64,000 nt of DNA from Streptomyces puniciscabiei (lineage in GTDB: Bacteria > Actinomycetota > Actinomycetes > Streptomycetales > Streptomycetaceae), in contig NZ_VFNX01000006.1 of the NCBI RefSeq assembly GCF_006715785.1, positions 62,001 through 126,000 on the forward strand, written 5' to 3'. How positions within the stretch are numbered: the stretch's first letter is position 1; each line of letters starts with the position of its first letter. The notes below the pieces were generated by a model. The model saw only the letters and a program-made list of their open reading frames with translations, ran no database searches and had not been told where the DNA came from. This document shows positions 1 to 64,000 of the stretch, piece by piece. A program made the translations under genes and the position numbers.

Positions 1-1140
1 CAACTGGTCTGGGACGAGGTGGCACCGGCGGTCGGCAGCCAGGCGATGGTGATCCTCGGCACGCAGGGCGGGCGGCTGCACGTGCTGGGACATCGCGGTT
101 ACCCGGACCCACACACCGTGGAGCGGTTCGACGGGCTGCCGCTGACCGAGCGGACCCCGGGCACCCAGGTGCTGAACAGCGGGGTACCCGCGTTCTTCGA
201 CTCCCAGGACGAGCTGGAACGGCTGTATCCGCACCGGCACGAGACCCCGGACGGCTTCGCCGCCTGGGCGTATCTGCCGCTCATCGCGTCCGGGCGGCCG
301 GTGGGCACGTGTGTGCTGGCGTACGCCGAGCCGCACGTCTTCCCGGCCGACGAGCGGGCCGTACTGACGTCCCTGGGCGGCCTGATCGCGCAGGCGCTGG
401 AGCGGGCCCGGCTCTACGACGCCAAGCACCGGCTCGCGCACGGGCTCCAGCAGGCCCTGCTGCCGCGCGTCCTGGCGCCGCCGCCCGGCATCGAGGCGGC
501 CGCCCGCTATCTGCCCGCCACCCACGGCATGGACATCGGCGGCGACTTCTACGACCTGGTGCCGACGCTGCCGCTCACGGCCGCGGTGATCGGGGACGTC
601 CAGGGGCACAACGTGACCGCGGCGGGCCTGATGGGGCAGATCCGCACCGGGGTGCGGGCGTACACCACGGTGGGGCAGGCCCCGCACGAGGTCATGAGCA
701 GCACGAACCGGCTGCTGATCGACCTGGGCAGCGAGTTGTTCGCCAGCTGCCTGTATCTGCGGCTGGACCCGGCGCGCGGGCGGGCCGTCATGGCGCGGGC
801 GGGGCATCCGCCGCCGCTGCTGAGACGGCCGGACGGCCGGGTACGGGTGCTGGACCTGGCCGGTGGCCCGCTGCTGGGGATCGACGCCTGCGCGGTGTAT
901 CCGACGACCGAGGTGTCCCTCGTGCCCGGCTCGGTGCTCGTCCTGTACACCGACGGTCTGGTGGAGGCGCCCGGTGTCGACATCGAGGACGCGCTGTGCG
1001 GCCTCGGCGCGCTGCTGTCGGAGACCGGCGACCGGCCGCTGGAGCAACTGGCGGACGAGGTGGTCCGTCAGAGCGCGGCGGCGCGGGAGCGGGTGGACGA
1101 TGTGGCGGTAATGCTGCTGCGGGCACGCGACGACGCCTGA
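1..1140 (+). CDS. GAF-PP2C (SpoIIE-type) Ser/Thr phosphatase, 5' partial
   Basis: The reading frame is open to the first base of the window, so the true start lies upstream. The visible 379 residues hold the end of a GAF-type sensor domain (about residues 1-140), then a PP2C/SpoIIE phosphatase. Metal-ligand motifs are visible in DIGGDFYD and IGDVQGHNVTAA, and the conserved ARAGHPPPLL and LYTDGLVEAPG blocks follow. Such Streptomyces proteins usually dephosphorylate STAS anti-sigma antagonists. That role is inferred from the family; the partner is not visible here. A strong hairpin follows the stop codon. Confidence 0.9.
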   Translation, partial: QLVWDEVAPAVGSQAMVILGTQGGRLHVLGHRGYPDPHTVERFDGLPLTERTPGTQVLNSGVPAFFDSQDELERLYPHRHETPDGFAAWAYLPLIASGRPVGTCVLAYAEPHVFPADERAVLTSLGGLIAQALERARLYDAKHRLAHGLQQALLPRVLAPPPGIEAAARYLPATHGMDIGGDFYDLVPTLPLTAAVIGDVQGHNVTAAGLMGQIRTGVRAYTTVGQAPHEVMSSTNRLLIDLGSELFASCLYLRLDPARGRAVMARAGHPPPLLRRPDGRVRVLDLAGGPLLGIDACAVYPTTEVSLVPGSVLVLYTDGLVEAPGVDIEDALCGLGALLSETGDRPLEQLADEVVRQSAAARERVDDVAVMLLRARDDA

Positions 1141-1150
1141 CCGCATATGA

Positions 1151-1182
1151 CGGTCCGGCCCTCCCGCCGGAGGGCCGGACCG
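1151..1182. terminator. Perfect 14-bp stem-loop after the phosphatase gene
   Basis: Arms at 1151-1164 and 1169-1182 pair perfectly around a 4-nt loop (CGCC), 10 nt after the phosphatase stop. It sits between convergent genes and could stop transcription from both sides. There is no U-tract, which is normal for Streptomyces. Confidence 0.8.
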
Positions 1183-1263
1183 TTCCCCGAGCCGGGGCTC
1201 GGGGCGGACGAAGGGATCGGCCTGTCGCGGCACCGCCCCCTCGCGTCACTCCGAGCGGAGCGG

Positions 1264-2718
1264 TCAGCGCGTACTGGTCAGGGACGACCCGTCGTTCGCC
1301 GAACCCGCTCCGGACTGGTCGCTTCCGCTGCCGGACGGGTCCGCGGAGCCGGCACCGGCACCGGCACCGGCACCGGACTGGTCACCCGCCGAGGCCGAGG
1401 GGTCGGCCGAGCCGCCGATCTGGTCGCCGCCCGCGCCGGACTGGTCCCCCGCCGAGGCCGACGGGGCGGCCGAACCGGACTGGTCACCCGCGCCGGACTG
1501 GTCACCGGCCGAGGCCGACGGGGCGGCGGAACCCGACTGGTCGCCCGCGCCGTTGCCCGCGTTGCCGCCGTTGCCGAGGGTCGCGCCGGTGGCCTGCAGG
1601 GCGGCGGTGACCGGCTGGAAGAAGGTCTCGCCGCCGTTGGTGCAGTCGCCGCTGCCGCCGGAGGTGAGGCCGACGGCGCCGCCGTCCTGGGTGAACAGGG
1701 AGCCGCCGCTGTCCCCGGGCTCGGCGCAGACGTTGGTCTGGATCAGGCCGTTGACGGTGTCGGTGCCGCCCGGGACGGTCTCGCTCGCGAAGTTCACGGT
1801 GGCGTCGAGGCCGGTGACCTGGCCGTTGTGCAGGCCGGTGGTGGAGCCCATGCGGAACACGGTCTCGCCGACGGTGGCGTCGGCGGCCTGGGTGATCTGG
1901 ACGGTCTGGCCGTTGCCGGTGTTGACCTCGCTCGGCGCCTGCGTGCTCGTGTCGTTGTACTTGACGAGCGAGAAGTCGTTGCCGGGGAACTTGGCCTGGT
2001 CCACGGTGGCGACGGGCTGGCCGTTCTGCGAGTCGGACCAGTCCTTGGCGGCGACTCCGCAGTGACCGGCCGTCAGGAAGGCGGGGCTGCCGTCGGCGGC
2101 GGTGACGTTGAAGCCGAGGGAGCAGCGGACGCCGCCCTGCTGGGTCTGGGCGAAGATGGCGTCCCCGCCCGAGACGAAGGTCTTGAAGGTGCCGGCGGAC
2201 TTCTTCAGTGTCGCCATGCCGGAGCCGAGGCTCTGCACGGTCGACTGCAGTCTGTTCCACTTGGCGCCGGTGACGGTGGAGTCGGCGGTGACGAGGACCT
2301 TGTCGGTGCGCGGGTCCACGGCCCAGGAGGTGCCGGGGATGGTGGCCTTGGTCCTGAGGGTCGCGGCGGCGGCCTTGAGGTCGCTCGTGCTGTTCTTCAC
2401 CTGGCGCGCGACCGCGCCCGCCTTCTTCACCTGCGCGATGACGTTGTTGTCGCCGCTGACCACGTTGACGACGAGTTGCTGCTTGCCGCTGTCGAAGTAC
2501 GACCCGGCGACGGCGTCACCGAGGACCTTCTGCAGCTGGGCGGCGAGATCCGAGGCCTGCGTGGCCTTCAGCGTCCTCGCCGTGCCGGTGGCAACGGATG
2601 CCTGGTTCTTGTCCTGCGAGGCCATGGCGTTGGGCAGCAGAATGGCCGCCGCTCCGAGCGCCGCGACACCGCCCACCGCTATCGCCGCCTTGCGCTTGGG
2701 CATTCGCTTGTGACTCAA
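1264..2718 (-). CDS. Secreted streptogrisin-type S1 serine protease with repetitive C-terminal tail
   Basis: A 484-aa secreted protease of the alpha-lytic/streptogrisin family. It has an N-terminal signal (KRK then a hydrophobic stretch, residues 8-33) and a prodomain (about 36-180). The mature part probably starts near V182, in FVSGGDAIF. The catalytic triad is H219 (TAGHC), D248 (NDFSLV) and S337 (GDSGGSL). Residues about 385-484 are a Gly/Ser/Asp/Gln tail with repeated GDQSG units, unlike the short classical streptogrisins. The start chosen is TTG at 2718, 9 nt after a GGAGG site; ATG at 2703 is the alternative. Substrate specificity is not predictable here. Confidence 0.92.
   Translation of the reverse strand: MSHKRMPKRKAAIAVGGVAALGAAAILLPNAMASQDKNQASVATGTARTLKATQASDLAAQLQKVLGDAVAGSYFDSGKQQLVVNVVSGDNNVIAQVKKAGAVARQVKNSTSDLKAAAATLRTKATIPGTSWAVDPRTDKVLVTADSTVTGAKWNRLQSTVQSLGSGMATLKKSAGTFKTFVSGGDAIFAQTQQGGVRCSLGFNVTAADGSPAFLTAGHCGVAAKDWSDSQNGQPVATVDQAKFPGNDFSLVKYNDTSTQAPSEVNTGNGQTVQITQAADATVGETVFRMGSTTGLHNGQVTGLDATVNFASETVPGGTDTVNGLIQTNVCAEPGDSGGSLFTQDGGAVGLTSGGSGDCTNGGETFFQPVTAALQATGATLGNGGNAGNGAGDQSGSAAPSASAGDQSGAGDQSGSAAPSASAGDQSGAGGDQIGGSADPSASAGDQSGAGAGAGAGSADPSGSGSDQSGAGSANDGSSLTSTR
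1275..1545 (-). repeat. Coding minisatellite in the protease tail
   Basis: Degenerate tandem repeats encode alternating GDQSGA and SAAPSASA / SADPSASA segments at the C-terminus of the protease. A CCGGCA hexamer run (near 1351-1378) encodes the GAGAG stretch. Such arrays change length easily between strains. Confidence 0.75.
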
Positions 2719-2901
2719 ACTTCTCGACCTCCTGGGGACGGGGGCCTGCCGCTTGCGGGCAGTGCGTATCGGGGCGCCTGGATGGCCGTACGTACGCACC
2801 GGCCGTCCGGTGTGTTCAATTCCGTTTCCCAACGGCCGTGTCGGACGGGCGAATCGGCCACGCTCCGCGTGCCGTCGCGGGGAGCCGGGAACAACCCCCG
2901 T

Positions 2902-3315
2902 ATGACGATGACCCCCGCCGAGGCGGACAAGATCCTCTCCGCCAACTTCGCCCCCTGGGTGCTCGATCTCCAGCTCGCCGTGGAGGCGGTGGGCGAGGAC
3001 CGGGCCGTGCTGCGACTGCCCTGGTCCGAGCGGTTGGCCCGGGAGGGCGGGGGCCTGTCGGGGCAGGCGCTGATGGCGGCCGCCGACACGGCGACGGTGA
3101 TCGCGGTGTCCGCGGCGCGGGGCGGCTTCGTGCCGATGACGACGGTGCAGCAGTCGACGTCGTTCCAGCGGGCGGTGACCGGTTCGGATGTCCGGATCGA
3201 AGCGGTCCTGACGAAACTGGGCCGCCGGATGGCGTTCGCGGACATCACCCTGAGCGACGCGGGTTCGGGCGCGCTCGCGGCCCGGGCGAGCACGGTGTAC
3301 GCGATTCTCGGCTGA
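2902..3315 (+). CDS. PaaI-family hotdog-fold thioesterase
   Basis: A 137-aa single-domain protein. It has the hotdog helix region GGGLSGQALMAAADTATVIA, with the family's G-x-x-x-A/D pattern, followed by strand motifs around QQSTSFQRAV and the C-terminal ARASTVYAIL. Members hydrolyse acyl-CoA or aryl-CoA thioesters in the cytosol. The start is ATG at 2902 or the in-frame ATG at 2908; no strong ribosome site is seen at either. It is divergent from the protease gene. The substrate is unknown. Confidence 0.85.
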   Translation: MTMTPAEADKILSANFAPWVLDLQLAVEAVGEDRAVLRLPWSERLAREGGGLSGQALMAAADTATVIAVSAARGGFVPMTTVQQSTSFQRAVTGSDVRIEAVLTKLGRRMAFADITLSDAGSGALAARASTVYAILG

Positions 3316-3537
3316 CACGTTCCGCTACCGATCAGTAACGGTCCGTTCCTCACACGATCCGGAATCCCGGCTTCAGGAAATCTACACATTGAATACTCAA
3401 CGAAGTCACTGAGAGCCGGGGATCTGCACATCCGCGCGCCCCTCGTCGCTCCATTGGGGCGGAGTGCCGGATTCGCGTCCCGGCGGACAAGCCTTCGTGC
3501 GCGACGATGCCGTGCGGCATGTGAAGGAGTGGCCGAC

Positions 3538-3606
3538 ATGTCGTGCGCACGCCTGCACGGACGGTGCCCGTCGCGAGGCAAGTCCCCTGGTGAGAGCCCT
3601 GGTTGA
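3538..3606 (+). CDS. Candidate 22-aa leader peptide (uORF)
   Basis: ATG at 3538 lies 8 nt after GAAGGAG, the best ribosome site in this leader. It opens a 22-codon frame (begins MSCARLHGRCP, two Cys, several Arg) that stops at 3604-3606, five bases before the 3611-3633 stem-loop. This geometry resembles a leader peptide for transcription or translation control. It has no recognisable homologue and may not be expressed. Confidence 0.3.
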   Translation: MSCARLHGRCPSRGKSPGESPG

Positions 3607-3610
3607 TTGG

Positions 3611-3633
3611 AAGCACGCCCCGCCTGCGTGCTT
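3611..3633 (+). promoter_or_regulatory. Stem-loop upstream of the precursor peptide
   Basis: Arms AAGCACGC (3611-3618) and GCGTGCTT (3626-3633) pair perfectly over a 7-nt loop. It could be an attenuator hairpin or a protein operator; the sequence does not decide between these. Confidence 0.5.
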
Positions 3634-3767
3634 TGATCCATCGCACCGCGGGGGTCGCGGCGGGCTCCCGGAGACGGGGGCCCGGCGCCCGCGGTCGCGG
3701 CCGTCCGTCTGTCCCCAGAGGGGGCCGCTCCCCCTTGTGAAATATCCATAGGAAGGGAAGTTCCATC

Positions 3768-3983
3768 ATGAACTCCACCCCCCAGGTCGAGACCGTCGAG
3801 ATCTCGGACGCCGAGCTGGACAGCATCTCCGGCGGTCTGTCCGTGAACACCCTGAACACCGTCACCGGTGCCGTGAACGGCGTTGCCCCGGTCTCCGGCG
3901 CGGTGAACACGGTCGTCGGCACCGTCGAGGGCGTCACCGGCCTGAACGTGCAGCCGGTCACCAACCTGGTCGCCGGTCTCTGA
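3768..3983 (+). CDS. Double-glycine leader precursor peptide (bacteriocin-like, cysteine-free)
   Basis: A 71-aa peptide. Residues 1-23 form a typical acidic leader ending DAELDSISGG, the processing site for C39 peptidases. The 48-residue core begins LSVNTLNT and is made of Val/Thr/Asn/Gly-rich repeats such as TVTGAVNGV, SGAVNTVVG and TVEGVTG. The core has no Cys, Trp, Tyr or Phe and a single charged residue (Glu), so lanthionine or disulfide formation is impossible. The start ATG has the ribosome site GGAAGGG. Genes for an adaptor and two exporters follow directly. Automated tools may call it a type A2 lantipeptide, but the core argues against that. Its activity is unknown. Confidence 0.85.
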   Translation: MNSTPQVETVEISDAELDSISGGLSVNTLNTVTGAVNGVAPVSGAVNTVVGTVEGVTGLNVQPVTNLVAGL

Positions 3984-4006
3984 TCGCACCTCGTTGCATC
4001 GGAAGT

Positions 4007-4030
4007 CCCGGAGCCGTCCTCGGCTCCGGG
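4007..4030 (+). terminator. Attenuating hairpin between precursor and exporter genes
   Basis: A perfect 10-bp stem (CCCGGAGCCG / CGGCTCCGGG) with a TCCT loop lies 24 nt after the precursor stop. Such partial terminators are common after RiPP precursor genes, where they keep precursor mRNA more abundant than exporter mRNA. That role is inferred. Confidence 0.65.
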
Positions 4031-4083
4031 GCTCTCGGATGTCCTGAAACACCAGCGTCTCTCCCACAGGTGAGGGAAGTTCC

Positions 4084-4890
4084 GTGCAGTTCCGCCAACA
4101 GGCCCTCGCCAAGCTCCAGTCGCCCGAAGAGCTGGACCTCCCGGTGCGGCTGGCCCGCCCCCAGGGCTGGCTCGCCCTGGGCGTCACCGTCGTCGTCATG
4201 GCGGTCGCGTCCGTCTGGGCGGTGACCGGTTCGGTCGCCTCCACCGTGAGCGCACCGGCCATCCTCACGCACGGGCAGGGCAGTTATCTGCTGCAGAGCC
4301 CGGTGTCCGGCCAGGTCACGGCCGTCCTCGCCCGGCAGGGCGAGCGGCTGCCCGCGAACGCCCCGGTCCTCAGGGTCCGGACGAGTCAGGGCGACTCGGT
4401 GGTCCGCACGGTCGCCGCGGGCCGGGTCACCACGCTCGCCGCCACCATCGGGCAGATCATCCAGACCGGCACCAATGTCGCCGCCGTGGAGAAGGTGGCC
4501 CACCCCTCCGACCCGCTGTACGCGACCGTCTACGTGCCCGCCCAGAACGCGGCCGCCATCCCCGCCCACGCCTCGGTCGACCTCACCGTGTCCTCGGTGC
4601 CGGCGCAGACCTACGGCGTGCTGCGCGGCGAGGTGAAGTCGGTGGACCGCACCGCGCAGTCCGCCCAGTCGATCTCCGCGTTCCTCGGCGACAGCCAGCT
4701 CGGGCAGCAGTTCAGCGACAAGGGCCGCCCGGTGGCCGTGCTGGTCGCACTCGACAGGTCGGCGAGCACGAAGAGCGGTTACCGGTGGTCCACCACCGAC
4801 GGACCGCCGTTCCGGCTCGACTCCATGACGCTCGCCTCCGGTTCCATCAAGCTGGCCGACCAGCACCCCGTCGATTGGCTGCTGCCGTGA
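4084..4890 (+). CDS. HlyD-family adaptor of the NHLM-type peptide export system
   Basis: A 268-aa protein with a cytosolic N-terminus, one membrane segment (about residues 29-51, beginning WLALGVTVVVMAV) and an extracytoplasmic part. The latter carries a biotinyl-lipoyl-like hairpin (SPVSGQVTAVLARQGERLP). Members connect ABC exporters to the outside and act with them on secreted peptides. The GTG start follows GAGGGAAG. The same GGGAAGTTCC string precedes the precursor start. The stop overlaps the next gene's start by 4 bp, so translation is probably coupled. Confidence 0.82.
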   Translation: MQFRQQALAKLQSPEELDLPVRLARPQGWLALGVTVVVMAVASVWAVTGSVASTVSAPAILTHGQGSYLLQSPVSGQVTAVLARQGERLPANAPVLRVRTSQGDSVVRTVAAGRVTTLAATIGQIIQTGTNVAAVEKVAHPSDPLYATVYVPAQNAAAIPAHASVDLTVSSVPAQTYGVLRGEVKSVDRTAQSAQSISAFLGDSQLGQQFSDKGRPVAVLVALDRSASTKSGYRWSTTDGPPFRLDSMTLASGSIKLADQHPVDWLLP

Positions 4891-7106
4891 CCACCACGCA
4901 GGAACGCGGCCGCAGACGCGCCGCCCCGGCCAAGCGGCCGGTCCCCAAGCCCCGTGGCGGCACGGTCCGTACGCCCACCGTGCTCCAGATGGAGGCCGTC
5001 GAGTGCGGCGCCGCCTCCCTGGCGATGGTCCTCGCGCACTACGGCCGGCACGTCCCGCTGGAGGAGCTGCGGATCGCCTGCGGTGTCTCCCGCGACGGCT
5101 CGCGCGCCTCCAACCTGCTGAAGGCGGCGCGTAGTTACGGCCTGACGGCCAAGGGCATGCAGATGGACCTGGCCGCCCTCGCCGGAGTGCAGGCACCGGC
5201 CATCCTGTTCTGGGAGTTCAACCACTACGTCGTCTTCGACGGCATGGGCCGCCGCTTCGGCCGCCGGGGCGTGTACATCAACGACCCCGCCAAGGGCCGC
5301 CGTTTCGTGCCCATGGAGGAGTTCGACGGCAGCTTCACCGGTGTGGTGCTGGTGCTGGAGCCGGGCGACGGCTTCACCCGGGGCGGGCGCCGGCCCGGTG
5401 TGCTCGGCGCGATGCCGGCCCGGCTGCGCGGCACCGCCGGCACCCTGCCCGCCGCCGTCCTCGCCAGCCTGCTGCTGGTCGCGGTCGGTGCCGCCGTACC
5501 CGCGCTCAGCCGCACCTACATCGACACGTTCCTCATCGGCGGCCGGACCTCCCTGCTGGGCGTGCTGTTCGCCTCGATGGGCACCTGTGTCCTGCTCACC
5601 CTGGTGCTGACCTGGCTGCAGCAGGCCAACCTGCTGCACGGCCGGATCATCTCCTCCACCCTCTCCAGCGCCCGCTTCCTGCGCCATCTGCTGCGGCTGC
5701 CGGTGACCTTCTTCGCCCAGCGCTCCCCCGCCGACCTGGTGCAGCGGCTGCAGTCCAACGACCAGGTCGCCGAGACCCTGGCCCGCGACCTGGCAGCGGC
5801 CGGCGTGGACGCGATCGTCGTCGTCCTGTACGCCGTCCTGCTCTACACCTACGACCCGCAGCTGACCTTCGTCGGCATCGGCGTGGCCCTGCTCAACGTG
5901 GTCGCCATGCGGCTGGTCGTACGGCTGCGCGCGACCCGGACGGCGAAGCTGCGCGCGGACACGGCACGGCTGACGAACACGTCGTACACCGGTCTTCAGC
6001 TGATCGAGACGATGAAGGCGACCGGCGGCGAGGACGGCTACTTCCGCAAGTGGGCCGGGCAGCACGCCACCACCCTGGAGGAGCAGCAGCGGCTCGGGGT
6101 GCCCAGCGCATGGCTGGGCGTGGTCGCCCCCACCCTGGCCACCTTCAACAGCGCGCTGATCCTGTGGATCGGCGGCCTGCGCGCGGTCGAGGGGCACATC
6201 TCGGTGGGTCTGCTGGTCGCCTTCCAGGCACTGGTCACCCGGTTCACCGCTCCCCTCACCAGGCTCAACGGCGTGGCGGGCCGCATCCAGGACTTCGCCG
6301 CCGACGTGGCACGGCTGAAGGACGTGGAGAACTTCCAGGCCGACCCGCTCTACGCCCGCCCCGGCGGCGCCGACTCCACGCGCCGGCTGCACGGGCACGT
6401 CGAGCTGGAGAACGTCACCTTCGGCTACAGCCCGCTGGACAAGCCACTGCTGAGCGGCTTCGACCTGACCGTGGGCCCGGGCCAGCAGGTGGCGCTGGTC
6501 GGCGGCTCCGGCAGCGGCAAGTCCACGGTGTCCCGGCTCATCTCCGGCCTCTACGCACCCTGGGACGGCGTGATCCGCATCGACGGCCGTCGTCTGGAGG
6601 ACATCCCCCGCGGCGCGCTCGCCGCCTCCGTCTCCTTCGTCGACCAGGACGTGTTCCTCTTCGAGGGCTCGGTGCGCGACAACGTCGCCCTGTGGGACCC
6701 GTCCATCCCGGACGAGGCCGTGGTGGAGGCGCTGAAGGACGCGGCCCTGTACGACGTGGTGATGCGCCGGCCCGGCGGCATCCACAGCAGGGTCGAGCAG
6801 GACGGCCACAACTTCTCCGGCGGCCAGCGGCAACGGCTCGAGATCGCCCGGGCCCTGGTCCGCAGGCCGAGCATCCTCGTCCTGGACGAGGTGACCAGCG
6901 CGCTGGACGCCGAGACCGAGCTGACCGTGATGGACAACCTGCGCCGGCGCGGCTGCGCCTGCGTGGTGATCGCGCACCGGCTGAGCACGGTCCGCGACAG
7001 CGACGAGATCGTCGTGCTCCAGCACGGCACGGTCGTCGAGCGCGGGCGGCACGAGGAGCTGGTGGCGCGCGGCGGCGCGTACGCCGCGCTGGTCAGGGAG
7101 CGATGA
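4887..7106 (+). CDS. C39 peptidase-containing ABC exporter (NHLM ABC1 type)
   Basis: A 739-aa polypeptide with three parts. The N-terminal C39 bacteriocin-processing peptidase has Cys40 in VECGAAS, His113 in FNHYVVF and Asp133 in YINDPAKG. A six-helix membrane domain spans about residues 185-460. The ABC ATPase has Walker A GGSGSGKST at 539-547, signature FSGGQ at 643-647, Walker B ILVLDE at 663-668 and the H-loop His at 697. All catalytic residues are present. It should cleave after the GG of the upstream precursor and export the core. The GTG start overlaps the adaptor stop in GTGA. Confidence 0.95.
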   Translation: MTTTQERGRRRAAPAKRPVPKPRGGTVRTPTVLQMEAVECGAASLAMVLAHYGRHVPLEELRIACGVSRDGSRASNLLKAARSYGLTAKGMQMDLAALAGVQAPAILFWEFNHYVVFDGMGRRFGRRGVYINDPAKGRRFVPMEEFDGSFTGVVLVLEPGDGFTRGGRRPGVLGAMPARLRGTAGTLPAAVLASLLLVAVGAAVPALSRTYIDTFLIGGRTSLLGVLFASMGTCVLLTLVLTWLQQANLLHGRIISSTLSSARFLRHLLRLPVTFFAQRSPADLVQRLQSNDQVAETLARDLAAAGVDAIVVVLYAVLLYTYDPQLTFVGIGVALLNVVAMRLVVRLRATRTAKLRADTARLTNTSYTGLQLIETMKATGGEDGYFRKWAGQHATTLEEQQRLGVPSAWLGVVAPTLATFNSALILWIGGLRAVEGHISVGLLVAFQALVTRFTAPLTRLNGVAGRIQDFAADVARLKDVENFQADPLYARPGGADSTRRLHGHVELENVTFGYSPLDKPLLSGFDLTVGPGQQVALVGGSGSGKSTVSRLISGLYAPWDGVIRIDGRRLEDIPRGALAASVSFVDQDVFLFEGSVRDNVALWDPSIPDEAVVEALKDAALYDVVMRRPGGIHSRVEQDGHNFSGGQRQRLEIARALVRRPSILVLDEVTSALDAETELTVMDNLRRRGCACVVIAHRLSTVRDSDEIVVLQHGTVVERGRHEELVARGGAYAALVRER

Positions 7107-7107
7107 G

Positions 7108-9933
7108 ATGACGACCGTTCAGGAGGGATACGAAGGCGACCTCGTGCTCGGCGCGCTGGGGTCCATGGGCACCCGCGTCGACTGCGCCGGCTTCAACCGC
7201 CTCGACCTCGAAGGCCCGCAGGTGCTGTGGCTGGTCGCGGCCGGGGCCCTGGACCTGTTCGCGGTGGACGCGGCCCAGCAGGGCCACTGGCACCACCTGG
7301 GCCGGCTGGAGCCGGGCGCGCTGCTGCTCGGCCCGGTCGCGGGGCCCCAGCACACCCTGGTGGCCCGCCCGGTCCGGGACTGCGTGGTGCACCGGATCAA
7401 CCTGCGCGAGCTGTACCAGCCGGCGAACACCCAGACCTGGTCGTACGACGAGTACGGCAACCCCCAGTACGTGCCGCCCGCCACCAGCCCACTGGAGTAC
7501 GCGGTCGCGCTCGGCGTCGGCCGCGGCCTGTCCGTCCTCTTCCAGGCGCCGATGGCCGAGGAACGGGCCGCCACGCCCACCGACGACGACGTGTTCTGGA
7601 TGCAGGTGCCGCCGGGCAGCGTCCAGTACGGATCCCTGTACGGCGCCGAGGCCGCCGCCGACCTGCTGATGGACCCCGCGCTGTGGCAGTCCATGGTCGA
7701 CCAGCAGTACCGGCTGCTGACCGCGCTGGACCGGTGGATCGAGCAGCTGGAGCGCACCCACGAGACCCGCACGGCCGCCGGGATCAAGGCCGGCGAGGCG
7801 GTGCGCGCCCAGGCCGACCAGACCCTGCTGGCCTCCATCGGCAAGCGCTCGGCCCGCCGGACGACGGCCGCCGACGCCGACGCCGGTTACGCCGCGTGCA
7901 AGCTGGTCGCCGAGGCGGCCGGGATCAAGCTCGCCGAGCCCGCCCAGAGCGGCACCGAGAGCGAACGCCTCGACCCGGTCGAACGGGTGGCGCTCGCCTC
8001 CCGGGTGCGCACCCGGGCCGTACGGCTGCAGGGGCGCTGGTGGCGGGAGAACGTGGGCCCGCTGGTCGGGCACCGGGCGCTGTCCGGGGCGCCGGTCGCG
8101 CTGCTCTGGCGGCGCGGCGGGTACGTGGCCGTCCACCCCGGCACCGGTCGTGAGACGCCGATCGAGAAGGCGAACGCGGAGGAGTTCGAGCCGCGCGCGG
8201 TGATGTTCTACCGGCCGCTGCCCGACAAGGCGCTGACGCCGTTCGGTCTGCTGCGGTTCAGCCTCCAGGGCACCCGCGGCGATCTGCTCGGGCTGATCCT
8301 GGCGGGCCTGGTGACGGTGGCGATCGGCGCGCTGGTGCCGGTGGCGACCGGCAAGGTGCTCGGCGAGTACGTGCCGAGGGCACAGACGGGCCTGATCGTC
8401 CAGGTGTGCCTGGCGGTGATGGTGAGCGGGGTGGTCGCGGCGGCGTTCACGCTGCTGGAGAACCTGTCCATCCTGCGTCTGGAGGGCCGGATCGAGTCGG
8501 CGCTCCAGCCGGCCGTCTGGGACCGGCTGCTGCGCCTGCCCACCCGGTTCTTCACCCAGCGCTCCACCGGTGAGCTCGCCAGCGCGGCGCTGGGCATCAG
8601 CGCGATCCGCCGGCTGCTGGCGGGCGTCGGCCCGGTGGTCGCGCAGTCGGTGACCGTCGGCGCGATGAACCTGGGCCTGCTGTTCTGGTACAGCCCGTCG
8701 ATGGCCATGGCCGCGCTCGGCATGCTCGTCGTCATCGCGGCCGTGTTCCTGGGACTCGGGCTGTGGCAGGTGCGCTGGCAGCGGAAGCTGACGGTGCTCG
8801 GCAACAAGCTGAACAACCAGGCGTTCCAGACCCTGCGCGGCCTGCCCAAGCTGCGGGTGGCGGCGGCCGAGAACTACGCGTACGCGGCCTGGGCACGGGA
8901 GTTCGCGCGCAGCCGGGAGCTGCAGCAGAAGGTCGGCCGGATCAAGAACCTCACCACGGTGCTCGGCGGGATCTATCTGCCGGTGTGCACGCTGCTGATG
9001 TTCATGCTGCTGGCGGGCCCGGCGCGGGGCGCGATGTCGGCGGCGGACTTCCTCACCTTCAACACCTCGGTGACGATGGTGCTGACCTCGGTCACCCAGC
9101 TGACCGGCTCCTTCGTCTCGGCGGTGGCGGCGCTGCCGCTGTTCGAGGAGATCAAGCCGGTCTTCGAGGCGACCCCCGAGGTGCGCACGGCGAGCACCCG
9201 GCCGGGCCCGCTGTCCGGCGCGATCGAGGCCCGCCGGCTGTCCTTCCGGTACGCCGACGACGGCCCGCTCGTCCTGGACGACGTGTCCTTCGCCGTCCGC
9301 CCGGGCGAGTTCGTGGCGGTCGTCGGCCCGAGCGGCTGCGGCAAGTCCACCCTGCTCCGCCTCCTCATCGGCTTCGACAAGCCGGTCACCGGCAGTGTCC
9401 TGTACGACGGCCAGGACCTCGCGGCGCTCGACCAGTCGGCCGTACGCCGCCAGTGCGGGGTGGTGCTCCAGCACGCGCAGCCGTTCACCGGCTCCATCCT
9501 GGACGTCATCTGCGGCACCGAGCCGTACACGCCGGAGGAGGCGATGACGGCGGCCGAGATGGCGGGGCTCGCGGAGGACATCAAGCGGATGCCGATGGGA
9601 CTGCACACGATCGTCGGCGGCAACGGCGCGATCTCCGGCGGTCAGCGGCAGCGGCTGATGATCGCGCAGGCTCTGATCCGGCGCCCCCGCATCCTGTTCT
9701 TCGACGAGGCCACCAGCGCCCTGGACAACGACACCCAGCGCATCGTCATCGACAGCACGCGCAAGCTGAACGCCACCCGCGTCGTCATCGCGCACCGGCT
9801 GTCGACGGTCCTGGACGCCGACCGGGTGATCGTGATGGAGGACGGCAAGGTCGTCCAGCAGGGGGCACCGGCGCAGCTGCTCGCCGACACCACGGGCCGC
9901 CTGCACGAGCTGGTGCGCCGGCAGCTGACGTAG
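7108..9933 (+). CDS. Second NHLM-type ABC exporter (ABC2), no peptidase domain
   Basis: A 941-aa protein starting one base after the previous stop. The first about 370 residues are a large cytosolic region, with a cyclic-nucleotide-binding-like fold near the start (LDLFAVDAAQQGHW) and a charged helical part. This layout is characteristic of the NHLM ABC2 family. Then come six membrane helices (about 385-660) and an ATPase with Walker A GPSGCGKST (about 740), ISGGQRQRL and Walker B ILFFDEATSALD. With the C39 exporter it probably forms a heterodimer. The double-transporter pattern defines this RiPP export class. Confidence 0.92.
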   Translation: MTTVQEGYEGDLVLGALGSMGTRVDCAGFNRLDLEGPQVLWLVAAGALDLFAVDAAQQGHWHHLGRLEPGALLLGPVAGPQHTLVARPVRDCVVHRINLRELYQPANTQTWSYDEYGNPQYVPPATSPLEYAVALGVGRGLSVLFQAPMAEERAATPTDDDVFWMQVPPGSVQYGSLYGAEAAADLLMDPALWQSMVDQQYRLLTALDRWIEQLERTHETRTAAGIKAGEAVRAQADQTLLASIGKRSARRTTAADADAGYAACKLVAEAAGIKLAEPAQSGTESERLDPVERVALASRVRTRAVRLQGRWWRENVGPLVGHRALSGAPVALLWRRGGYVAVHPGTGRETPIEKANAEEFEPRAVMFYRPLPDKALTPFGLLRFSLQGTRGDLLGLILAGLVTVAIGALVPVATGKVLGEYVPRAQTGLIVQVCLAVMVSGVVAAAFTLLENLSILRLEGRIESALQPAVWDRLLRLPTRFFTQRSTGELASAALGISAIRRLLAGVGPVVAQSVTVGAMNLGLLFWYSPSMAMAALGMLVVIAAVFLGLGLWQVRWQRKLTVLGNKLNNQAFQTLRGLPKLRVAAAENYAYAAWAREFARSRELQQKVGRIKNLTTVLGGIYLPVCTLLMFMLLAGPARGAMSAADFLTFNTSVTMVLTSVTQLTGSFVSAVAALPLFEEIKPVFEATPEVRTASTRPGPLSGAIEARRLSFRYADDGPLVLDDVSFAVRPGEFVAVVGPSGCGKSTLLRLLIGFDKPVTGSVLYDGQDLAALDQSAVRRQCGVVLQHAQPFTGSILDVICGTEPYTPEEAMTAAEMAGLAEDIKRMPMGLHTIVGGNGAISGGQRQRLMIAQALIRRPRILFFDEATSALDNDTQRIVIDSTRKLNATRVVIAHRLSTVLDADRVIVMEDGKVVQQGAPAQLLADTTGRLHELVRRQLT

Positions 9934-9960
9934 CGCCGGCGGCGACGGGCCGGGGGGCGC

Positions 9961-10839
9961 TCAGTACTTCCCCCGGCGTCGTGCCGGCTCCTCGTCCCCC
10001 CGGTCGTCACTGGTCGGCCTCCAGTGGTGTTCGGTGAACCAGCGGCCGAACATGGCGCCGCCGTAGATGACGAACCCGACGCCGATCAGCCAGGACTCGA
10101 CCACGAGGACGGTGCCGACCGCGCCGTAGCTGAGCGCGTTGGTCACGATGAGCGGGGTGAAGACGAGATGGGAGAAGGCCCGCAGGCCGGCCAGGCCGAC
10201 GACGGTGGCGAGCGCGCCCGGCAGCAGGGTGCGCCAGTGGACCTGGCCGCCCAGCAGGAAGCGCTGCCCCCACCAGAAGAAGAGGATGCCGCTCGCCGTG
10301 GACAGCGCGATCCGCTGGCCCCCGTGCAGCGCGTCCTTGGTCGCCACCTCCTGGTAGAGGTAGGCGGTGAGCACGATCAGCCAGGTCGCCTGCCGCCAGA
10401 CCCGGTGCCAGGGGCCGGGGGGCACGCCCCAGATCCGTTCGTAGGCGTTCTGCACGCTGCCGCCGAAGGACACGCCGAAGACGGCCAGCAGGACACCGCC
10501 CCAGACGCTGGTGGTGCCGATGACGTTGCGCGGCGGGCTGATGACGTCGGTGAGCACATGCGCGGACCGGCCGGACAGGCCCATGCCGTCGGTGAGCCAC
10601 GAGGCGAAACCTCCCCGCACCAGCGGATCCGCGGCGGCGACCACGATCAGCAACGGCGCAAGCGTCACCAGTGCCAGGGTGGCGAACCCCATGGCCCGGT
10701 GCATCAGTTCCAGCTCCCGGCCGTGTTCGAGCAGGGCCCCGGCCCTGAGCCACTCCCAAGCGCGGTGCAGGCCGCGCCGCCACCGCCTCACGGCTCCTCC
10801 CGTGCTCGCCACCCACACGCTCTGCTGAAGCCGATTCAT
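9961..10839 (-). CDS. YihY/BrkB-family integral membrane protein
   Basis: A 292-aa protein with about six hydrophobic segments and the family block VSFGGSVQNAYERIWGVPPG. The C-terminus is charged (DDRGDEEPARRRGKY). The family was once called ribonuclease BN, but members are membrane proteins of unclear function. It is convergent with the exporter gene (27-bp gap) and divergent from the glycosyltransferase. No functional link to the peptide locus is evident. Confidence 0.8.
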   Translation of the reverse strand: MNRLQQSVWVASTGGAVRRWRRGLHRAWEWLRAGALLEHGRELELMHRAMGFATLALVTLAPLLIVVAAADPLVRGGFASWLTDGMGLSGRSAHVLTDVISPPRNVIGTTSVWGGVLLAVFGVSFGGSVQNAYERIWGVPPGPWHRVWRQATWLIVLTAYLYQEVATKDALHGGQRIALSTASGILFFWWGQRFLLGGQVHWRTLLPGALATVVGLAGLRAFSHLVFTPLIVTNALSYGAVGTVLVVESWLIGVGFVIYGGAMFGRWFTEHHWRPTSDDRGDEEPARRRGKY

Positions 10840-10955
10840 CCATCCCGGCGCGCTCCGGGCAACTCACGTGCATGCCGTGTCGCGTGTCCGCGGTCCCGCG
10901 ACACGGCGGCCGAGTGACCGGTTTGCGGGCGGCACCCACCGGAGAATCGGACCCC

Positions 10956-12080
10956 GTGCGTACTCCTGCCGAGGTCCCCTCCCCCCAGCCGGCCCCGCCG
11001 GGCCGACGGCGGCCGCTGATCCTGAGCGCGAGCATGGGCGCCGGTCACGACACCGTGGCCGCCGAACTGGCCCGCCGGGCCGCGGCGTGCGGACACGAGC
11101 CGCACGTGGCCGACGTCCTGCGGCTGCTGCCGTACGGCCTGGGCGGCGGCCTGCGCCGCTCCTACCAGGCCTCGGTACGGCACTTCCCCTGGGCGTACGC
11201 CGGCGTCTACGGCGCGTTCCTGCGCGACGGCAGCGGGCCGCGGCCCAGCGGGGTGCCGCTGGCCCGGCTGGCCGCCGACGGGCTGACGGATCTCGTGGCG
11301 CGGCTGGACGCCGACGTGGTGGTGTCCGTCTTCCATCTGGCCGCCCAGCTCACCGGTCATCTCCGGGCCCGGGACCGGCTGGGGGTGCCGAGCGCCGTGT
11401 TCCTCGTCGACTTCGCCGTGCACCGGCAGTGGCTGCATCCCGGCAACGACCGGTACCTGTGCCTCACGGACGGGGCGGCGGCCGAGGTGCGCCGGGCCCT
11501 GGGCACGCCCGCCGTGACGACCGGCCCGGCGGTCGCGCCCGGGTTCCGGGCACCGGCGCCCGGGGCGGCGCGGTGGCGGGAGCGCCTCGCCGAACAGGCG
11601 CCGGGCCGGCCGGCGGTCCTGCTCTCCGCGGGTGCCTGGGGTGCCGCGCACCGCCCGGACGCCACCGCCCGGCTGTTGACGCGGGCCGGCTGTCTGCCGG
11701 TCGTGCTGTGCGGGCGCAACACGCGGCTGCGGGCGCGGGTGGCCCGGGTGCCCGGGGTGCTCGCCCTGGACTGGGTGGACGACATGCCCGGTCTGCTGGC
11801 CGCCGCGTACGCCCTGGTCGACAACGCGGCCGGCCAGACCGCCGTACAGGCGCTGGCCGCCGGGCTGCCCGTGATCGGGTACCGGCCGCTGCCCGGCCAC
11901 GGGGTGGACGGAGTCCGCCGGATGGCCGACCTCGGCGTGTCGGAACTCGCCTCGGACGGGCCCGCCCTGCTGGCGGCTCTCGGCAGGCTCACGGAAGGCA
12001 GCCCGGAGCGGGCGGAACGGGTGGCCCGGGGGCGGGCACTGTTCCGGGACGACCCGATGGCGCACGTGGTGGGACTCTGA
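10956..12080 (+). CDS. MGDG-synthase/MurG-like (GT28-type) glycosyltransferase
   Basis: A 374-aa GT-B protein. The N-terminal domain begins PLILSASMGAGHDTVAAELAR, the glycine-rich acceptor loop typical of MGDG-synthase/UgtP-like enzymes. The C-terminal donor domain has DWVDDMPGLLAAAYALVDNAAGQTAVQALAAGLPV. The start is GTG at 10956, 11 nt after GGAG; upstream in-frame starts lack a ribosome site. It probably transfers a nucleotide-activated sugar to a lipid or cell-wall acceptor at the inner membrane face. It converges on an operon with a polysaccharide deacetylase, suggesting envelope glycan work, but the substrate is unknown. Confidence 0.8.
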   Translation: MRTPAEVPSPQPAPPGRRRPLILSASMGAGHDTVAAELARRAAACGHEPHVADVLRLLPYGLGGGLRRSYQASVRHFPWAYAGVYGAFLRDGSGPRPSGVPLARLAADGLTDLVARLDADVVVSVFHLAAQLTGHLRARDRLGVPSAVFLVDFAVHRQWLHPGNDRYLCLTDGAAAEVRRALGTPAVTTGPAVAPGFRAPAPGAARWRERLAEQAPGRPAVLLSAGAWGAAHRPDATARLLTRAGCLPVVLCGRNTRLRARVARVPGVLALDWVDDMPGLLAAAYALVDNAAGQTAVQALAAGLPVIGYRPLPGHGVDGVRRMADLGVSELASDGPALLAALGRLTEGSPERAERVARGRALFRDDPMAHVVGL

Positions 12081-12101
12081 CACAGGGACGCAGGACGCCG
12101 A

Positions 12102-12526
12102 CGGCACGCCCGGCGTGGGGCCGACAGCACGGGCCCCGGCGCATCGGGCGGCTGCTCGCCGAGGTGCCCGACGGCGCCCGTCCCGACCCGCAGCGACTCC
12201 TCGACCTCGGTGAACGGCCGCACGCCCAGGTGCCCGGCACCGCGGCACCCGATACCCCAGCGGCTCCGCGGCCGTTGCCCCCCACGCACCGGACGACTCC
12301 TCCCCTGCACCAGCGGCACGCCCGGCGTGGGGCCGACAGCGCGGGACCCGGCGGATCGGGCGGCTGCTCGCCGAGGTGCCCGACGGCGCCCATCCCGACC
12401 CGCAGCGACTCCTCGACCTCGGTGAACGGCCGCACGCCCAGGTGCCCGGCACCGCGGGACCCGATGCCCCAGCGGCTCCACGGCCGTTGCCCCACCATCC
12501 GCCGAACGGCTCCTCCCCTGCACCAG
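12102..12526. repeat. Two-copy 212-bp tandem repeat in a convergent intergenic gap
   Basis: Copies at 12102-12313 and 12314-12526 are nearly identical, and the start of a third appears at 12527. The surrounding stretch (12081-12601, 521 bp) separates two convergent genes and contains no convincing gene. Open frames run through it in several phases only because of high GC content. The unit contains internal GC-rich dyads. It may be an expanded terminator/REP-like cassette or a decayed coding remnant. Confidence 0.85.
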
Positions 12527-12601
12527 CGGCACGGAATCCGGGCCTCCGGTGGCCTCGCGGTCGGTGTTCGGCCTCGCGTCGGGTCACCGCTGGCCCGGTG
12601 G

Positions 12602-13339
12602 TCAGCACAGCATCCCGTGCTCGCGCAAAGGGCCGACCGAGAGGCCGGCCTCCCGGCAGTCCGCCACCAGGTCCGACAGTGCACCGAGGGCCGAACGCCA
12701 GCAGCCGGGGGCGCCGAGCCGGTCGGAGTCGTGCAGCAGGACGGTGCCGCCCCCGCGCAGGTCCGCCGCGAGCAGGGCCCGCACGGACGCCGGGGTGGCC
12801 TCGGCCGTCCAGTCCTTGCCCCACGCCGACCACAGCACCGGCCGCAGCCCGGCCCGCCGCGCGGCCAGCCAGCGTCCGGAGGTCAGGATCCCGTACGGCG
12901 GCCGGTACCACTGCGGCCGGTGGCCGCCGAGGTCGTGCAGGGCGCGGACGGTGCGGGCGACCTGCTCGGCGTCCCGGGCGGGTGCGGGGCGCCAGGGACG
13001 GTCGTGCGTCCAGCCGTGCACGGCCAGTTCATGTCCGCGCCGGACGGTCTCCCGGACCAGCGCGGGGTGGCGCACCACGTTCTCGCCGAGCACGAAGAAC
13101 GTCGCCCGCACGCCGAGGTCGTCCAGCACGTCGAGGAAGCGTGGCGTCGACTCCGGGTCCGGGCCGTCGTCGAAGGTCAGCGCGACATGCCGGCGTCGGC
13201 CGGTGCCGGCGAGCCGGGGGAACAGCAGCAGCCGCACTCCGGGGAGCCAGGTGGCCGCCGGTCCGATGTGCGCGGCGGCGACGGCAGCCGGCAGCAGCAC
13301 AGCCGCCGTACGCCATGGACGGCCGGACATGAGGGACAT
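12602..13339 (-). CDS. Polysaccharide deacetylase (NodB homology domain)
   Basis: A 245-aa protein with a hydrophobic N-terminus (signal anchor, about residues 10-40) and a CE4 NodB domain. Motif 1 is TFDDGPD, motif 2 is HELAVHGWTHDRPW, and the C-terminal motif is LLHDSD. The essential Asp and His residues are present. It should remove N-acetyl groups from an extracellular glycan such as peptidoglycan or a secreted polymer. It is the last gene of an SDR / EamA / deacetylase operon with a 27-bp gap, and has a GGAAGG ribosome site 10 nt before ATG. Confidence 0.9.
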   Translation of the reverse strand: MSLMSGRPWRTAAVLLPAAVAAAHIGPAATWLPGVRLLLFPRLAGTGRRRHVALTFDDGPDPESTPRFLDVLDDLGVRATFFVLGENVVRHPALVRETVRRGHELAVHGWTHDRPWRPAPARDAEQVARTVRALHDLGGHRPQWYRPPYGILTSGRWLAARRAGLRPVLWSAWGKDWTAEATPASVRALLAADLRGGGTVLLHDSDRLGAPGCWRSALGALSDLVADCREAGLSVGPLREHGMLC

Positions 13340-13366
13340 CGCTGACCCGCCTTCCCGTACGTGTTC

Positions 13367-14293
13367 TCACCGGTGCGTCCGGTGCAGACGTCCCCGGTTC
13401 TCCTTCCCGCCCCGCGACCGCGCGTCCCACTCCCGGCCGACAGTGGGTGCCCGGGCCAGTCCGATGCTGCCCGCCCCGATCAGCGCGATCCCGATCGCCT
13501 CCGGCAGCATCCGCCACCCGAGGTGGATCGCCTCCGCGAACAGGACCCAGCCGAGGACGACGCTGGTGAGCGCGTCGCCCAGGGTGAGCGCGGGCTGGGA
13601 GGCGGTGAGCGATCCGGCGCCCAGCGCGCTCTGCAGGAGCAGGAAGGCGACGAGTCCGGCGCCGGCCGTGGCATACGGCGACCAGTGGCTGAACATCGCC
13701 GCGGGCCCGTGTCCGAGCCGCCCCACGGCCTCCTTGAGCAGCGCGGCGGTGGTCGCGAAGCACACGGCGGAGGCGAGGCCGAACAGCGCGGCCCGGGGCG
13801 CGCCCTTCGTCGGGCGCGCGGCGATCACGAGCAGCGCGACGAGGCCGAGCGCGCCACCGCCGCCGAGGAGCCAGGCCCGGGGCGGCGCGGTCGGCCGGCC
13901 CGCGCCGGGTGCGGCCGCCAGCAGGAACACGGCCAGTCCGGCGGCGAGGGCGACGAAGGCGACCCAGGTCCACAGGCCGGGGCGGCGCCGGAACACGATT
14001 CCGCCCACCAGGAGGGTGAACAGCAGCTCGGTGGCGAGCAGCGGCTGCACCAGGGAGAGGCTGCCCACGGCCAGCGCCCCGGCCTGCAGCAGCCCCGCGA
14101 CGGCCAGCAGCGAGGCGCCCGCGAGCCAGTACGGGCGCCGCAGCAGCCGGGCGAACCGGCGCACGGCCGGCCCCACCCCGCCGGGCCCGCCCTGCTCGTG
14201 CGGCTCCTCCACGGCGGCCCGGCGCTGCAGCACGGACGCGGACGCGTTGGCCACGGCCGCGAGCAGCGCGAGCAGCACCGCTACGGCGATCAC
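13367..14293 (-). CDS. EamA/DMT-type membrane transporter
   Basis: A 308-aa protein with about ten hydrophobic helices and duplicated five-helix halves, typical of drug/metabolite transporters. It has a charged cytosolic loop (ASVLQRRAAVEEPHEQ) and an Arg-rich C-terminus. The GTG start lies 6 bp after the SDR stop, so the two are probably co-translated. The transported compound is unknown; context suggests an envelope or carbohydrate-related role. Confidence 0.8.
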   Translation of the reverse strand: MIAVAVLLALLAAVANASASVLQRRAAVEEPHEQGGPGGVGPAVRRFARLLRRPYWLAGASLLAVAGLLQAGALAVGSLSLVQPLLATELLFTLLVGGIVFRRRPGLWTWVAFVALAAGLAVFLLAAAPGAGRPTAPPRAWLLGGGGALGLVALLVIAARPTKGAPRAALFGLASAVCFATTAALLKEAVGRLGHGPAAMFSHWSPYATAGAGLVAFLLLQSALGAGSLTASQPALTLGDALTSVVLGWVLFAEAIHLGWRMLPEAIGIALIGAGSIGLARAPTVGREWDARSRGGKENRGRLHRTHR

Positions 14294-14299
14294 GGCCGG

Positions 14300-15145
14300 T
14301 CACCCGAAGCGCGCGGCGAGACACCGGTAGAGCCCGGGCGCGACGCCGCGCACCAGGGCGGGATACCGCAGCCACCCGGGGACGTACACCTCGTCCCTGC
14401 CGTGCCGGACAGCAGCCAAGACGGCGTCCGCCACCCGCTCGGCCGGCACCGGGCGCGGCCATCCCCTCGTGTAGGGGGTGCCCCGGCGCTCGAAGAACGG
14501 CGTGTCGACCGCGCCGGGGATCACATGGGTCACGCCCACCCCGGTGCGGCGCAGCTCGTAGCGCAGGGCGTCGGCGAAGGCGGCGAGGGCGGCCTTCGCC
14601 GCGGAGTACACCGCCTCGCCGCGCACGCCGACGCTGCCCGCGACGGACCCGATGAGCACGATGCGTCCGGTGCCGGCCGCGACCATGTGGGGCAGCAGGG
14701 CGCGCACGAGGTGCAGGGTGGCCAGCAGGTCGACGCCGACGATCTCGTCGATGCGGGTGTGCGGCATGCCGGTGAAGTCGCCGGCCCACCCCAGCCCGGC
14801 GCAGGCCACCAGCAGGTCCAGGCGGCCCGCGTGGTCCAGGACCAGATCGGTGAGCAGACGGCCGGCGCCCGGCCGGGTCAGGTCCGCCGGCACGGCCAGG
14901 GCGTCGAGCGGGGCGGCCACCTGCTCCAGACGGGTGGCGTCGCGCCCGTTCAGCACCAGCCGCCAGCCTCCCTCGGCGGCGAGCCGGCGGGCGACGACGG
15001 CGCCGATGCCCGACGAGGCACCCGTCACCAGGGCGGTGCCGCCCAGGTTCCCGGCCGGTCCTGGCACGGGGCCCGCGTCCGGCACGGAGGTCGCGACCGG
15101 CCCGGCGCGTTTCGACGGTCCTGTGGGGTGCGGGGCGTGGGACAT
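14300..15145 (-). CDS. Short-chain dehydrogenase/reductase (SDR)
   Basis: A 281-aa protein. After a Pro-rich leader of about 35 residues it has the NAD(P) motif TGASSGIG, a CAGLG variant of the NNAG site, catalytic Ser in LIGSVAGS, and YSAAK as the YxxxK pair. Post-motif PGAVDTPFF is present. The start ATG at 15145 has AGG 9-10 nt upstream. It is the first gene of the three-gene operon leading to the deacetylase. The substrate is not predictable. Confidence 0.9.
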   Translation of the reverse strand: MSHAPHPTGPSKRAGPVATSVPDAGPVPGPAGNLGGTALVTGASSGIGAVVARRLAAEGGWRLVLNGRDATRLEQVAAPLDALAVPADLTRPGAGRLLTDLVLDHAGRLDLLVACAGLGWAGDFTGMPHTRIDEIVGVDLLATLHLVRALLPHMVAAGTGRIVLIGSVAGSVGVRGEAVYSAAKAALAAFADALRYELRRTGVGVTHVIPGAVDTPFFERRGTPYTRGWPRPVPAERVADAVLAAVRHGRDEVYVPGWLRYPALVRGVAPGLYRCLAARFG

Positions 15146-15434
15146 GGTGACGACCTCACTGCGACATGGGGGCACGGGCTCGCGAACTCCGGGACCGAAC
15201 CTTCGCGGTGTATCCAGGGCGCCACACACTGAAACACCGCGCACGGCGGAGCCCCGCCGAACGCCCGCCGCAGGTGACCGGACGGGGCCCGGATCGCGGG
15301 GTGGCGCGCCCGGGCCTTCCCTGGGTTTTCGGGGAACGCGGGAGCGTTGCGGGGGCACCGCGCCGACGTCACCGCGGGGCCGCCCCGGTTCTCCGTGGCC
15401 GCCGGTGCTCCAGGGGGCTGAGCGGCGCGGCCGG

Positions 15435-15962
15435 TCAGTCCAGGCCCGGTACGGGTGCGCCGGAGGGCACACCGGCGCCGAGGTAGGCGTCGTAGAACTC
15501 TTTCCAGGGCGCGCTGATCCCGGCGTGCGCGCCCTCGAAGCGCTCGCCGCGCGCCTTGGCGTCGAGGGCGGCGAGGCACACCTCCCAGCCGGCGCCGTTG
15601 CGGGCGGCGGTGTCCGCCTCGCCGAGGACGTTGGTGAGCGTGAACAGGGTGCGCCGGTCGCCGACGGCTTCCAGGTCGAAGCGGAGCTCGTCGCCGCCCC
15701 ACGCGAAGGCGAGGTGCCGGGGCGGGTCGACGGCGAGCACCCGGCCGGTGGACTCTGGCATGTTCGGGTCGCCGGTGAAGCGGATGGCGCCGCCGGGACG
15801 CAGCTCCATCTCGGCGCGGGAGGGGAACCACTGCTGGAGTTCGTCGGGATCGGTGACGAAGTGCCAGACGCGGTCCACCGGATGGTCGTAGGTGCGGCTG
15901 AACCGGACGGCGGGGCGGCCGTCGTCCAGGGTCAGATAGGTGCCGGTGAGGTCGACGGGCAT
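15435..15962 (-). CDS. SRPBCC (AHSA1-like) domain protein
   Basis: A 175-aa protein with the Bet v1/START-like fold. It has FSRTYDHPVDRVWHFVTDPDELQQW near the N-terminus, a GGAIRFTGDP strand pair, and a long C-terminal helix containing GWEVCLAALDA. These proteins bind hydrophobic ligands. The gene follows an ArsR regulator by 29 bp, the classic ArsR-SRPBCC pair that is usually co-transcribed and self-regulated. The ribosome site is GAAGGA 9-10 nt before ATG. Confidence 0.88.
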   Translation of the reverse strand: MPVDLTGTYLTLDDGRPAVRFSRTYDHPVDRVWHFVTDPDELQQWFPSRAEMELRPGGAIRFTGDPNMPESTGRVLAVDPPRHLAFAWGGDELRFDLEAVGDRRTLFTLTNVLGEADTAARNGAGWEVCLAALDAKARGERFEGAHAGISAPWKEFYDAYLGAGVPSGAPVPGLD

Positions 15963-15991
15963 GGTGCTTCGGTCCTTCGCTGTGGGGGGTG

Positions 15992-16312
15992 TCAGGTGTC
16001 GTCCGACGTCTCGTCGAGCCGCCGGCCCAGGGCGTCCAGGCTGTCGTTCCACAGCCGGCGGTAGGGCGCGAGCCAGGCGTCCAGGGCGGCGATCGGCGCC
16101 GGGTCGAGGGCGTAGACACGGCGCTGCGCGTCCTGCCGGACCCGGACGAGGCCCGCCTCCCGGAGCACCTTCAGATGTTTGGAGGTGCTCGGCTGGCTCA
16201 GTCCGCAGGCCTCGACGATCTCGCCGACGGACCGGGGGCGCTCGAGCAGGAGCGCGACGATGGCCCGCCGATGCGGGTCGGCGAGGGCGGACCAGAGCGC
16301 TGCGTCGGCCAT
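15992..16312 (-). CDS. ArsR-family winged-helix regulator
   Basis: A 106-aa protein with LWSALADPHRRAIVALL and the recognition helix LSQPSTSKHLKVLREAGLV. It lacks the CxC metal site of ArsR/SmtB sensors, so it is the non-metal type that travels with SRPBCC proteins. There is no ribosome site before ATG 16312. A -35/-10 pair places transcription start at or next to the A of the ATG, suggesting a leaderless mRNA. Confidence 0.92.
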   Translation of the reverse strand: MADAALWSALADPHRRAIVALLLERPRSVGEIVEACGLSQPSTSKHLKVLREAGLVRVRQDAQRRVYALDPAPIAALDAWLAPYRRLWNDSLDALGRRLDETSDDT

Positions 16313-16318
16313 GAAGGC

Positions 16319-16369
16319 AATATGCGTCGACGGTTATATACCTGTCAAGGAATATCACCACGTCGACGG
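16319..16369 (-). promoter_or_regulatory. Leaderless-type ArsR promoter with duplicated CGTCGACG palindromes
   Basis: Minus strand: -35 TTGACA (16348-16343), an 18-nt spacer, and -10 CATATT (16324-16319). The ATG begins 6 nt after the -10. CGTCGACGG occurs at 16325-16333, inside the spacer, and again at 16361-16369 upstream of the -35, 36 bp apart. These are plausible ArsR sites. Confidence 0.6.
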
Positions 16370-16389
16370 CACGCCCGCCGGACCCAAAA

Positions 16390-16447
16390 GAAACGTTGCC
16401 GTTTCGCTAGCCGTGTCGTACGCTCCATGTGTACGAAACCGTTTCGT
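16390..16447 (+). promoter_or_regulatory. MFS pump promoter flanked by two GAAAC/GTTTC operators
   Basis: The promoter has -35 TTGCCG (16396-16401), a 17-nt spacer and -10 TACGCT (16419-16424). Inverted repeat 1, GAAACG-TTGC-CGTTTC (16390-16405), covers the -35. Inverted repeat 2, ACGAAACCGTTTCGT (16433-16447), covers the expected transcription start. This arrangement is typical for a TetR-type repressor. No TetR gene adjoins the pump, so the repressor would be encoded elsewhere. Confidence 0.7.
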
Positions 16448-16499
16448 TTACAGGCTGTTTGCCATCCGTGCCCGGACGACTTGCCCTGGAGTGGTTCCG

Positions 16500-18008
16500 A
16501 TGTCCCAGAAGACCCTGGCCGAAGGCTCCCGCGCAGGAGCCGCCGCGATCGAACACGCGGACGCGGCCTCGCCGAGGCGGTGGTGGATCCTCGCGGTCAT
16601 CGCCATCGCCCAGCTGATGGTCGTCCTCGACGCCACGATCGTGAACATCGCCCTGCCGTCCGCCCAGACCGACCTCGGCTTCTCCGACGGCAACCGGCAG
16701 TGGATCGTGACGGCGTACGCCCTCGCCTTCGCCTCCCTGCTGCTGCTCGGCGGCCGGACAGCCGACCTGTTCGGCCGCAAGCCCGCCTTCCTCGTCGGCG
16801 TCGTCGGCTTCGCCGCGGCCTCCGCGCTCGGCGGCGCCGCGAACGGCTTCACCATGCTGGTCGTCGCCCGGGCCCTGCAGGGTGCCTTCGGCGCACTCCT
16901 CGCACCCGCCGCGCTGTCGCTGCTCAACACCACGTTCACCAACGCCCGGGAGAGGGCCCGCGCCTTCAGCGTGTACGGCGCGATCGCCGGCGCCGGCGGT
17001 GCGGTGGGCCTGCTCCTCGGCGGTGTGCTGACCGACGCGCTCGACTGGCGCTGGACCCTCTACGTGAACGTGGCCATCGCGGTCGTCGCCTTCGCGGGCG
17101 GCTGGATCCTGCTGGGCAACCACCGCGACGCGGAGAACGCCAAGCTGGACGTGCCGGGCACGGTCCTCGTGGCCGCCGGTCTGTTCTCCCTGGTCTACGG
17201 CTTCTCCAACGCCGAGACCCACGACTGGGGCTCGCCGCTGACCTGGGGCTTCCTGATCGCGGGCGGGGTGCTGCTCGCGGCCTTCGCCGGGTGGCAGACC
17301 CGGGCCGCGCACCCGCTGCTGCCGCTGCGCATCCTGCTCGACCGCGACCGCGCGGCCTCCTTCGTCGCGGTGCTGATCACCGGCGCGGGCATGTTCGGCG
17401 TGTTCCTCTTCCTGACCTACTACCTCCAGCTCAACCTCGGCTTCAGCCCGACCAAGACCGGTGTGGCGTTCCTGCCGATGGTCGGCGCGCTCATGGTGAC
17501 CGCACAGGCCGGCACCACGCTCCTGGTGCCCCGCTTCGGCCCCAAGGCGGTCATCCCGCTGGGCTTCGCGGTCGCCACGGCCGGCCTGGCCTGGCTGACC
17601 GGCATCGGTCTCGGCTCGCACTACCTGAGCGCGGTGCTGCCGCAGCTGATCGTGATCGGCGTGGGCCTCGGCCTGGTCATGCCGCCGGCCATGCAGCTGG
17701 CCACCGGCGGGGTCGCGGCCGAGGACGCGGGCGTGGCCTCCGCCACCGTCAACGCCATGCAGCAGGTGGGCGGTTCGATCGGCACGGCACTGCTGAACAC
17801 CCTCGCCGCGAGCGCCGCCACCGACTACCTCTCCGGCCGGGACGCCACCAGCAAGCTGGTGCGGGCACAGGCGACCATCGAGAGCTACACGACCGCCTTC
17901 TGGTGGTCCGCGGGCTTCTTCGCCGCCGGCGCGCTGGTCGCCTTCCTGCTCTACCGGCGCGGGGTGCCGCAGCAGGACGCGGGAGCCGCACCGGTCGTCC
18001 ACATGTGA
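16500..18008 (+). CDS. DHA2-family MFS multidrug efflux transporter (14 TM)
   Basis: A 502-aa protein with about 14 membrane helices. It has the signature VVLDATIVNIALPSAQTDL in helix 1, GGRTADLFGRKPAF in loop 2-3 (motif A) and GAIAGAGGAVGLLLGG (motif C of exporters). It should expel drugs by proton antiport. GGAG lies 8 nt before ATG 16500. It is divergent from the ArsR-SRPBCC pair, but its own promoter carries operators of a different type. Confidence 0.92.
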   Translation: MSQKTLAEGSRAGAAAIEHADAASPRRWWILAVIAIAQLMVVLDATIVNIALPSAQTDLGFSDGNRQWIVTAYALAFASLLLLGGRTADLFGRKPAFLVGVVGFAAASALGGAANGFTMLVVARALQGAFGALLAPAALSLLNTTFTNARERARAFSVYGAIAGAGGAVGLLLGGVLTDALDWRWTLYVNVAIAVVAFAGGWILLGNHRDAENAKLDVPGTVLVAAGLFSLVYGFSNAETHDWGSPLTWGFLIAGGVLLAAFAGWQTRAAHPLLPLRILLDRDRAASFVAVLITGAGMFGVFLFLTYYLQLNLGFSPTKTGVAFLPMVGALMVTAQAGTTLLVPRFGPKAVIPLGFAVATAGLAWLTGIGLGSHYLSAVLPQLIVIGVGLGLVMPPAMQLATGGVAAEDAGVASATVNAMQQVGGSIGTALLNTLAASAATDYLSGRDATSKLVRAQATIESYTTAFWWSAGFFAAGALVAFLLYRRGVPQQDAGAAPVVHM

Positions 18009-18093
18009 CGCATGTGACGACCACGCACCACCGAGCCCGAGGGGCCGCCGTCAGCAGGGAGACGGCGGCCCCTCGCCCTGTCACGGTGGGGGT

Positions 18094-18493
18094 GTGCGCA
18101 AGGCGTCGGCGGCGCTCGGCAGCGCCCTGTTCCTCGTCCTCGTCTCGGGCAGCGCGGCCGTGGTGGTGCCGTGCCGGCCGACCGGTGGCCGGCGGGCGGG
18201 CCAGTGGCGGCTGCCGTGGCGGCTGCTCGGACTGCTGCCGCTGGTGGCCGGTGCCGCGGTCGTGCTGGAGGCCTTCACCCGGTTCGCCCTCAAGGGGGCT
18301 CGGCACCCCCGGCGCCGGTCGCCCCGCCCGCGCGGCCGGTGGTGAGCGGTCCCTACCGGTACGCGCGCAGTCCGATCTACGTCGCGGTGGTCGCCGTACT
18401 CATCGGGACTCAGCGGGCAAGGCCTGGTGCTCGGGACTGGTGCGGCGGTTCGGTGCCGAGTACGAGGGCTACCGGCGGGCGGTGCCGGCGTAG
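18094..18493 (+). pseudogene. Decayed isoprenylcysteine methyltransferase-like membrane protein
   Basis: Three pieces in different frames add up to this family. The N-terminal membrane segments start at GTG 18094. SGPYRYARSPIYVAVVAVLIG follows a frame change near 18300. A C-terminal RRFGAEYEGYRRAVPA follows a second change near 18420 and ends at 18493. The normal stretch of about 30 residues between the last two pieces is missing. Two frameshifts plus a deletion indicate a dead gene rather than a sequencing error. Confidence 0.75.
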
Positions 18494-18584
18494 TGGCCCC
18501 GGCGCCCTGCCCCTGCGGCGCGCTTGAGACGGCCGTCAGCGGGTAACTCAGCTGATCAGGGGCACGGCGGCGGAAGGAGAGGCC

Positions 18585-18761
18585 ATGTCGGGCGAGGAAG
18601 ACGAGAAGGACCGCAAGGAACAGTTCGACACCGCCCTGGAGGAAGTGCTCCGGGAGGTCGAGGAGGCCGAGAAGCGCGACGAGGACAAGGCCGCCGGCGG
18701 AGAGGCCGGGGACGCCATCACACCGAACACCGAGGCGCAGGAGCAGGCGGGAGAGGACTGA
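18585..18761 (+). CDS. Small highly acidic protein (58 aa), unknown
   Basis: ATG 18585 has an excellent ribosome site (GGAAGGAG, 7 nt). The 58-residue product begins MSGEEDEKDRKEQFDTALEE and is dominated by Glu, Asp and Lys. Residues about 10-35 can form a charged amphipathic helix or coiled coil (ALEEVLREVEEAEKRDED). It has no Cys and no membrane part. No family is recognised; it may bind a basic partner. It precedes a repeat-rich non-coding stretch. Confidence 0.6.
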   Translation: MSGEEDEKDRKEQFDTALEEVLREVEEAEKRDEDKAAGGEAGDAITPNTEAQEQAGED

Positions 18762-18875
18762 GGACCGAGGAAACCGCACACGGGACCAGCCGTACGTTCC
18801 CGGGCGCAGCGACCACCTGTCCCGAGCCCGGCGTGGGGCGACCACTCATGCGTTCCCGCGGCGCGGCGCACCCAC

Positions 18876-19455
18876 GCCCTCCGAAGCCCAGCAACCACCC
18901 GCACCCTCCACGCACGGCGACCACCCGCACGACCCGGGGCGCAGCGATCGCCGGCGCGGCCCGGGGGCGCAGCGATCGTCGGCGCGGCCTAGGCCCGGAT
19001 CGACCACCCCGCCCTCCCAAGCCCAGCAACCGCCCCCACCCCCCACACACGACGACCACCCGCCCGCCCCGGGACGCACCGACCACCCGCGCGGCCCACG
19101 ACCGGATCGACCACCCCGCCCTCCCCAAGCCCAGCAACCACCCCCACCCCCACACACGACGACCACCCGCACCTTCCACGCACCGCGACCACCCGCCCGC
19201 CCCCGGGACGGAGCGACCGCCAGCGGCGTTCCCGAGGGCGAGCGACAACCGACGGTCTTGCCATGGCCGAGCGGGCATCGCCGGCCTCCCCCCGGGCCGA
19301 GCGACGACCGGCGGGCTCCTCACGGGGTGGCACGACCGCCAGTGGCCTTCCCGAGGGCGAGCCATCACCGGCGGCCCCCTCGGCGCCGAGCCATCACCGG
19401 CGGTCCCCCCGACACCGAGCCATCACCGGCGGCCTTGCCTGGGCCGAACGGCCAC
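18876..19455. repeat. Two degenerate tandem-repeat families in non-coding DNA
   Basis: The region 18762-19511 has no credible gene. Family A has three units, beginning GCCCTCC-AAGCCCAGCAACC, at 18876, 19011 and 19118; they share CGACCACCCG blocks, with spacings of 135 and 107 bp. Family B (19215-19455) has CGAGCCATCACCGGCGG-like units every 27-33 bp, with three good copies between 19358 and 19432. Long open frames on both strands are Gly/Arg/Pro-rich artefacts of the composition. Confidence 0.7.
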
Positions 19456-19511
19456 CGGTAGCGGCCGGTGTGGTCGGCCGTGTCGTCCCCGGACGGGGGT
19501 ACCCGGGGCTC

Positions 19512-20525
19512 ATGAACAGCCACGAGCGCGGGCCGGGGCTGCCCCCGGCCCGAGGGAACGTGTCCGCCGCGGTCGCCGCCTGGCTGCGCGGCGCGGGGTC
19601 CCTCCCCCGCCCCGCCGAGGCCGGGGAGGCGGATCCCTACGGCGACGACGCGCAACTGGCCCTGTACCTCTGCTACGAGCTGCACTACCGGGGCTTCGCC
19701 GGTGTCGGGCCGGAGACCGAGTGGGACCCTGACCTGCTGCGGGTCCGCGCCGCGCTGGAGCGCCGTTTCCTGTCCGCGCTGCGCGCCGACGTGCCGGGCC
19801 ACGACGGCCTCGACGACGCGCTCGCCGCGCTGCTGGTGGAACCGGTCGAGGGCAGCGGGGTCACCCACTTCCTCCGCGCCGAGGGCGAGTTGTGGCAGCT
19901 GCGCGAGTACGCCGCCCAGCGCTCCCTGTACCACCTGAAGGAGGCCGACCCGCACGCCTGGGTGCTGCCGCGGCTGTGGGGCCGGGCGAAGGCGGGGATG
20001 GCGGCGGTGGAGTTCGACGAGTTCGGCGGCGGCCGGGCCGACCGGGTCCACGCACGCCTGTTCGCCGAGCTGATGACGGACCTGGGCCTGGACAGCACCT
20101 ACGGCCGGTATCTGGACGCCGCCCGAGCGGAGATGCTCGCCGTCGTCAACCTGATGTCCCTCTTCGGCCTGCACCGCGAGCTGCGCGGCGCGCTGGTGGG
20201 CCACTTCGCCGACGTGGAGATCACCTCCTCGCCGGGTTCCCGCCGGCTCGCCGAGGCCATGCGCCGCACCGGCGCCGGACCCGCGGCGGAGTTCTTCTAC
20301 GACGAGCACGTCGAGGCGGACGCGGTCCACGAACAGGTGGTACGCCACGAGGTGATCGGCGGGCTGCTCGCCGAGGAGCCGGAACTCGCGGCGGACGTGG
20401 CCTTCGGGATCGACGCGACCGAGTATCTGGAGGACCGGCTGGCGCGGCGGCTGCTCGCCGACTGGCGTGCGGGGCGCTCGTCCATGCGCACACCCCTGGC
20501 GTCGGAAATATCCCATACATCCTGA
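19512..20525 (+). CDS. Iron-containing redox enzyme family protein (haem-oxygenase-like fold)
   Basis: A 337-aa all-helical protein. It has the family blocks LALYLCYELHYRGFAGV, DLGLDSTYGRYLD and a C-terminal ADVAFGIDATEYLEDRLARRLLADW. His/Glu ligands for a di-iron centre are expected in the HFADVEIT and FFYDEHVEADAVHE regions. The reaction is unknown; relatives oxygenate or decarboxylate small substrates. The start is ATG 19512 with only a weak GGGG site. It is followed after 21 bp by a methyltransferase and then a CDGSH protein, a conserved Streptomyces trio. Confidence 0.8.
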   Translation: MNSHERGPGLPPARGNVSAAVAAWLRGAGSLPRPAEAGEADPYGDDAQLALYLCYELHYRGFAGVGPETEWDPDLLRVRAALERRFLSALRADVPGHDGLDDALAALLVEPVEGSGVTHFLRAEGELWQLREYAAQRSLYHLKEADPHAWVLPRLWGRAKAGMAAVEFDEFGGGRADRVHARLFAELMTDLGLDSTYGRYLDAARAEMLAVVNLMSLFGLHRELRGALVGHFADVEITSSPGSRRLAEAMRRTGAGPAAEFFYDEHVEADAVHEQVVRHEVIGGLLAEEPELAADVAFGIDATEYLEDRLARRLLADWRAGRSSMRTPLASEISHTS

Positions 20526-20546
20526 ACGCCGGGGTACTCGCGCGGT

Positions 20547-21200
20547 GTGATCGCTGTGGTGCTTCCGGGCGTGTACGCCCCGCAGGACGACACCGAGTTG
20601 CTGGCCGAGTCCCTCCGCGAGGAGGCCCCGCCGCCCGGCGCCCGGGTGCTCGACGTGGGCACCGGCAGCGGCGCACTGGCCCTGGAGGCGGCCCGGCGCG
20701 GTGCCGAGGTGACCGCGGTGGACGTGTCCCGGCTGGCGGTGTGGACGGCTCGGATGAACGCCTGGCTGACCGGGCTGCCGGTGCGGATCCGGCGCGGCAA
20801 CCTCTTCGGGCCGGTGCGGGGCCGCACGTACGACCTCATCCTCGCGAACCCGCCGTACGTTCCCGCACCGGATGCCGGAGGCGGGTCGCACGGCCGGTCC
20901 CGGGCCTGGGACGCGGGCCAGGACGGCCGGCTGCTGCTGGACCGGATCTGCCGGGACGCCCCCGTGCTGCTGCGCCCCGGAGGCGTGCTGCTGATCGTGC
21001 ACTCCGCGCTCAGCGATCCCGACCGCACCGTGCAACTGCTGCGTGCCGCCCGGCTGAAGGCCGCGGTGGTCCGTCGCCGCTGGATCCCCTTCGGTCCGGT
21101 GCTGCGCTCACGGGAGGACTGGCTGCGCCGGCGCGGACTGCTCGCGCCGTCCGCACACGAGGAGGAGCTGGTGGTCGTCCGTGCCGAACGAGCGTGCTGA
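20547..21200 (+). CDS. HemK2/MTQ2-family protein methyltransferase
   Basis: A 217-aa class I SAM-dependent methyltransferase. It has LDVGTGSGALALEAAR (SAM loop), an acidic VDVS after strand 2, and the NPPY motif in ILANPPYVPAPD, which marks enzymes that methylate Gln/Asn side-chain amides. MTQ2 relatives modify peptide release factors; the target here is not known. GTG start at 20547. The 3' end overlaps the CDGSH gene by 20 bp, so expression is probably coupled. Confidence 0.88.
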   Translation: MIAVVLPGVYAPQDDTELLAESLREEAPPPGARVLDVGTGSGALALEAARRGAEVTAVDVSRLAVWTARMNAWLTGLPVRIRRGNLFGPVRGRTYDLILANPPYVPAPDAGGGSHGRSRAWDAGQDGRLLLDRICRDAPVLLRPGGVLLIVHSALSDPDRTVQLLRAARLKAAVVRRRWIPFGPVLRSREDWLRRRGLLAPSAHEEELVVVRAERAC

Positions 21201-21390
21201 GCGGGCCCGCCGGATCACCCTGCAGCGGCAGGGGCCGCTGCTCGTGGAGGGGCCGGTGGAGGTCGAGTTGGAGGACGGCACCACGGTGTGCTCGGACCGT
21301 TTCCGTGTCGCCCTGTGCACCTGCGGGCGCAGTCGCCGTTACCCCTGGTGCGACACGAGTCATCGTCGCAGGACCAGGGACACCGGCTGA
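21181..21390 (+). CDS. CDGSH iron-sulfur domain protein
   Basis: A 69-aa protein with one CDGSH [2Fe-2S] site, CTCGRSRRYPWCDTSH, in which three Cys and one His bind the cluster. It is a soluble, single-domain version without a membrane anchor and probably transfers electrons or clusters. The GTG start at 21181 lies inside the methyltransferase gene. Linkage to the iron-redox enzyme suggests it supplies electrons to that enzyme. Confidence 0.92.
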   Translation: MPNERAERARRITLQRQGPLLVEGPVEVELEDGTTVCSDRFRVALCTCGRSRRYPWCDTSHRRRTRDTG

Positions 21391-21406
21391 AACGGGCTGT
21401 TTTTCG

Positions 21407-21450
21407 CCGCTCCCCGGGAAAGGCCCCCCACAGGCCCGCCCGGGGAGCGG
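21407..21450 (+). terminator. 12-bp stem terminator of the CDGSH operon
   Basis: Perfect arms CCGCTCCCCGGG (21407-21418) and CCCGGGGAGCGG (21439-21450) enclose a 20-nt loop, 16 nt after the CDGSH stop. Confidence 0.8.
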
Positions 21451-21590
21451 CTGTGTGCCCGGAGACCGGCGGGCGGCCCCACTCCGCCCGTCGGCTCCGG
21501 TACGAGATCGCAGGTTCCCCGTTCCAGGGGCCGCACTCCCCGGTTGCGGACCTGTTCCGGTGTATACGGGGTTCGGCTGCGATCCCGGCT

Positions 21591-22025
21591 CTAGAAGGCG
21601 AAGACGCCGCCGCCCACGGAGTCCCGCACGCACGTGTTGCCGAAGGTGCGCTCGTAGGAGACGCGCTTGCCCTGCCAGACGCCCTGGACGGTGACGACGA
21701 CCGGGTCGTACAGCTTGTTGCACCACACGTCGCCGGCGGGCTTCAGCGCATCGAAGTCGCCGCCGGTGCCGCGCAGTTCGGCGCAGGCCGCCGCCGCTGC
21801 CGGATGGGTTCCGGAGGCCGTGGGCGCGCAGGTCAGGGTGACGGCGCGCTCCGGGGTGGCCGTGGCCGCGCCGCTGCCGTGGCCGGTGGTGAGGACCAGC
21901 GCCGAGGGGGCGTAGAGCGACGACGGGGCGGCGCCCGGTGCAGCGACGGCGGCCCCGGTCAGGGGTCCGCAAACGGCGGCGGCCGTGAGGCCGAGGGCCG
22001 CTGCCCAGCGCGCGGTGTTCCGCAT
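21591..22025 (-). CDS. SSI-family secreted serine protease inhibitor with Lys at P1
   Basis: A 144-aa precursor with a signal peptide (about residues 1-28). The mature SSI fold has two disulfides, C66-C81 and C102-C132. The reactive loop is [10 protein letters not shown]. Aligned with the classic Streptomyces subtilisin inhibitor (CPMVYDP), the P1 residue is Lys104. This predicts good inhibition of trypsin-like proteases as well as subtilisins. The C-terminus GVFAF is conserved. The start is ATG 22025, 9 nt after GGAAGG; the in-frame ATG at 22034 directly abuts that site. Confidence 0.95.
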
Positions 22026-22292
22026 TGTGTGCATCCTTCCGCTCGAATAGACGAGTGCCGGCTCCGGCTCGGTCGGTGCCGGACGGCGAGCGCCACTCTG
22101 CCGAGTCCGCCGCCGAAACACACATCGACCCCACCGCTTTCAGTAACCTTGCGTGTTGAAACAGTGGCGTGAAGTTACGGAAATGGAAGAGCTCGACCGC
22201 GTAACTGAGCGGTTCTTGATCGCAGAAAGCGGTCCCATGGCCGAAAATCACCGGCTCGTTAATCGGCCTGAAACATTCCGGGTTCACTGCGA

Positions 22293-22306
22293 GTGAAAGC
22301 TTTCAC
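22293..22306. promoter_or_regulatory. Perfect 14-bp palindrome GTGAAAGCTTTCAC
   Basis: The palindrome is centred about 17 bp upstream of the -35 of the next gene. TTCAC half-sites also appear near 22273 and 22313. The shape fits a dimeric regulator such as a LacI- or GntR-type protein; the regulator is not identifiable here. Confidence 0.5.
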
Positions 22307-22323
22307 GATGCCTTCACGTCTCC

Positions 22324-22352
22324 TTGCGTTCATGAACACGGCCGAGTAATGC
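22324..22352 (+). promoter_or_regulatory. Leaderless-type promoter of the RHH-like gene
   Basis: -35 TTGCGT (22324-22329), a 17-nt spacer and -10 TAATGC (22347-22352). ATG 22360 lies 7 nt after the -10 and has no ribosome site, which predicts an mRNA starting at the initiation codon. Confidence 0.5.
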
Positions 22353-22359
22353 TGATTAC

Positions 22360-22923
22360 ATGATTACACCGGAGCAGAAAGAGAAGCTGCGGGGCTGGTT
22401 CGCCGGCCGCCTGCCGGACGATCTCTTCGAGGAACCGCCCGAGATCACCGTCGACCGCGAGGAGATCACGGTGATCGGCCGCATCCGCGAGCCCCGGCTC
22501 GCCGAAGGCGCCTCGGACGCCGAGCGGGCAACCGCCCTGCGCGCCCGGATCCAGGAGTTCCGGGAGCGGACCCGTGAGGACCGGATGGAGGTGGCCCGGG
22601 AGGCCGAGCACCTGTTCCGCCGAAAGGTCTCGTGGGGGGTGGTGTGCGGCCCGGAGCGCGCCCTGTTCACCCATGTGGCCGCGCCGGTCATGACCCGGCT
22701 GCGCCAGCCGGAGCGTCAGGTGCTGGACACCCTCATCGCCTCGGGCGTCGCCCGCAGCCGCAGTGACGCCCTCGCCTGGTGCGTGCGCCTGGTCCAGCGG
22801 CACACCGAGGACTGGCTGACCGAGCTGCGCGAGTCGCTGGAACATGTGCAGCGCGTACGGGCTCAGGGACCCGACACGGGGGAGGTGGCCGATTCCTCCA
22901 CCGGCGACGGCGAAGATGGATGA
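22360..22923 (+). CDS. Conserved hypothetical protein with RHH-like C-terminal helix pair
   Basis: A 187-aa soluble protein. The N-terminal half (LRGWFAGRLPDDLFEEPPEI) is charged. The middle is a long charged helix (RIQEFRERTREDRMEVAREAE). Residues about 110-150 (TRLRQPERQVLDTLIASG and VARSRSDALAWCVRLV) resemble a ribbon-helix-helix module with the usual pattern of a strand, two helices and SRSDA. It could bind DNA or a protein partner. It does not match a named function I recognise. The mRNA may be leaderless. Confidence 0.7.
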   Translation: MITPEQKEKLRGWFAGRLPDDLFEEPPEITVDREEITVIGRIREPRLAEGASDAERATALRARIQEFRERTREDRMEVAREAEHLFRRKVSWGVVCGPERALFTHVAAPVMTRLRQPERQVLDTLIASGVARSRSDALAWCVRLVQRHTEDWLTELRESLEHVQRVRAQGPDTGEVADSSTGDGEDG

Positions 22924-23077
22924 ATCATCCTCTGGCAGGGGTCCACGCCCGAGCCGTACCGTCGGCAGACCGCTCCGGGCGGCCCTTGCCATGCCGTAAC
23001 ACCCCTGCGGCACAAGGGCCGTCCGTCACCGCCGCGCCACCAAGCGCTCCATCGCCGCGACCTCGCTGGAGCCCTCC

Positions 23078-24677
23078 GTGCCCCCTCAGTCCCCCGACTC
23101 GCCGACCGCGCCGCCGCCGTCCCTCACCGAGGTCGAGCCCTACGGCGTCGAGCGCATCCCCGACGCGGACCGCACCGCGACCCCGCTGGACCTCTTCCGG
23201 GTCGCCTTCGGGGGCGCCAACACCTTCTCCACCTGCGTGCTCGGCGCGTTCCCGATCCTGTTCGGGCTCTCCTTCCGGCAGGGACTCGCGGCCACCGTCC
23301 TCGGTGTCGTGGCGGGTGCCCTGATCCTGTGCCCGATGGCCGTGTTCGGTCCCGTCAACGGCACCAACAACGCGGTCTCGTCCTCCGCGCACCTGGGCGT
23401 GCACGGCCGGGTGGTCGGTTCGTTCCTGTCCCTGCTGACGGCCGTCGCGTTCTTCTCCATCTCGGTGTGGAGCTCGGGCGACGCCCTGGTCGGTGGCGCG
23501 CACCGGCTGTTCGGCCTGGACCGCGGCACCCTGTCGTACGTCGTCGCGTACGCCCTGTTCGCCGGGCTGGTGCTCGCGGTGTGCGTCTACGGCTTCCGGT
23601 TCATGCTGTTCGTCAACAAGATCGCGGTGACCTCGGCAACCGTGCTCTTCCTGCTCGGCGCGTTCGCCTTCGCCGGTGACTTCGACCCGTCGTACGCCGG
23701 TGTGTTCACGGCCTCGGCGGACGCGGCGACGAAGGCCCCCCAGTCGGCGTTCTGGCCGTCGTTCATCGGGGCGTCCCTGATCGTGCTGTCCAACCCGGTG
23801 TCGTTCGGCGCGTTCCTCGGCGACTGGTCGCGCTACATCCCGGCCGGGACCCCGCGCCGCCGGGTGGTCGGCGCCGCGTTCCTGTCCCAGATCGCGACCC
23901 TGCTGCCGTTCGTCTTCGGCCTGGCGACCGCGAGCATCATCGCGACGAAGGCGCCGAAGTACGTCGACCCGGCCGCGCCCGACTTCGTGGGCGGGCTGCT
24001 GGCGATCTCGCCGAGCTGGTTCTTCCTGCCGGTGTGTCTGCTCGCCCTGATCGGCGGCATGTCGACGGGCACGACCTCGCTGTACGGCACCGGCCTGGAC
24101 TTCTCCTCGGTGTTCCCGAGGCTGTCCCGCGTGCAGGCGACGCTGCTGGTCGGCGTGGTGTCCATCGCGTTCATCTTCGTCGGCCGGTTCGGCCTGGACC
24201 TCGTGCAGTCGATCTCGACGTTCGCCACGATGATCATCACCTGCACCACGCCGTGGATGGTCGTCATGATGCTCGGCTTCTACACCCGCCGCGGCTGGCG
24301 ACCCGGACGCGCTGCAGGTCTTCAACCGCCGTCAGCACGGCGGCCGCTACTGGTTCGCGCACGGCTGGAACTGGCGCGGTATGACCGCCTGGTGGGTGGC
24401 GGCGGTGCTCGGCGTGCTGTTCACGAACATCCCGGGTCAGTTCGTCGGCCCGCTGGGGAACCTGGCGAACGGGGTCGACATCAGCCTGCCGCTGTCGCTC
24501 GCGGTGGCCGCCGTCCTGTTCCTGACGCTGCTGCGGCTGTTCCCCGAGCCCCGGGCGGCGTACGGGCCCGAGGGCGCCCGGCTGGTGCCCACGGTCGACG
24601 TCCCGGTGCCTCGAATCACCGGCCCCGGTGCCTCGACGACGGCTCGCGAAGGGGCCGTTGACACATCCGTGCCCTAG
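23078..24677 (+). pseudogene. NCS1-type purine-cytosine permease, frameshifted
   Basis: From GTG 23078 the frame encodes a nucleobase:cation symporter-1 protein, with the N-terminal motif ERIPDADRTATPLDLFRVAFGGAN and about ten membrane helices, as far as FYTRRGW near 24299. The normal continuation (DPDALQVFNRRQHGGRYWF) then appears in another frame and runs to the stop at 24677. Two bases appear to be missing where related proteins read GWYDPDAL. A single 2-bp lesion in otherwise intact sequence means either a very recent pseudogene or a sequencing error. The stop TAG is part of the left end of a MITE-like element. Confidence 0.85.
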
Positions 24678-24787
24678 GCACTGTCGTCGAACTCCCTCCC
24701 CCAGCCTTCGGCCGGGGGACCCCCAGAGCACGCACCTGACGCCGCAGGGCCGCCCTCCGGGCGACGACGGGAGTTCGACAGGACCTA
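24674..24787. mobile_element. MITE-like element 1, CTAG-flanked
   Basis: A 114-bp element bounded by CTAG on both sides. Its ends form imperfect terminal inverted repeats (left CTAGGCACTGTCGTCGAACT, right complement CTAGGTCCTGTCGAACTCCC). The inside has a hairpin CCCCCAGCCTTCGGCCGGGGG. About 75 bp of the core is nearly identical to the right part of element 2 at 48.85 kb. No transposase is encoded. CTAG targeting with a TA or CTAG duplication is known for some IS5-family groups, so an IS5-type transposase could mobilise it in trans (inferred). Confidence 0.75.
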
Positions 24788-24971
24788 GCCCTCCGCGTCC
24801 GGCGCGTCCGCACACGACGGCCTCCGCGCGGACGAGCGGACCGACCGTGTCCGTTCCGACGGCGGCGGCCCGGACTCCGGACCGGGCGGCCACCCGCCGC
24901 CGAAGGCCCCGGCTACCCGCCAGTATCGTCGGGCTGCACGCGTACTCAGCGACGAGAGGCGGGACGGCCGG

Positions 24972-26141
24972 ATGGCGAAGCACTGGGCGGACTTCCAGTA
25001 CGAGATCTATCTGAACGGGATGACGGGTGCCGTGCCCCGGCTCCCCACCGACCCGACCCGGCTGGAGGAACTGGCCGAACACCGGCTCGGTCCGGGCCCG
25101 GTGGGCTATGTGGCGGGAAGCGCGGGCGACGGCAGCACGGCCCATGCGAACCGGGCCGCGCTCGCCCGGCGCCGGATCGTGCCGCGCATGCTGCGCGACG
25201 TGGCCGAGCGCGATCTGTCGGTCGAGGTGCTGGGCAGGGCCCTGCCTGCGCCGCTGGCACTGGCGCCCGTCGGCGTGCTGTCGATCATGCATCCGGACGC
25301 CGAGTCCGCCGCCGCCCGCGCCGCCGCCGTGCAGGGCGTGCCGTACATCCTCTCCTCGGCGTCGAGCACACCGATGGAGCAGGTCGCCGAGGCGATGGGG
25401 GACGCCGAGCGCTGGTTCCAGCTGTACTGGGGCAAGGATCGCGAGGTGACACGGAGTTTCCTGAGCCGGGCGAAGGCCGCCGGGTTCTCGGTGCTCGTGG
25501 TCACCCTGGACACCCCGCTGCTGGCCTGGCGGCCGCGCGATCTGGACCAGGCGTATCTGCCGTTCCTGCACGGGGTGGGCACCGCGAACTACTTCACCGA
25601 CCCGGCGTTCCAGGCGGGGCTCGCGCGGCCCGTGCACGAGGACCCGAACGCGGCGGTGCTGCACTTCCTCGGCCTGTTCGGGGACGCCGGCCACACCTGG
25701 CCGGACCTGGCGTTCCTGCGGGAGCACTGGGACGGCCCGATCGTGCTCAAGGGCGTCCTGCACCCGGACGACGCCCGGCTCGCCGCCGACGCCGGAGTGG
25801 ACGGCGTGGTGGTCTCCAACCACGGCGGCCGGCAGGTGGCCGGCTCGGTCGCCGCGGCCGACGCGCTTCCCCGGGTCGCGGACGCGGTCGGCGACCGGCT
25901 GACGGTGCTGTTCGACAGCGGGGTGCGCACCGGCGACGACATGTTCAAGGCGCTGGCCCTCGGCGCGCGCGCCGTGCTCCTCGGGCGGCCGTACGTCTAC
26001 GGGCTCGGGCTGGACGGGCAGGCGGGCGTGGAGCATGTCATCCGGTGCGTGCTGGCGGAGTTCGACCTGACGCTCGCCCTGTCGGGGCACACCGGCCCGG
26101 GCACGGTGACCCGGGCGGACCTGGTCGAGGAGCCGAACTGA
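24972..26141 (+). CDS. Lactate 2-monooxygenase (FMN-dependent alpha-hydroxy-acid oxidase family)
   Basis: A 389-aa TIM-barrel flavoprotein. It begins MAKHWADFQYEIYLNGM, the usual start of actinobacterial lactate monooxygenases. Catalytic and FMN-binding motifs are visible: APVGVLSIMHPDAE, LYWGKDREV, the Lys in IVLKGVLH, and SNHGGRQ with the active-site His and Arg. FDSGVRTGDD and ALGARAVLLGRPY form the phosphate site. Members oxidise L-lactate to acetate, CO2 and water. The length is normal for the family. It is a single gene with its own upstream region and no visible operon partner. Confidence 0.9.
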   Translation: MAKHWADFQYEIYLNGMTGAVPRLPTDPTRLEELAEHRLGPGPVGYVAGSAGDGSTAHANRAALARRRIVPRMLRDVAERDLSVEVLGRALPAPLALAPVGVLSIMHPDAESAAARAAAVQGVPYILSSASSTPMEQVAEAMGDAERWFQLYWGKDREVTRSFLSRAKAAGFSVLVVTLDTPLLAWRPRDLDQAYLPFLHGVGTANYFTDPAFQAGLARPVHEDPNAAVLHFLGLFGDAGHTWPDLAFLREHWDGPIVLKGVLHPDDARLAADAGVDGVVVSNHGGRQVAGSVAAADALPRVADAVGDRLTVLFDSGVRTGDDMFKALALGARAVLLGRPYVYGLGLDGQAGVEHVIRCVLAEFDLTLALSGHTGPGTVTRADLVEEPN

Positions 26142-26205
26142 CCATGTCCGCCAAGCGCTCCGCGGGGGTGCCGCGAAGCGCTGTCCCGAGTGCCGCGACA
26201 GGTCG

Positions 26206-27936
26206 TCAGGCGTCTGCTGCGCCGTCTCGGCCGGTCGAGCAGTTCCCCGCGCCCCGTCGGGGTGCTTCGGTACCGGCGATGGAGAGCGAGCCCGGGCTCG
26301 CCGAGGACGCGTCGGTCACCCAGCGCTGCCCGGCGGAGCCGTCGCGGACCTTGACCACGAGGTCGGTGCCCGGGCTGTCGGCGGTGGTGGCGAGGGCCAG
26401 GGACCGGTCCCAGCGGGGCAGCAACTCGCCCTGCGCGGTGAGGTCGTAACGCACGTCGTCACCCCGCTGCGCGCCCGCGTCCGCGCAGGTGCCGAGGATC
26501 ACCACCCCGGCGTCGGCGTGCGAGTCCAGGCACAGCCCCGGGGCGGCCGCGCTGCGCAGGCGTCCGTCGGCCTCGTACGTCCACTGCTGGGTCGGTGCCG
26601 AGGAGCAGACGGCGAGGGCCGCGCCCGCACCGGCCTTCGGTGCGCCCTTGATGTCCAGGCACAGGTCGGCGGCGGCGGTGCGCAGCCGGGTGGGGCGGCC
26701 GGCGGCGGGCAGCCCCACGGTGCCGGGCGCGGTGGCGGAGGCGGGCGGGGACTGGCCGGCGGCGCTGCCGGGGACCGCGCTGGTGGAGGCGACCGGGTCG
26801 GTGCCGTCGCCACCGTCCGGCCACACGCTGATCGCGAGGACGGTCGCGAGCAACCCCGCCGAGGCCACACCGACGCCGGTGAGCAGGGTCCTGGACGACC
26901 AGGCGGTGCCGGGGATCCGGGCGAGCGGTCCGGGCTCGCCGCCGCGCCGCCGGCCACGGGACACCGGGACGCCGGTCCGGGGTTCGCCGTCGGCGCGCCG
27001 CCGGGTGCCGGGCAGGGCGGCGCGGGCGAGCAGGCCGGGCCGGTCACCGCCGCGCCGGCGTCCGCCGGAGCGCCGGGAGCCACCGCGGCCACGGGCGGTA
27101 CCTGGGCGGCGGCCGGGGCGCGAGTCGAGGTAGCGGCGGGCGCCCCAGCCGAGCACGGCCTCGGCGAGCAGCACGCCCAACGCGGCATCGGCGTGGCCCA
27201 GTTGCTCGGCGGCGTGCCGGCAGTAGGAACAGGCGGACAGATGTTCCTGGACGTCGGGCAGCAGGGCGCCGCCACGCCGGATCGGAACGTCGAGGAGTCG
27301 GTTGTAGTAGCGGCATTCCTGGCCGGGAGCGAGTTCCCGGTGGGCGCGTACCAGGCCTTCCCGGAATTTCTCGCGCGCCTGTTCCAGTGCGGCCGTCGCG
27401 CTCTCGACGTCCACGCCGAGCACTCCGGCGGGAACGGTTATCGGTTCGGCCTCGACCTCGATGTGCCAGAGCAGGGCCTGCTCCAGCCGGGGAAGGGCAT
27501 GGAATGAGCGGTCGGAGAGGGCACGGTTTTCCGGTATCAGCGTCTTCGCGGCGCGCATACCGCGGCCGCCGGCGGGTTTTCCGAGTCCGGGCAGTACGGC
27601 GGTGATCCGGTCGGTGCCGGACCAGTTGACGACCGTGTCCCGGACCGCCACGAGCAGCCGGGGCCGCAGCGCCTCCGCGGGTTCGCCGAGCGCGAGCCGG
27701 CCCAGAACCTGGTGGAAGGCGGTGGCGGTGACCATGTGGGCGAGCGGCCCGGTCAGGGCCAGGCAGATGACCGCATACTCGTGCGCCGGCTGCCAGTGCC
27801 GGGCCATCAGCAGGGCGGCGGACCGGGAGGCCTCCGCGTCGGATCCGGCCCGCAGTGGACCGGCGAGCGACTCGTCGGATTCCCCGGGGTCGCCGCCCGG
27901 CGGATAGAGGGGACGAGGGGGGTGGGGGGTGGGCAC
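26206..27936 (-). CDS. Membrane protein with sigma-like region, HxxxCxxC zinc motif and ricin-type lectin domain (copy 1)
   Basis: A 576-aa protein. Residues about 45-215 are helical and resemble the region 2/region 4 layout of ECF sigma factors (LPRLEQALLWHIEVEAEPI, then EQAREKFREGLVRAHRELAPGQ). At 231-239 comes HLSACSYC, the HxxxCxxC zinc motif of anti-sigma factors. An Arg/Gly-rich linker follows, then one TM helix (about 351-371) and an outside ricin-type beta-trefoil (about 415-545), with CLDIKGAPKAGAGAALAVCS, QQWTY and CLDSHADAG repeats. The GTG start at 27936 has AAAGGAA 8 nt upstream. A longer paralogue with the same order lies at 40325-42745. The function is unknown; it looks like a one-piece surface sensor. 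Confidence 0.82.
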   Translation of the reverse strand: MPTPHPPRPLYPPGGDPGESDESLAGPLRAGSDAEASRSAALLMARHWQPAHEYAVICLALTGPLAHMVTATAFHQVLGRLALGEPAEALRPRLLVAVRDTVVNWSGTDRITAVLPGLGKPAGGRGMRAAKTLIPENRALSDRSFHALPRLEQALLWHIEVEAEPITVPAGVLGVDVESATAALEQAREKFREGLVRAHRELAPGQECRYYNRLLDVPIRRGGALLPDVQEHLSACSYCRHAAEQLGHADAALGVLLAEAVLGWGARRYLDSRPGRRPGTARGRGGSRRSGGRRRGGDRPGLLARAALPGTRRRADGEPRTGVPVSRGRRRGGEPGPLARIPGTAWSSRTLLTGVGVASAGLLATVLAISVWPDGGDGTDPVASTSAVPGSAAGQSPPASATAPGTVGLPAAGRPTRLRTAAADLCLDIKGAPKAGAGAALAVCSSAPTQQWTYEADGRLRSAAAPGLCLDSHADAGVVILGTCADAGAQRGDDVRYDLTAQGELLPRWDRSLALATTADSPGTDLVVKVRDGSAGQRWVTDASSASPGSLSIAGTEAPRRGAGNCSTGRDGAADA

Positions 27937-28448
27937 TGAGCGGGTTCCTTTGGTGCGACGTGCGTTGATGCGTACCTCTGCGCCGCGCGGGGAAGGAATG
28001 GGCCGGCGCTCGGCCGGTGAAGTTCGGCAACTGCCGGAAGAACTCCGGATCTTACCCCCCGCACGGCCGTTTCAACCCTTGCACAACTTCCACACGAGCA
28101 ACAGGGCACCCGCACAATCTCGACCGTTTTGAAAGAAAGTCAGAAAGCCGCCATGCGGCTGGCCTCTGCCAGTTCCCCTGGACCGGTTTTCGGTATTTCG
28201 TGCGCCCCGTGTGAAGGACGCGCACAGAGCGGCGGGGCCGCGCACGCTTCCGGGGCGTGCGGGCCGGTAGTGAACTGGGACCGGCCCCTTGGAAGGCCAC
28301 GCGCGGGACGGCGGGCCCTCCCGCGCGAAACCGCCGCCGGCCCCGTTCCTCCCGCCCTCGGCCGGCGGCCCCGCCCACCCTGCCCCGGCCGGCGGCCCCG
28401 GCGGCTTCCCCCGCCGGCCGGGGCGGGACGGGTCCTCATGAGGCCCGC
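27937..28448. other. Gene-free stretch upstream of ricin-domain gene and downstream of toxin gene
   Basis: A 512-bp non-coding stretch. It contains a possible minus-strand promoter for the 27936 gene (TTGAAA at 28075-28070, TAAGAT at 28054-28049, short 15-nt spacer), a hairpin with arms CGCACGC/GCGTGCG at 28241-28261, and a GC-rich terminator at 28383-28423. No gene is supported. Confidence 0.55.
28383..28423 (-). terminator. Terminator of the Fic/RHH operon
   Basis: Perfect 12-bp arms CCCCGGCCGGCG and CGCCGGCCGGGG around a 17-nt loop, 25 bp after the end of the toxin-like gene. Confidence 0.7.
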
Positions 28449-28826
28449 TCAGATCTGCCAGGACCGCAGCCGGTCGGCGGCGCCGTACACGTCGGTCTTG
28501 CCGGAGATCAGGTCGCGGGCGAGGTCGACGAGGGCGCCGTAGGGCGGGTCGATGCCGACGCCGCTGACGAACATGTAGGCCACGGCGGTCGCGCAGGCGA
28601 AGCGGGCGTTGGCCGCGGGCAGCGGCTTGAGCAGGGCGAGGGTGTGCAGCAGGGCTGCGGCCCGCCAGGCGGGGTCGGAGTCCACGCCGAGCCGGGGCGG
28701 ATCCACGCGGTGCCGGGCGACGGCGGCGACCAGAGCGGAGAAGTCGTCGACCGCGGGCTGGTCGGGCAGGACCTCCTCATGGCGCTGGAGCAGCCAGGGG
28801 ACGTCGATGTGGATGACGGAGGGCAT
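28449..28826 (-). CDS. Fic/Doc-family toxin-like protein with degenerate active site
   Basis: A 125-aa all-helical protein of the size of Doc toxins. The Fic signature HxFx(D/E)xNKR is degenerate. The matching segment reads KPLPAANARFA (residues 67-77), so the catalytic His is Lys and the acidic metal ligand is Ala; Asn73 and Arg75 remain. Classical AMP-transfer or Doc kinase activity is therefore doubtful. ATG 28826 lies 3 bp after the stop of an RHH antitoxin gene, giving the usual antitoxin-first operon. Confidence 0.75.
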   Translation of the reverse strand: MPSVIHIDVPWLLQRHEEVLPDQPAVDDFSALVAAVARHRVDPPRLGVDSDPAWRAAALLHTLALLKPLPAANARFACATAVAYMFVSGVGIDPPYGALVDLARDLISGKTDVYGAADRLRSWQI

Positions 28827-28829
28827 GCG

Positions 28830-29069
28830 TCAGGCGGCCTCGTCCTTCGCTGCGGGCTCGTCGTCGGGGAAGGCCGCGGCGAACTCCTCGGCGTGCGCGG
28901 CGAAGAACTGCCGGAAGGCCGCGGCGCCCTCCTGCAGGGCCCGGTGCCGGGCTATGTCGGCGGCGGCGGCCTCGCGCACGAGGGCTTTCATGGACGTACC
29001 GCGCTCCTTGGCGATCTGCCGCAGGTCCTCGAGTTCCCGTTCGCTGAACTCCACGTTGAGAGCTGGCAT
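28830..29069 (-). CDS. Ribbon-helix-helix antitoxin partner of the Fic-like gene
   Basis: A 79-aa protein. The N-terminal part (MPALNVEFSERELEDLRQIAKERGTSMKALVREA in outline) has the RHH order: a beta strand, helix 1, the RGTSM turn and helix 2. An acidic, Phe-rich tail (about 50-79) would cover the toxin. ATG 29069 was chosen because upstream codons lack a ribosome site. A near-palindrome lies 11-25 bp upstream of the start. Confidence 0.8.
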   Translation of the reverse strand: MPALNVEFSERELEDLRQIAKERGTSMKALVREAAAADIARHRALQEGAAAFRQFFAAHAEEFAAAFPDDEPAAKDEAA

Positions 29070-29079
29070 GCCCCTCACC

Positions 29080-29094
29080 GTACCGCGCGGGTAC
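29080..29094. promoter_or_regulatory. Probable autoregulatory operator of the antitoxin operon
   Basis: GTACCGCGCGGGTAC is a dyad with 5-bp arms (GTACC/GGTAC). It is embedded between CTCACCGTA and CTCACCCGTA direct repeats, just before the antitoxin start. RHH antitoxins commonly bind such sites. Confidence 0.5.
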
Positions 29095-29268
29095 TCACCC
29101 GTAAATATCGCCAGGTCAAGCACCCTTTTCCGTGGTACCAGCGAGGCCCGAGAACGATGTCCGATTCCCGCCGGTCAGCGGGCGCCCGGCGCAGCAGACT
29201 CGGCAGCACGGGCGAGGCCGGCGATCGAGACGGACATAGTCGGCACATGAGACACAAGGAGCACCCCG

Positions 29269-29781
29269 ATGAGCACACGCGCCGTCCACACCGTTCATCC
29301 GAGCCCGCTGGGCGACCTGTCGCTGACCGGCGCGGTCTCGCCGACGGGCGGCCTGGCGCTCTGCTCGCTCGCCATGCCGGGGCAGCGCGGCGCGCCCGCC
29401 GTCCGCGCCGAGGACCGTGACGACGGACCGTTCGCCGAGGCGCACCGGCAACTGGACGCCTACTTCGCGGGCCGCCGCACCCGATTCGAGCTGCCGCTCG
29501 TCGCCACCGGCACCCCGTTCCAGCGGGCGGTGTGGCAGGCCCTGGAGGACATCCCCTACGGCACGACGACCACGTACGGCGAGCTGGCCGCCCGGCTGGG
29601 CGTGCCGCGCGCCGATCTGCGCGCGGTGGGCCGGGCGCTCGGCGCCAACCCCCTTCTGCTCGTGCGCCCCTGCCACCGGGTGATCGGGGCGGACGGCTCG
29701 ATGCGCGGGTACGCGGCCGGAGTCGAGCGCAAGCTGTGGCTGCTCACGCACGAGGGTGCGCTGCAGCCGGCCCTCGTGTGA
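29269..29781 (+). CDS. ogt: Methylated-DNA--protein-cysteine S-methyltransferase (Ogt/MGMT)
   Basis: A 170-aa suicide DNA-repair protein. It has the acceptor Cys in PCHRVIG, the helix-turn-helix segment [15 protein letters not shown] and the [11 protein letters not shown] turn. The C-terminal [15 protein letters not shown] is conserved. It transfers the methyl group from O6-methylguanine to its own Cys. The ribosome site AGGAG is 8 nt before ATG. It stands alone, next to a degraded glycosidase gene. Confidence 0.92.
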
Positions 29782-29838
29782 GGGAGGCGGTCGGGGCGCT
29801 GCCCTCCTCCCCACCCGGTCTTCCCGGCACGGAGCCGC

Positions 29839-31381
29839 TCAGGGGGTGTCACACGTCCAGCCGGCTGATCCGTACGCTCCCTTCGCCTGCCCAGGAGCGG
29901 CGCTCGTGAGGGTCAGTCGCAGCCGGGAGCCCCGTACCGCGTCGAAGGTGATCACCGTCGGGCTGTCCGAAGCGGTGGCCCACTCCGCCTTGGCACCCGT
30001 GACAGGGACGTGGGCACGCCCGTCCCACACGGCCACCTCGGCCTTCGCGGGCAGCGCATGGGTGGTGTCGACGGTGAAGGAGACCGCGACCCGGTCGAAG
30101 CTCCGGGTGCGCCCGAAGTCCACCGAGACCCAGTTCTCGGCGCGTGCGCCGTTGAACGCGGGCGGCAGTGCGGTGGCCGCCTTGGCGAAGGCGTCGGACC
30201 AGCCGGCGGCGGGGTCGCCGTCGAGCATCGCGGCGGGCAGGGAGTCCGAACGGCCGGAGTAACTGGCGTCCGCGCAAGGGTAGTGCGTGGGCGACGGGTG
30301 CTCGGGCCGGAAGCCGGGTGCCGGGGTGCGGGCCGTCTCGCGCGCCGGGGTCGTGGACCCGCTCGCCGTACCGGTGCGCAGGCCGTCCGCCCGCGCGGTG
30401 ACCGTCAGCCGGCCCGGCTTCGTACCGGAGCGGACGATGGCGAGGGCGTTGCCGTGGAACGCGGTGCGGGTACTGGCCTGGTAGCGCTCGGCACTCTCCT
30501 CGCGGCCGTTGTCGACCCCGGCCAGGGAGCCGCCGGAGACGTCGAAGGCGATGAGGTGCTCGGCGTCGGGCACCACCACGCCGTGCGCGTCGACGATCTC
30601 GGCGGTGACGAAGACCAGTGAACGGCCGTCGGCCGCGAGCGAGTCGCGGTCGGCGGTGAGGCGTACGGCGTGCGCGGCGCCTGCCGTGCGCAGCGCATCG
30701 GTGGCGACCACCTTGCCGTCCCGCCGGGCCACCGCCTTCAACTCGCCCGGCTGGAACGGCACTTTCCAGGTCAGGTGCAGCTTGCCGGCGCTGCCGTTGG
30801 GGCTGGCGGGCGCGCCACGTGCACCGGTTCGGTGATCACGAGCCGGGCCTCGCGGTAGATGCCGCTGCCGGAGTACCAGTGGCTGCTCGGCAGCTGGTTC
30901 TGCACCTTGACCGCGAGCACGTCGGGCGTGCTGCCGCCGGTGTGCACGAGACCGGTGAGTAGGCGCCGTCGAACTCCGCCGAGATCCGCTTGCCCGCGTG
31001 AGCCGGCGGCAGGGTGAAGGCGAGCCGGTACCAGCCGAGGCCGCCCGGGAGGAAGCCGGTGCCGCTGGTGGTGCCGTGGTCGGTGGTGGGGGTCGGGGTC
31101 TGCTCGATGCTCCAGTCGTGCGGGACGGCGACCTCGCGCCAGGCCGAGTCGTCGTGGCCGGGATCGGCGGCCTGTGCGTAGGCGCCGGTGGGATGCGTGA
31201 TGCCGCCCGGGTCGACCAGGGCGAAGCGCCGGCCGTCCCGCAGGGGCACGGTGTGGCGTCCGCCGGTGCCCGCGGACGCCTCGGCGGCGGCCGAGGCCGG
31301 GGCGGCGGGGATGCTCAGCAGCGCTCAGGCCGCGGGTGTCGCGGTGGCGGCGACCAGAACCGATCGGCGAGTGACCGTCAT
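29839..31381 (-). pseudogene. Broken glycoside hydrolase family 2 (beta-galactosidase-like) gene
   Basis: The start at 31381 encodes a Tat-type signal (TRRSVL) interrupted by TGA at 31327-31325, after which the same frame continues. The sugar-binding domain (VPHDWSIEQTP, LGWYRLAFTLPP, AEFDGAY) breaks near 30960. A second piece (NQLPSSHWYSGSGIYREARL) ends near 30808, where it joins the far C-terminal part (HLTWKVPFQPGELKAVARRDG, then a DUF4982-like region and a discoidin-like C-terminus) in another frame. The catalytic barrel of several hundred residues is gone. It has at least three independent lesions and cannot make active enzyme. Confidence 0.9.
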
Positions 31382-31410
31382 GGCGGGTCTCCCTCATCAG
31401 GGCCCAGAAG

Positions 31411-31432
31411 TGCTCACAACTGATCGTGAGCA
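31411..31432 (-). promoter_or_regulatory. Inverted repeat upstream of the broken GH2 gene
   Basis: TGCTCAC (31411-31417) and GTGAGCA (31426-31432) pair perfectly with an 8-nt spacer, 30 bp upstream of the GH2 start. It looks like the operator of a sugar-responsive regulator and has outlived its gene. Confidence 0.55.
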
Positions 31433-31646
31433 AACAGATTCTGACGGGCTGGCATACGCGATCGTCAAGGGTCAGGACCCCCGAGACCTCCCCCACCGGC
31501 ACATCGGCCGGATTTCCTGCTTGACCGTGTTCGACCGAGCGGCCGGGGAGGCGGGGGTCGCGGGGTCACGGGAGTCCGCGAAGCACTACGCTGGAACACG
31601 AGAAGTGCCACCTGTTCACTGTGAGTGCGCGCTGGGAGCGGCGACG

Positions 31647-34043
31647 ATGAGCCGGGTCTATCCGTTCGACGACGCGGCGACGGCCCGGGCTGTCATCGAC
31701 GACGACGGCACGCTGGTCGAGTGGAACGAGGGCGCCAGGCGCCTGCTCGGCCACCCGGCGGACGCCGTCGTGGGCCGTCCGGCCGCCCGGCTCCTGGCCG
31801 AGGACATCCCGGACGTGCCCAGGGGCCACCGCTGGGAGGGAACGGTGGGATTGCGCCACCGCGACGGCCGTACCGTCCCGGTGTGGCTGCTCGTCCACCG
31901 CCGGCCGGCGCAGGACGGACACGGCGGGAGCTGGCTCGTGGTCACCCCGCTGCCCGGCACGGAACCACCCGCCGAGGACGACCCGCTCGCCGCGGCGGGC
32001 CTGCTCCAGTCGCCGTGCGCCGTCGCCGTGTACGACACCGAGCTGCGGCTGCACCGGATGAACGAGGCGATGGCCGACGTCATCGGTCTGCCCGAGGAGC
32101 GCCTGCGCGGGCTGCGGCTCGCGGAGATCGGCGGCAAGCCGCAGAGCGAGGAACTGGAGCAGGGCATGCTCCAGGTGCTGACCACCGGCAGCCCGCTCGA
32201 CGTACAGACCTACGCGCGCATCGGCGCCGAGGACCGCGCCCACGCCTGGCTCGCCCGGATGGCCCCGGTCAGGGACGCCCAGGGCCGGGTGCACGGGGTG
32301 AGTCTGGCCACGCACGACGTCACCGACAACTACCGGGCCCGCCAGCGGCTGCAGCTGGTGAACGCGGCGAGCGTGCGCGTCGGCACCACGCTCGACGTGA
32401 CCCGTACGGCACAGGAACTCGCGGACGTGTGCGTGCCCACGCTCGCCGACTTCGTCACCATCGACCTGCTGGATCCGCAGGACTACGGCGGCGAGCCCCC
32501 GGCCCGCCTCTCGGCACCGCTCACTCTGCGCCGGGCCGCCCACCAGTCGGTCCTGGACGACGTGCCGGAGGCGGTGCTGAAGCCCGGGCAGACCGAGGAG
32601 TACCCGCCCGGCTCGCCCCAGGCGGACGCGCTGACCGCGAGCCGCACGATCATCGCCTCGGTGGCGGCGGGCGAGATGCAGTCGTGGCCGGCCTGGAGCC
32701 CCGAGCGGGGCGAACGGGTGCGCAGGTTCGGCGTCCACTCCTCGATGTCGGTGCCCATCCGGGCCCGCGGGCTCACCCTCGGTGTCGCGGTGTTCGCCCG
32801 GCACCGGCGTCCGGACCCGTTCACCGGGGACGACCGGCTGCTCGCCGAGGAGATCACCACCCGGGCCGCCGTCTGCATCGACAACGCCCGCCGCTACTCC
32901 CGCGAGCGGGAGACCGCGCTCGCGCTCCAGCGCAGCCTGCTGCCCCGCACCCTGCCGCGCACGGCCGCGCTGGAGGCCTCCTCCCGCTATCTGCCGGCCG
33001 CGCGGGCCGGGGTGGGCGGCGACTGGTTCGACGTCATCCCGCTGTCCGGGATGCGGGTCGCGATGGTCGTCGGGGACGTCGTCGGGCACGGTGTCGAGGC
33101 CTCGGCCACCATGGGGCGGCTGCGGACGGCCGTGCGCACCCTCGCCGACATCGACCTCGCCCCGGACGAGCTGCTCACCCACCTGGACGACCTGGTGGTC
33201 CGGCTGTCGGAGGAGTCCGGCAGCGTCCCCAGTCCCGGCGAGGCCGGCAGTCCCGGCGAGGTCGGCGCGACCTGCCTGTACGCCGTCTACGACCCGGTGT
33301 CCCGGCGCTGCACCCTGGCCCGCGCCGGGCATCCGCCGCCCGTGGTGCTGCGGCCGGGCGGCGCGCCCCAGGCGCTGGACATGCCCGCCGGTCCCCCGCT
33401 GGGCCTCGGCGGGCTGCCCTTCGAGGCCACCGAGGTGGAACTGCCCGAGGGCACGGTCCTCGCGCTGTACACGGACGGTCTGGTGTGGTCCCGGGAACGG
33501 GATCCGGAGACGAGCCGCGAGATGCTGTACGACGCGCTCGGCACGTACGCGGACTCCCTGGACGGAACGTGCGACCACGTCCTGCACAGCCTGCTGCCGG
33601 CCGGGGGCTCCGCGGACGACGTGGCGCTGCTGCTCGCCCGCACCCAGGGCCTGCCCGCCTCGCAGGTGGCGACCTGGGACATCCCGGCCGACCCGGCACT
33701 GGTCGCGCCGATCCGCAAACAGGTCGTGGAGCAGCTGGACACCTGGGGGCTGAGCATGGCCGCGTTCACCGCTGAGCTGGTGGTCAGCGAGCTGGTCACC
33801 AACGCCATCCGCTACGGCTCCCACCCGATCCGGCTCCGTCTGATCCACGACGCGGCCACGCTGATCTGCGAGGTGTCCGACACCAGCCACACCGCCCCGC
33901 ACCTGCGCCGGGCCAAGGTCTTCGACGAGGGCGGCCGCGGCCTCCTCCTGGTCGCCCAGCTCACCCAGCGCTGGGGCAGCCGGCACACCCCGGAGGGCAA
34001 GACGATCTGGGCGGAACTGCCCCTGTTCGAGGAGGACCGGTAG
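31647..34043 (+). CDS. PAS-GAF-SpoIIE phosphatase-HATPase multidomain regulator
   Basis: A 798-aa cytosolic protein. Two PAS-like domains come first (about 1-105, with DDDGTLVEWNEGARRLLGH, and 115-230). A GAF domain (235-425) ends in SSMSVPIRARG...TLGVAVF. A linker helix SRERETALALQRSLLP leads to a SpoIIE/PP2C domain (about 440-665) with GVGGDWFDVIPL, VVGDVVGHGVEA and ARAGHPPPVV. A C-terminal anti-sigma-type HATPase (about 670-798) has ELVTNAIRYG and DEGGRGLLLVAQL. It combines opposing switch activities of sigma-antagonist control. ATG 31647 follows GGGAG by 9 nt. Confidence 0.93.
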   Translation: MSRVYPFDDAATARAVIDDDGTLVEWNEGARRLLGHPADAVVGRPAARLLAEDIPDVPRGHRWEGTVGLRHRDGRTVPVWLLVHRRPAQDGHGGSWLVVTPLPGTEPPAEDDPLAAAGLLQSPCAVAVYDTELRLHRMNEAMADVIGLPEERLRGLRLAEIGGKPQSEELEQGMLQVLTTGSPLDVQTYARIGAEDRAHAWLARMAPVRDAQGRVHGVSLATHDVTDNYRARQRLQLVNAASVRVGTTLDVTRTAQELADVCVPTLADFVTIDLLDPQDYGGEPPARLSAPLTLRRAAHQSVLDDVPEAVLKPGQTEEYPPGSPQADALTASRTIIASVAAGEMQSWPAWSPERGERVRRFGVHSSMSVPIRARGLTLGVAVFARHRRPDPFTGDDRLLAEEITTRAAVCIDNARRYSRERETALALQRSLLPRTLPRTAALEASSRYLPAARAGVGGDWFDVIPLSGMRVAMVVGDVVGHGVEASATMGRLRTAVRTLADIDLAPDELLTHLDDLVVRLSEESGSVPSPGEAGSPGEVGATCLYAVYDPVSRRCTLARAGHPPPVVLRPGGAPQALDMPAGPPLGLGGLPFEATEVELPEGTVLALYTDGLVWSRERDPETSREMLYDALGTYADSLDGTCDHVLHSLLPAGGSADDVALLLARTQGLPASQVATWDIPADPALVAPIRKQVVEQLDTWGLSMAAFTAELVVSELVTNAIRYGSHPIRLRLIHDAATLICEVSDTSHTAPHLRRAKVFDEGGRGLLLVAQLTQRWGSRHTPEGKTIWAELPLFEEDR

Positions 34044-34100
34044 AGCGACGAAGAGGCCCGCCGTGCCGGGGCAGGGCCACCGGGCCCCCCACCGAGGCCC

Positions 34101-34155
34101 GACAGCCCGGTCCCGGCCCGACAGCCCCGTCCCGCCCGACAGCCCCGTCCGGCCG
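34101..34155. repeat. Three 18-19-bp tandem repeats downstream of the PAS-SpoIIE gene
   Basis: GACAGCCC(C/G)GTCCCG(G)CCC units start at 34101, 34120 and 34138 in the gap between two convergent genes. They are GC-rich and non-coding. Confidence 0.7.
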
Positions 34156-34216
34156 GACTGCCCCCGCACCCGGTGACCCTACTGGCACGACGCCCGCCGG
34201 TAACCCGGCGAGGGGT

Positions 34217-34765
34217 TCAGCCGCCCGTCAGCCACGGTCGTACCTGTTTGCGGGCCTCGTGGAGGCGGGACTTGAGGGTGCCGAGGGGGATGCCGACGCG
34301 TTCGGCGACCTCGGCGTAGTCCAGCTGGCAGATGTCCCGGTAGACCAGCGGAGCGACCAGGTGCGGATGGGTCCGCTCGAGCCGGTCCAGCGCCTCCAGC
34401 AGGTCCACCCGGGAGCCGGCGATGACGCTCGTGGTGCGCGGGTCGACGGCGTGCGAGGGCTCGATGGCGGCCGGCTGCTCGGCGGCCCGCCGCTTCAGCT
34501 CGCGGTACTTCTGCCGGCAGCAGTTGGCGACCACCGTGTACAGCCAGGTCCCGAAGCGGCTGCGGCCCTCGAAGCGGGAGATGTGCCGGGCCACCTGGAG
34601 CAGCACGTCCTGGGCCGCCTCCTCGGCATCCTCCCGGCACGGCAGGAAGCGCCCGCAGCGGCGCAGCACCTCCGGCCGGATCTCGGTGAGCAGCCGGTCC
34701 AGGGCCGCGCTGTCGCCGGCGGCGGCCCGCCGGGCGAGGTCTTCCATCGGCGCCTGGTCCTGCAC
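34217..34765 (-). CDS. ECF-family RNA polymerase sigma factor
   Basis: A 182-aa sigma-70 relative with regions 2 and 4 only. Region 2 has AEEAAQDVLLQVARHISRFE and RFGTWLYTVVANCCRQKYREL. Region 4 has LDYAEVAERVGIPLGTLKSRLHEARKQV. The start chosen is GTG 34765, with an AGGGGG site; ATG 34747 is the alternative. It is divergent from a Ser/Thr kinase with only 45 bp between the starts, so promoters overlap and the two probably act together. No zinc-type anti-sigma gene adjoins it. Confidence 0.9.
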   Translation of the reverse strand: MQDQAPMEDLARRAAAGDSAALDRLLTEIRPEVLRRCGRFLPCREDAEEAAQDVLLQVARHISRFEGRSRFGTWLYTVVANCCRQKYRELKRRAAEQPAAIEPSHAVDPRTTSVIAGSRVDLLEALDRLERTHPHLVAPLVYRDICQLDYAEVAERVGIPLGTLKSRLHEARKQVRPWLTGG

Positions 34766-34810
34766 CGGGGTCCCCCTTCGAGTCGATCTCAGGCCAGGCA
34801 TGATAGCCGT

Positions 34811-36202
34811 ATGCAATCCCAAGGGCGGATCGGCCGCTACCGCCTCGAACGGCCGCTGGGCACCGGCGCCTTCGCCACGGTCTGGCTCGCCCACGACGAC
34901 GAGCTCCAGGCCCCGGTCGCACTGAAGGTCCTCGCCGACAACTGGGCGCACCGGCTCGACATCAGGGACCGCTTCCTGTCCGAGGCCCGGCTGCTGCGCC
35001 GGGCCGGGTCCAGCCGCGTGGTGCAGGTCTACGACATCGGTGAACTGCCCGACGGCAGGCCGTACTTCGTGATGGAGTACGCCGACGGCGGCACCCTCGC
35101 CGACCTGCTGGCGCACGGTCCGCTGCCGGTGGGTCACGCCCTCGCGCTGACGGCCGAGGCCGCCCGGGCGGCCGCCGCGCTGCACGAGGCGGGCATCGTG
35201 CACCGGGACATCAAGCCGACCAACGTGCTGCTGCACACCGCCCGGGACGGCACCCGGCGGGTGCTGCTGGCCGATCTGGGGCTCGCCAAGAGCCTCGCCC
35301 AGGCCTCGGTGCTCACGCTGGCCGCGGGCTCGGCGGGTTACCAGCCGCCCGAGCAGGCGGAGCCCGGCGAGGGCATCGACGAGCGTGCCGACGTCTACAG
35401 CCTGGGTGCGGTGGGCTATGAGCTGGTCACCGGTAGTGTCCCGGGCCCGCCGGGACGCGTCGTACCGCCCCGGCGGCTGCGGCCGGACCTCGGCGAGGAC
35501 GTGGAGCGGGCGCTGCTGCGCGCGCTGGAGCCGGACCGGGCGCGCCGCTGGCCCGGCGCGCAGGCGTTCGCCGACGAGCTGGACCGGCTGGCGGCGGGGC
35601 CGCGCGCGCTGCGGCCCGCCCGGCGGCTGGACGGCGTGCGCGGCCGGCTGAACACGGTGACGCTGACCGTGGCCGCGGTCCTCGCCGCGGCGGCGGCCGC
35701 GACCGCGGTGACCCTGGTCATCCACCACGGCGGCTCCTCGGACCAGGTGCGGGTCGCGGACTCGACCGGGCGGGTCGCCGTCACGGTGCCGGCGGGCTTC
35801 GGCCGCGAGCTGCGCGACTCCGGCTGGGACCCGGGCGCGCTGGGGCTCGGCAAGGGCCACGAACCGGGGCTGGTGGTGGCCGACGACCTGACCCGGTGGC
35901 CCGTTCTGAGCGCGCCGGTGGACGGCGTGTTCGTCGGGGTGAGCGAGCACGGCGACGTGACCGCCAGGGTGAAGGCCCTCGCCCACGCGGGCTGCCGCTA
36001 CTCCGGCAGCCGCAGCTTCGCCGACGCCCGGTGGCACGGCCTGGTGCGGGCCTGGAGCGGTTGCCCGGACGGCGGCTCGGTCACGGAGTCCGGGCTCGTC
36101 CCGGCGGACGGCACCCAGCAGCCCCAGGTGTATGTGCAGGTGCGCCAGCGGGGCGCCGGGGACGCGACCGAGGGCATACTCCGTTCGCTGAGCGTGACCT
36201 GA
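34811..36202 (+). CDS. Transmembrane Ser/Thr protein kinase
   Basis: A 463-aa Hanks-type kinase. It has the Gly loop GTGAFATVW, Lys in VALKVL, HRDIKPTNVLL, DLGLAKS in place of DFG, and QPPEQ as the activation-segment end. The kinase domain spans about 1-265, one TM helix about 283-305, and an extracytoplasmic sensor about 310-463 with two Cys (GCRYSG and SGCPDGG). It probably signals to the divergent ECF sigma factor; this is inferred from position. No good ribosome site precedes ATG 34811. Confidence 0.9.
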   Translation: MQSQGRIGRYRLERPLGTGAFATVWLAHDDELQAPVALKVLADNWAHRLDIRDRFLSEARLLRRAGSSRVVQVYDIGELPDGRPYFVMEYADGGTLADLLAHGPLPVGHALALTAEAARAAAALHEAGIVHRDIKPTNVLLHTARDGTRRVLLADLGLAKSLAQASVLTLAAGSAGYQPPEQAEPGEGIDERADVYSLGAVGYELVTGSVPGPPGRVVPPRRLRPDLGEDVERALLRALEPDRARRWPGAQAFADELDRLAAGPRALRPARRLDGVRGRLNTVTLTVAAVLAAAAAATAVTLVIHHGGSSDQVRVADSTGRVAVTVPAGFGRELRDSGWDPGALGLGKGHEPGLVVADDLTRWPVLSAPVDGVFVGVSEHGDVTARVKALAHAGCRYSGSRSFADARWHGLVRAWSGCPDGGSVTESGLVPADGTQQPQVYVQVRQRGAGDATEGILRSLSVT

Positions 36203-36354
36203 CGGGCGGCTGCGGAGGGTCACGGCGGGGAAAAGAATCCTGCGTGTGCCGAACTTTTCCGGGCCTGCGCGCATCGGAGTGTGAGGACGGCGCACCCGCG
36301 CCCTGAGGCACGCGTTCCGGCGCATGCCATGACCCTCCAGGAGTGTTGAGCGAG

Positions 36355-37047
36355 ATGGTGTACACATCCCGGTCCGCGCGGCACGGGGCCCTGCTCGTGG
36401 GCACGTTCGCCGTACTGGGCCTCCTGACCGCCTGTGGCAACGGCAAGGACGTCCACAGCAACCCACCGATCACGGCATCCGGTACGGCGGCGCCGGCGAC
36501 GGGCACCACGAACAGCCCGGCGTCCGGCACGTCCGCCCCGGCCCACACGTCCACCGGTGCCGTCCCGTCCGCCCCCTCCAAGGCGGCCCCCTCCGCGAGC
36601 GGCGGCGGTACGACCACGGCCGCGGCGAACACCCGCTGCCACACCTCCCAGCTGCGCGCCTCGGTGGGCCGCAACGACCCGGGCGCCGGCCAGGAGAACT
36701 TCCCCGTCGTCCTCACCAACACGTCCGGCCGGACCTGCACCGTGCACGGCTATCCGGGCGCGGCGTTCGTCAGCGCCTCCGGCAGCCAGCTCGGCCCGGA
36801 CCCCAAGCGTGAGTCGGGCTCCCCGGCGACCATCACGCTCCGGCCCGGGCAGAGCGCCTGGGCCGGGCTGACCTTCTCCAACCCCGGCATCAGCGGCGCC
36901 GGCACGGCCACCCCGGCCGCGCTGCTGGTGACACCGCCGGACGAGCGCGACGCGCTGAAGGTCGTGTGGACGGGCGGAGCAGTGCCCGTCTCCGGGAACT
37001 CCTCCTCCGTCTTCCTGTCGGTGTTGAGCCCCGGCACTGCTCCCTGA
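36355..37047 (+). CDS. DUF4232-domain lipoprotein
   Basis: A 230-aa exported lipoprotein. The signal peptide ends with the lipobox LLTAC (Cys about 27). A Ser/Thr/Pro/Ala-rich linker (about 35-90) leads to a DUF4232 domain with CHTSQLRASVGRNDPGAGQ, NTSGRTCTVHGYPG and LRPGQSAWAGLTF. The function is unknown; such proteins sit on the outer face of the membrane. ATG 36355 is 11 nt after AGGAG; a TTG at 36343 is in frame but too close to that site. Confidence 0.88.
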   Translation: MVYTSRSARHGALLVGTFAVLGLLTACGNGKDVHSNPPITASGTAAPATGTTNSPASGTSAPAHTSTGAVPSAPSKAAPSASGGGTTTAAANTRCHTSQLRASVGRNDPGAGQENFPVVLTNTSGRTCTVHGYPGAAFVSASGSQLGPDPKRESGSPATITLRPGQSAWAGLTFSNPGISGAGTATPAALLVTPPDERDALKVVWTGGAVPVSGNSSSVFLSVLSPGTAP

Positions 37048-37066
37048 CCGGACCGGACACCCCCGA

Positions 37067-37102
37067 GAACCCCGCTGCCGCACCGTCCGGGCAGCGGGGT
37101 TC
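37067..37102 (+). terminator. 13-bp stem terminator after the DUF4232 gene
   Basis: Perfect arms GAACCCCGCTGCC and GGCAGCGGGGTTC with a 10-nt loop, 20 bp past the stop codon. Confidence 0.85.
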
Positions 37103-37244
37103 GCCATGTCCGCGCCACAACTGTCACAGGACGGCAACAGGCACCGAAGGCCTCGATCTTTCCCACGACTCCCGTCATCGAACCCGTCGACCCACACCGG
37201 CGAGCAGGCCCCGCAGGGGCCGTGACAAGGAAATCGGGGACAAG

Positions 37245-38483
37245 ATGAGCGGGATCTCACGCAGGCGGGTGCTGACGGCGGGCGCGGCGGCGGGCGCCCT
37301 GGGCACGCTGGCCGCGTGCTCCTCCGGCACCGGCCTCCGGATCGGCGGCCCGACGGACGGCAAGGGCACCGCCCAGGCCCGTCCGGTGAAGCCGATCGGC
37401 GACGGCTCCACGGCCGACACCGGGCCCCAGCCGCATCAGCCGAAGCCCGAGCGCCTGAAGCCGGGCCAGAAGCCCCCGCAGTTCGTGGTGTTCTCCTGGG
37501 ACGGCGCGGGCGAGCTGAGCAACCAGTTGTTCTCCCGGTTCCGCAAGGTCGCCGCCGACCACGGCGCCAAGATGACGTTCTTCCTCAGCGGCATCTACAC
37601 GCTGCCCGAGTCCAAGAAGAACCTGTACCGTCCGCCGCAGCACCCGGTCGGCGCCTCCGCCATCGGCTACCTCGCCGACCGGCACATCCACGCCACCCTC
37701 CAGCAGGTCCGCGCGGCCTGGCTGGAGGGCCACGAGATCGGCACCCACTTCAACGGCCACTTCTGCGGCGCGACCGGCGTGCGCAACTGGTCCCCGGCCG
37801 AGTGGCGCAGCGAGATAGACCAGGCGGTCGACTTCGTGACCAAGTGGAAGACCAACACCGGCTTCACCGACCTCGAACCGCTCCCCTTCGACTACCGCAA
37901 GGAGCTGATCGGCGGCCGTACCCCGTGCCTGGAGGGCCAGTCCAACCTGCTGCCCACGGCGGCCGCGCTGGGCTGGAAGTACGACGCCAGCTCCCCCGGA
38001 GGACTGCAGATCTGGCCCGGCAAGGTGCAGGGCGGCAAGATCTGGGACTTCCCGCTGCAGTCCATACCCTTCCCCGGGCACTCCTTCCAGGTGCTGTCGA
38101 TGGACTACAACATGATGTTCAACCAGTCCGGCGGCAATCCGAACGGTGACCGCGCCCAGTACGACGCCTGGCGCACCCAGGCCCGCGACGCCTATGTCGC
38201 CGGTTTCCAGCGGGCGTACACGACCAACCGCGCGCCCTTCTTCATCGGCAACCACTTCGAGCGCTGGAACGGCGGCATCTACATGGACGCCGTCGAGGAG
38301 GCGGTCGGGAAGATGGCCGCGTACGGCGACGACGTGCGGTTCGTGTCGTTCAAGCAGCTCGTGGCCTGGCTCGAGGCGCAGGACCCGGCGGTGCTGCGCA
38401 AGCTGCGCACGCTGGTGCCGGGTCAGGCGCCGGCGGGCGGCTGGGAGGAGTTCCTGGGCGCGGCGGGCAGCCGGACGTCGTAA
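37245..38483 (+). CDS. Secreted polysaccharide-deacetylase-like lipoprotein
   Basis: A 412-aa protein. The N-terminus combines a twin-arginine-like SRRRVLTAG signal with the lipobox LAACS. The NodB-like fold starts PPQFVVFSWDGAGE, where Asp replaces the first residues of TFDDG. It continues with TFFLSGIY, HEIGTHFNGHFCG (two metal His) and GNHFERWNGG. This is a divergent CE4 branch common in actinomycetes; the substrate is unknown. It is preceded by a terminator, so it is transcribed on its own. Confidence 0.85.
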   Translation: MSGISRRRVLTAGAAAGALGTLAACSSGTGLRIGGPTDGKGTAQARPVKPIGDGSTADTGPQPHQPKPERLKPGQKPPQFVVFSWDGAGELSNQLFSRFRKVAADHGAKMTFFLSGIYTLPESKKNLYRPPQHPVGASAIGYLADRHIHATLQQVRAAWLEGHEIGTHFNGHFCGATGVRNWSPAEWRSEIDQAVDFVTKWKTNTGFTDLEPLPFDYRKELIGGRTPCLEGQSNLLPTAAALGWKYDASSPGGLQIWPGKVQGGKIWDFPLQSIPFPGHSFQVLSMDYNMMFNQSGGNPNGDRAQYDAWRTQARDAYVAGFQRAYTTNRAPFFIGNHFERWNGGIYMDAVEEAVGKMAAYGDDVRFVSFKQLVAWLEAQDPAVLRKLRTLVPGQAPAGGWEEFLGAAGSRTS

Positions 38484-38546
38484 GGGATTCAACATCGTCT
38501 GCTTTCATGGGCGGACCTCCTGTGACCCCTTGCGGAAGGACCCGCC

Positions 38547-39800
38547 CTGAACGCCCCGCTCGCCGAAGCACTGTCCGCCGTGCTGCTCGTCGCCGTGCTC
38601 GCCTGGGCCGTCGTACGGCCCTTCGGGTGGCCGGAGGCCGTCATGGCCGTGCCCGCCGCCGGCATCGCGGTCGGCACCGGGGCGATCTCGCTGGACCACG
38701 CCAGGGCCGAGGCGGAGCGGCTCGGGCCGGTGGTCGGTTTCCTGGCGGCGGTGCTGGTGCTCGCCCACTTCTGTGATGGGGAGGGGCTGTTCCAGGCCTG
38801 CGGGGCGTGGATGGCCCGGTGGGCGGCGGGCCGGCCGGTGCGGCTGCTGACGGCGGTCTTCGCGCTGGCGTCCGCCATCACCGCCGTCCTCAGCCTGGAC
38901 GCCACGATCGTGCTGCTCACCCCGGTGGTCTTCGCCACGGCCGCGCGCACCGGCGTACGGCCGAAACCGCATGTGTACGCCTGCACCCACCTGTCGAACA
39001 CCGCGTCGCTGCTGCTGCCGGTGTCCAATCTGACGAACCTGCTGGCGTTCGCGGCGAGCGGGCTGAGCTTCACCCGGTTCGCGGCGCTGATGGCACTGCC
39101 GTGGCTGGTGGCGATCGGTGCCGAGTACGCGGTGTTCCGGCGGTTCTTCGCCCGGGACCTCGCGGCCGCGGCACCCACGGGCGGGGACACCGGTGCGCCG
39201 CCGCGGCTGCCCCTGTTCGCCCTGGGGACGGTGGCCTGCACCCTGGCGGGATTCGTGGTGGCCTCGGCGTTCGGCGTGGAGCCGGCCTGGGTCGCGGCGG
39301 CGGGTGCGCTGGTGCTGGCCGGGCGGGCCGTGGCCCGGCGGAGGGCGACCCCGCTGACCGTCGTACGCGCGGCGGCCCCGGCCTTTCTCGCGTTCGTCCT
39401 CGCCCTGGGCATCGTGGTGCGCGCGGTCGTCGACAACGGGCTCGCCGACGTGCTGGGACATGTCGTGCCGGGCGGTACCGGGCTGCCGGCGCTGCTCGGG
39501 ATCGCCGCGCTGGCCGCCGTCCTGGCCAACCTGATCAACAACCTGCCCGCGGTGCTGGTCCTGCTGCCGCCGGCCGCACCGGCCGGGCCGGGCGCGGTAC
39601 TGGCGGTGCTGCTCGGGGTGAACATCGGCCCGAACCTGACCTACGCCGGCTCGCTGGCCACGCTGCTCTGGCGGCGGATCGTGCACCAGCACGAGCACGA
39701 GGTGGACCTCGGGGAGTTCACCCGGCTGGGCCTGCTCGCCGTGCCGTCCTCCCTCGCCGTGGCGGTGGTGGCACTGTGGGGGTCGCTGCAGGTTCTCTGA
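38547..39800 (+). CDS. SLC13/ArsB-like anion permease
   Basis: A polytopic protein with about 11 helices. It has the ion-transporter motifs SLDATIVLLTPVV, THLSNTASLLLPVSNLTNLL and LINNLPAVLVLL, the last two being the paired hairpin motifs of this superfamily. The likely start is CTG at 38547, 9 nt after GGAAGG, giving the natural N-terminus NAPLAEALSAVLL. The next start, GTG 38580, has no ribosome site and would cut into helix 1. A universal stress protein gene follows after 31 bp. The substrate could be arsenite, sulfate or a dicarboxylate; it is not decidable. Confidence 0.85.
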   Translation: MNAPLAEALSAVLLVAVLAWAVVRPFGWPEAVMAVPAAGIAVGTGAISLDHARAEAERLGPVVGFLAAVLVLAHFCDGEGLFQACGAWMARWAAGRPVRLLTAVFALASAITAVLSLDATIVLLTPVVFATAARTGVRPKPHVYACTHLSNTASLLLPVSNLTNLLAFAASGLSFTRFAALMALPWLVAIGAEYAVFRRFFARDLAAAAPTGGDTGAPPRLPLFALGTVACTLAGFVVASAFGVEPAWVAAAGALVLAGRAVARRRATPLTVVRAAAPAFLAFVLALGIVVRAVVDNGLADVLGHVVPGGTGLPALLGIAALAAVLANLINNLPAVLVLLPPAAPAGPGAVLAVLLGVNIGPNLTYAGSLATLLWRRIVHQHEHEVDLGEFTRLGLLAVPSSLAVAVVALWGSLQVL

Positions 39801-39831
39801 GGTCGTACGGGCGCCGAGGGAGGCCGACCGG

Positions 39832-40323
39832 ATGCGTGTGATCGCCTGGCTCGTCGAGGGCACCTGGCCCGGCTGCGTGGACGCGGTGCGCGAGCACGCG
39901 CCGGACACCGCCGAGGTGGTGCTGCTGCACGTCAGCGGGCCCGAGGTGCCGGGGCTGGCGCACGGCGCGTTCGCGGGGCTGCTCGGCCGGGGGCGTCCGG
40001 ACCGGGATCCCGGCGACCGGATGCGGGCACTCGGGGGGAGTTCGGCGGCCGAACTGCTGGACGCGGCCGCCGAGCGGCTGGGCCGGCCCTGTGCGCGCGA
40101 GGAGCGGTCGGGGCGGGTCGAGCGGGAGGTGGTCGCCGCCGCCGAGGGCGCCGATCTGCTGGTGCTGGCCCGGGACGGCGACCGGTGCCGGCTCGGGCCG
40201 AAGAGCCTCGGCCCGGCGGTCCGGTTCGCCGTCGACCACGCGCCCTGCCCGGTGCTGCTGGTGTGGCCGGAACCGGCACCGGGGCTGGGCACGATCCCGC
40301 CGCCTCCGCCGCACCACCCCTGA
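39832..40323 (+). CDS. Universal stress protein family
   Basis: A 163-aa single UspA-like domain, with IAWLVEGTWPGCVDAV at the start, the VVLLHVSG strand and a C-terminal VRFAVDHAPCPVLLVWPE. The usual G-2x-G-9x-G-S/T nucleotide motif is weak (RDGDRCRLGPKSLG), so ATP binding is uncertain. It lies 31 bp after the permease and is probably co-transcribed. Its stop is one base from the stop of the convergent ricin-domain gene. Confidence 0.78.
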   Translation: MRVIAWLVEGTWPGCVDAVREHAPDTAEVVLLHVSGPEVPGLAHGAFAGLLGRGRPDRDPGDRMRALGGSSAAELLDAAAERLGRPCAREERSGRVEREVVAAAEGADLLVLARDGDRCRLGPKSLGPAVRFAVDHAPCPVLLVWPEPAPGLGTIPPPPPHHP

Positions 40324-40324
40324 G

Positions 40325-42745
40325 TCAGCGCCGGTGCCGGCCGCCGCCGTAGCCTCCGCCGTATCCGCCGCCGCCCCACCCGCAGTAGTACGGGTACGCC
40401 GAGCAGGGGTCGGACGTGGCGGACGGCGTGGTTGCCGGAGCGGACTTCGAGGCCGTGGGCGCCGGGGTCGGCGACGCGGTGCTCCTGGTCGGGGCGGGCG
40501 CGGGCTCGGGGCTCGTCGGTTTCGGGGTGGTGGTCGGCGACGGGGAGTTGTCGCTGTCCCAGTTGACGTTCTGCATCTGCAGATCTGGCTCGGCGGCGTC
40601 GAGGCTCCACCGCTGGGCGGCGCCGGGGGCGCGGTTCTTGAGGACGAGCGCGCCGGAGCCGTCGGTGGCGGCCGGGGTGAGGGCCAGGTCCTGGTCGAAG
40701 CGGGGTATCAGGGCGCCCTGGAGGGTGAAGTCGTAGCGGATGTTCATGGCGGCCTTCCCGGTGGCCGAGCAGGGGGCGAGGACGACCGAGTAGCCGAGGT
40801 GGGAGTCCAGGCACAGGCCCGGCGCCGCTGAGTCGCGCAGCAGCCCGTCGGTCTCGTACGTCCACTCCTGGCTCGGGGTCGCGGAGCAGGGGACGAGTTC
40901 GGTCTCGGCGCCCTTGACGGCCTTCTTGCCGACGACACCGACACACAGTCCCGAGGCCAGGTTGTGCAGCCGGCCGTGCAGGGTGCCCTGCCCCGCCGCG
41001 TGCGCGGCCCAGGAGGCGCCGGGACTCGGGGTGTCCTTGCCGGGCGCCGGGGACGACGCGTCCTTGCTGCCAGGGCCCGGGCCGTCGCCGGACCCGAGCA
41101 CCGACCACAACACCAGCGGGAGCACGACCAGTCCGCTGACGGTCACGACGGCCACGGCCAGATTGCGCCGCCTGGCCCGGCGCGTGCGGGCCGCACGATG
41201 CGCCGACCGGCCGGAGCCCACGGCATCCCCCCGCCCACCCGACGGTCCGGCGACGGCGGAGCGCCGGGCAGAGCGGGAGCCGGAGCCGGATGCGAACCCG
41301 CCGGGGCCGGCGGGGGAAGCGGCGTCGGCTGACGCGAAGGCGAAGGCGGAGGCGGAGCCGGCGGGGTCGTCCGAGGCAGACGGGTCAGAGGTGAAGGCGG
41401 TGGCAAACGGGGCGGTGGCGGAAGCGGAATGGGAGCCGGCGCCGGAGGCAGAACCGGCGAAGTCGGCTGGGTCAGATGGGCGGGGGCCGGAGGCGGAAGC
41501 GGGAGTCGGCGCCGTGGAGGCGGCCGGGGCGGCTGCAGCGGAAGTGGACGCGGCGGAGGTGGAGGTCTGGGCGTCGGCTGCGGAACCGGCACGGCGCGCG
41601 GACTCGACGGCACGCCCCCGACGCCTGCCTCCGGCGGAACCGTCCCGGCGCCCGCCCCCGGTGGAACCACCCCGGCTGGGCCCGGTGGAAGGCGAAGCCC
41701 CCTGGGGCATGGTCTCGGTGGAGCCGTCCCACGCCGTGAACTCCGCGGGATCCTCCGGAGGCGCGGACTCGGCGGAGCGCCCGCGACGCCTGCGCCCGGC
41801 GGAGCCACCCCAGCGCCTGCCCCCGGTCGCACCACCCCCGGGGGCGGAGTCGGCGGAACCGGTCCGGTGTGACGGCTCGGTGGGCAGGAAGGGCTCGCCG
41901 AACGGGGGTGCGACGGTCTCGGGCCGCGGGGCGGGTCCGGCCTCCTCCTCGGCGCGGTTCGCCCGGGATTCCACGTAGGCCCGGGCGCCCCAGCCGAGGA
42001 CCGCTTCGGCGAGTGCCAGGCCAAGTCCCGTGTTGAACGTGGCGAGTTGGTCGGCCGTACGGCTGCAGTGGCCGCACCGGCCCAGGTGCTCGCGCAGATC
42101 CGGGTCGATGTCGACGCCGCCGCGCCGGAACGTCACGTCGAGCATGCGCTGATAGCGCCGGCACTCGTTCTCGGGGGCGAGCTCGCGGTGGACCTGGAGG
42201 CACTCCTCACGCAGCCGTTCCCGGGCCCGGCGGAGCTCGACACGGGCGTCCTCCTCGTCCAGGCCGAGCAACGCCGCCGGTACGGCGAGCGGTTCGGCCT
42301 CGACCTCCGTGTGCCACAGCACGGCACGGGAGGCCTGCGGCACCCGCTGGAACGCCCGGGACAGCAGTCGCCGGCCCGGCGGCGGCAGCAGCCGGGCGGC
42401 GGCACGCTCACCAGTCTCGCCGGACCGCAGCGCCGGGTGGAGGAGTTCCTGGCGGCCGTCGGCGTCCCACTCGGCCGCGATCCGCCGGACGGCGACCAGC
42501 ACATGCGGCCGCCAGGCGGCGGTCGGGCCGGACTGGCGGAGCGATTCCCCGAACAGCCGGGTGAAGGCGGCGGTGGTGAGCATGCCCGCGGCCCGCGCCC
42601 CGTCCGTGCACAACCGCGCGTAGGCGAAGGCCGCTTCCCAGTGCCGGTCGAGGAGTTCACCCACGGGATGGAGCGCGGGTGTTCCGCCCGTCCACTTCTT
42701 CAGCTCGGCACTCAGTTGCTCGTCCGACCGGCCTGCCTCATTCAC
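40325..42745 (-). CDS. Membrane protein with sigma-like region, HxxxCxxC zinc motif and ricin-type lectin domain (copy 2)
   Basis: An 806-aa paralogue of the 26206-27936 protein with the same order. The sigma-like helical region is about 30-205 (RVPQASRAVLWHTEVEAEPL, REECLQVHRELAPENECRRYQ). The zinc motif HLGRCGHC is about 220-227. A very long Ala/Ser/Gly/Arg linker spans about 260-525, one TM helix 528-550, and the ricin beta-trefoil about 592-717 (QEWTY, GLCLDSH, QRWSLD). A Pro/Thr linker and a CSAYPYYCG plus Gly-rich tail end the protein. GTG 42745 has GGAGG 9 nt upstream. The function is unknown. Confidence 0.82.
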   Translation of the reverse strand: MNEAGRSDEQLSAELKKWTGGTPALHPVGELLDRHWEAAFAYARLCTDGARAAGMLTTAAFTRLFGESLRQSGPTAAWRPHVLVAVRRIAAEWDADGRQELLHPALRSGETGERAAARLLPPPGRRLLSRAFQRVPQASRAVLWHTEVEAEPLAVPAALLGLDEEDARVELRRARERLREECLQVHRELAPENECRRYQRMLDVTFRRGGVDIDPDLREHLGRCGHCSRTADQLATFNTGLGLALAEAVLGWGARAYVESRANRAEEEAGPAPRPETVAPPFGEPFLPTEPSHRTGSADSAPGGGATGGRRWGGSAGRRRRGRSAESAPPEDPAEFTAWDGSTETMPQGASPSTGPSRGGSTGGGRRDGSAGGRRRGRAVESARRAGSAADAQTSTSAASTSAAAAPAASTAPTPASASGPRPSDPADFAGSASGAGSHSASATAPFATAFTSDPSASDDPAGSASAFAFASADAASPAGPGGFASGSGSRSARRSAVAGPSGGRGDAVGSGRSAHRAARTRRARRRNLAVAVVTVSGLVVLPLVLWSVLGSGDGPGPGSKDASSPAPGKDTPSPGASWAAHAAGQGTLHGRLHNLASGLCVGVVGKKAVKGAETELVPCSATPSQEWTYETDGLLRDSAAPGLCLDSHLGYSVVLAPCSATGKAAMNIRYDFTLQGALIPRFDQDLALTPAATDGSGALVLKNRAPGAAQRWSLDAAEPDLQMQNVNWDSDNSPSPTTTPKPTSPEPAPAPTRSTASPTPAPTASKSAPATTPSATSDPCSAYPYYCGWGGGGYGGGYGGGRHRR

Positions 42746-42780
42746 GACTGCATTCCTCCAGACGTGATACGGAAATTAGT

Positions 42781-42798
42781 CCATACCAAGCAGTATGG
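42781..42798. promoter_or_regulatory. Dyad upstream of the copy-2 ricin-domain gene
   Basis: CCATAC-CAAGCA-GTATGG is a perfect 6-bp inverted repeat, 36 bp before the GTG start. It is a possible operator. The gap 42746-43026 holds no gene. Confidence 0.45.
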
Positions 42799-43026
42799 GA
42801 CGGTGGTGGGGCTGCTCGAACGTCCACCTGAGGCGGCTCTTTTGAAGCGTGGGGGGTGTACGGGGAGCGGCCTGGCGCATACAGAGGAAATGCGATGAGC
42901 CTGCGCGCCGACAGCGCACACTTTCGCACAGCAACGCACGACCGAACAAGGGATCTTTCGATTGTCGACACCGGCCGTGGTGCTGTTCGTCATTGACGCG
43001 GATTCAAGGAAATCCTTTTCTTCCCG

Positions 43027-43941
43027 TTACCGTCCTTCGCCCGCCCGGTAGGCGCCGGGCGGCACTCCGTGGCGTTCCCGGAAAACCCGGCTGAAGTGGA
43101 AGGGACTCCTGAATCCGGAGACCGCCGCCACGCGTTCCACCGTGAGGTCGGTGGCCTCCAGCAGCCGGGCCGCGTGCCGCAGCCGGGCCTCGCGCAGTGC
43201 CCGCATCGGGGACCGCCCGGTACGCACGGTGAACAGGTGGGCGAACCGGGAGGGGGACAGCGCGACGCTCTCGGCGAGCGAGCGGACGGTGTGCGGGGCG
43301 CCGGGGTCGGCGGCGATCAGCTCCTCGGCCCGGCGCACCCGGGCGTCGTCGTCCGGTGCGGGCGGCGGCGTCCGGGAACCGCCGGCGGCGAGCAGCACCA
43401 CCTCCTCCAGCGCGCACAGGGCCAGTTCCCGCGCCAGGCTGCCGTGGGCCACCGCCACCGGGTCCGGCTCGCGCGGGGCGTCCTCGCGCGGGATGTCCTC
43501 GGCCGGGCCGCGGGCGTCGGCGAGCATCCGGCCGAACGCCGCATCGACACGGCCGTGCAGGGCAGCGGGCACGGACGGGACGGCGTACAGGCCGTCGGAC
43601 ACGGCGTAGGGGGCGAGCCAGATCGTCCAGGCCGGGCGGGCCTGGCAGTGCGTCCACCAGAACCGCCAGCCACCGGCGCCGGGCGCGACGGCGTAGCGGT
43701 GGCCGGTGCCCGGAGCCAGCACCACCAGATCGCCGGCGCCCGCACGGACCCGGGCGGCGCCCTGGCGCAGCAGTCCGCGGCCGCCCAGCGTGAAGGTGAA
43801 CAGCCAGCTGTCCGAGCCGCGGGGACGGTTGACGCGGTAGCCCGGCGGCTGGTCGTAGCGGCCGGTCACCACCAGTCCGGGCGGCGGGGACGGGTCGGCG
43901 GCGGCAGCCGTCACGGGCAGGTCCTCAGCAGGCACGGGCAT
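43027..43941 (-). CDS. AraC-family transcriptional regulator
   Basis: A 304-aa protein. The N-terminal cupin-like sensing domain is about 25-130 (WLFTFTLGGRGLLRQGAARV, LVVLAPGTGHRYAV). Two C-terminal helix-turn-helix motifs are HTVRSLAESVALSPSRFAHLF and LTVERVAAVSGFRSPFHFSRVFRERHG in outline. It is divergent from a phytanoyl-CoA dioxygenase-type gene with 74 bp between them, so it probably controls that gene. Confidence 0.92.
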   Translation of the reverse strand: MPVPAEDLPVTAAAADPSPPPGLVVTGRYDQPPGYRVNRPRGSDSWLFTFTLGGRGLLRQGAARVRAGAGDLVVLAPGTGHRYAVAPGAGGWRFWWTHCQARPAWTIWLAPYAVSDGLYAVPSVPAALHGRVDAAFGRMLADARGPAEDIPREDAPREPDPVAVAHGSLARELALCALEEVVLLAAGGSRTPPPAPDDDARVRRAEELIAADPGAPHTVRSLAESVALSPSRFAHLFTVRTGRSPMRALREARLRHAARLLEATDLTVERVAAVSGFRSPFHFSRVFRERHGVPPGAYRAGEGR

Positions 43942-44015
43942 CCTCCCGTCGGGTGCGACGGCCTAGCGTGGCGGATGAGTGACCACCTGACCACCGGATT
44001 CCCGGGAGCGGACAC

Positions 44016-44825
44016 ATGACAGTCACGGACAACGGCGCCGTCCTGCCCGAGGCGGTCCGGCAGCGGTTCGAGGAGGACGGATTCGTCGTCGTACGGGAGC
44101 TGTTCGGCCGGGAGGAGATCGCGCGGCTGTGCGCCGCGTTCGCCGCGCTGCACGTGGCCGGTCCGGTGCCGGGCCACTTCGAGCCGCGCCCGGCCGACCC
44201 CGACCCGCTGCGCCGGTACCCGCGGGTGATGCAGCCGCACGAAGTCAGCCCGGAGGCACGGGAGTTCCTGCTGGACGCCCGGCTGCGGGCGGTGCTGGAG
44301 GTGCTGTTCGGCGAGGAGGTGCTGGCCGCGCAGAGCATGTTCTACTTCAAGCCGCCGGGTGCGCGCGGGCAGGCCCTGCACCAGGACAACTTCTATCTGC
44401 GGGTCGAGCCGGGGACGTGTGTGGCGGCGTGGGTGGCCTGCGAGCCTATCGACCGGGACAACGGCGGCCTCCAGGTCGTCCCCGGCACCCACCGGATGGA
44501 CCTGTTCTGCCCCGAACTCGCCGACGAGGAGCTGTCGTTCGCCCGTGAGTACGTTCCGCCTCCGGCCGGGCTGTCCCCGGTTCCGGTGGATCTGGCGCCG
44601 GGTGACGTGCTGTTCTTCAACGGCAGCCTGGTGCACGGCTCCGGGCCCAACCGCACGGCCGACCGGTTCCGGCGCTCGTTCATCGGGCACTATGTCGGCC
44701 GGTCGGCCGAGCGGATCGGCGGGTACTACCGGACGCTCACGATGTCGGGTGAGCGGGTGCGGCTGCCGGAGAGCGAGGGGGCGGGGCCGTGCGGCACGGA
44801 GTTCGCACCGCACGGACCCCACTGA
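44016..44825 (+). CDS. Phytanoyl-CoA dioxygenase (PhyH) family Fe(II)/2-oxoglutarate oxygenase
   Basis: A 269-aa double-stranded beta-helix oxygenase. The iron ligands are HQD (ALHQDNFYL) and the distal His in SLVHGSGPN. The 2-oxoglutarate-binding Arg is in RFRRSFIGHY. Conserved NGGLQVVPGTHR and LAPGDVLFFNG are present, so the active site is complete. The substrate is unknown; relatives hydroxylate small organic molecules. The divergent AraC gene suggests substrate-induced expression. Confidence 0.9.
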   Translation: MTVTDNGAVLPEAVRQRFEEDGFVVVRELFGREEIARLCAAFAALHVAGPVPGHFEPRPADPDPLRRYPRVMQPHEVSPEAREFLLDARLRAVLEVLFGEEVLAAQSMFYFKPPGARGQALHQDNFYLRVEPGTCVAAWVACEPIDRDNGGLQVVPGTHRMDLFCPELADEELSFAREYVPPPAGLSPVPVDLAPGDVLFFNGSLVHGSGPNRTADRFRRSFIGHYVGRSAERIGGYYRTLTMSGERVRLPESEGAGPCGTEFAPHGPH

Positions 44826-44837
44826 GCCGACGGACGG

Positions 44838-45806
44838 TCAGTGACCGCTGATGGCCCGTGGCGTGTACGGCTGCTCCAGCTCCTCGATCTCCTTCTCGGT
44901 CAGCTCCAGCTCCACGGCGGCCACCGCGTCCTCGATGTGGTGCGGTTTGGCGGCGCCGACGACCGGGGCCGCCACCGTGTCCTGGTGGAGCAGCCAGGCG
45001 AGGGCCACCTGGGCGCGGGTCACGCCGCGGTCGTCCGCGATCCGGGTGACCGCCTCGACGATCGAGCGGTCGCTCTCCAGGTACAGGCGGCTGCCGAAGT
45101 TGTCGTTCGCGCTGCGCTCGGTGACCGTGCCCCAGTCCCGGGTGAGCCGGCCGCGGGCGAGCGGGCTCCACGGCAGCACGCCGACGCCCTGGTCCGCGCA
45201 GAGCGGCAGCATCTCCCGCTCCTCCTCGCGGTAGAGCAGGTTGTAGTGGTTCTGCATGGACACGAACTTCGTCCAGCCGTGCCGCTCCGCCGTGTACTGC
45301 AGCTTGGAGAACTCCCAGGCGTACATGGAACTCGCCCCGATGTAGCGGACCTTGCCCGCCTTGACCAGGTCGTGCAGCGCCTCCATCGTCTCCTCGACGG
45401 GGGTCGCGTGGTCGTAGCGGTGGATCTGGTAGAGGTCGACGTAGTCGGTGCCGAGGCGGCGCAGGCTGTGGTCGATCTCCGCCATGACCGCCTTGCGGGA
45501 CAGTCCGGCGCCGTTGGGGCCCGGCCGCATCCGGCCGTTCACCTTGGTGGCCAGCACGATCTCGTCGCGGTTCGCGAAGTCGCGCAGGGCCTTGCCGACG
45601 ATCTCCTCGCTGGTGCCGTCCGAGTAGACGTTCGCGGTGTCGAAGAAGTTGACGCCCGCCTCCAGCGCCTGCCGGATGAGCGGGCGGGAGGCCTCCTCGT
45701 CGAGGGTCCACTCGTGGACGCCGCGGTCGGGCAGGCCGTAGGTCATGCAGCCCAGACAGATCCGCGACACGTCCAGGCCCGTCGAACCGAGCTTCACGTA
45801 CTGCAT
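44838..45806 (-). CDS. Aldo/keto reductase
   Basis: A 322-aa TIM-barrel NADPH-dependent oxidoreductase. The tetrad is visible: Asp in FFDTANVYSDG with Tyr, Lys in VLATKVNG, and His in LYQIHRYD. The cofactor end has VVGAAKPHHIEDAVAA. It reduces aldehydes or ketones; the substrate is unknown. ATG 45806 was chosen because MQYVKLGSTGLDVSRI is the standard N-terminus. It is convergent with the PhyH gene (12-bp gap). Confidence 0.93.
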   Translation of the reverse strand: MQYVKLGSTGLDVSRICLGCMTYGLPDRGVHEWTLDEEASRPLIRQALEAGVNFFDTANVYSDGTSEEIVGKALRDFANRDEIVLATKVNGRMRPGPNGAGLSRKAVMAEIDHSLRRLGTDYVDLYQIHRYDHATPVEETMEALHDLVKAGKVRYIGASSMYAWEFSKLQYTAERHGWTKFVSMQNHYNLLYREEEREMLPLCADQGVGVLPWSPLARGRLTRDWGTVTERSANDNFGSRLYLESDRSIVEAVTRIADDRGVTRAQVALAWLLHQDTVAAPVVGAAKPHHIEDAVAAVELELTEKEIEELEQPYTPRAISGH

Positions 45807-46116
45807 CGTTGCTGCTCCTGCCTTCGGGACGATGGTCACCCACGAGCCTACGGCGTGGCCCGGCACCGGCTGGACGACCGGAACGCGCGGGCGATTTGAT
45901 CCTGCCACGTGCCGCCCGCCGCCCGGCGTGGGCGGGATGCGGCGGATCCGCCCCAAGGGTGTCCCGCGCCCCTCTGGGCGCGTCCCTTCAGGGCGTTGCG
46001 TTGGTGCCCCCAGGTGACCGTCCGGCGTGGGAAACGGATGATCGTCGTACTGTCGGCTCATTCTCGGCGCAGACGACCGGCATCCGGCCGGTCTCGGCCG
46101 CCCCGGAGGAAACGCG
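45807..46116. other. Divergent gap upstream of aldo/keto reductase and secreted-protein genes
   Basis: A 310-bp region without a credible gene. It contains small GC dyads (for example GCGCCCCTCTGGGCGC near 45967) and a good ribosome site, GGAGGA, at the right edge. No clear promoter pair was identified. Confidence 0.4.
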
Positions 46117-46968
46117 GTGCCGACTCGTTCCACCACCCTGAGGACACTTGCCGGAGCAGCGCTGCTGCCGCTGGCGCTCGTCACCCCCGCCTGGGGAGAA
46201 CGCTCCGCCGCGCCGGCGCAGGAGACCCCGGCCACGCTCTGCGCGCTCGCCGGCACGCTGCGCGGTGCGCACGGTGAGCAGGCCGACGTGAGCCTGTGCG
46301 CGGACACCGGCTCGCCGAGGTTCAACATCACGGCCCCGGCCACCTGCCGGGTCGGCCGCACCCGGGTCCGCTACGCCTGTCGCACCGAGGGCACCTGGAA
46401 GGTCACCCGGTCCGGCAAGACTCTGGGCACCGGTTCGCTGCCCGGTTCGGGCCTGTACCCGGGTCCGGGCACGTACGACATCAGCGCCACCGTCCGCGTG
46501 CGGTCCACGCCCGCCGGTGTCGACCTGAAGGGCACGGTGCAGGCCGCCGTCGCGCTGACCGCGCCCAAGGCGAAGGCGACGCACTCCGTCACCGTCGACA
46601 AGGCCGTGCTGCGCCGCAACGCCACGACCACCGTGACCTACACGATCCGCCGGGACAGCGTCGAGGGTGACGGCAACGCGCGGCTGGGGATGATCGGCGA
46701 GGCGGGCACCGGTCTGCGGATCAGCACGGCCGACACACGCTGCGTCAACCCGCTGGTGGGGCGGTACCCGTCGAAGACCCGGCTGGCGCACTCCCTGGAC
46801 TGCACGGTGACGGAGCTGCAGCCCGGCCACCCGGAGACGCTGAAGGTCCGCTTCACGGTCGGGGCGAAGTGCTCCACGGTGGTGTCGAAGCTCGGCTACT
46901 GGGTTCCCAAGGGCCAGGACATGTTCACCGGGAACATGCTGGCGGGGCCGACGCTGACCTGCCGCTAG
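46117..46968 (+). CDS. Secreted protein of unknown function
   Basis: A 283-aa exported protein with a signal peptide (about 1-28, cleavage after TPAWG). Six or more Cys in the mature part (CALAG, LCADTG, TCRVGRTRVRYACR, RCVNPL, LDCTV, KCSTV) suggest disulfides. Beta-rich repeats such as TVDKAVLRRNATTTVTYTIRR resemble a DUF11/Ig-like domain. GTG 46117 follows GGAGGA by 7 nt. The stop TAG shares the palindrome CTAG with the stop of the convergent gene. No function is recognised. Confidence 0.78.
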   Translation: MPTRSTTLRTLAGAALLPLALVTPAWGERSAAPAQETPATLCALAGTLRGAHGEQADVSLCADTGSPRFNITAPATCRVGRTRVRYACRTEGTWKVTRSGKTLGTGSLPGSGLYPGPGTYDISATVRVRSTPAGVDLKGTVQAAVALTAPKAKATHSVTVDKAVLRRNATTTVTYTIRRDSVEGDGNARLGMIGEAGTGLRISTADTRCVNPLVGRYPSKTRLAHSLDCTVTELQPGHPETLKVRFTVGAKCSTVVSKLGYWVPKGQDMFTGNMLAGPTLTCR

Positions 46969-47489
46969 AGCAGGTCCAGTGCCTGTTCCCAGGCGAGGTC
47001 CGGACGGCCGCCGTCCGGCAGTACCTCACCGGTGTACCGCTCGCCGAAGCGGACGCCCATCCCGCGCAGCCGTTCCAGGCTGTCCCGGTAGGCGGGATGG
47101 GCGTCCAGCGCGTCGGCGACGCAGGGCAGGACGGCGATCGGTATGCCCAGGCCCGCCGCCTCGCACAGGGTGCCGAGCGCGAGGGTGTCGGCGATGCCGG
47201 CCGCCCATTTGTTGATGGTGTTGAAGGTGGCGGGGGCCACCACGACGGCGTCCGGCGGCGGGAAGGGACGGGGGTCGGCCGGTGTGCGCCAGGCCGATCT
47301 GACGGGCCGGCCCGTCTGCGCCCGCACGGCCTCGCTGTCGAAGAAGCCGCTCATGGCGACCGGTGTGGCGATGACGCCGACCTCCCAGTTCCGTTCCTGG
47401 GCGGCACCGATCAGTTTGCTGACGCCCGCGGCGATCCCGGCCGCGCAGACGACGACGTAGAGGAAGGGCTTCTCGGCCTGTTCGGTCAT
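46965..47489 (-). CDS. Flavoprotein (phosphopantothenoylcysteine decarboxylase-like fold)
   Basis: A 174-aa protein with the flavodoxin-like HFCD fold. It has YVVVCAAGIAAGVSKLIGAA at the start, GVIATPVAMSG, VVAPATFNTINKWAAGIADTLAL (the conserved PA-x-x-NT-x-x-K FMN motif) and PIAVLPCVADALDAHPAY. It probably binds FMN; decarboxylase activity is uncertain because the catalytic His is not obvious. Its stop overlaps that of the convergent secreted-protein gene within CTAG (46965-46968). Confidence 0.85.
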   Translation of the reverse strand: MTEQAEKPFLYVVVCAAGIAAGVSKLIGAAQERNWEVGVIATPVAMSGFFDSEAVRAQTGRPVRSAWRTPADPRPFPPPDAVVVAPATFNTINKWAAGIADTLALGTLCEAAGLGIPIAVLPCVADALDAHPAYRDSLERLRGMGVRFGERYTGEVLPDGGRPDLAWEQALDLL

Positions 47490-47514
47490 CCGGGAACCCT
47501 ACTGAACGGAAACG

Positions 47515-47973
47515 CTACCGAACCGGGAAGGACCGCCCTCGCTCGGCCTCGGGGCGCGGGCCGTGGATGCGGCGCTGCCCCTCCTCGATGGGCACGTCGT
47601 TGATGCTGGCCTCCCGCCGGGTCATCAGGCCGTGCTCGTCGAACTCCCACAGTTCGTTGCCGTACGAGCGCCACCACTGCCCGTCGGCGTCGTGGCACTC
47701 GTACTGGAAGCGGACGGCGATGCGGTTGCCGTCGAAGGCCCACAGGTCCTTGCGCAGCGCGTAGTCCAGCTCGCGCCGCCACTTGGCGGTGAGGAACGCG
47801 ACGATCTCGGCGCGGCCGGTGACGAAGGTGTCGCGGTTGCGCCAGACCGAGTCCTCGGAGTAGGCGAGCGCCACCTTGTGCGGGTCGCGGGTGTTCCAGG
47901 CGTCCTCGGCGGCCTGGACCTTCTGCGCGGCGCTCTCGCGGGTGAACGGCGGCAGGGGCGGACGGTCGGCCAT
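47515..47973 (-). CDS. NTF2-like (DUF1348) protein
   Basis: A 152-aa cone-fold protein with [71 protein letters not shown] and [17 protein letters not shown] in order, the full DUF1348 pattern. These small proteins bind or convert hydrophobic compounds; the role is unknown. ATG 47973 has GGAGGAGACC just upstream. It is divergent from a TetR gene and has a TetR operator inside its promoter. Confidence 0.9.
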
Positions 47974-47998
47974 GGTCTCCTCCTTGGCTCGGCAGCCC

Positions 47999-48057
47999 GG
48001 AGAACGGGCGTTCTCCAGGCGCACTGCTACGGTAGGAGAACGGGCGTTCTCCGTCAA
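47999..48057. promoter_or_regulatory. Two identical 18-bp TetR operators and the promoter of the DUF1348 gene
   Basis: GGAGAACGGGCGTTCTCC occurs at 47999-48016 and 48035-48052, exactly 36 bp apart; the 8-bp arms are perfect. On the minus strand, -35 TTGACG (48057-48052), a 17-nt spacer and -10 TACCGT (48034-48029) form a promoter whose spacer is the second operator. The first operator lies downstream, in the transcribed leader. Repressor binding would block the DUF1348 gene and probably the divergent TetR gene. Confidence 0.85.
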
Positions 48058-48099
48058 AGGGCGCGCCAGGTAACCCGTCAACGACCAGGTCGAGGAGGC

Positions 48100-48687
48100 A
48101 TGGTGTCGCCGATGGACAGCGCGGCCGTCCGGGACAGGGCGCTCGACGCCGCGGAGGAGCTGTTCTACGCCCGGGGTGTGCAGTCCGTGGGCATGGACGA
48201 ACTGCGCGGCGCGTCAGGAGTCTCGCTCAAGCGCCTCTACCAGCTCTTCCCCGCCAAGGAGCAGCTGGTCGCGGCCTACCTGGCACGGCGGGACGAGCGC
48301 TGGCGCGGACGCCTGGCGGAGCACGTGGCACGGCAGCGGGACCCGCGGGAGCGGATCCCGGCCGTTTTCGACTGGCTGGAGGGTTGGTTCGGCGAGGCCG
48401 GCTTCCGCGGCTGCGCCTGGATCAACGCCTATGGCGAGCTGGGCGCCACCTCCGCCCTGGTCGCCGAGCAGGTGCGCGCCCACAAGGAGGCGTTCCGGGA
48501 CTACCTCGCCTCGCTCGTGGCGGACGCCGGGCTGCCCGCCGCGCTCACCGGTCCCCTCTTCCTCCTCGCCGAGGGGGCGATGGTGACGGCCGGCATCACG
48601 GGGACCACCCGGCCGGCGGCCGAGGCCCGCGAGGCGGCGCGGACCCTGCTGGCGACCACCGGACCGGGCGGGCCCCGGCCCTCCTAG
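48100..48687 (+). CDS. TetR/AcrR-family repressor
   Basis: A 195-aa regulator. The HTH (about residues 10-58) has [22 protein letters not shown] and [22 protein letters not shown]. The ligand domain has the TetR_C-type block [17 protein letters not shown]. The best start is unclear: ATG 48100 or GTG 48103 lie 1 and 4 nt after GGAGG, and ATG 48112 lies 13 nt after it. It almost certainly binds the two upstream palindromes and controls the DUF1348 gene. The stop TAG is supplied by the CTAG at the left end of a MITE-like element. Confidence 0.92.
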
Positions 48688-48944
48688 GGCCTGTCGTCAC
48701 AGTCCCTCCCCCCGCCTTGGGCCGGGAGGTGCCCGCCGCCCTGCGACGCCCGGCAGGCTCCCCCACTGCCTCGAGGGCGTGGGAGGTGCCCCCTCTCGCC
48801 GCACCGCGCGAAAGCCCGAGTGCGTGCAGTACGAGGACTTCCGCCGGCACTCCCCCAGCCTTCGGCCGGGGGACCCCAGGGCACGCACCAGACGCCGCCG
48901 GGCCGCCCTCCGGGCGACGGCGGGAATGTGACGACAGGCCCTAG
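48684..48944. mobile_element. MITE-like element 2, CTAG-flanked with perfect 18-bp terminal repeats
   Basis: A 261-bp element. Its ends, CTAGGGCCTGTCGTCACA (48684-48701) and the exact complement (48927-48944), form perfect 18-bp inverted repeats. The right-hand 75 bp matches element 1 at 24.7 kb, including CCCCCAGCCTTCGGCCGGGGG. The middle has extra GC-rich hairpins. No ORF for a transposase is present. It separates two convergent genes, and its two CTAG ends supply both stop codons. Confidence 0.85.
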
Positions 48945-49129
48945 GACAGCCTGATCGCGCTCACCGGGCAGGCGCGGGCCGCCTCCCGGACCATCGGATC
49001 GCCCGCGCCGTCCTCCCGCCCGGGCAGCAGGGTGCTGTAGCCGTCGTCGTCCTGGGTGAAGACGCCCGGTGCCGCCAGCGCGCACTGGCCGGCCCCGATA
49101 CAGACGTCCTTGTCGATGTCGATGTGCAT
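48941..49129 (-). CDS. Ferredoxin ([3Fe-4S] type) for the P450
   Basis: A 62-aa ferredoxin. The cluster Cys lie in DVCIGAGQCALAAPGVF and RACPVSAI. The pattern CxxxxxC...CP lacks one Cys of the [4Fe-4S] type, as in the [3Fe-4S] ferredoxins that serve Streptomyces CYP105 enzymes. ATG 49129 is 12 bp after the P450 stop, with GAGG 7-8 nt upstream, so the two are co-transcribed. Its TAG stop is provided by the right end of MITE-like element 2. Confidence 0.92.
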   Translation of the reverse strand: MHIDIDKDVCIGAGQCALAAPGVFTQDDDGYSTLLPGREDGAGDPMVREAARACPVSAIRLS

Positions 49130-49141
49130 GAGCAGAGCCTC

Positions 49142-50371
49142 TTACCAGGTCACGGGGAGTTCCAGCATCCCCTGGATCGTGTCGCCGGGTTTGAAGGGGA
49201 CCTCTTCGGCGGGGACCGCGAGGCGCAGCCCCGGCAGCCGGGCCAACAGGCCGCCCAGGGCGATCTCCAGCTCCGCGCGGGCCAGGTTCTGGCCCAGGCA
49301 CTGGTGGATGCCGAAGCCGAACGCCACGTGGTGGCGGGTGGGCCGGTGGAAGTCCAGGGTGTCGGGGTCGTCGTAGAGGGCGGGATCGCGGTTGATCACC
49401 GAGGTCGAGAAGAGCACGCCCTCGCCGGCCCGGATGGTGGTGCCGGCGATCTCGATGTCGTCCAGCGCCACCCGCTGCAGCCCCTCCGCGATGGACAGCA
49501 TCCGCATCAGCTCCTCCACGGCGGCGGGCAGCAGCGCCGGGTCGGCGCGCAACTCGGCCAGCCGGTCGGGGTGCCGGAGCAGGGTGAAGGTGCCCAGGGA
49601 GATCATGTTGGCCGTCGTCTCGTGGCCCGCCACCAGCAGGATGACGGCCAGCGAGACGAGCTCGTCGCGGTCCACCGTGCCGTCGCGCAGCTGGTGGTGG
49701 ACGAGGTCGTCGAGAACGCCGTCACCGCCCTCGGCCTGCTTCGCCTTGGCGTCGATGAGCCCGCCGAGGTACTCCTCCAGCCGTGTGCGGGCCTGAACGG
49801 AGTCGGCCGCCCGGGGGCCGCGCAGCAGCCTGCGGGACTGCTCCTCGAAGAACTCGTGGTCACGGTACGGCACTCCGAGCAGCCCGCAGATCACCATCGA
49901 CGGCACGGGCAGGGCGAAGGCGGAGACCAGGTCGGCAGGCGGTCCCTGGGCGATCATCGCGTCCAGCAGCCCGTCCACGGTGCGCCGGATCCACGGCCGC
50001 AGCTCGGTCGCGCGTCTGACGGTGAACGACGGGATCATCATCCGCCGCTGCCGCTGGTGTTCGGGATCGTCCATCCCGAGCAGGGCCACCCTGCGGTCGC
50101 GGACGCCGGCGAACCGCTCCGCGGGGATGGGGAAGCCGGGACGGCGGCGGTCGCTGGACAGGCGGGGGTCGGCGAGCAGGGCGCGGGCGGTGGCGTGGGC
50201 GGTGACCGCCCAGACCTCGCGGCCGTCGAACAGGGTGACTCGGGACAGGGATCGCCCGTCCCGCAGCGGCTCGTATCCGGTGGGCGGGTGGTAGGGGCAG
50301 GAGCGGTCCTGCGGGAAGGCGACGGGATCGGCCGGGTTCGCCGGACCGGTGCCGTCCGTCAGTTCCGTCAT
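49142..50371 (-). CDS. Cytochrome P450, CYP105-like
   Basis: A 409-aa soluble bacterial P450. It has the I-helix oxygen motif VAGHETTANM, the K-helix ExxR in EELMR, and the haem loop FGFGIHQCLGQNLAR with the Cys ligand. The N-terminal FPQDRSCPYHPPTGY, WAVTAHATARALLADPRLSSD and VALLGMDDPEHQRQRRM are typical of CYP105, a family known for broad xenobiotic oxidation. It is followed by its own ferredoxin. A 30-bp dyad upstream suggests control by a repressor, possibly TetR-type. Confidence 0.95.
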   Translation of the reverse strand: MTELTDGTGPANPADPVAFPQDRSCPYHPPTGYEPLRDGRSLSRVTLFDGREVWAVTAHATARALLADPRLSSDRRRPGFPIPAERFAGVRDRRVALLGMDDPEHQRQRRMMIPSFTVRRATELRPWIRRTVDGLLDAMIAQGPPADLVSAFALPVPSMVICGLLGVPYRDHEFFEEQSRRLLRGPRAADSVQARTRLEEYLGGLIDAKAKQAEGGDGVLDDLVHHQLRDGTVDRDELVSLAVILLVAGHETTANMISLGTFTLLRHPDRLAELRADPALLPAAVEELMRMLSIAEGLQRVALDDIEIAGTTIRAGEGVLFSTSVINRDPALYDDPDTLDFHRPTRHHVAFGFGIHQCLGQNLARAELEIALGGLLARLPGLRLAVPAEEVPFKPGDTIQGMLELPVTW

Positions 50372-50408
50372 GGAAGACCTCGCAGACGAAGTAGTGCGTC
50401 GTGCCGAT

Positions 50409-50438
50409 CTTCATTAGATGCCTCGGGCACCTATGAAG
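50409..50438 (-). promoter_or_regulatory. Long dyad upstream of the P450 gene
   Basis: CTTCAT(T)AGATGCC and GGCACCTATGAAG are near-perfect arms around TCG, with one bulged base and one mismatch. The dyad lies 38-67 bp upstream of the P450 start, in the position of a repressor operator. Confidence 0.55.
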
Positions 50439-51000
50439 CGACGCCAAGTTCGGCCAGTTCGGTGACGCCGGTGATCTGGCCGAAGACGAGCGGTCGCGGG
50501 GGCGGGTTCCGGCCACGGTGCGACACGGGTTCGCCGGTCACGCCGGACGCTCTCCGCGGGCGGGGCGAAGGCCCGCGCGACGGCGAGACTGTCCTCGTAC
50601 ACATGGTCGCGTACGACCAGACCGCCCCGCACGGTCAGGTGCAGGGCGAAGCGCGCGGTTCAGGCGCGGCCGGTCGGTGCCGCCGTCTGCCGGACGACAA
50701 CGAGCCGAACCGCGTCCTCGCCGTCGACCAGGATCCTGTCGACGCTCGTGTCCGCCCCTCCGGCACGTGGTGCGCGGCCCTCTCCCGGTAGTGGGCGGCG
50801 GCGTCCGCGCGGGTGGAGCGGTGCCGGATCCACGGGGTGCGGGCGCGGCCGTGCTCCTCCTGCGGCCGGTCGAGGCGCCGGTCACAGCCCTCCGCGTAGA
50901 GCTCGGCGATCCGTTCGGGGTCGCCCCGGCCGATCCTGCGCAGCAGTTCCTCGACCACGGCGCGGGTCGACTGGGCATGGCTGGTCGTCATGGTGGTCAA
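50414..51000 (-). pseudogene. Decayed SnoaL/NTF2-like gene
   Basis: ATG 51000 starts a SnoaL-like domain ([37 protein letters not shown]). The frame breaks near 50757 and the homology continues in another frame ([27 protein letters not shown]). An in-frame TGA at 50662-50660 sits where a Tyr codon (TAC) would fit, and then [32 protein letters not shown] follows in outline. One frameshift plus one nonsense change make it inactive. The first stop afterwards is at 50414, but homology ends near 50540. Confidence 0.85.
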
Positions 51001-51182
51001 CTCCCGGTACGGGCCGCGGTCGGGACGGGGACCACGGAACCAGCCGCATCACCGCGGCGCGATCACCCCGGAGGTCATCACCCCGTCGGCCCAAGGGCAC
51101 GGCGGTACGGATGATGCGTGGGGCCGCGGGTGTTGAATGCCGGTGGCAGACAGCTGTTGGACCGACGAAGGGGACGGATCCC

Positions 51183-51632
51183 ATGCCTCTTGAGGGCGAG
51201 TACGAGCCCAGCCCGACGCAGTGGGTGCGCGAGCAGGTCGAGCTGTACGAGAGCTCCGGCGGGACGAAGGGCACCACGCTGCTGGACACCGGCATGCCGG
51301 TGGTCGTGCTGACCAGCCGGGGCGCGAAGAGCGGAAAGATCCGCAAGACGCCGCTGATGCGCGTGGAGCACGAGGGGACGTACGCGGTGGTCGCCTCCCA
51401 GGGCGGCGCGCCCAAGCACCCGGTGTGGTACTTCAACATCATCTCCGATCCGCATGTCGAGCTGCAGGACGGGCCGGTCAAGCGGGACATGAGGGCCCGT
51501 GAGGTCACCGGCGAGGAGAAGGCCCGGTGGTGGGAGCGCGCCGTCGCCGCGTACCCGCCGTACGCCGACTACCAGAAGAAGACGTCGCGGGAGATCCCGG
51601 TCTTCGTGCTGGAGCCCCTCGACGAGGACTGA
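51183..51632 (+). CDS. Deazaflavin (F420)-dependent nitroreductase family protein (DUF385)
   Basis: A 149-aa split beta-barrel protein. Conserved blocks are [52 protein letters not shown], and [18 protein letters not shown] with the C-terminal PVFVLEP. These match Ddn-like F420-binding enzymes of actinomycetes. The likely role is reduction of quinones or nitro compounds with F420H2. It has its own promoter region and no operon partner. Confidence 0.92.
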
Positions 51633-51721
51633 GGGGAGCCCGTTCGCGCCGGGTACCGGTGCGATTCAGAAAAATCTGCGCCGAGGAGGTGTGAAACCGC
51701 CCGGCTGCGGGCACTCGTGCG

Positions 51722-52717
51722 TCAGGCCCCGCCGCGTTCCCCCGTCGCGGCGGGGCTCTCCCGTGCCTCGCCCGCCGGCCGGTCGGTCACGTCCAGGAAG
51801 ATCTGGTCGGCCTCGGGAAACGTCCGGGCCAGCGACCGCTTGATGCGTACGGCGACCTCCTCCACCCGCTCGCTCTCCAGCCCGGGCACCAGGTCGATGC
51901 GAGCGACCACCAGGGTGGCGTCGAGTCCCATCTTCATCGTGAACAGCGCCTCCACACTGTCGATCTCCGGCTGCGCCCGCAGCAGCGAGCGGATCCTGCC
52001 GCTGAGCTCCGGATCGGCGGCCTCGCCGATGAGCCGGTCGCGGGCGTCACGGCCGAGCCGGTAGGCGACGTACACCAGCAGGACGCCGATCGCCAGCGAG
52101 GCGGACGCCTCCCAGGCGACCTGCCCGGTCACCATGTGCAGGGCCATCCCGGCGAGGGCGAGCGTCACGCCGAGCACCGCCGTGCCGTCCTCGGCGATCA
52201 CCGTGCGCAGCGCAGGGTCGCCCAGTGAGCCGAGGCCGCCCTGCCGGCGCGCCTGGTGCAGGGCCCGCAGCAGCGAGAGGCCCTCGGCGAGGAGGGCCAC
52301 GCCCAGCACGATCAGGCCCGCGACATAGCCGCTGAACTTCTCCTCGGTGCCCTGGCGCAGCGCCTCGGCGCCCTGGAAGAAGGAGAAACAGCCGCCCATG
52401 ACGAAGATGCCGACGGCGGCGAGGAGGGACCAGAAGAAGCGTTCCTTGCCGTAACCGAAGGGGTGCTGTGCGTCCGCGGGGCGGCGGCTGCGGCGCAGCG
52501 CGGCCAGCAGGAACACCTCGTTGCAGCTGTCGGCGACGGAGTGCGCGGCCTCGGACAGCAGCGCGGGCGAGCCGGCGAGGACACCGCCGACGGCCTTGGC
52601 CACGGCGATGACCAGGTTGGCGGCGAGCGCCACCAGCACGGTGACCCTGGTGTGCCGGTCGGCCCCGGAGCCCGTGCCCTGCGTCCCGTCGCTCTGTTGG
52701 GAGGATGTCCCGCTCAC
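51722..52717 (-). CDS. Cation diffusion facilitator (CDF) family transporter
   Basis: A 331-aa protein with six membrane helices. The metal site is in helix 2, SEAAHSVADSCNE (HxxxD), and helix 5 has EDGTAVLGVTLALAG. The cytosolic C-terminal domain follows (IDSVEALFTMKMGLDATLVVARIDL). It probably exports Zn2+, Fe2+ or related ions by proton antiport. The usual second HxxxD is replaced in helix 5 by E-D-x-x-A, which may change metal choice. GTG 52717 is chosen from homologue-like length and has no clear ribosome site. Confidence 0.88.
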   Translation of the reverse strand: MSGTSSQQSDGTQGTGSGADRHTRVTVLVALAANLVIAVAKAVGGVLAGSPALLSEAAHSVADSCNEVFLLAALRRSRRPADAQHPFGYGKERFFWSLLAAVGIFVMGGCFSFFQGAEALRQGTEEKFSGYVAGLIVLGVALLAEGLSLLRALHQARRQGGLGSLGDPALRTVIAEDGTAVLGVTLALAGMALHMVTGQVAWEASASLAIGVLLVYVAYRLGRDARDRLIGEAADPELSGRIRSLLRAQPEIDSVEALFTMKMGLDATLVVARIDLVPGLESERVEEVAVRIKRSLARTFPEADQIFLDVTDRPAGEARESPAATGERGGA

Positions 52718-52846
52718 GTAACGCCGACTGCCCGAGCGCGGGCGGATCACACCGTGCGTAGGGGGGAAAACGGGGAACGCGGTGCGAACGAGTGGCCCCC
52801 GGGGAAGGGCCCGCATGAGGGCCGTCCGACGAGGAAGAAGTGACAC

Positions 52847-53152
52847 ATGGCCAAGACAAAGAAGAAAAAGCTTCCCTTCGTCTACCAGCCGATCGGTTTC
52901 GTGCTCAGCTGGACGGGCGGCGCACTGGCCGGTGTCGCCTTCCGGAAGGCGTGGATGGCGCTGCGGCACGAGGAGGAGGCCCCGGACGCGTTGGACCAGG
53001 ACCGTGGGTGGGGGGAGATCCTGCTGGCCTCGGCCGTGCAGGGGGCGATCTTCGCGGTGGTGAAGAGCGCGGTGGACCGTACCGGGGCGAAGGCGATCGC
53101 TCGGTCCACGGGGGTGTGGCCCGTGGCCTCCAAGGAGGAGGACGGGGACTGA
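52847..53152 (+). CDS. DUF4235 small membrane protein
   Basis: A 101-aa protein. It has a Lys-rich N-terminus (MAKTKKKKLPFVYQPIGF), a hydrophobic helix with GGALAGVAFRKAW, and a second amphipathic membrane segment (ILLASAVQGAIFAVVKSAVDR). It ends with charged residues. The order matches the actinobacterial DUF4235 family, whose function is unknown. It is divergent from the CDF transporter. Confidence 0.88.
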   Translation: MAKTKKKKLPFVYQPIGFVLSWTGGALAGVAFRKAWMALRHEEEAPDALDQDRGWGEILLASAVQGAIFAVVKSAVDRTGAKAIARSTGVWPVASKEEDGD

Positions 53153-53191
53153 GCCGCACACCGGCACAGCCCCGCGCCCGTACGGGGCGCT

Positions 53192-53656
53192 TCAGTCGTC
53201 CACGAGCCACTCCCCCTCGCGCATCAGCTCCCTCCCCCGCAGTTCGTTCTCCTCGCGCCACGCCTGGACGCGCTGCGGGAGGACCCTGAAGTACAGGTAG
53301 CGGGCGGCGAGTTGGCGGGGGTCGAAGCCGGTCTTGCCGGCGAAGACCTCGGCGTCCTCCTCGGGGAGGTCCTCCGGGGTCACCGACTGGACGGTGCCCT
53401 CGATCACGACGACGTCCCGGGTCGGGCCGAGGCCGAGGCGGGTCCGGCCGGTGGCGACGAGGTTGCGGCCGGTGGGGCTGTCGGCCGGGGTGGCGATCAG
53501 CAGTGTGGCGCCGTCCCACACGAAGGACAGGGGCACGAGATAGGGGGCGGCGCCGTCGGGTCCGGCGGTGGCGACCCACACGTCGACGTCGTTCTCCAGC
53601 CGGTGGAGGGTGTCCTTCTTGCGCTCTGCGGCGGTGCGGGCGGGCGGTGGGGTCAT
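53192..53656 (-). CDS. Pyridoxamine 5'-phosphate oxidase-family FMN-binding protein
   Basis: A 154-aa split-barrel flavoprotein, with WVATAGPDGAAPYLVPLSFVWDG, LLIATPADSPTGRNL, TRLGLGPTRDVVVIEGTV and a C-terminal YLYFRVLPQRVQAWREENE in order. It binds FMN or F420; true PNPOx activity is unlikely at this length. ATG 53656 has GAGGAGG 9 nt upstream. It is convergent with the DUF4235 gene across a short GC-rich dyad (CCCGTACGGG). Confidence 0.88.
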   Translation of the reverse strand: MTPPPARTAAERKKDTLHRLENDVDVWVATAGPDGAAPYLVPLSFVWDGATLLIATPADSPTGRNLVATGRTRLGLGPTRDVVVIEGTVQSVTPEDLPEEDAEVFAGKTGFDPRQLAARYLYFRVLPQRVQAWREENELRGRELMREGEWLVDD

Positions 53657-53699
53657 GGCGTACGGCCTCCTCGGGATCCGATCCCGTCCAGTGTGGCCG

Positions 53700-54419
53700 T
53701 CAGCCCCCGGTCCCCGCACGAATGTGATCAAGGCGTGTCCGCGCGGCTGTCAGGAGGAGGTCCAGGGCGGCCGGGTAGGAGCTGGAGCGCATGGTGGCGA
53801 CCAGATGGGGGGCGGTGGCCGCGATGTGCGGGTGGGTCGCGGCGGGCAGCCGGCCGTAGGTGCTGCGCCACACCTGCGCCTCGGCCTCGCGCGCGGCCCG
53901 GGGCAGGGCGGTGCCCGCGGAGTCCAGGGCGCCGAAGGCGAGGGCCTGGTCGACGAACGCGTGGTAGATGCGTACGGCCTCCGGGTCCGGGAACCCGGCG
54001 TCGCGCAGCACGCCGAGGATGCTCTCCACGGCCTGGATCTCATGGCCGCGCCCGGTGACCCGGTGGGCGCTGAGCACCGCCGCACGGGGGTGCGCGAGCG
54101 CCCCTGCGTGCATGCGCAGGCCCAGAGCGCGCAGGTCGGCCACCCAGTCGCCGCTCGGCCGCCAGGTCCGCAGGGTACGGCCGATCAGCTCGTCGGCGAT
54201 GGCCAGCATCAGGTCGTCGGTGTGCCGGAAGTACCGGTAGAGGGAGCTGGGGTCGGCGCCGAGGGCCCGGCCGAGGCGGCGCACGGAGAGCGCGTCGGCG
54301 CCGTGCTCCTCGATCAGCCGGAGGGCGGTCTCCACGATCAGTTCCGCGGACAGCACCACGCCCTGTTTGGTGGGGCGGCGGCGCTGCCGGGCGGCGGGCG
54401 GGGCGACACGGTCGGTCAT
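53700..54419 (-). CDS. TetR-family regulator of the permease/amidohydrolase operon
   Basis: A 239-aa regulator. The HTH has LIVETALRLIEEHGADALSVRRLGRALGADPSSLYRYFR in pieces; the ligand domain is of the TetR_C type. It is divergent from an APC permease and an amidohydrolase, which it presumably represses. ATG 54419 follows GGGAGG by 4-5 nt. Its own promoter contains a dyad in the spacer, so it probably represses itself. Confidence 0.92.
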   Translation of the reverse strand: MTDRVAPPAARQRRRPTKQGVVLSAELIVETALRLIEEHGADALSVRRLGRALGADPSSLYRYFRHTDDLMLAIADELIGRTLRTWRPSGDWVADLRALGLRMHAGALAHPRAAVLSAHRVTGRGHEIQAVESILGVLRDAGFPDPEAVRIYHAFVDQALAFGALDSAGTALPRAAREAEAQVWRSTYGRLPAATHPHIAATAPHLVATMRSSSYPAALDLLLTAARTRLDHIRAGTGG

Positions 54420-54443
54420 GGGGCCTCCCTGGGTGTGCCCGGC

Positions 54444-54472
54444 ACCTTATGACAACACCGTTGACCTGTTAA
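54444..54472 (-). promoter_or_regulatory. Promoter of the TetR gene with operator in the spacer
   Basis: Minus strand: -35 TTAACA (54472-54467), a 17-nt spacer, and -10 TAAGGT (54449-54444). The spacer contains CAAC-ACC-GTTG (54453-54463), with near-symmetric flanks GACAAC/GTTGAC. It lies between the divergent genes and fits a TetR site acting on both. Confidence 0.65.
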
Positions 54473-54542
54473 GTGCCCCGGCAGTTTCATTTCCGGTCAC
54501 CGGGGCCGTACGGGGCCCCGCGGTGCGAGCGGAGAACCGGCC

Positions 54543-56048
54543 ATGAGCGACAGACCCCTCGGCGTCGATCCCCCTACGCGGCCCGAACTGCGCAGGTCCC
54601 TCAGCGTGGTCGACGGTGTGGCCGTCGCCGCCTCCAGTACGGCCGCCACGACCAGCATCGGCATCGGGCTCGGGGTGACCGCGGGCGTGGTCGGCCCGCA
54701 TCTGCCGGCCATCATGCTGCTGGCGTTCCTGCCCGTCCTCGGGATCGCCGGGGCCTACTCGCGGCTGAACCGGGTGGAGCCGAACGCGGGCAACGGCTAT
54801 GTGTGGGTGGGCCGTTCGCTCAGCCCCTGGCTCGGTTTCCTGGTGGGCTGGGTGAACGTCGTGGCGAGCGTGGCGTTCCTCGCCTACACGACGGCGGTGA
54901 CCGGTTCGGCGCTGCTCCAGCTCGCCGGTGAGGCCGGGCTGCACCGGATCGGCTCGCTCGGTCTCGATCCGGGCTCGACCGCGCAGACGACGGCGGTCGG
55001 GATCGTCGTCCTGGCCGCCGTCACCCTGACCGCCGTGACCGGTGTCCGCACCGCGGCCCGGCTGCAGTCCGGGCTGCTGGTCTTCGAGTACGTGGTCCTG
55101 CTCGGCTTCTGCGGCTACGGCGTCGTGACCGGACCGCACTCCTTCAGCCTCTCCTGGTTCGACCCGTTCGCGATCCCCTCGGCGACCGCGCTGGCGCAGG
55201 GCCTGCTGCTGTCGGTGTTCTGCTACTGGGGGTTCGAGGCGGCGTTCACCGTCAACGAGGAGGTGCGGGACCCCCAGGACGCCTCCAGGGCCGGGACCAT
55301 CACCCTGGTGACGATGCTCGGGCTGTTCCTGCTCGGCTCGGTCGCCTTCCAACGGGTGCTGGCGCAGGGCGAGTTGGCCGGTCATGGCGCGCAGGGGCTC
55401 GCGTACTACGGCGACCGGCTGGCGGACCGGCCGCTGGCCGCGCTGCCGCTCGTCGCGCTGATGTTCTCGGCGGTGGCCTCGCTGCAGGCCGGGGTCATCC
55501 CGACGGCGCGTGGGATGTTCGCGATGAGCCGGGACCGTACCCTCGGTCCGGTGTGGTCCAGGGTCAGCGCCCGGTACGGGACTCCGGCGGCCGGGACGCT
55601 GCTGATCGGGGCACTGGCCGTCGCCGTGGCCGCGGGCGCGCTGGTCATCCCCCGGCTCGCCGACATGATCGACGCGATCGTGAACGCGGTCGGCATCGTG
55701 GTCGCCCTGTCCTACGCGCTCACCGCGCTGGCGGCCGCCGTACGCTTTCGCTCGCTGCTGCGGGACCACTGGTGGCAGGGCGTCCGAGCGGTGCTGCTGC
55801 CCGTGCTCAGCGCGCTGGTCCTGCTGGGCCTCGGAGGCTATCTCGGCTGGTCCTTCTACACCTCCGCCGACCACCTCGAACTCCGCGCGGACAACGGCTG
55901 GTTCCTGCTGCTGATGCCGGTCGCGATGATCGTGTCCGGGTTCGCGGTGGCCGCCTGGGCCAGGTGGGTGCGCAGGTCGCCGTACTTCCGCACCGGCGCG
56001 GGCACCGACGCCGACTCCCCCGCGCTGCTCACCACCACCTCCAACTGA
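54543..56048 (+). CDS. APC-family amino acid/amine permease
   Basis: A 501-aa protein with about 12 membrane helices. Features are ASSTAATTSIGIGLGV in helix 1, GAYSRLNRVEPNAGNGYVWVGR (the conserved P-x-x-G loop), FCYWGFEAAFTVNEEVRDPQ, and AMSRDRTLGPVWSRVSARYGTP after helix 8. The short charged C-terminus is cytosolic. It likely imports an amine or amino acid that the next gene product hydrolyses. The ribosome site is GGAG 9 nt before ATG. The amidohydrolase starts 20 bp after the stop. Confidence 0.92.
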   Translation: MSDRPLGVDPPTRPELRRSLSVVDGVAVAASSTAATTSIGIGLGVTAGVVGPHLPAIMLLAFLPVLGIAGAYSRLNRVEPNAGNGYVWVGRSLSPWLGFLVGWVNVVASVAFLAYTTAVTGSALLQLAGEAGLHRIGSLGLDPGSTAQTTAVGIVVLAAVTLTAVTGVRTAARLQSGLLVFEYVVLLGFCGYGVVTGPHSFSLSWFDPFAIPSATALAQGLLLSVFCYWGFEAAFTVNEEVRDPQDASRAGTITLVTMLGLFLLGSVAFQRVLAQGELAGHGAQGLAYYGDRLADRPLAALPLVALMFSAVASLQAGVIPTARGMFAMSRDRTLGPVWSRVSARYGTPAAGTLLIGALAVAVAAGALVIPRLADMIDAIVNAVGIVVALSYALTALAAAVRFRSLLRDHWWQGVRAVLLPVLSALVLLGLGGYLGWSFYTSADHLELRADNGWFLLLMPVAMIVSGFAVAAWARWVRRSPYFRTGAGTDADSPALLTTTSN

Positions 56049-56067
56049 CCCGACAGGAAAGGCAATC

Positions 56068-57693
56068 ATGCACGCTGATCTCCTCTTCACCCGCGGCCCC
56101 GTCCTCACCCCGGACGGCCGTACGGCGACCGCCGTCGCCGTCACCGGGGACCGGATCACCGCCGTCGGGCACGACGAGCTGCGGGCACTCGCCGGGCCGC
56201 GCACGGAGGTGGTCGACCTCGCGGGACGGCTGCTGCTGCCCGGCTTCCAGGACGCGCATGTCCATCCGGTGCCGGCGGGCCTGGAGCTGGCCCAGTGCGA
56301 TCTGTCGGGCCGGGCGACGGCCGAGGAGACCGTGGCCGCCGTACGGGCGTACGCCGAGGCCCATCCGGAGCGGGAGTGGATCCTGGGCGGGGGCTGGTCG
56401 ATGGAGGCGTTCGCGGGCGGTACGCCGACGAAGGAGCTGCTGGACGCGGTGGTGCCGGACCGGCCGGTGTACCTGCCCAACCGGGACCACCACGGGGCCT
56501 GGGTCAACAGCCGGGCGCTGGAGCTGGCCGGCATCGGCCGGGGCACGCCCGACCCGGCCGACGGGCGGATCGAGCGGGACGCGGCCGGAGAGCCGAGCGG
56601 CACGCTCCAGGAAGGTGCGATGCAGCTGGTCGGCCGGCTCACCCCGCCCGCCACACCGGCCGACCGGCTGGCCGCGCTGCTGCACGCCCAGCGGCATCTG
56701 CACGCGCTCGGCATCACCGCCTGGCAGGACGCGCTGGTCGGCGACTTCCTCGGCATGGACGATCCGGCCGAGGTGTACCGTACGGCGGCGCGGGACGGCT
56801 CGCTCACCGCCCGGGTGCGGGGCGCGCTGTGGTGGGACCGGGAACGCGGCGCCGAGCAGATCCCCGAACTGGTGCAGAAACGCGCCGAGTTGAGTCACGG
56901 GCGGTTCCGGGCCGGTACGGTGAAGCTGATGCTGGACGGGGTCGCCGAGAACGGTACGGCCGCGTTGCTGGACCCCTATCTGGACCGGTGCGGGTGCGCG
57001 ACCGTCAACCGCGGCAAGAGCTTCATCGACCCCGGACAACTGCCCAAATACATCACCGAGTTGGACGCGCTCGGCTTCCAGTGCCACTTCCACGCGCTGG
57101 GCGACCGCGCCGTACGGGACGCGCTGGACGCGGTCGAGGCGTCCCGCGCCGCCAACGGGCCGAGCGACACCCGGCCGCATCTCGCGCACCTCCAGGTCGT
57201 GCATCCGGACGACGTGCCCCGCTTCGCCCGGCTCGGGGCCACCGCGAACATCCAGCCGCTGTGGGCCGCGCACGAACCGCAGATGGACGAGCTGACGATC
57301 CCCTTCCTCGGACCCGAACGGGCCGCCCGGCAGTACCCGTTCGGCGCGCTGCTGCGCTCGGGGGCGCGGCTCGCGGCGGGCAGTGACTGGCCGGTGAGCA
57401 GCCCGGATCCGCTCCAGGGCATCCATGTCGCGGTCAACCGGGTCGAGCCGGGCGGCAGCGGCCCGGTGTTCCTGCCCGAGGAGCGGCTCGGCCTCGCGGA
57501 CGCGCTGACGGCGTACACGGCCGGGTCCGCGTACGTGAACCATCTGGACGGCACCGGCCGGGTGGCCGTCGGCGCCCTCGCCGATCTGGTGGTGCTGGAC
57601 CGCGATCCCTTCGCCGGACCACCGGAGGCGATCGCGGAGACGGGCGTGGCGCTCACCTATGTGGGCGGGGTGCGGGTGTACGGCGCCGAGTGA
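56068..57693 (+). CDS. YtcJ-type amidohydrolase
   Basis: A 541-aa metal-dependent amidohydrolase 3 family protein. The first metal site is LLLPGFQDAHVHP, with HxH. The family insert NRDHHGAWVNSRALELAGI follows, then LDGVAENGTAALL, QCHFHALGDRAVRDALDA, HLAHLQVVHPDD and the final Asp in LAAGSDWPVSSPDPL. Such enzymes hydrolyse N-acyl or cyclic amide bonds. Coupling to an APC permease and a TetR regulator suggests uptake and cleavage of an amide compound, which is not identified. Confidence 0.92.
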   Translation: MHADLLFTRGPVLTPDGRTATAVAVTGDRITAVGHDELRALAGPRTEVVDLAGRLLLPGFQDAHVHPVPAGLELAQCDLSGRATAEETVAAVRAYAEAHPEREWILGGGWSMEAFAGGTPTKELLDAVVPDRPVYLPNRDHHGAWVNSRALELAGIGRGTPDPADGRIERDAAGEPSGTLQEGAMQLVGRLTPPATPADRLAALLHAQRHLHALGITAWQDALVGDFLGMDDPAEVYRTAARDGSLTARVRGALWWDRERGAEQIPELVQKRAELSHGRFRAGTVKLMLDGVAENGTAALLDPYLDRCGCATVNRGKSFIDPGQLPKYITELDALGFQCHFHALGDRAVRDALDAVEASRAANGPSDTRPHLAHLQVVHPDDVPRFARLGATANIQPLWAAHEPQMDELTIPFLGPERAARQYPFGALLRSGARLAAGSDWPVSSPDPLQGIHVAVNRVEPGGSGPVFLPEERLGLADALTAYTAGSAYVNHLDGTGRVAVGALADLVVLDRDPFAGPPEAIAETGVALTYVGGVRVYGAE

Positions 57694-57730
57694 CACCGTC
57701 GCGCACAGCCACCACCCGGCCGGGGTGGCC

Positions 57731-58699
57731 TCAGCGGTTCCGCTGGAACGTCCGACGGTATGCCTGCGGGGACACTCCGATCGCCGCGTGCAGGTGCTGG
57801 CGCAGCGAGGCGCCGGTGGCGAAACCGACCTCGGCGGCGATCCGGTCCACCGGCAGGTCGCTGGACTCCAGCAGGTGCCGGGCGCGGGCGACGCGCTGCT
57901 GGATCAGCCAGCGGCCGGGGCTGAGGCCGACCTCGTCGTTGAAGCGGCGGGCGAAGGTGCGCAGGCTCATCCGGGCGTGACCGGCGAGATCGGCCAGGGT
58001 GAGCGGCTCGTCCAGGCGCTCCAGGGCCCAGGCACGGGTCGCGGCCGTGCTCGCCGCGCCGCTGACGGGGACGGGCTGCTCGATGTACTGGGCCTGGCCC
58101 CCGTCCCGGAACGGCGGGACGACACAGCGGCGGGCGACGGAGTTGGCCAGTTCGCTGCCGTGGTCGGTGCGGACGATGTGCAGGCAGACGTCCACGCCTG
58201 AGGCGGCTCCGGCGGAGGTGAGGATGCGGCCGTCGTCGACGAAGAGGACGTCCGGGTCGAGGTCGACCTTCGGGAAGCGGCGGCGGAAGTGGTCGGCCAC
58301 CTGCCAGTGGGTGGTGGCGCGGCGGCCGTCGAGCAGGCCGGCCTCGGCGAGCACGAACGCGGCCGTGCAGATCGAGACGATCCGGGCGTCCGGGCGGATG
58401 CGGGCGAGGGCCGCGGAGACCTCGTCCGGCAGCTCCGCGGGGATGTACGCGGGCGGCATCGAGGTGACCACGACCGTGTCCGCCGTCCGGAGGATCTCCG
58501 GGCCGTGGGCGACGCCGATCGTGAAGTCGGCGCTGGTGCGCACGGGGCGGCCGTCGACCGTGCAGGTCAGCACCTCGTAGTGGCCGTCGGCGGCACCGAA
58601 GATGCGGCTGGGGATGCCCAGCTCGAAGGGGTAGGCGCCGTCGAGGGCCAGGACGACCACCCGCTCCGGGCGCCGGTTGAGCAGTTGCATGTCGGGCAT
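57731..58699 (-). CDS. GlxA-type AraC-family regulator (DJ-1/PfpI domain)
   Basis: A 322-aa protein. The N-terminal DJ-1/PfpI-like domain (about 10-185) has VVLALDGAYPFELGIPSRIF and the nucleophile-elbow equivalent SICTAAFVLAEAGLLDGRRATTHW in pieces. C-terminal AraC HTHs are LTLADLAGHARMSLRTFARRF and LPVDRIAAEVGFATGASLRQHL. It usually activates catabolic or stress genes. Start ATG 58699 sits 6 nt after a TAGGAT -10 and has no ribosome site, again suggesting a leaderless mRNA. It is divergent from an oxidoreductase gene. Confidence 0.93.
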   Translation of the reverse strand: MPDMQLLNRRPERVVVLALDGAYPFELGIPSRIFGAADGHYEVLTCTVDGRPVRTSADFTIGVAHGPEILRTADTVVVTSMPPAYIPAELPDEVSAALARIRPDARIVSICTAAFVLAEAGLLDGRRATTHWQVADHFRRRFPKVDLDPDVLFVDDGRILTSAGAASGVDVCLHIVRTDHGSELANSVARRCVVPPFRDGGQAQYIEQPVPVSGAASTAATRAWALERLDEPLTLADLAGHARMSLRTFARRFNDEVGLSPGRWLIQQRVARARHLLESSDLPVDRIAAEVGFATGASLRQHLHAAIGVSPQAYRRTFQRNR

Positions 58700-58705
58700 G
58701 GCACG

Positions 58706-58733
58706 ATCCTATCGAAGCTTGGCAATCATGCCA
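58706..58733. promoter_or_regulatory. Divergent control region: -10 box and TGGCA/TGCCA dyad
   Basis: The minus-strand -10 TAGGAT (58711-58706) lies 6 nt before the GlxA start. The dyad TGGCA-ATCA-TGCCA (58720-58733) overlaps the spacer and sits between the divergent genes. It could be bound by the GlxA-type regulator. Confidence 0.55.
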
Positions 58734-58771
58734 TTTCCCGGGCGGGGCGACTCCCGGCAGGCTGGGTGACC

Positions 58772-59722
58772 ATGAGCGATGAGAAGACGATGCGAGTCAT
58801 CAGCCAGGACGTCCTCGGTGGTCCCGAGGTCCTGAAGGAAGTAGCGGCGCAGCGGCCGAAGCCGGGCCCCAACCAGGTGCTGGTCCGGGTCCGGGCGGCC
58901 GGGGTCAACCCCACCGACTGGAAGCACCGGGCCACCGGAGGCTTCCTCGGCAAGCCGCCGTTCGTCCTCGGCTGGGACGTCTCCGGGGAGATCGTGGAGA
59001 CCGGGATCGGTGCGGCCGCGTTCCGGCCCGGCGACGAGGTCTTCGGCATGCTGCCCTACCCCTACGGCCACGGCTCGCACGCCGAGTACGTGATCGCCCC
59101 GGTCCGCGCGCTGACGCACAAGCCCGCCTCGATCGACCACACCCAGGCGGGCGCGCTGCCGCTGGTGTCCCTGACCGCCTGGCAGGCGCTGACCGAGCAC
59201 GCCGATGTACGGCCCGGACAGCGGGTGCTGATCCACGCGGCGGCCGGCGGGGTCGGGCATGTGGCGGTGCAGATCGCCAAGGCGCGCGGTGCGTACGTGA
59301 TCGGCACGGCGAGCGCGGGCAAGCACGACTTCCTGCGGGAGATCGGCGTGGACGAGCCGGTCGACTACCGGACGACCGACGTCACCGAGGCGGTCCGGGA
59401 CGTCGACGTGGTCCTGGACACGCTCGGCGGGGACACCTCCGTCGCGTCGCTGAAGGTGCTGCGGCCGGGCGGTGTCGTGGTGTCGATCCTGCCGGTGGGC
59501 TCGGCGGAGTTCCACACCGAGGCCGAGCGGCTCGGCGTACGGGCCGTGCGCATGCTGGTGGACGCCGACCGGACCGGGATGGAGAAGGTCGCGGAGCTGG
59601 CGGGGTCCGGGAAGCTGAGGGCAACGATCGCCGGGACGTTCCCGCTGGCCGAGGCCGCGAAGGCGCACGAGGTGGGCGACACCGGGCGGACCACGGGCAA
59701 GCTGGTCCTTCTGGTCGACTGA
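58772..59722 (+). CDS. NADP-dependent quinone oxidoreductase-like protein (MDR superfamily)
   Basis: A 316-aa zinc-free medium-chain reductase, with VRVRAAGVNPTDWKHRATGG, GWDVSGEIVETG, the Rossmann loop VLIHAAAGGVGHVAVQIAK and a C-terminal TTGKLVLLVD. The zinc ligands of alcohol dehydrogenases are absent, as in quinone oxidoreductases. It reduces quinones or enones with NADPH. The divergent GlxA gene probably controls it. A good terminator follows the stop. Confidence 0.92.
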   Translation: MSDEKTMRVISQDVLGGPEVLKEVAAQRPKPGPNQVLVRVRAAGVNPTDWKHRATGGFLGKPPFVLGWDVSGEIVETGIGAAAFRPGDEVFGMLPYPYGHGSHAEYVIAPVRALTHKPASIDHTQAGALPLVSLTAWQALTEHADVRPGQRVLIHAAAGGVGHVAVQIAKARGAYVIGTASAGKHDFLREIGVDEPVDYRTTDVTEAVRDVDVVLDTLGGDTSVASLKVLRPGGVVVSILPVGSAEFHTEAERLGVRAVRMLVDADRTGMEKVAELAGSGKLRATIAGTFPLAEAAKAHEVGDTGRTTGKLVLLVD

Positions 59723-59735
59723 GCGCAAACACCCG

Positions 59736-59762
59736 GTCGCCCGGGCGGTGTTACCGGGCGAC
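59736..59762 (+). terminator. 9-bp stem terminator after the oxidoreductase gene
   Basis: Perfect arms GTCGCCCGG and CCGGGCGAC around a 9-nt loop, 13 bp after the stop. Confidence 0.7.
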
Positions 59763-59875
59763 ACGCCTCAAACTCGAAGACATATGTCAACCGAACATGC
59801 TCAAATTCCTTCCATCGAGGGTAACTTGACGATCGGGAGACCGTCGTCCGGGCGCGGGTGGGAGGTGATGCCGTC

Positions 59876-60250
59876 GTGCGAGACGAGCCTGCACCACTCA
59901 CCCGTCACCTCCGTGTGTACGAGCACCGGGCGCACACGGTGCTGGAGCTGCGCGGCGAGATCGACCTGGTCTCGGCGACGGAGATCGGCCCGTGCCTGGA
60001 CCGGGTCACCGGCAGACCCGGGGCACGGGTCGTGATCGACCTGCGGTCGGTGGAGTTCTTCGACTGCTCGGGGCTGCGGCTGCTGTACCGGGCCCGCGCC
60101 CGGGTGCTGGACGGCGGCGGGCAGCTGCACCTGGTGTGCACGCATCCGCTGACGCTGCGCGTCTTCCGGGTCACGGGCCTGTCCCGGCTGCTGCCCCCGC
60201 ACCCGACCCTGGACTCGGCCCTGGCTACGACTGCTCGAACAGGGCGCTGA
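59876..60250 (+). CDS. STAS-domain anti-sigma factor antagonist
   Basis: A 124-aa single STAS domain, with TVLELRGEIDLVSATEI, VVIDLRSVEFFDCSGLRLLYRAR and LVCTHPLTLRVFRVTGL. The phosphorylatable Ser is in DCSG. Its phosphorylation state should decide binding to an RsbW-like kinase, and SpoIIE-type phosphatases reverse it; two such phosphatases are in this window but not adjacent. GTG 59876 is chosen because a near-perfect GGAGGTGAT site lies 8 nt upstream. The 3' end overlaps the convergent PRPP synthetase gene by 26 bp. Confidence 0.9.
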   Translation: MRDEPAPLTRHLRVYEHRAHTVLELRGEIDLVSATEIGPCLDRVTGRPGARVVIDLRSVEFFDCSGLRLLYRARARVLDGGGQLHLVCTHPLTLRVFRVTGLSRLLPPHPTLDSALATTARTGR

Positions 60251-61181
60251 CCGATTCACCGTTGTGGATGCGCCGTACCGCCTCGGCGAGGGCCGGGGCG
60301 ATGGAGAGCACCCTCAGCTTGCCGGTGTGCTCGGCGTGCTCCTCCGCCGTGGGGAGCGGCACGGTGTTCGTGCAGACGATCTCCAGCACGTCCGGCTGTT
60401 CGCTGAGCCGCTTCAGCGCGCCCGCCGCGAACAGCCCGTGCGTACACGCCACCCGGATCGTGCGAGCGCCGAGCTCCCGCAACCGGGCCAGGAGTTCCAC
60501 CACCGTGCTGCCCTTGGCGATCTCGTCGTCCAGCACGATGACGTCCCGGCCGGTGACGTCGCCGATGACGGAACTGATGCTCACCCGGTCGTCCGCGAAG
60601 CGCTGTTTGGCGCCGGCCGCCACCGGAGCCCCGATGAGCCGGGCGAAGGCGGCGGCCTCCTTGGCGTTGCCGAGGTCCGGTGAGACGACGGTGGTGTGGG
60701 TCAGGTCGTACTGCCGGAAGTGCGCGGCGAGTTCGCGCAGCGCGTTCAGGTGGTCGACCGGCACCGAGAAGAAGCCGTGCACCTGCGGGGAGTGCAGGGT
60801 CATGGCGAGCACCCGGCCCGCACCCGCCGCCACGAGCAGATCGGCGACCAGCCGGCCGCCGATGGAGATGCGCGGCGCGTCCTTCTTGTCGGAACGGGCG
60901 TAGGAGTAGTGCGGCATGACGACGGTGATCCGGGCCGCGGAGGCGCCCCGGGCCGCGTCGCACATCAGCAGCAGCTCCACCAGGTGTTCCTGCACCGGCC
61001 GGACCAGCGGCTGGATCAGGAAGACGTCCCGCTCCCGGCAGTTGGCCTGGAGCTGCACCCCCAGACAGTCGTTGGCGAACCGGCTGACCCGGGTGGGGCT
61101 GAGGGGCACGCCGAGGTGGGCGCAGACCTCGCGGGCCAGGTCGGGGTGGGCGCTGCCGCTGAAGACGGCGATGTCTCGCAT
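60225..61181 (-). CDS. prs: Ribose-phosphate diphosphokinase (PRPP synthetase)
   Basis: A 318-aa enzyme making 5-phosphoribosyl-1-diphosphate from ribose 5-phosphate and ATP. Family blocks are IAVFSGSAHPDLAREV, RDVFLIQPL, VVMPHYSYARSDKKD, the metal/ATP loop MTLHSPQVHGFF, VSPDLGNAKEA and the PRPP loop VIVLDDEIAKGST. Several positions differ from the housekeeping enzyme (for example LGNAKEA for the usual GGVKRA), so it is probably a secondary paralogue. ATG 61181. It overlaps the STAS gene tail to tail. Confidence 0.9.
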   Translation of the reverse strand: MRDIAVFSGSAHPDLAREVCAHLGVPLSPTRVSRFANDCLGVQLQANCRERDVFLIQPLVRPVQEHLVELLLMCDAARGASAARITVVMPHYSYARSDKKDAPRISIGGRLVADLLVAAGAGRVLAMTLHSPQVHGFFSVPVDHLNALRELAAHFRQYDLTHTTVVSPDLGNAKEAAAFARLIGAPVAAGAKQRFADDRVSISSVIGDVTGRDVIVLDDEIAKGSTVVELLARLRELGARTIRVACTHGLFAAGALKRLSEQPDVLEIVCTNTVPLPTAEEHAEHTGKLRVLSIAPALAEAVRRIHNGESVSALFEQS

Positions 61182-61222
61182 GATCCGCTCCTCGCCCGAT
61201 CACTGCAGGACCGCCGATCATG

Positions 61223-63445
61223 CTACCGACCGGGGCCGCACCGGTAGAGGGTCTGGGCGGTCGCCGTCCACGCGTCGCCGAGGGCGCTCGTGCCGCCGTA
61301 GGCCGAGGCCGGCACCTCGGTGCAGGCGGACCGCACCCAGAGGGTGATCTGCGCGGCAGCCGTGTTCCCGGTGCGTGCGGACCCGGGTCCCGTGCCCCGA
61401 CCGCCGCCCAGCAGCACATACCGCACCTGGCCGGCGTCGACCAGCCGCCGGAACTGCGCCTCGGTGGGAAACGGCACCCGGCCGCTGAATCCGCCGAGCG
61501 GCAGGACGTGGGCGCCGGCCGCCAGGATGTACGGCGACGCGGTGGTCCAGCTGCCGGCGGCGAACACATAGCCGGCGGAGCCCTGGTGCGCGCGGGTGTA
61601 GTCGAGCAGCCGCCGCTGGTCCGCGGTCAGTGAGCCGCTGCCGTCGGCGCCGCCGAAGCCGCCTCGGCCGACCGGTCCGCCCCGGCCGAAGCCGCGCGGG
61701 CCACCCCGGGCCGACTGCCCGGGGGTCCGGCCGCCGGTCCAGACCGCCTGGCCGAACCGGCCCGGTCCCGAACGCACCGCCCCGGGGCCGCGGTTCATGG
61801 CGGACGGGCCGACCGCTCCCATGGCAGAGGTGCGGTAGACCGGGTTGAAGACCTGTACGGCCCACGCGCTCGGCGCGAGGAGCAGGGCGGCCAGGGAGGC
61901 GGCCGGCGCGGCGAGCAGGAGGCGGCCCGCGGCGCGCGGCCGTCCGGGCCGGGTGAGGAAGAGCAGCACCAGGGCGGTGATGGCGAGCAGGGCCACCGCG
62001 GGGGCCAGCCAGGGCAGGAACGTCGGGAACCGGCTCGCGAGATACACACTCCAGGCGGCCGTCGCGGCGACCGCGCCCGGCAGGGCCCAGGCGCGGCGCC
62101 CGCCGGCCCGGTGGGCCCGCCACATCAGCACGCCGCCGGCGCCGGTGAGCGCGGCGAGCGGCACCGCGATGACGCCCATGTAGTACGTGTGACCGGCGAC
62201 GCTGCCGGCGCTGAAGACCAGGAAGTACAGCGCGAGCCAGGTGGTCCACAGGACGTATCCGGCGCGCAGCCGGTCGGTGCGCGGCCGTCCCCGGCACCAC
62301 AGCAGTCCGCAGACCGCGGCCACGGCGGCGATCGGGTAGAACCAGCCGGTCTGGGAGGCGAGCGGCGTACCGAACATCTTGGACCAGCCGTTCTGGCCGT
62401 CGCCGAACCCGCCGGCGGCCGTGGGCCGGGCGGATGCCGCTCCCCGGGCACCGCCCCGGACGAGTCCGCCGCCCTGCGTGCCACTCGCCCCGGCCGCGCC
62501 ACGGGCACCAGCCGCGCCGAACGCGCCGGCGCCGCCGTGGCCCCCTCCGCCGCCCTGGGTCGCGCTCACGCTGCCCGTGGAGGCCGCGCTGATGCCGAGC
62601 GAGGAGAAGCGGTTCAGGAAGTTGTAACCGACCACCATGCTGAACGCGGAGTTGTTGGTGGTGCCGTCCACGTACGGCCGGTCGTTGGCCGGGGTGAGGG
62701 TCACGGCGAGCATCCACGACGCCGACACGGCGGTCATCGCCAGGGCGGACACGCCGAGGTGCAGCAGGCGCCGGCGCAGCGTGGACGGTGCCGACAGCAC
62801 GTAGACCAGGGCCAGCGCCGGCAGTACGGCCCACGCCTCGAGCATCTTGGCCTGGAAGCCGAGGCCGACCCAGACACCGGCCGCCAGCAGCGGGCGCAGC
62901 CGGCCGCCGCGGGCGGCGCGCAGGGTGGCCTCGGCCGCCAGCAGCAGGCACAGCGTGAACGCGGGGTCCTCGACCGCGGTGCGGAACAACCCGACCGCCA
63001 CGGGAGTCACCAGGAAGGCCGTGCAGGCGATCAACGCCGCGTGCACACCCGCCCAGCGGCGCACGATGCGGTGGAGGACGAGCAGGCTGGCCACCCCCTC
63101 CAGGACCTGCGGCAGGACAAGGGCCCAGGGATGGAATCCGAAGAGCCGCGCGGAGAGCGCCTGCGGCCACAGGAATCCCGGCAATTTGTCGAGCGTGATG
63201 GAATTCCCGGGGTCGAAAGAGCCGTAGAAGAACGCCTTCCAGCTCTCCGTCATGCTGCGGGCGGCGCTCGCGTAGAACGTGTGGTACTGGCTGTGGTCGA
63301 TGCCCCAGCTGTAGAGAACGGCGGCGAGCACGGTGAGGAGCAGCAGCGCAGGGCGTGCGTACGCGGGCTCGTCCGCCGGTGAGCGCCAGGGTGTGCGGCG
63401 GGTGGCACCGGGGGGCGCGGTTGCGTCGAGGACGTTCGTGGCCAT
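61223..63445 (-). CDS. GT39/ArnT-like membrane glycosyltransferase
   Basis: A 740-aa GT-C protein with about 11-13 membrane helices. The catalytic loop 1 region has QYHTFYASAARSMTESW and FDPGNSITLDKLPGFLW, with acidic residues as expected for dolichyl/polyprenyl-phosphate-sugar users. Two long Gly/Ala/Arg-rich inserts (about 295-345 and 535-600) lie in extracytoplasmic loops. The C-terminal outside domain has LDYTRAHQGSAGYVFAAGS and LGGFSGRVPFPTEAQF. It probably adds sugars to an envelope polymer or protein. ATG 63445. Confidence 0.9.
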   Translation of the reverse strand: MATNVLDATAPPGATRRTPWRSPADEPAYARPALLLLTVLAAVLYSWGIDHSQYHTFYASAARSMTESWKAFFYGSFDPGNSITLDKLPGFLWPQALSARLFGFHPWALVLPQVLEGVASLLVLHRIVRRWAGVHAALIACTAFLVTPVAVGLFRTAVEDPAFTLCLLLAAEATLRAARGGRLRPLLAAGVWVGLGFQAKMLEAWAVLPALALVYVLSAPSTLRRRLLHLGVSALAMTAVSASWMLAVTLTPANDRPYVDGTTNNSAFSMVVGYNFLNRFSSLGISAASTGSVSATQGGGGGHGGAGAFGAAGARGAAGASGTQGGGLVRGGARGAASARPTAAGGFGDGQNGWSKMFGTPLASQTGWFYPIAAVAAVCGLLWCRGRPRTDRLRAGYVLWTTWLALYFLVFSAGSVAGHTYYMGVIAVPLAALTGAGGVLMWRAHRAGGRRAWALPGAVAATAAWSVYLASRFPTFLPWLAPAVALLAITALVLLFLTRPGRPRAAGRLLLAAPAASLAALLLAPSAWAVQVFNPVYRTSAMGAVGPSAMNRGPGAVRSGPGRFGQAVWTGGRTPGQSARGGPRGFGRGGPVGRGGFGGADGSGSLTADQRRLLDYTRAHQGSAGYVFAAGSWTTASPYILAAGAHVLPLGGFSGRVPFPTEAQFRRLVDAGQVRYVLLGGGRGTGPGSARTGNTAAAQITLWVRSACTEVPASAYGGTSALGDAWTATAQTLYRCGPGR

Positions 63446-63632
63446 GCGCAGCAGTGTTCGTCAACCGCGCGCCGCGACCGGGCCGATGCGGCCCCCTTCA
63501 AGGAAACTCTCACCACACCCAGGGCATCTCTTTAATCACACGACATGGAATTTGCATCGGAAAAGAGAGTTCCTTACCCGCGACAGGATTCCGCGATACA
63601 CAGGAATCCGACAGCTGACGCACAGTCGGCCG

Positions 63633-64000
63633 TCAGCCGCCGAGCACCGCCGGCAGGGCCAGCGCCCCCAGCACGGTGGCGCCCATCAGCAGCCAGGCCA
63701 CGTAGTCGCCGACATGCCCGGACTGCAGCCGGCGCAGGGGCCGGGACCAGTCGGGCGCGGCGGTCCAGTGCGGCCGGGTCACCGCGAGGCCGGCGAGGCC
63801 CACGGCCAGTCCGGTGGAGAGCAGGTCCAGCAGGACACCGTGCGCCGTCCACTGCGCCGAGGCGTGGGCGCCGCCCGATCCGGCCTCGTTGACGGAACGG
63901 GCCACCAGGTCACCGAATCCGGGGACCGCTCCGACCGCGAGAGCGGCGGCGAGGAGCACGGCGGGGACTGTCGTCATGGTGTCCGGGATACGGCTCAGCG
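63633..64000 (-). CDS. NuoL-like proton-conducting membrane subunit, 5' partial
   Basis: The C-terminal 122 residues are visible. The frame is open to the last base (LSRIPDTMTTVPAVLLAAAL), so the ATG at 63977 is probably internal and the gene begins beyond the window. It has two or three membrane helices and ends LQSGHVGDYVAWLLMGATVL, a typical C-terminus of NuoL/antiporter-type subunits in Streptomyces. It is probably a subunit of NADH dehydrogenase or a related ion pump; which one cannot be told from this part. Confidence 0.75.
   Translation of the reverse strand, partial: LSRIPDTMTTVPAVLLAAALAVGAVPGFGDLVARSVNEAGSGGAHASAQWTAHGVLLDLLSTGLAVGLAGLAVTRPHWTAAPDWSRPLRRLQSGHVGDYVAWLLMGATVLGALALPAVLGG

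Follow-up and report, generated by a model that had tools for sequence, protein, structure and literature searches.

What might be the role of a Cys-free double-glycine peptide encoded next to an NHLM-type double exporter and no modifying enzyme, and does the exporter serve this peptide alone? These questions are raised by a locus of Streptomyces puniciscabiei within the 64,000-nucleotide stretch of DNA analysed here (hereafter the window). The initial annotation proposed an unmodified peptide, not a lanthipeptide, standing alone with a dedicated exporter and possibly coating the cell surface. Our results support the non-lanthipeptide character and the lack of a modifying gene in the conserved unit, and the surface role fits published S. 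coelicolor data; the dedicated exporter and the isolated peptide are not supported. We consider it fairly likely that this locus is the centre of a regulon in which one exporter handles many unmodified double-glycine peptides, the peptide encoded in the window, with a core of type A, acting at the surface of the hyphae or in the cohesion of the mycelium.

The four-gene locus and its peptide

As first read, the locus at 3768-9933 consists of four real genes, all on the + strand (Table 1). ABC1 and ABC2 score well above the cut-offs of their families (1026.8 bits for TIGR03796, cut-off 853.3, and 888.1 bits for TIGR03797, cut-off 709.4), and the HlyD-type protein falls just below that of TIGR03794 (153.6 bits, E 7e-45, cut-off 156.2). 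The catalytic motifs of both exporters are intact, as had been claimed, namely the C39 Cys, His and Asp in ABC1, and Walker A, SGGQ, Walker B and AHR in both ABC proteins. ABC1 resembles a solved bacteriocin transporter chain (4ry2_A) over its full length, and its domains make it the expected leader protease and exporter. It would recognise the conserved leader and cut after GG, and ABC2 and the HlyD-type protein would join it in exporting the core. The same trio of a C39 ABC protein, an ABC protein without peptidase and an HlyD protein is found in cyanobacterial NHLP/N11P systems (PMC3140520). Unlike those, the window locus has a classic double-glycine leader of 23 residues and no linked LanM or other maturase. 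Comparing the precursor with NCBIfam (E up to 0.1) gave seven matches, none of them to the NHLP or Nif11 leader family. No modifying enzyme is encoded by the four genes, and no further gene recurs in more than four of 20 distant operon loci, which agrees with the initial annotation.

Table 1. Features of the locus and of its upstream region (coordinates in the window)
Feature	Coordinates	Strand	Remarks
Conserved upstream element TGTGAAGGAG, 109 bp upstream of the TGCTTTGATC box	3520..3529	+	
Promoter-like bipartite box TTGATTGG-N17-GTGCTTTGATC	3603..3638	+	
Precursor gene	3768-3983	+	Leader, then core with stop codon
Leader peptide MNSTPQVETVEISDAELDSISGG, 23 aa, double-glycine	3768..3836	+	Leader profile matches in 218/295 genus genomes
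Core peptide, 48 aa, without Cys, Lys, Arg or aromatics, plus stop codon	3837..3983	+	
HlyD-type accessory protein, NHLM_micro_HlyD-like	4084..4890	+	TIGR03794, PF13437
NHLM ABC1, C39 peptidase/permease/ATPase	4887..7106	+	TIGR03796, PF03412 7e-35
NHLM ABC2, permease/ATPase without peptidase domain	7108..9933	+	TIGR03797

The precursor of 71 residues is made of a leader ending in GG and a core of 4.57 kDa that begins LSVNTLNT. As initially described, the core lacks Cys, Lys, Arg, His and aromatic residues, has one Glu, and contains repeat-like segments (TGAVNGV/SGAVNTV and TVVGTVEG). Few strains have a single acidic residue; among 74 distinct near relatives, the window included, 68 have two or three. 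With 597 protein matches, the best 120 of which were inspected, the precursor is far from a chance reading frame. Lack of a conserved core among homologues had been named as an argument against the initial reading. The A core proves to be conserved, being 79-93% identical to that of the window across 80 loci, and over 81 genes the leader has a median dN/dS of 0.16 and the core one of 0.55. Hydrophobic periodicity in a hand-picked core stretch (residues 31-60) is helical, at 105 degrees, with 1.2% of shuffles equally strong, a figure uncorrected for the choice of stretch. AlphaFold2 models from two alignments yielded helices of low confidence only (pLDDT 60 and 64), which does not bear out the proposed self-assembly of the core. 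The A-type core is a hydrophobic, mildly acidic peptide that probably forms an amphipathic helix.

One leader, scattered precursors and a single exporter

The same genome holds, on a different contig, a second precursor that shares the leader and the DNA before it but has an unrelated core. The two are 75% identical over 249 bp of upstream and leader DNA and diverge thereafter. As ABC1 is the only C39 peptidase match in the genome, we infer that the second precursor is processed and exported in trans. With at least two candidate substrates for the exporter, the term 'dedicated' has to be abandoned, and the peptide is not an isolated one.

This arrangement extends to the genus. The leader occurs 341 times in all; of 295 genomes, 218 have it, and 100 of these have two to five copies. 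An exporter over the cut-off is present in 214 of the 218 genomes with a leader, versus four of the 77 without (Fisher p 6.6e-59). Three of the four leader genomes lacking it hold an ABC1 split in two pieces, 81-93% identical; in the four genomes with an exporter but no leader, the exporter is only 50-58% identical in three and lies at a contig end in one. The leaders of core families A-E are homologous (hhalign 95-99%), in contrast to the cores (0.1-12%, except 49% for C-D). Sampled cores are 42-56 residues long, and 59 of 68 have no Cys; the B core begins LAPEASLS. At 53 orphan loci, the roughly 1.5 kb around the precursor contains no HlyD, ABC1 or ABC2 gene. The ABC1 system probably serves the adjoining precursor as well as distant orphans that have the same leader and, in most families, the same promoter-like box.

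That box links the precursors further. Of 48 upstream regions, 38 contain TGCTTTGATC with at most one mismatch, versus 0.14 expected in shuffles. Genome-wide, the 11-base box within one mismatch yields 31 sites, and the reversed control nine; in the 30 sites inspected, TTGG or CTGG at 16-17 bp occurs only before the two precursors. The box is common to core families A-D, and within one mismatch it is absent before the pooled E, F and G precursors (0/8). As for TGTGAAGGAG, 40 of 66 promoters have their best match to it at 107-110 bp, and these 40 belong to types A, B or C. Permuted motifs give nine on average but up to 35, and shared descent thus accounts for part of this conservation. A second exact GTGCTTTGATC precedes genes for an OmpR-type regulator and a kinase; it lacks the upstream half of the box and was judged a chance or separate occurrence. 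When this pair was considered as a candidate Sco5282/5283 orthologue, a short end of the regulator, compared by eye, differed from what the primer in PMC6629963 encodes. A conserved RNA switch in the 5' region was also considered and set aside, as folding gave a z of -3.3 at precursor 1 and one of -0.2 at precursor 2; an Rfam search of both precursor regions returned nothing close to the gathering score.

Prochlorosins have a comparable layout, in which one leader family carries hypervariable cores dispersed over the genome and one processing machine handles them, a single LanM installing the lanthionines. Unlike these modified peptides, most sampled cores of the present set have no Cys, as noted above. 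A closer likeness is offered by streptococcal Com/Blp regulons, with their unmodified double-glycine peptides, a C39-type ABC exporter that handles more than one precursor, and a conserved promoter element (PMC5295010); the window system would share these traits, its peptides being presumably unmodified. It differs in its cores of 42-56 residues, in its NHLM double-ABC and HlyD exporter, in that no immunity gene was found, and in having only a candidate for a regulator of the whole set. The set is best read as arranged like a streptococcal bacteriocin regulon in which no immunity gene was found.

Toxins, signals or modified peptides?

The same likeness makes one ask whether the set is a class II-type bacteriocin regulon, whose cores would act against competing bacteria while ABC2 or the exporter provides self-protection. 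The double-glycine leader and C39 exporter are those of class II (unmodified) bacteriocins. The leader exceeds the cut-off of TIGR01847 bacteriocin_sig (18.9 versus 15.7 bits) and weakly matches Bacteriocin_IIc, and one B-type homologue among the matches listed is named 'class IIb bacteriocin' by NCBI. Streptococcal bacteriocin sets likewise share leader, promoter element and exporter (PMC5295010). However, among genes above the 70-90 codon limits of the scans, none beyond the four recurs at more than four of 20 distant operon loci, and near the 53 orphan precursors only an MFS-like one stands out, at nine loci, the others reaching three at most (the domain scan covered the MFS neighbour of precursor 2). 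The absence of basic residues from the A core and its near constancy across loci are also unlike typical arms-race toxins, and we regard this function as unlikely.

Peptide signalling appears distinctly improbable; in this model, one or more exported cores would serve as pheromones, and their detection by a kinase, for example Sco5282, would lead to autoinduction. Export and processing do resemble those of ComC/BlpC (PMC5295010), and the S. coelicolor locus depends on a two-component system (PMC6629963). Nevertheless, cores of 42-56 residues are long for pheromones, no kinase is present among the window neighbours scanned, and an A core nearly identical across species would not make a species-specific signal.

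As for modification in trans, by which the precursor would be a lanthipeptide or other modified peptide, its enzyme being for instance an upstream RamC-type synthetase, we consider it highly improbable, since Cys is missing from the core in all 74 distinct near relatives and in all 25 diverse A-type members, and no lanthionine can form. A class III lanthipeptide cluster does lie just upstream, outside the window. Its RamC-type protein, about 10 kb upstream of the precursor, is the nearest LANC protein in the genome, and further LANC matches are found at C1:4505706 and C2:357400. Nevertheless, the cluster owns a separate, class III-like small precursor and its own transporters. Of 69 near loci, 31 have a RamA or RamB homologue within 9 kb upstream and five have RamC, but 38 have neither RamA nor RamB (two of the 38 have RamC). 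RamS-like precursors of SapB-type morphogens need Ser-Ser-Cys motifs, which a core with no Cys cannot provide. The NCBI name 'type A2 lantipeptide' is therefore not supported by the precursor sequence. The same label was given to one C39-linked gene by BLAST name (PMC13047742), and LanM-linked Streptomyces clusters have been described separately (PMC3951391). An upstream S1 protease and a SpoIIE-type phosphatase (65 and 61 of 69 near loci) were rejected as parts of the system. Most distant loci have no match to them in the stretch inspected (17 of 20 for S1, 19 of 20 for SpoIIE), and we take them as local synteny.

A probable surface peptide and a possible expandable set

The four-gene locus itself is already known. 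It corresponds, by gene order and description, to SCO0753-SCO0756 of S. coelicolor ('bacteriocin' or 'lantibiotic-like'), a hydrophobic Cys-free peptide followed in the same order by HlyD and two ABC proteins. A 2019 study pointed out the missing cysteines of the SCO0753 peptide, suggested an effect on hyphal surfaces and proposed the neighbouring system as its exporter (PMC6629963). In a strain with activated Sco5282, whose mycelium is dispersed, SCO0753 was induced more than any other gene, and the null mutant hardly expressed it; in the available text of that study, the phenotype is not tied to SCO0753 itself. SCO0756 was among the genes up-regulated in a strain without Ppm1 (PMC5882110). 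The surface role first proposed for the window peptide fits the SCO0753 data. The A core and its exporter would be switched on together, in S. coelicolor under the control of the kinase Sco5282 and the regulator Sco5283 (PMC6629963). The core would act outside the cell, most likely at the surface of the hyphae or in holding the mycelium together. Whether all cores share one such role is uncertain, because those of families B-D are more polar than A.

What is new is that the exporter is not dedicated and that the leader set is scattered well beyond the window. The available text of PMC6629963 treats SCO0753 as one peptide, with no mention of scattered precursors with the same leader, a shared promoter or genus-wide leader co-occurrence, and our literature searches, made for scattered precursors, by annotation name and by leader sequence, found no description of the set. 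It is tempting to speculate, although we hold this only tentatively, that most Streptomyces have a genus-wide system in which one C39 exporter secretes unmodified peptides that are co-regulated, differ in their interchangeable cores and form a set open to expansion. The hydrophobic A core would be its constant member, shaping the hyphal surface and mycelial cohesion, and lineage-specific orphans would add specialised extracellular functions.

Secreted peptides of Streptomyces are usually found via their modifying enzymes, and lone precursors without such an enzyme, annotated as 'hypothetical protein', are easily missed. The leader and promoter signature now lists such peptides across the genus and links them to one exporter, which a single deletion would remove. 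Their possible contribution to the dispersed-mycelium phenotype reported upon induction of the locus thereby becomes testable.

A conserved precursor–exporter operon

The Streptomyces genome that holds the window (9.1 Mb in nine contigs) encodes precursor 1, a 71-residue double-glycine peptide, in front of three putative export genes (see the table). Both ABC exporters score above the NCBIfam cut-offs for the NHLM export system and have intact catalytic motifs, and HlyD falls 2.6 bits below its own cut-off. The leader of precursor 1 terminates in ISGG and is followed by a 48-residue core of 4.57 kDa devoid of Cys, Lys, Arg, His and aromatic residues. Gene content, motifs and core composition are thus as the initial annotation had described them, and the absence of Cys bears out its statement that the peptide is not a lanthipeptide. 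The NCBIfam models do not place precursor 1 among NHLP or Nif11 precursors either. It has 597 protein matches, and many of the best 120 carry the NCBI name 'type A2 lantipeptide'.

Precursor 1 is a gap-free gene of 71 codons in 80 named loci, all from Streptomyces (the best 80 of 240 found). Of 3,240 pairs, 3,014 were usable for the leader and 3,171 for the core, giving median dN/dS values of 0.16 and 0.55, respectively. At 20 distant loci, tblastn-matched peptides are 54-64% identical in 19, and the locus with no such match has a leader-bearing peptide in the same position. HlyD is present in all 20. ABC1 and ABC2 are found in 19; the contig of the other locus stops after HlyD. No further gene recurs at the operon in more than four of these 20 loci. 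A secreted S1 protease lies close to the operon in 65 of the 69 near loci but has no match in 17 of the 20 distant ones. Approximately 6-13 kb upstream of precursor 1, and ending some 2 kb before the window start, is a class III lanthipeptide-like cluster whose small precursor, MALLDLQTLESEEHTHTGASTASLLSCVSAASVLLCL, contains Cys. In 31 of the 69 near loci, RamA or RamB homologues occur within 9 kb; the cluster is a neighbour of the operon, not a proven part of it.

Coordinates of the features discussed (C1 and C6, contigs of the window's genome; L-numbers, extracted loci)
Feature	Position	Strand
Four consecutive genes: 71-codon precursor 1, HlyD-type protein (HlyD), C39 peptidase/ABC exporter (ABC1), second ABC exporter (ABC2)	window 3768-9933	+
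Secreted S1 protease with alpha-lytic-type prodomain	window 1264-2700	-
Class III lanthipeptide-like cluster: RamC-type kinase-cyclase with LANC domain, small precursor, two ABC proteins	L282:6861-14084, contig C6	
Precursor 2	C1:3457136	
Two adjoining leader-bearing precursors of one genome	L183:1680 and 2319	-
OmpR-type regulator and kinase	L225:7145-9432	-

The same arrangement, matched by gene order and description, is found in Streptomyces coelicolor as SCO0753-0756. In PMC6629963, SCO0753 is the top overexpressed gene of a strain with the activated variant Sco5282-D125G (log2 6.3), with SCO0754-0756 at log2 4.25-4.4. The reference strain of the qRT-PCR table there is the double-null IB97, and SCO0753 is nearly silent in the null mutant. 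The authors pointed out its missing cysteines and suggested that it alters hyphal surfaces; the main idea of the initial annotation had therefore already been published for the corresponding locus. Other studies report that SCO0753 is among the genes raised in an aor1 mutant (PMC5733086), that sco0756, called an efflux gene, is raised in a strain without Ppm1 (PMC5882110), and a tabulated value of -0.8 for SCO0756 (PMC6414726). The precursor–exporter locus is thus conserved and was noted before. We found no earlier account of the precursors described below or of their leader in the open-access collection searched, which lacks most subscription journals.

One leader type, several core families

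A near-relative profile (A1) matched this genome a second time, over the leader only. This precursor 2 encodes MNAAHQIQTLEISDAELDTVSGG and then a 46-residue core unrelated to that of precursor 1. No recognisable exporter is present in the surrounding 15 kb, where a Pfam scan identified an AraC regulator, a carboxymuconolactone decarboxylase and an MFS transporter as neighbours. The genome has a single C39 match; with at least two candidate substrates, the exporter cannot be called 'dedicated' to precursor 1, as had been proposed. Both precursors are 75% identical over a 249-bp stretch, made up of the leader and about 170 bp of DNA upstream of it. At the core the similarity ends, which suggests duplication of a promoter-leader module and exchange of the core.

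From 20 genomes picked for at least two matches and from a search with precursor 2, we read 52 distinct scattered precursors; no HlyD, ABC1 or ABC2 match was found near them in the 53 three-kilobase loci compared. Besides the window's family A, their cores form families B, C, D, E and smaller ones. Profile comparison gave 95-99% probability for leader pairs and 0.1-12% for core pairs, except C-D (49%). Cys is absent from 59 of 68 sampled cores, and the other nine, all of family C, have one conserved Cys each (L143, L144, L175, L177, L179, L181, L185, L187 and L189), which would allow extracellular disulfide dimers. Family B cores have 44-51 residues and typically read L-P-H-A-S-L... A family B profile, leader included, has 799 protein matches; among the 120 listed, the named ones are nearly all 'hypothetical protein', the name 'Type A2 lantipeptide' being used for four and 'class IIb bacteriocin' for one. 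In one genome, two leader-bearing precursors adjoin, an apparent tandem duplication.

Across 295 genomes of the genus, a leader-only profile (A2, 37 rows), whose initial filter may miss copies, detected 341 leader copies in 218 genomes (one in 118, two in 81, three in 16, four in 2 and five in 1). ABC1 is also above cut-off in 218 genomes; the two coincide in 214, and the leader occurs in only four of the 77 genomes without such an ABC1 (Fisher p 6.6e-59, which overstates independence since the genomes are related). Three of these four (G119, G180 and G279) have an ABC1 that is 81-93% identical but split in two, reflecting either assembly errors or gene decay, and the fourth, a 79% complete assembly, has no ABC1 match. 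Conversely, of the four ABC1 genomes without leader, one has a 77% identical protein at a contig end, and three (G028, G038 and G188) have a second NHLM ABC1 subfamily, just 50-58% identical to the window's. In a class-wide sample (345 genomes, 126 genera; E up to 1e-4), the 26 genomes with the leader all belong to the window's genus.

A shared promoter-like box

The element TGCTTTGATC is present with at most one mismatch upstream of 38 of 48 precursors (0.14 expected from shuffles). In an enlarged set (n=69), it precedes 25/26 precursors of family A, 21/22 of B, 8/9 of C and 4/4 of D, and 0/8 of E, F and G taken together. TTGG or CTGG lies 16-17 bp 5' of it in 19/26, 20/22, 7/9 and 4/4 for A to D, respectively. 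The window's genome has 31 sites within one mismatch of the 11-mer (reversed control, 9); among the 30 that were read, only those of the two precursors have both half-boxes at that spacing. This result, like the one on recurrent neighbours of the operon, was confirmed in a repeat test. An OmpR-type regulator and a kinase follow the sole other exact GTGCTTTGATC of the genome, where the upstream half-box is absent. Another element, TGTGAAGGAG, precedes the box by 107-110 bp in 40 of 66 promoters; with permuted motifs this number averages 9 but can be as high as 35, and part of the recurrence is thus common descent. The precursor promoters are not independent, but C and D have little else upstream in common with A.

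Proposed export and role

In C39 exporters, cleavage after GG is carried out by the C39 domain and export by the ABC part. ABC1 matches a solved 'ABC-type bacteriocin transporter' (4ry2_A) over residues 32-735. With one C39 protein and one leader type, the simplest reading is that a single machine serves neighbouring and orphan precursors: the C39 domain of ABC1 would cut the leader after GG, and the same machine would export both. The system would work like the streptococcal double-glycine peptide regulons (PMC5295010); unlike in those, no immunity gene was found and an NHLM trio is used.

As for the cores, antibacterial and signalling roles are both live alternatives. In the A core, hydrophobicity varies with a helical period of 105 degrees in residues 31-60, the segment we selected (1.2% of shuffles are equally strong), with no strand signal; the core lacks basic residues and is strongly conserved across species. 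Together with the link of the S. coelicolor locus to dispersed mycelium, these features lead us to favour a role of the A core at the extracellular surface or in cohesion.
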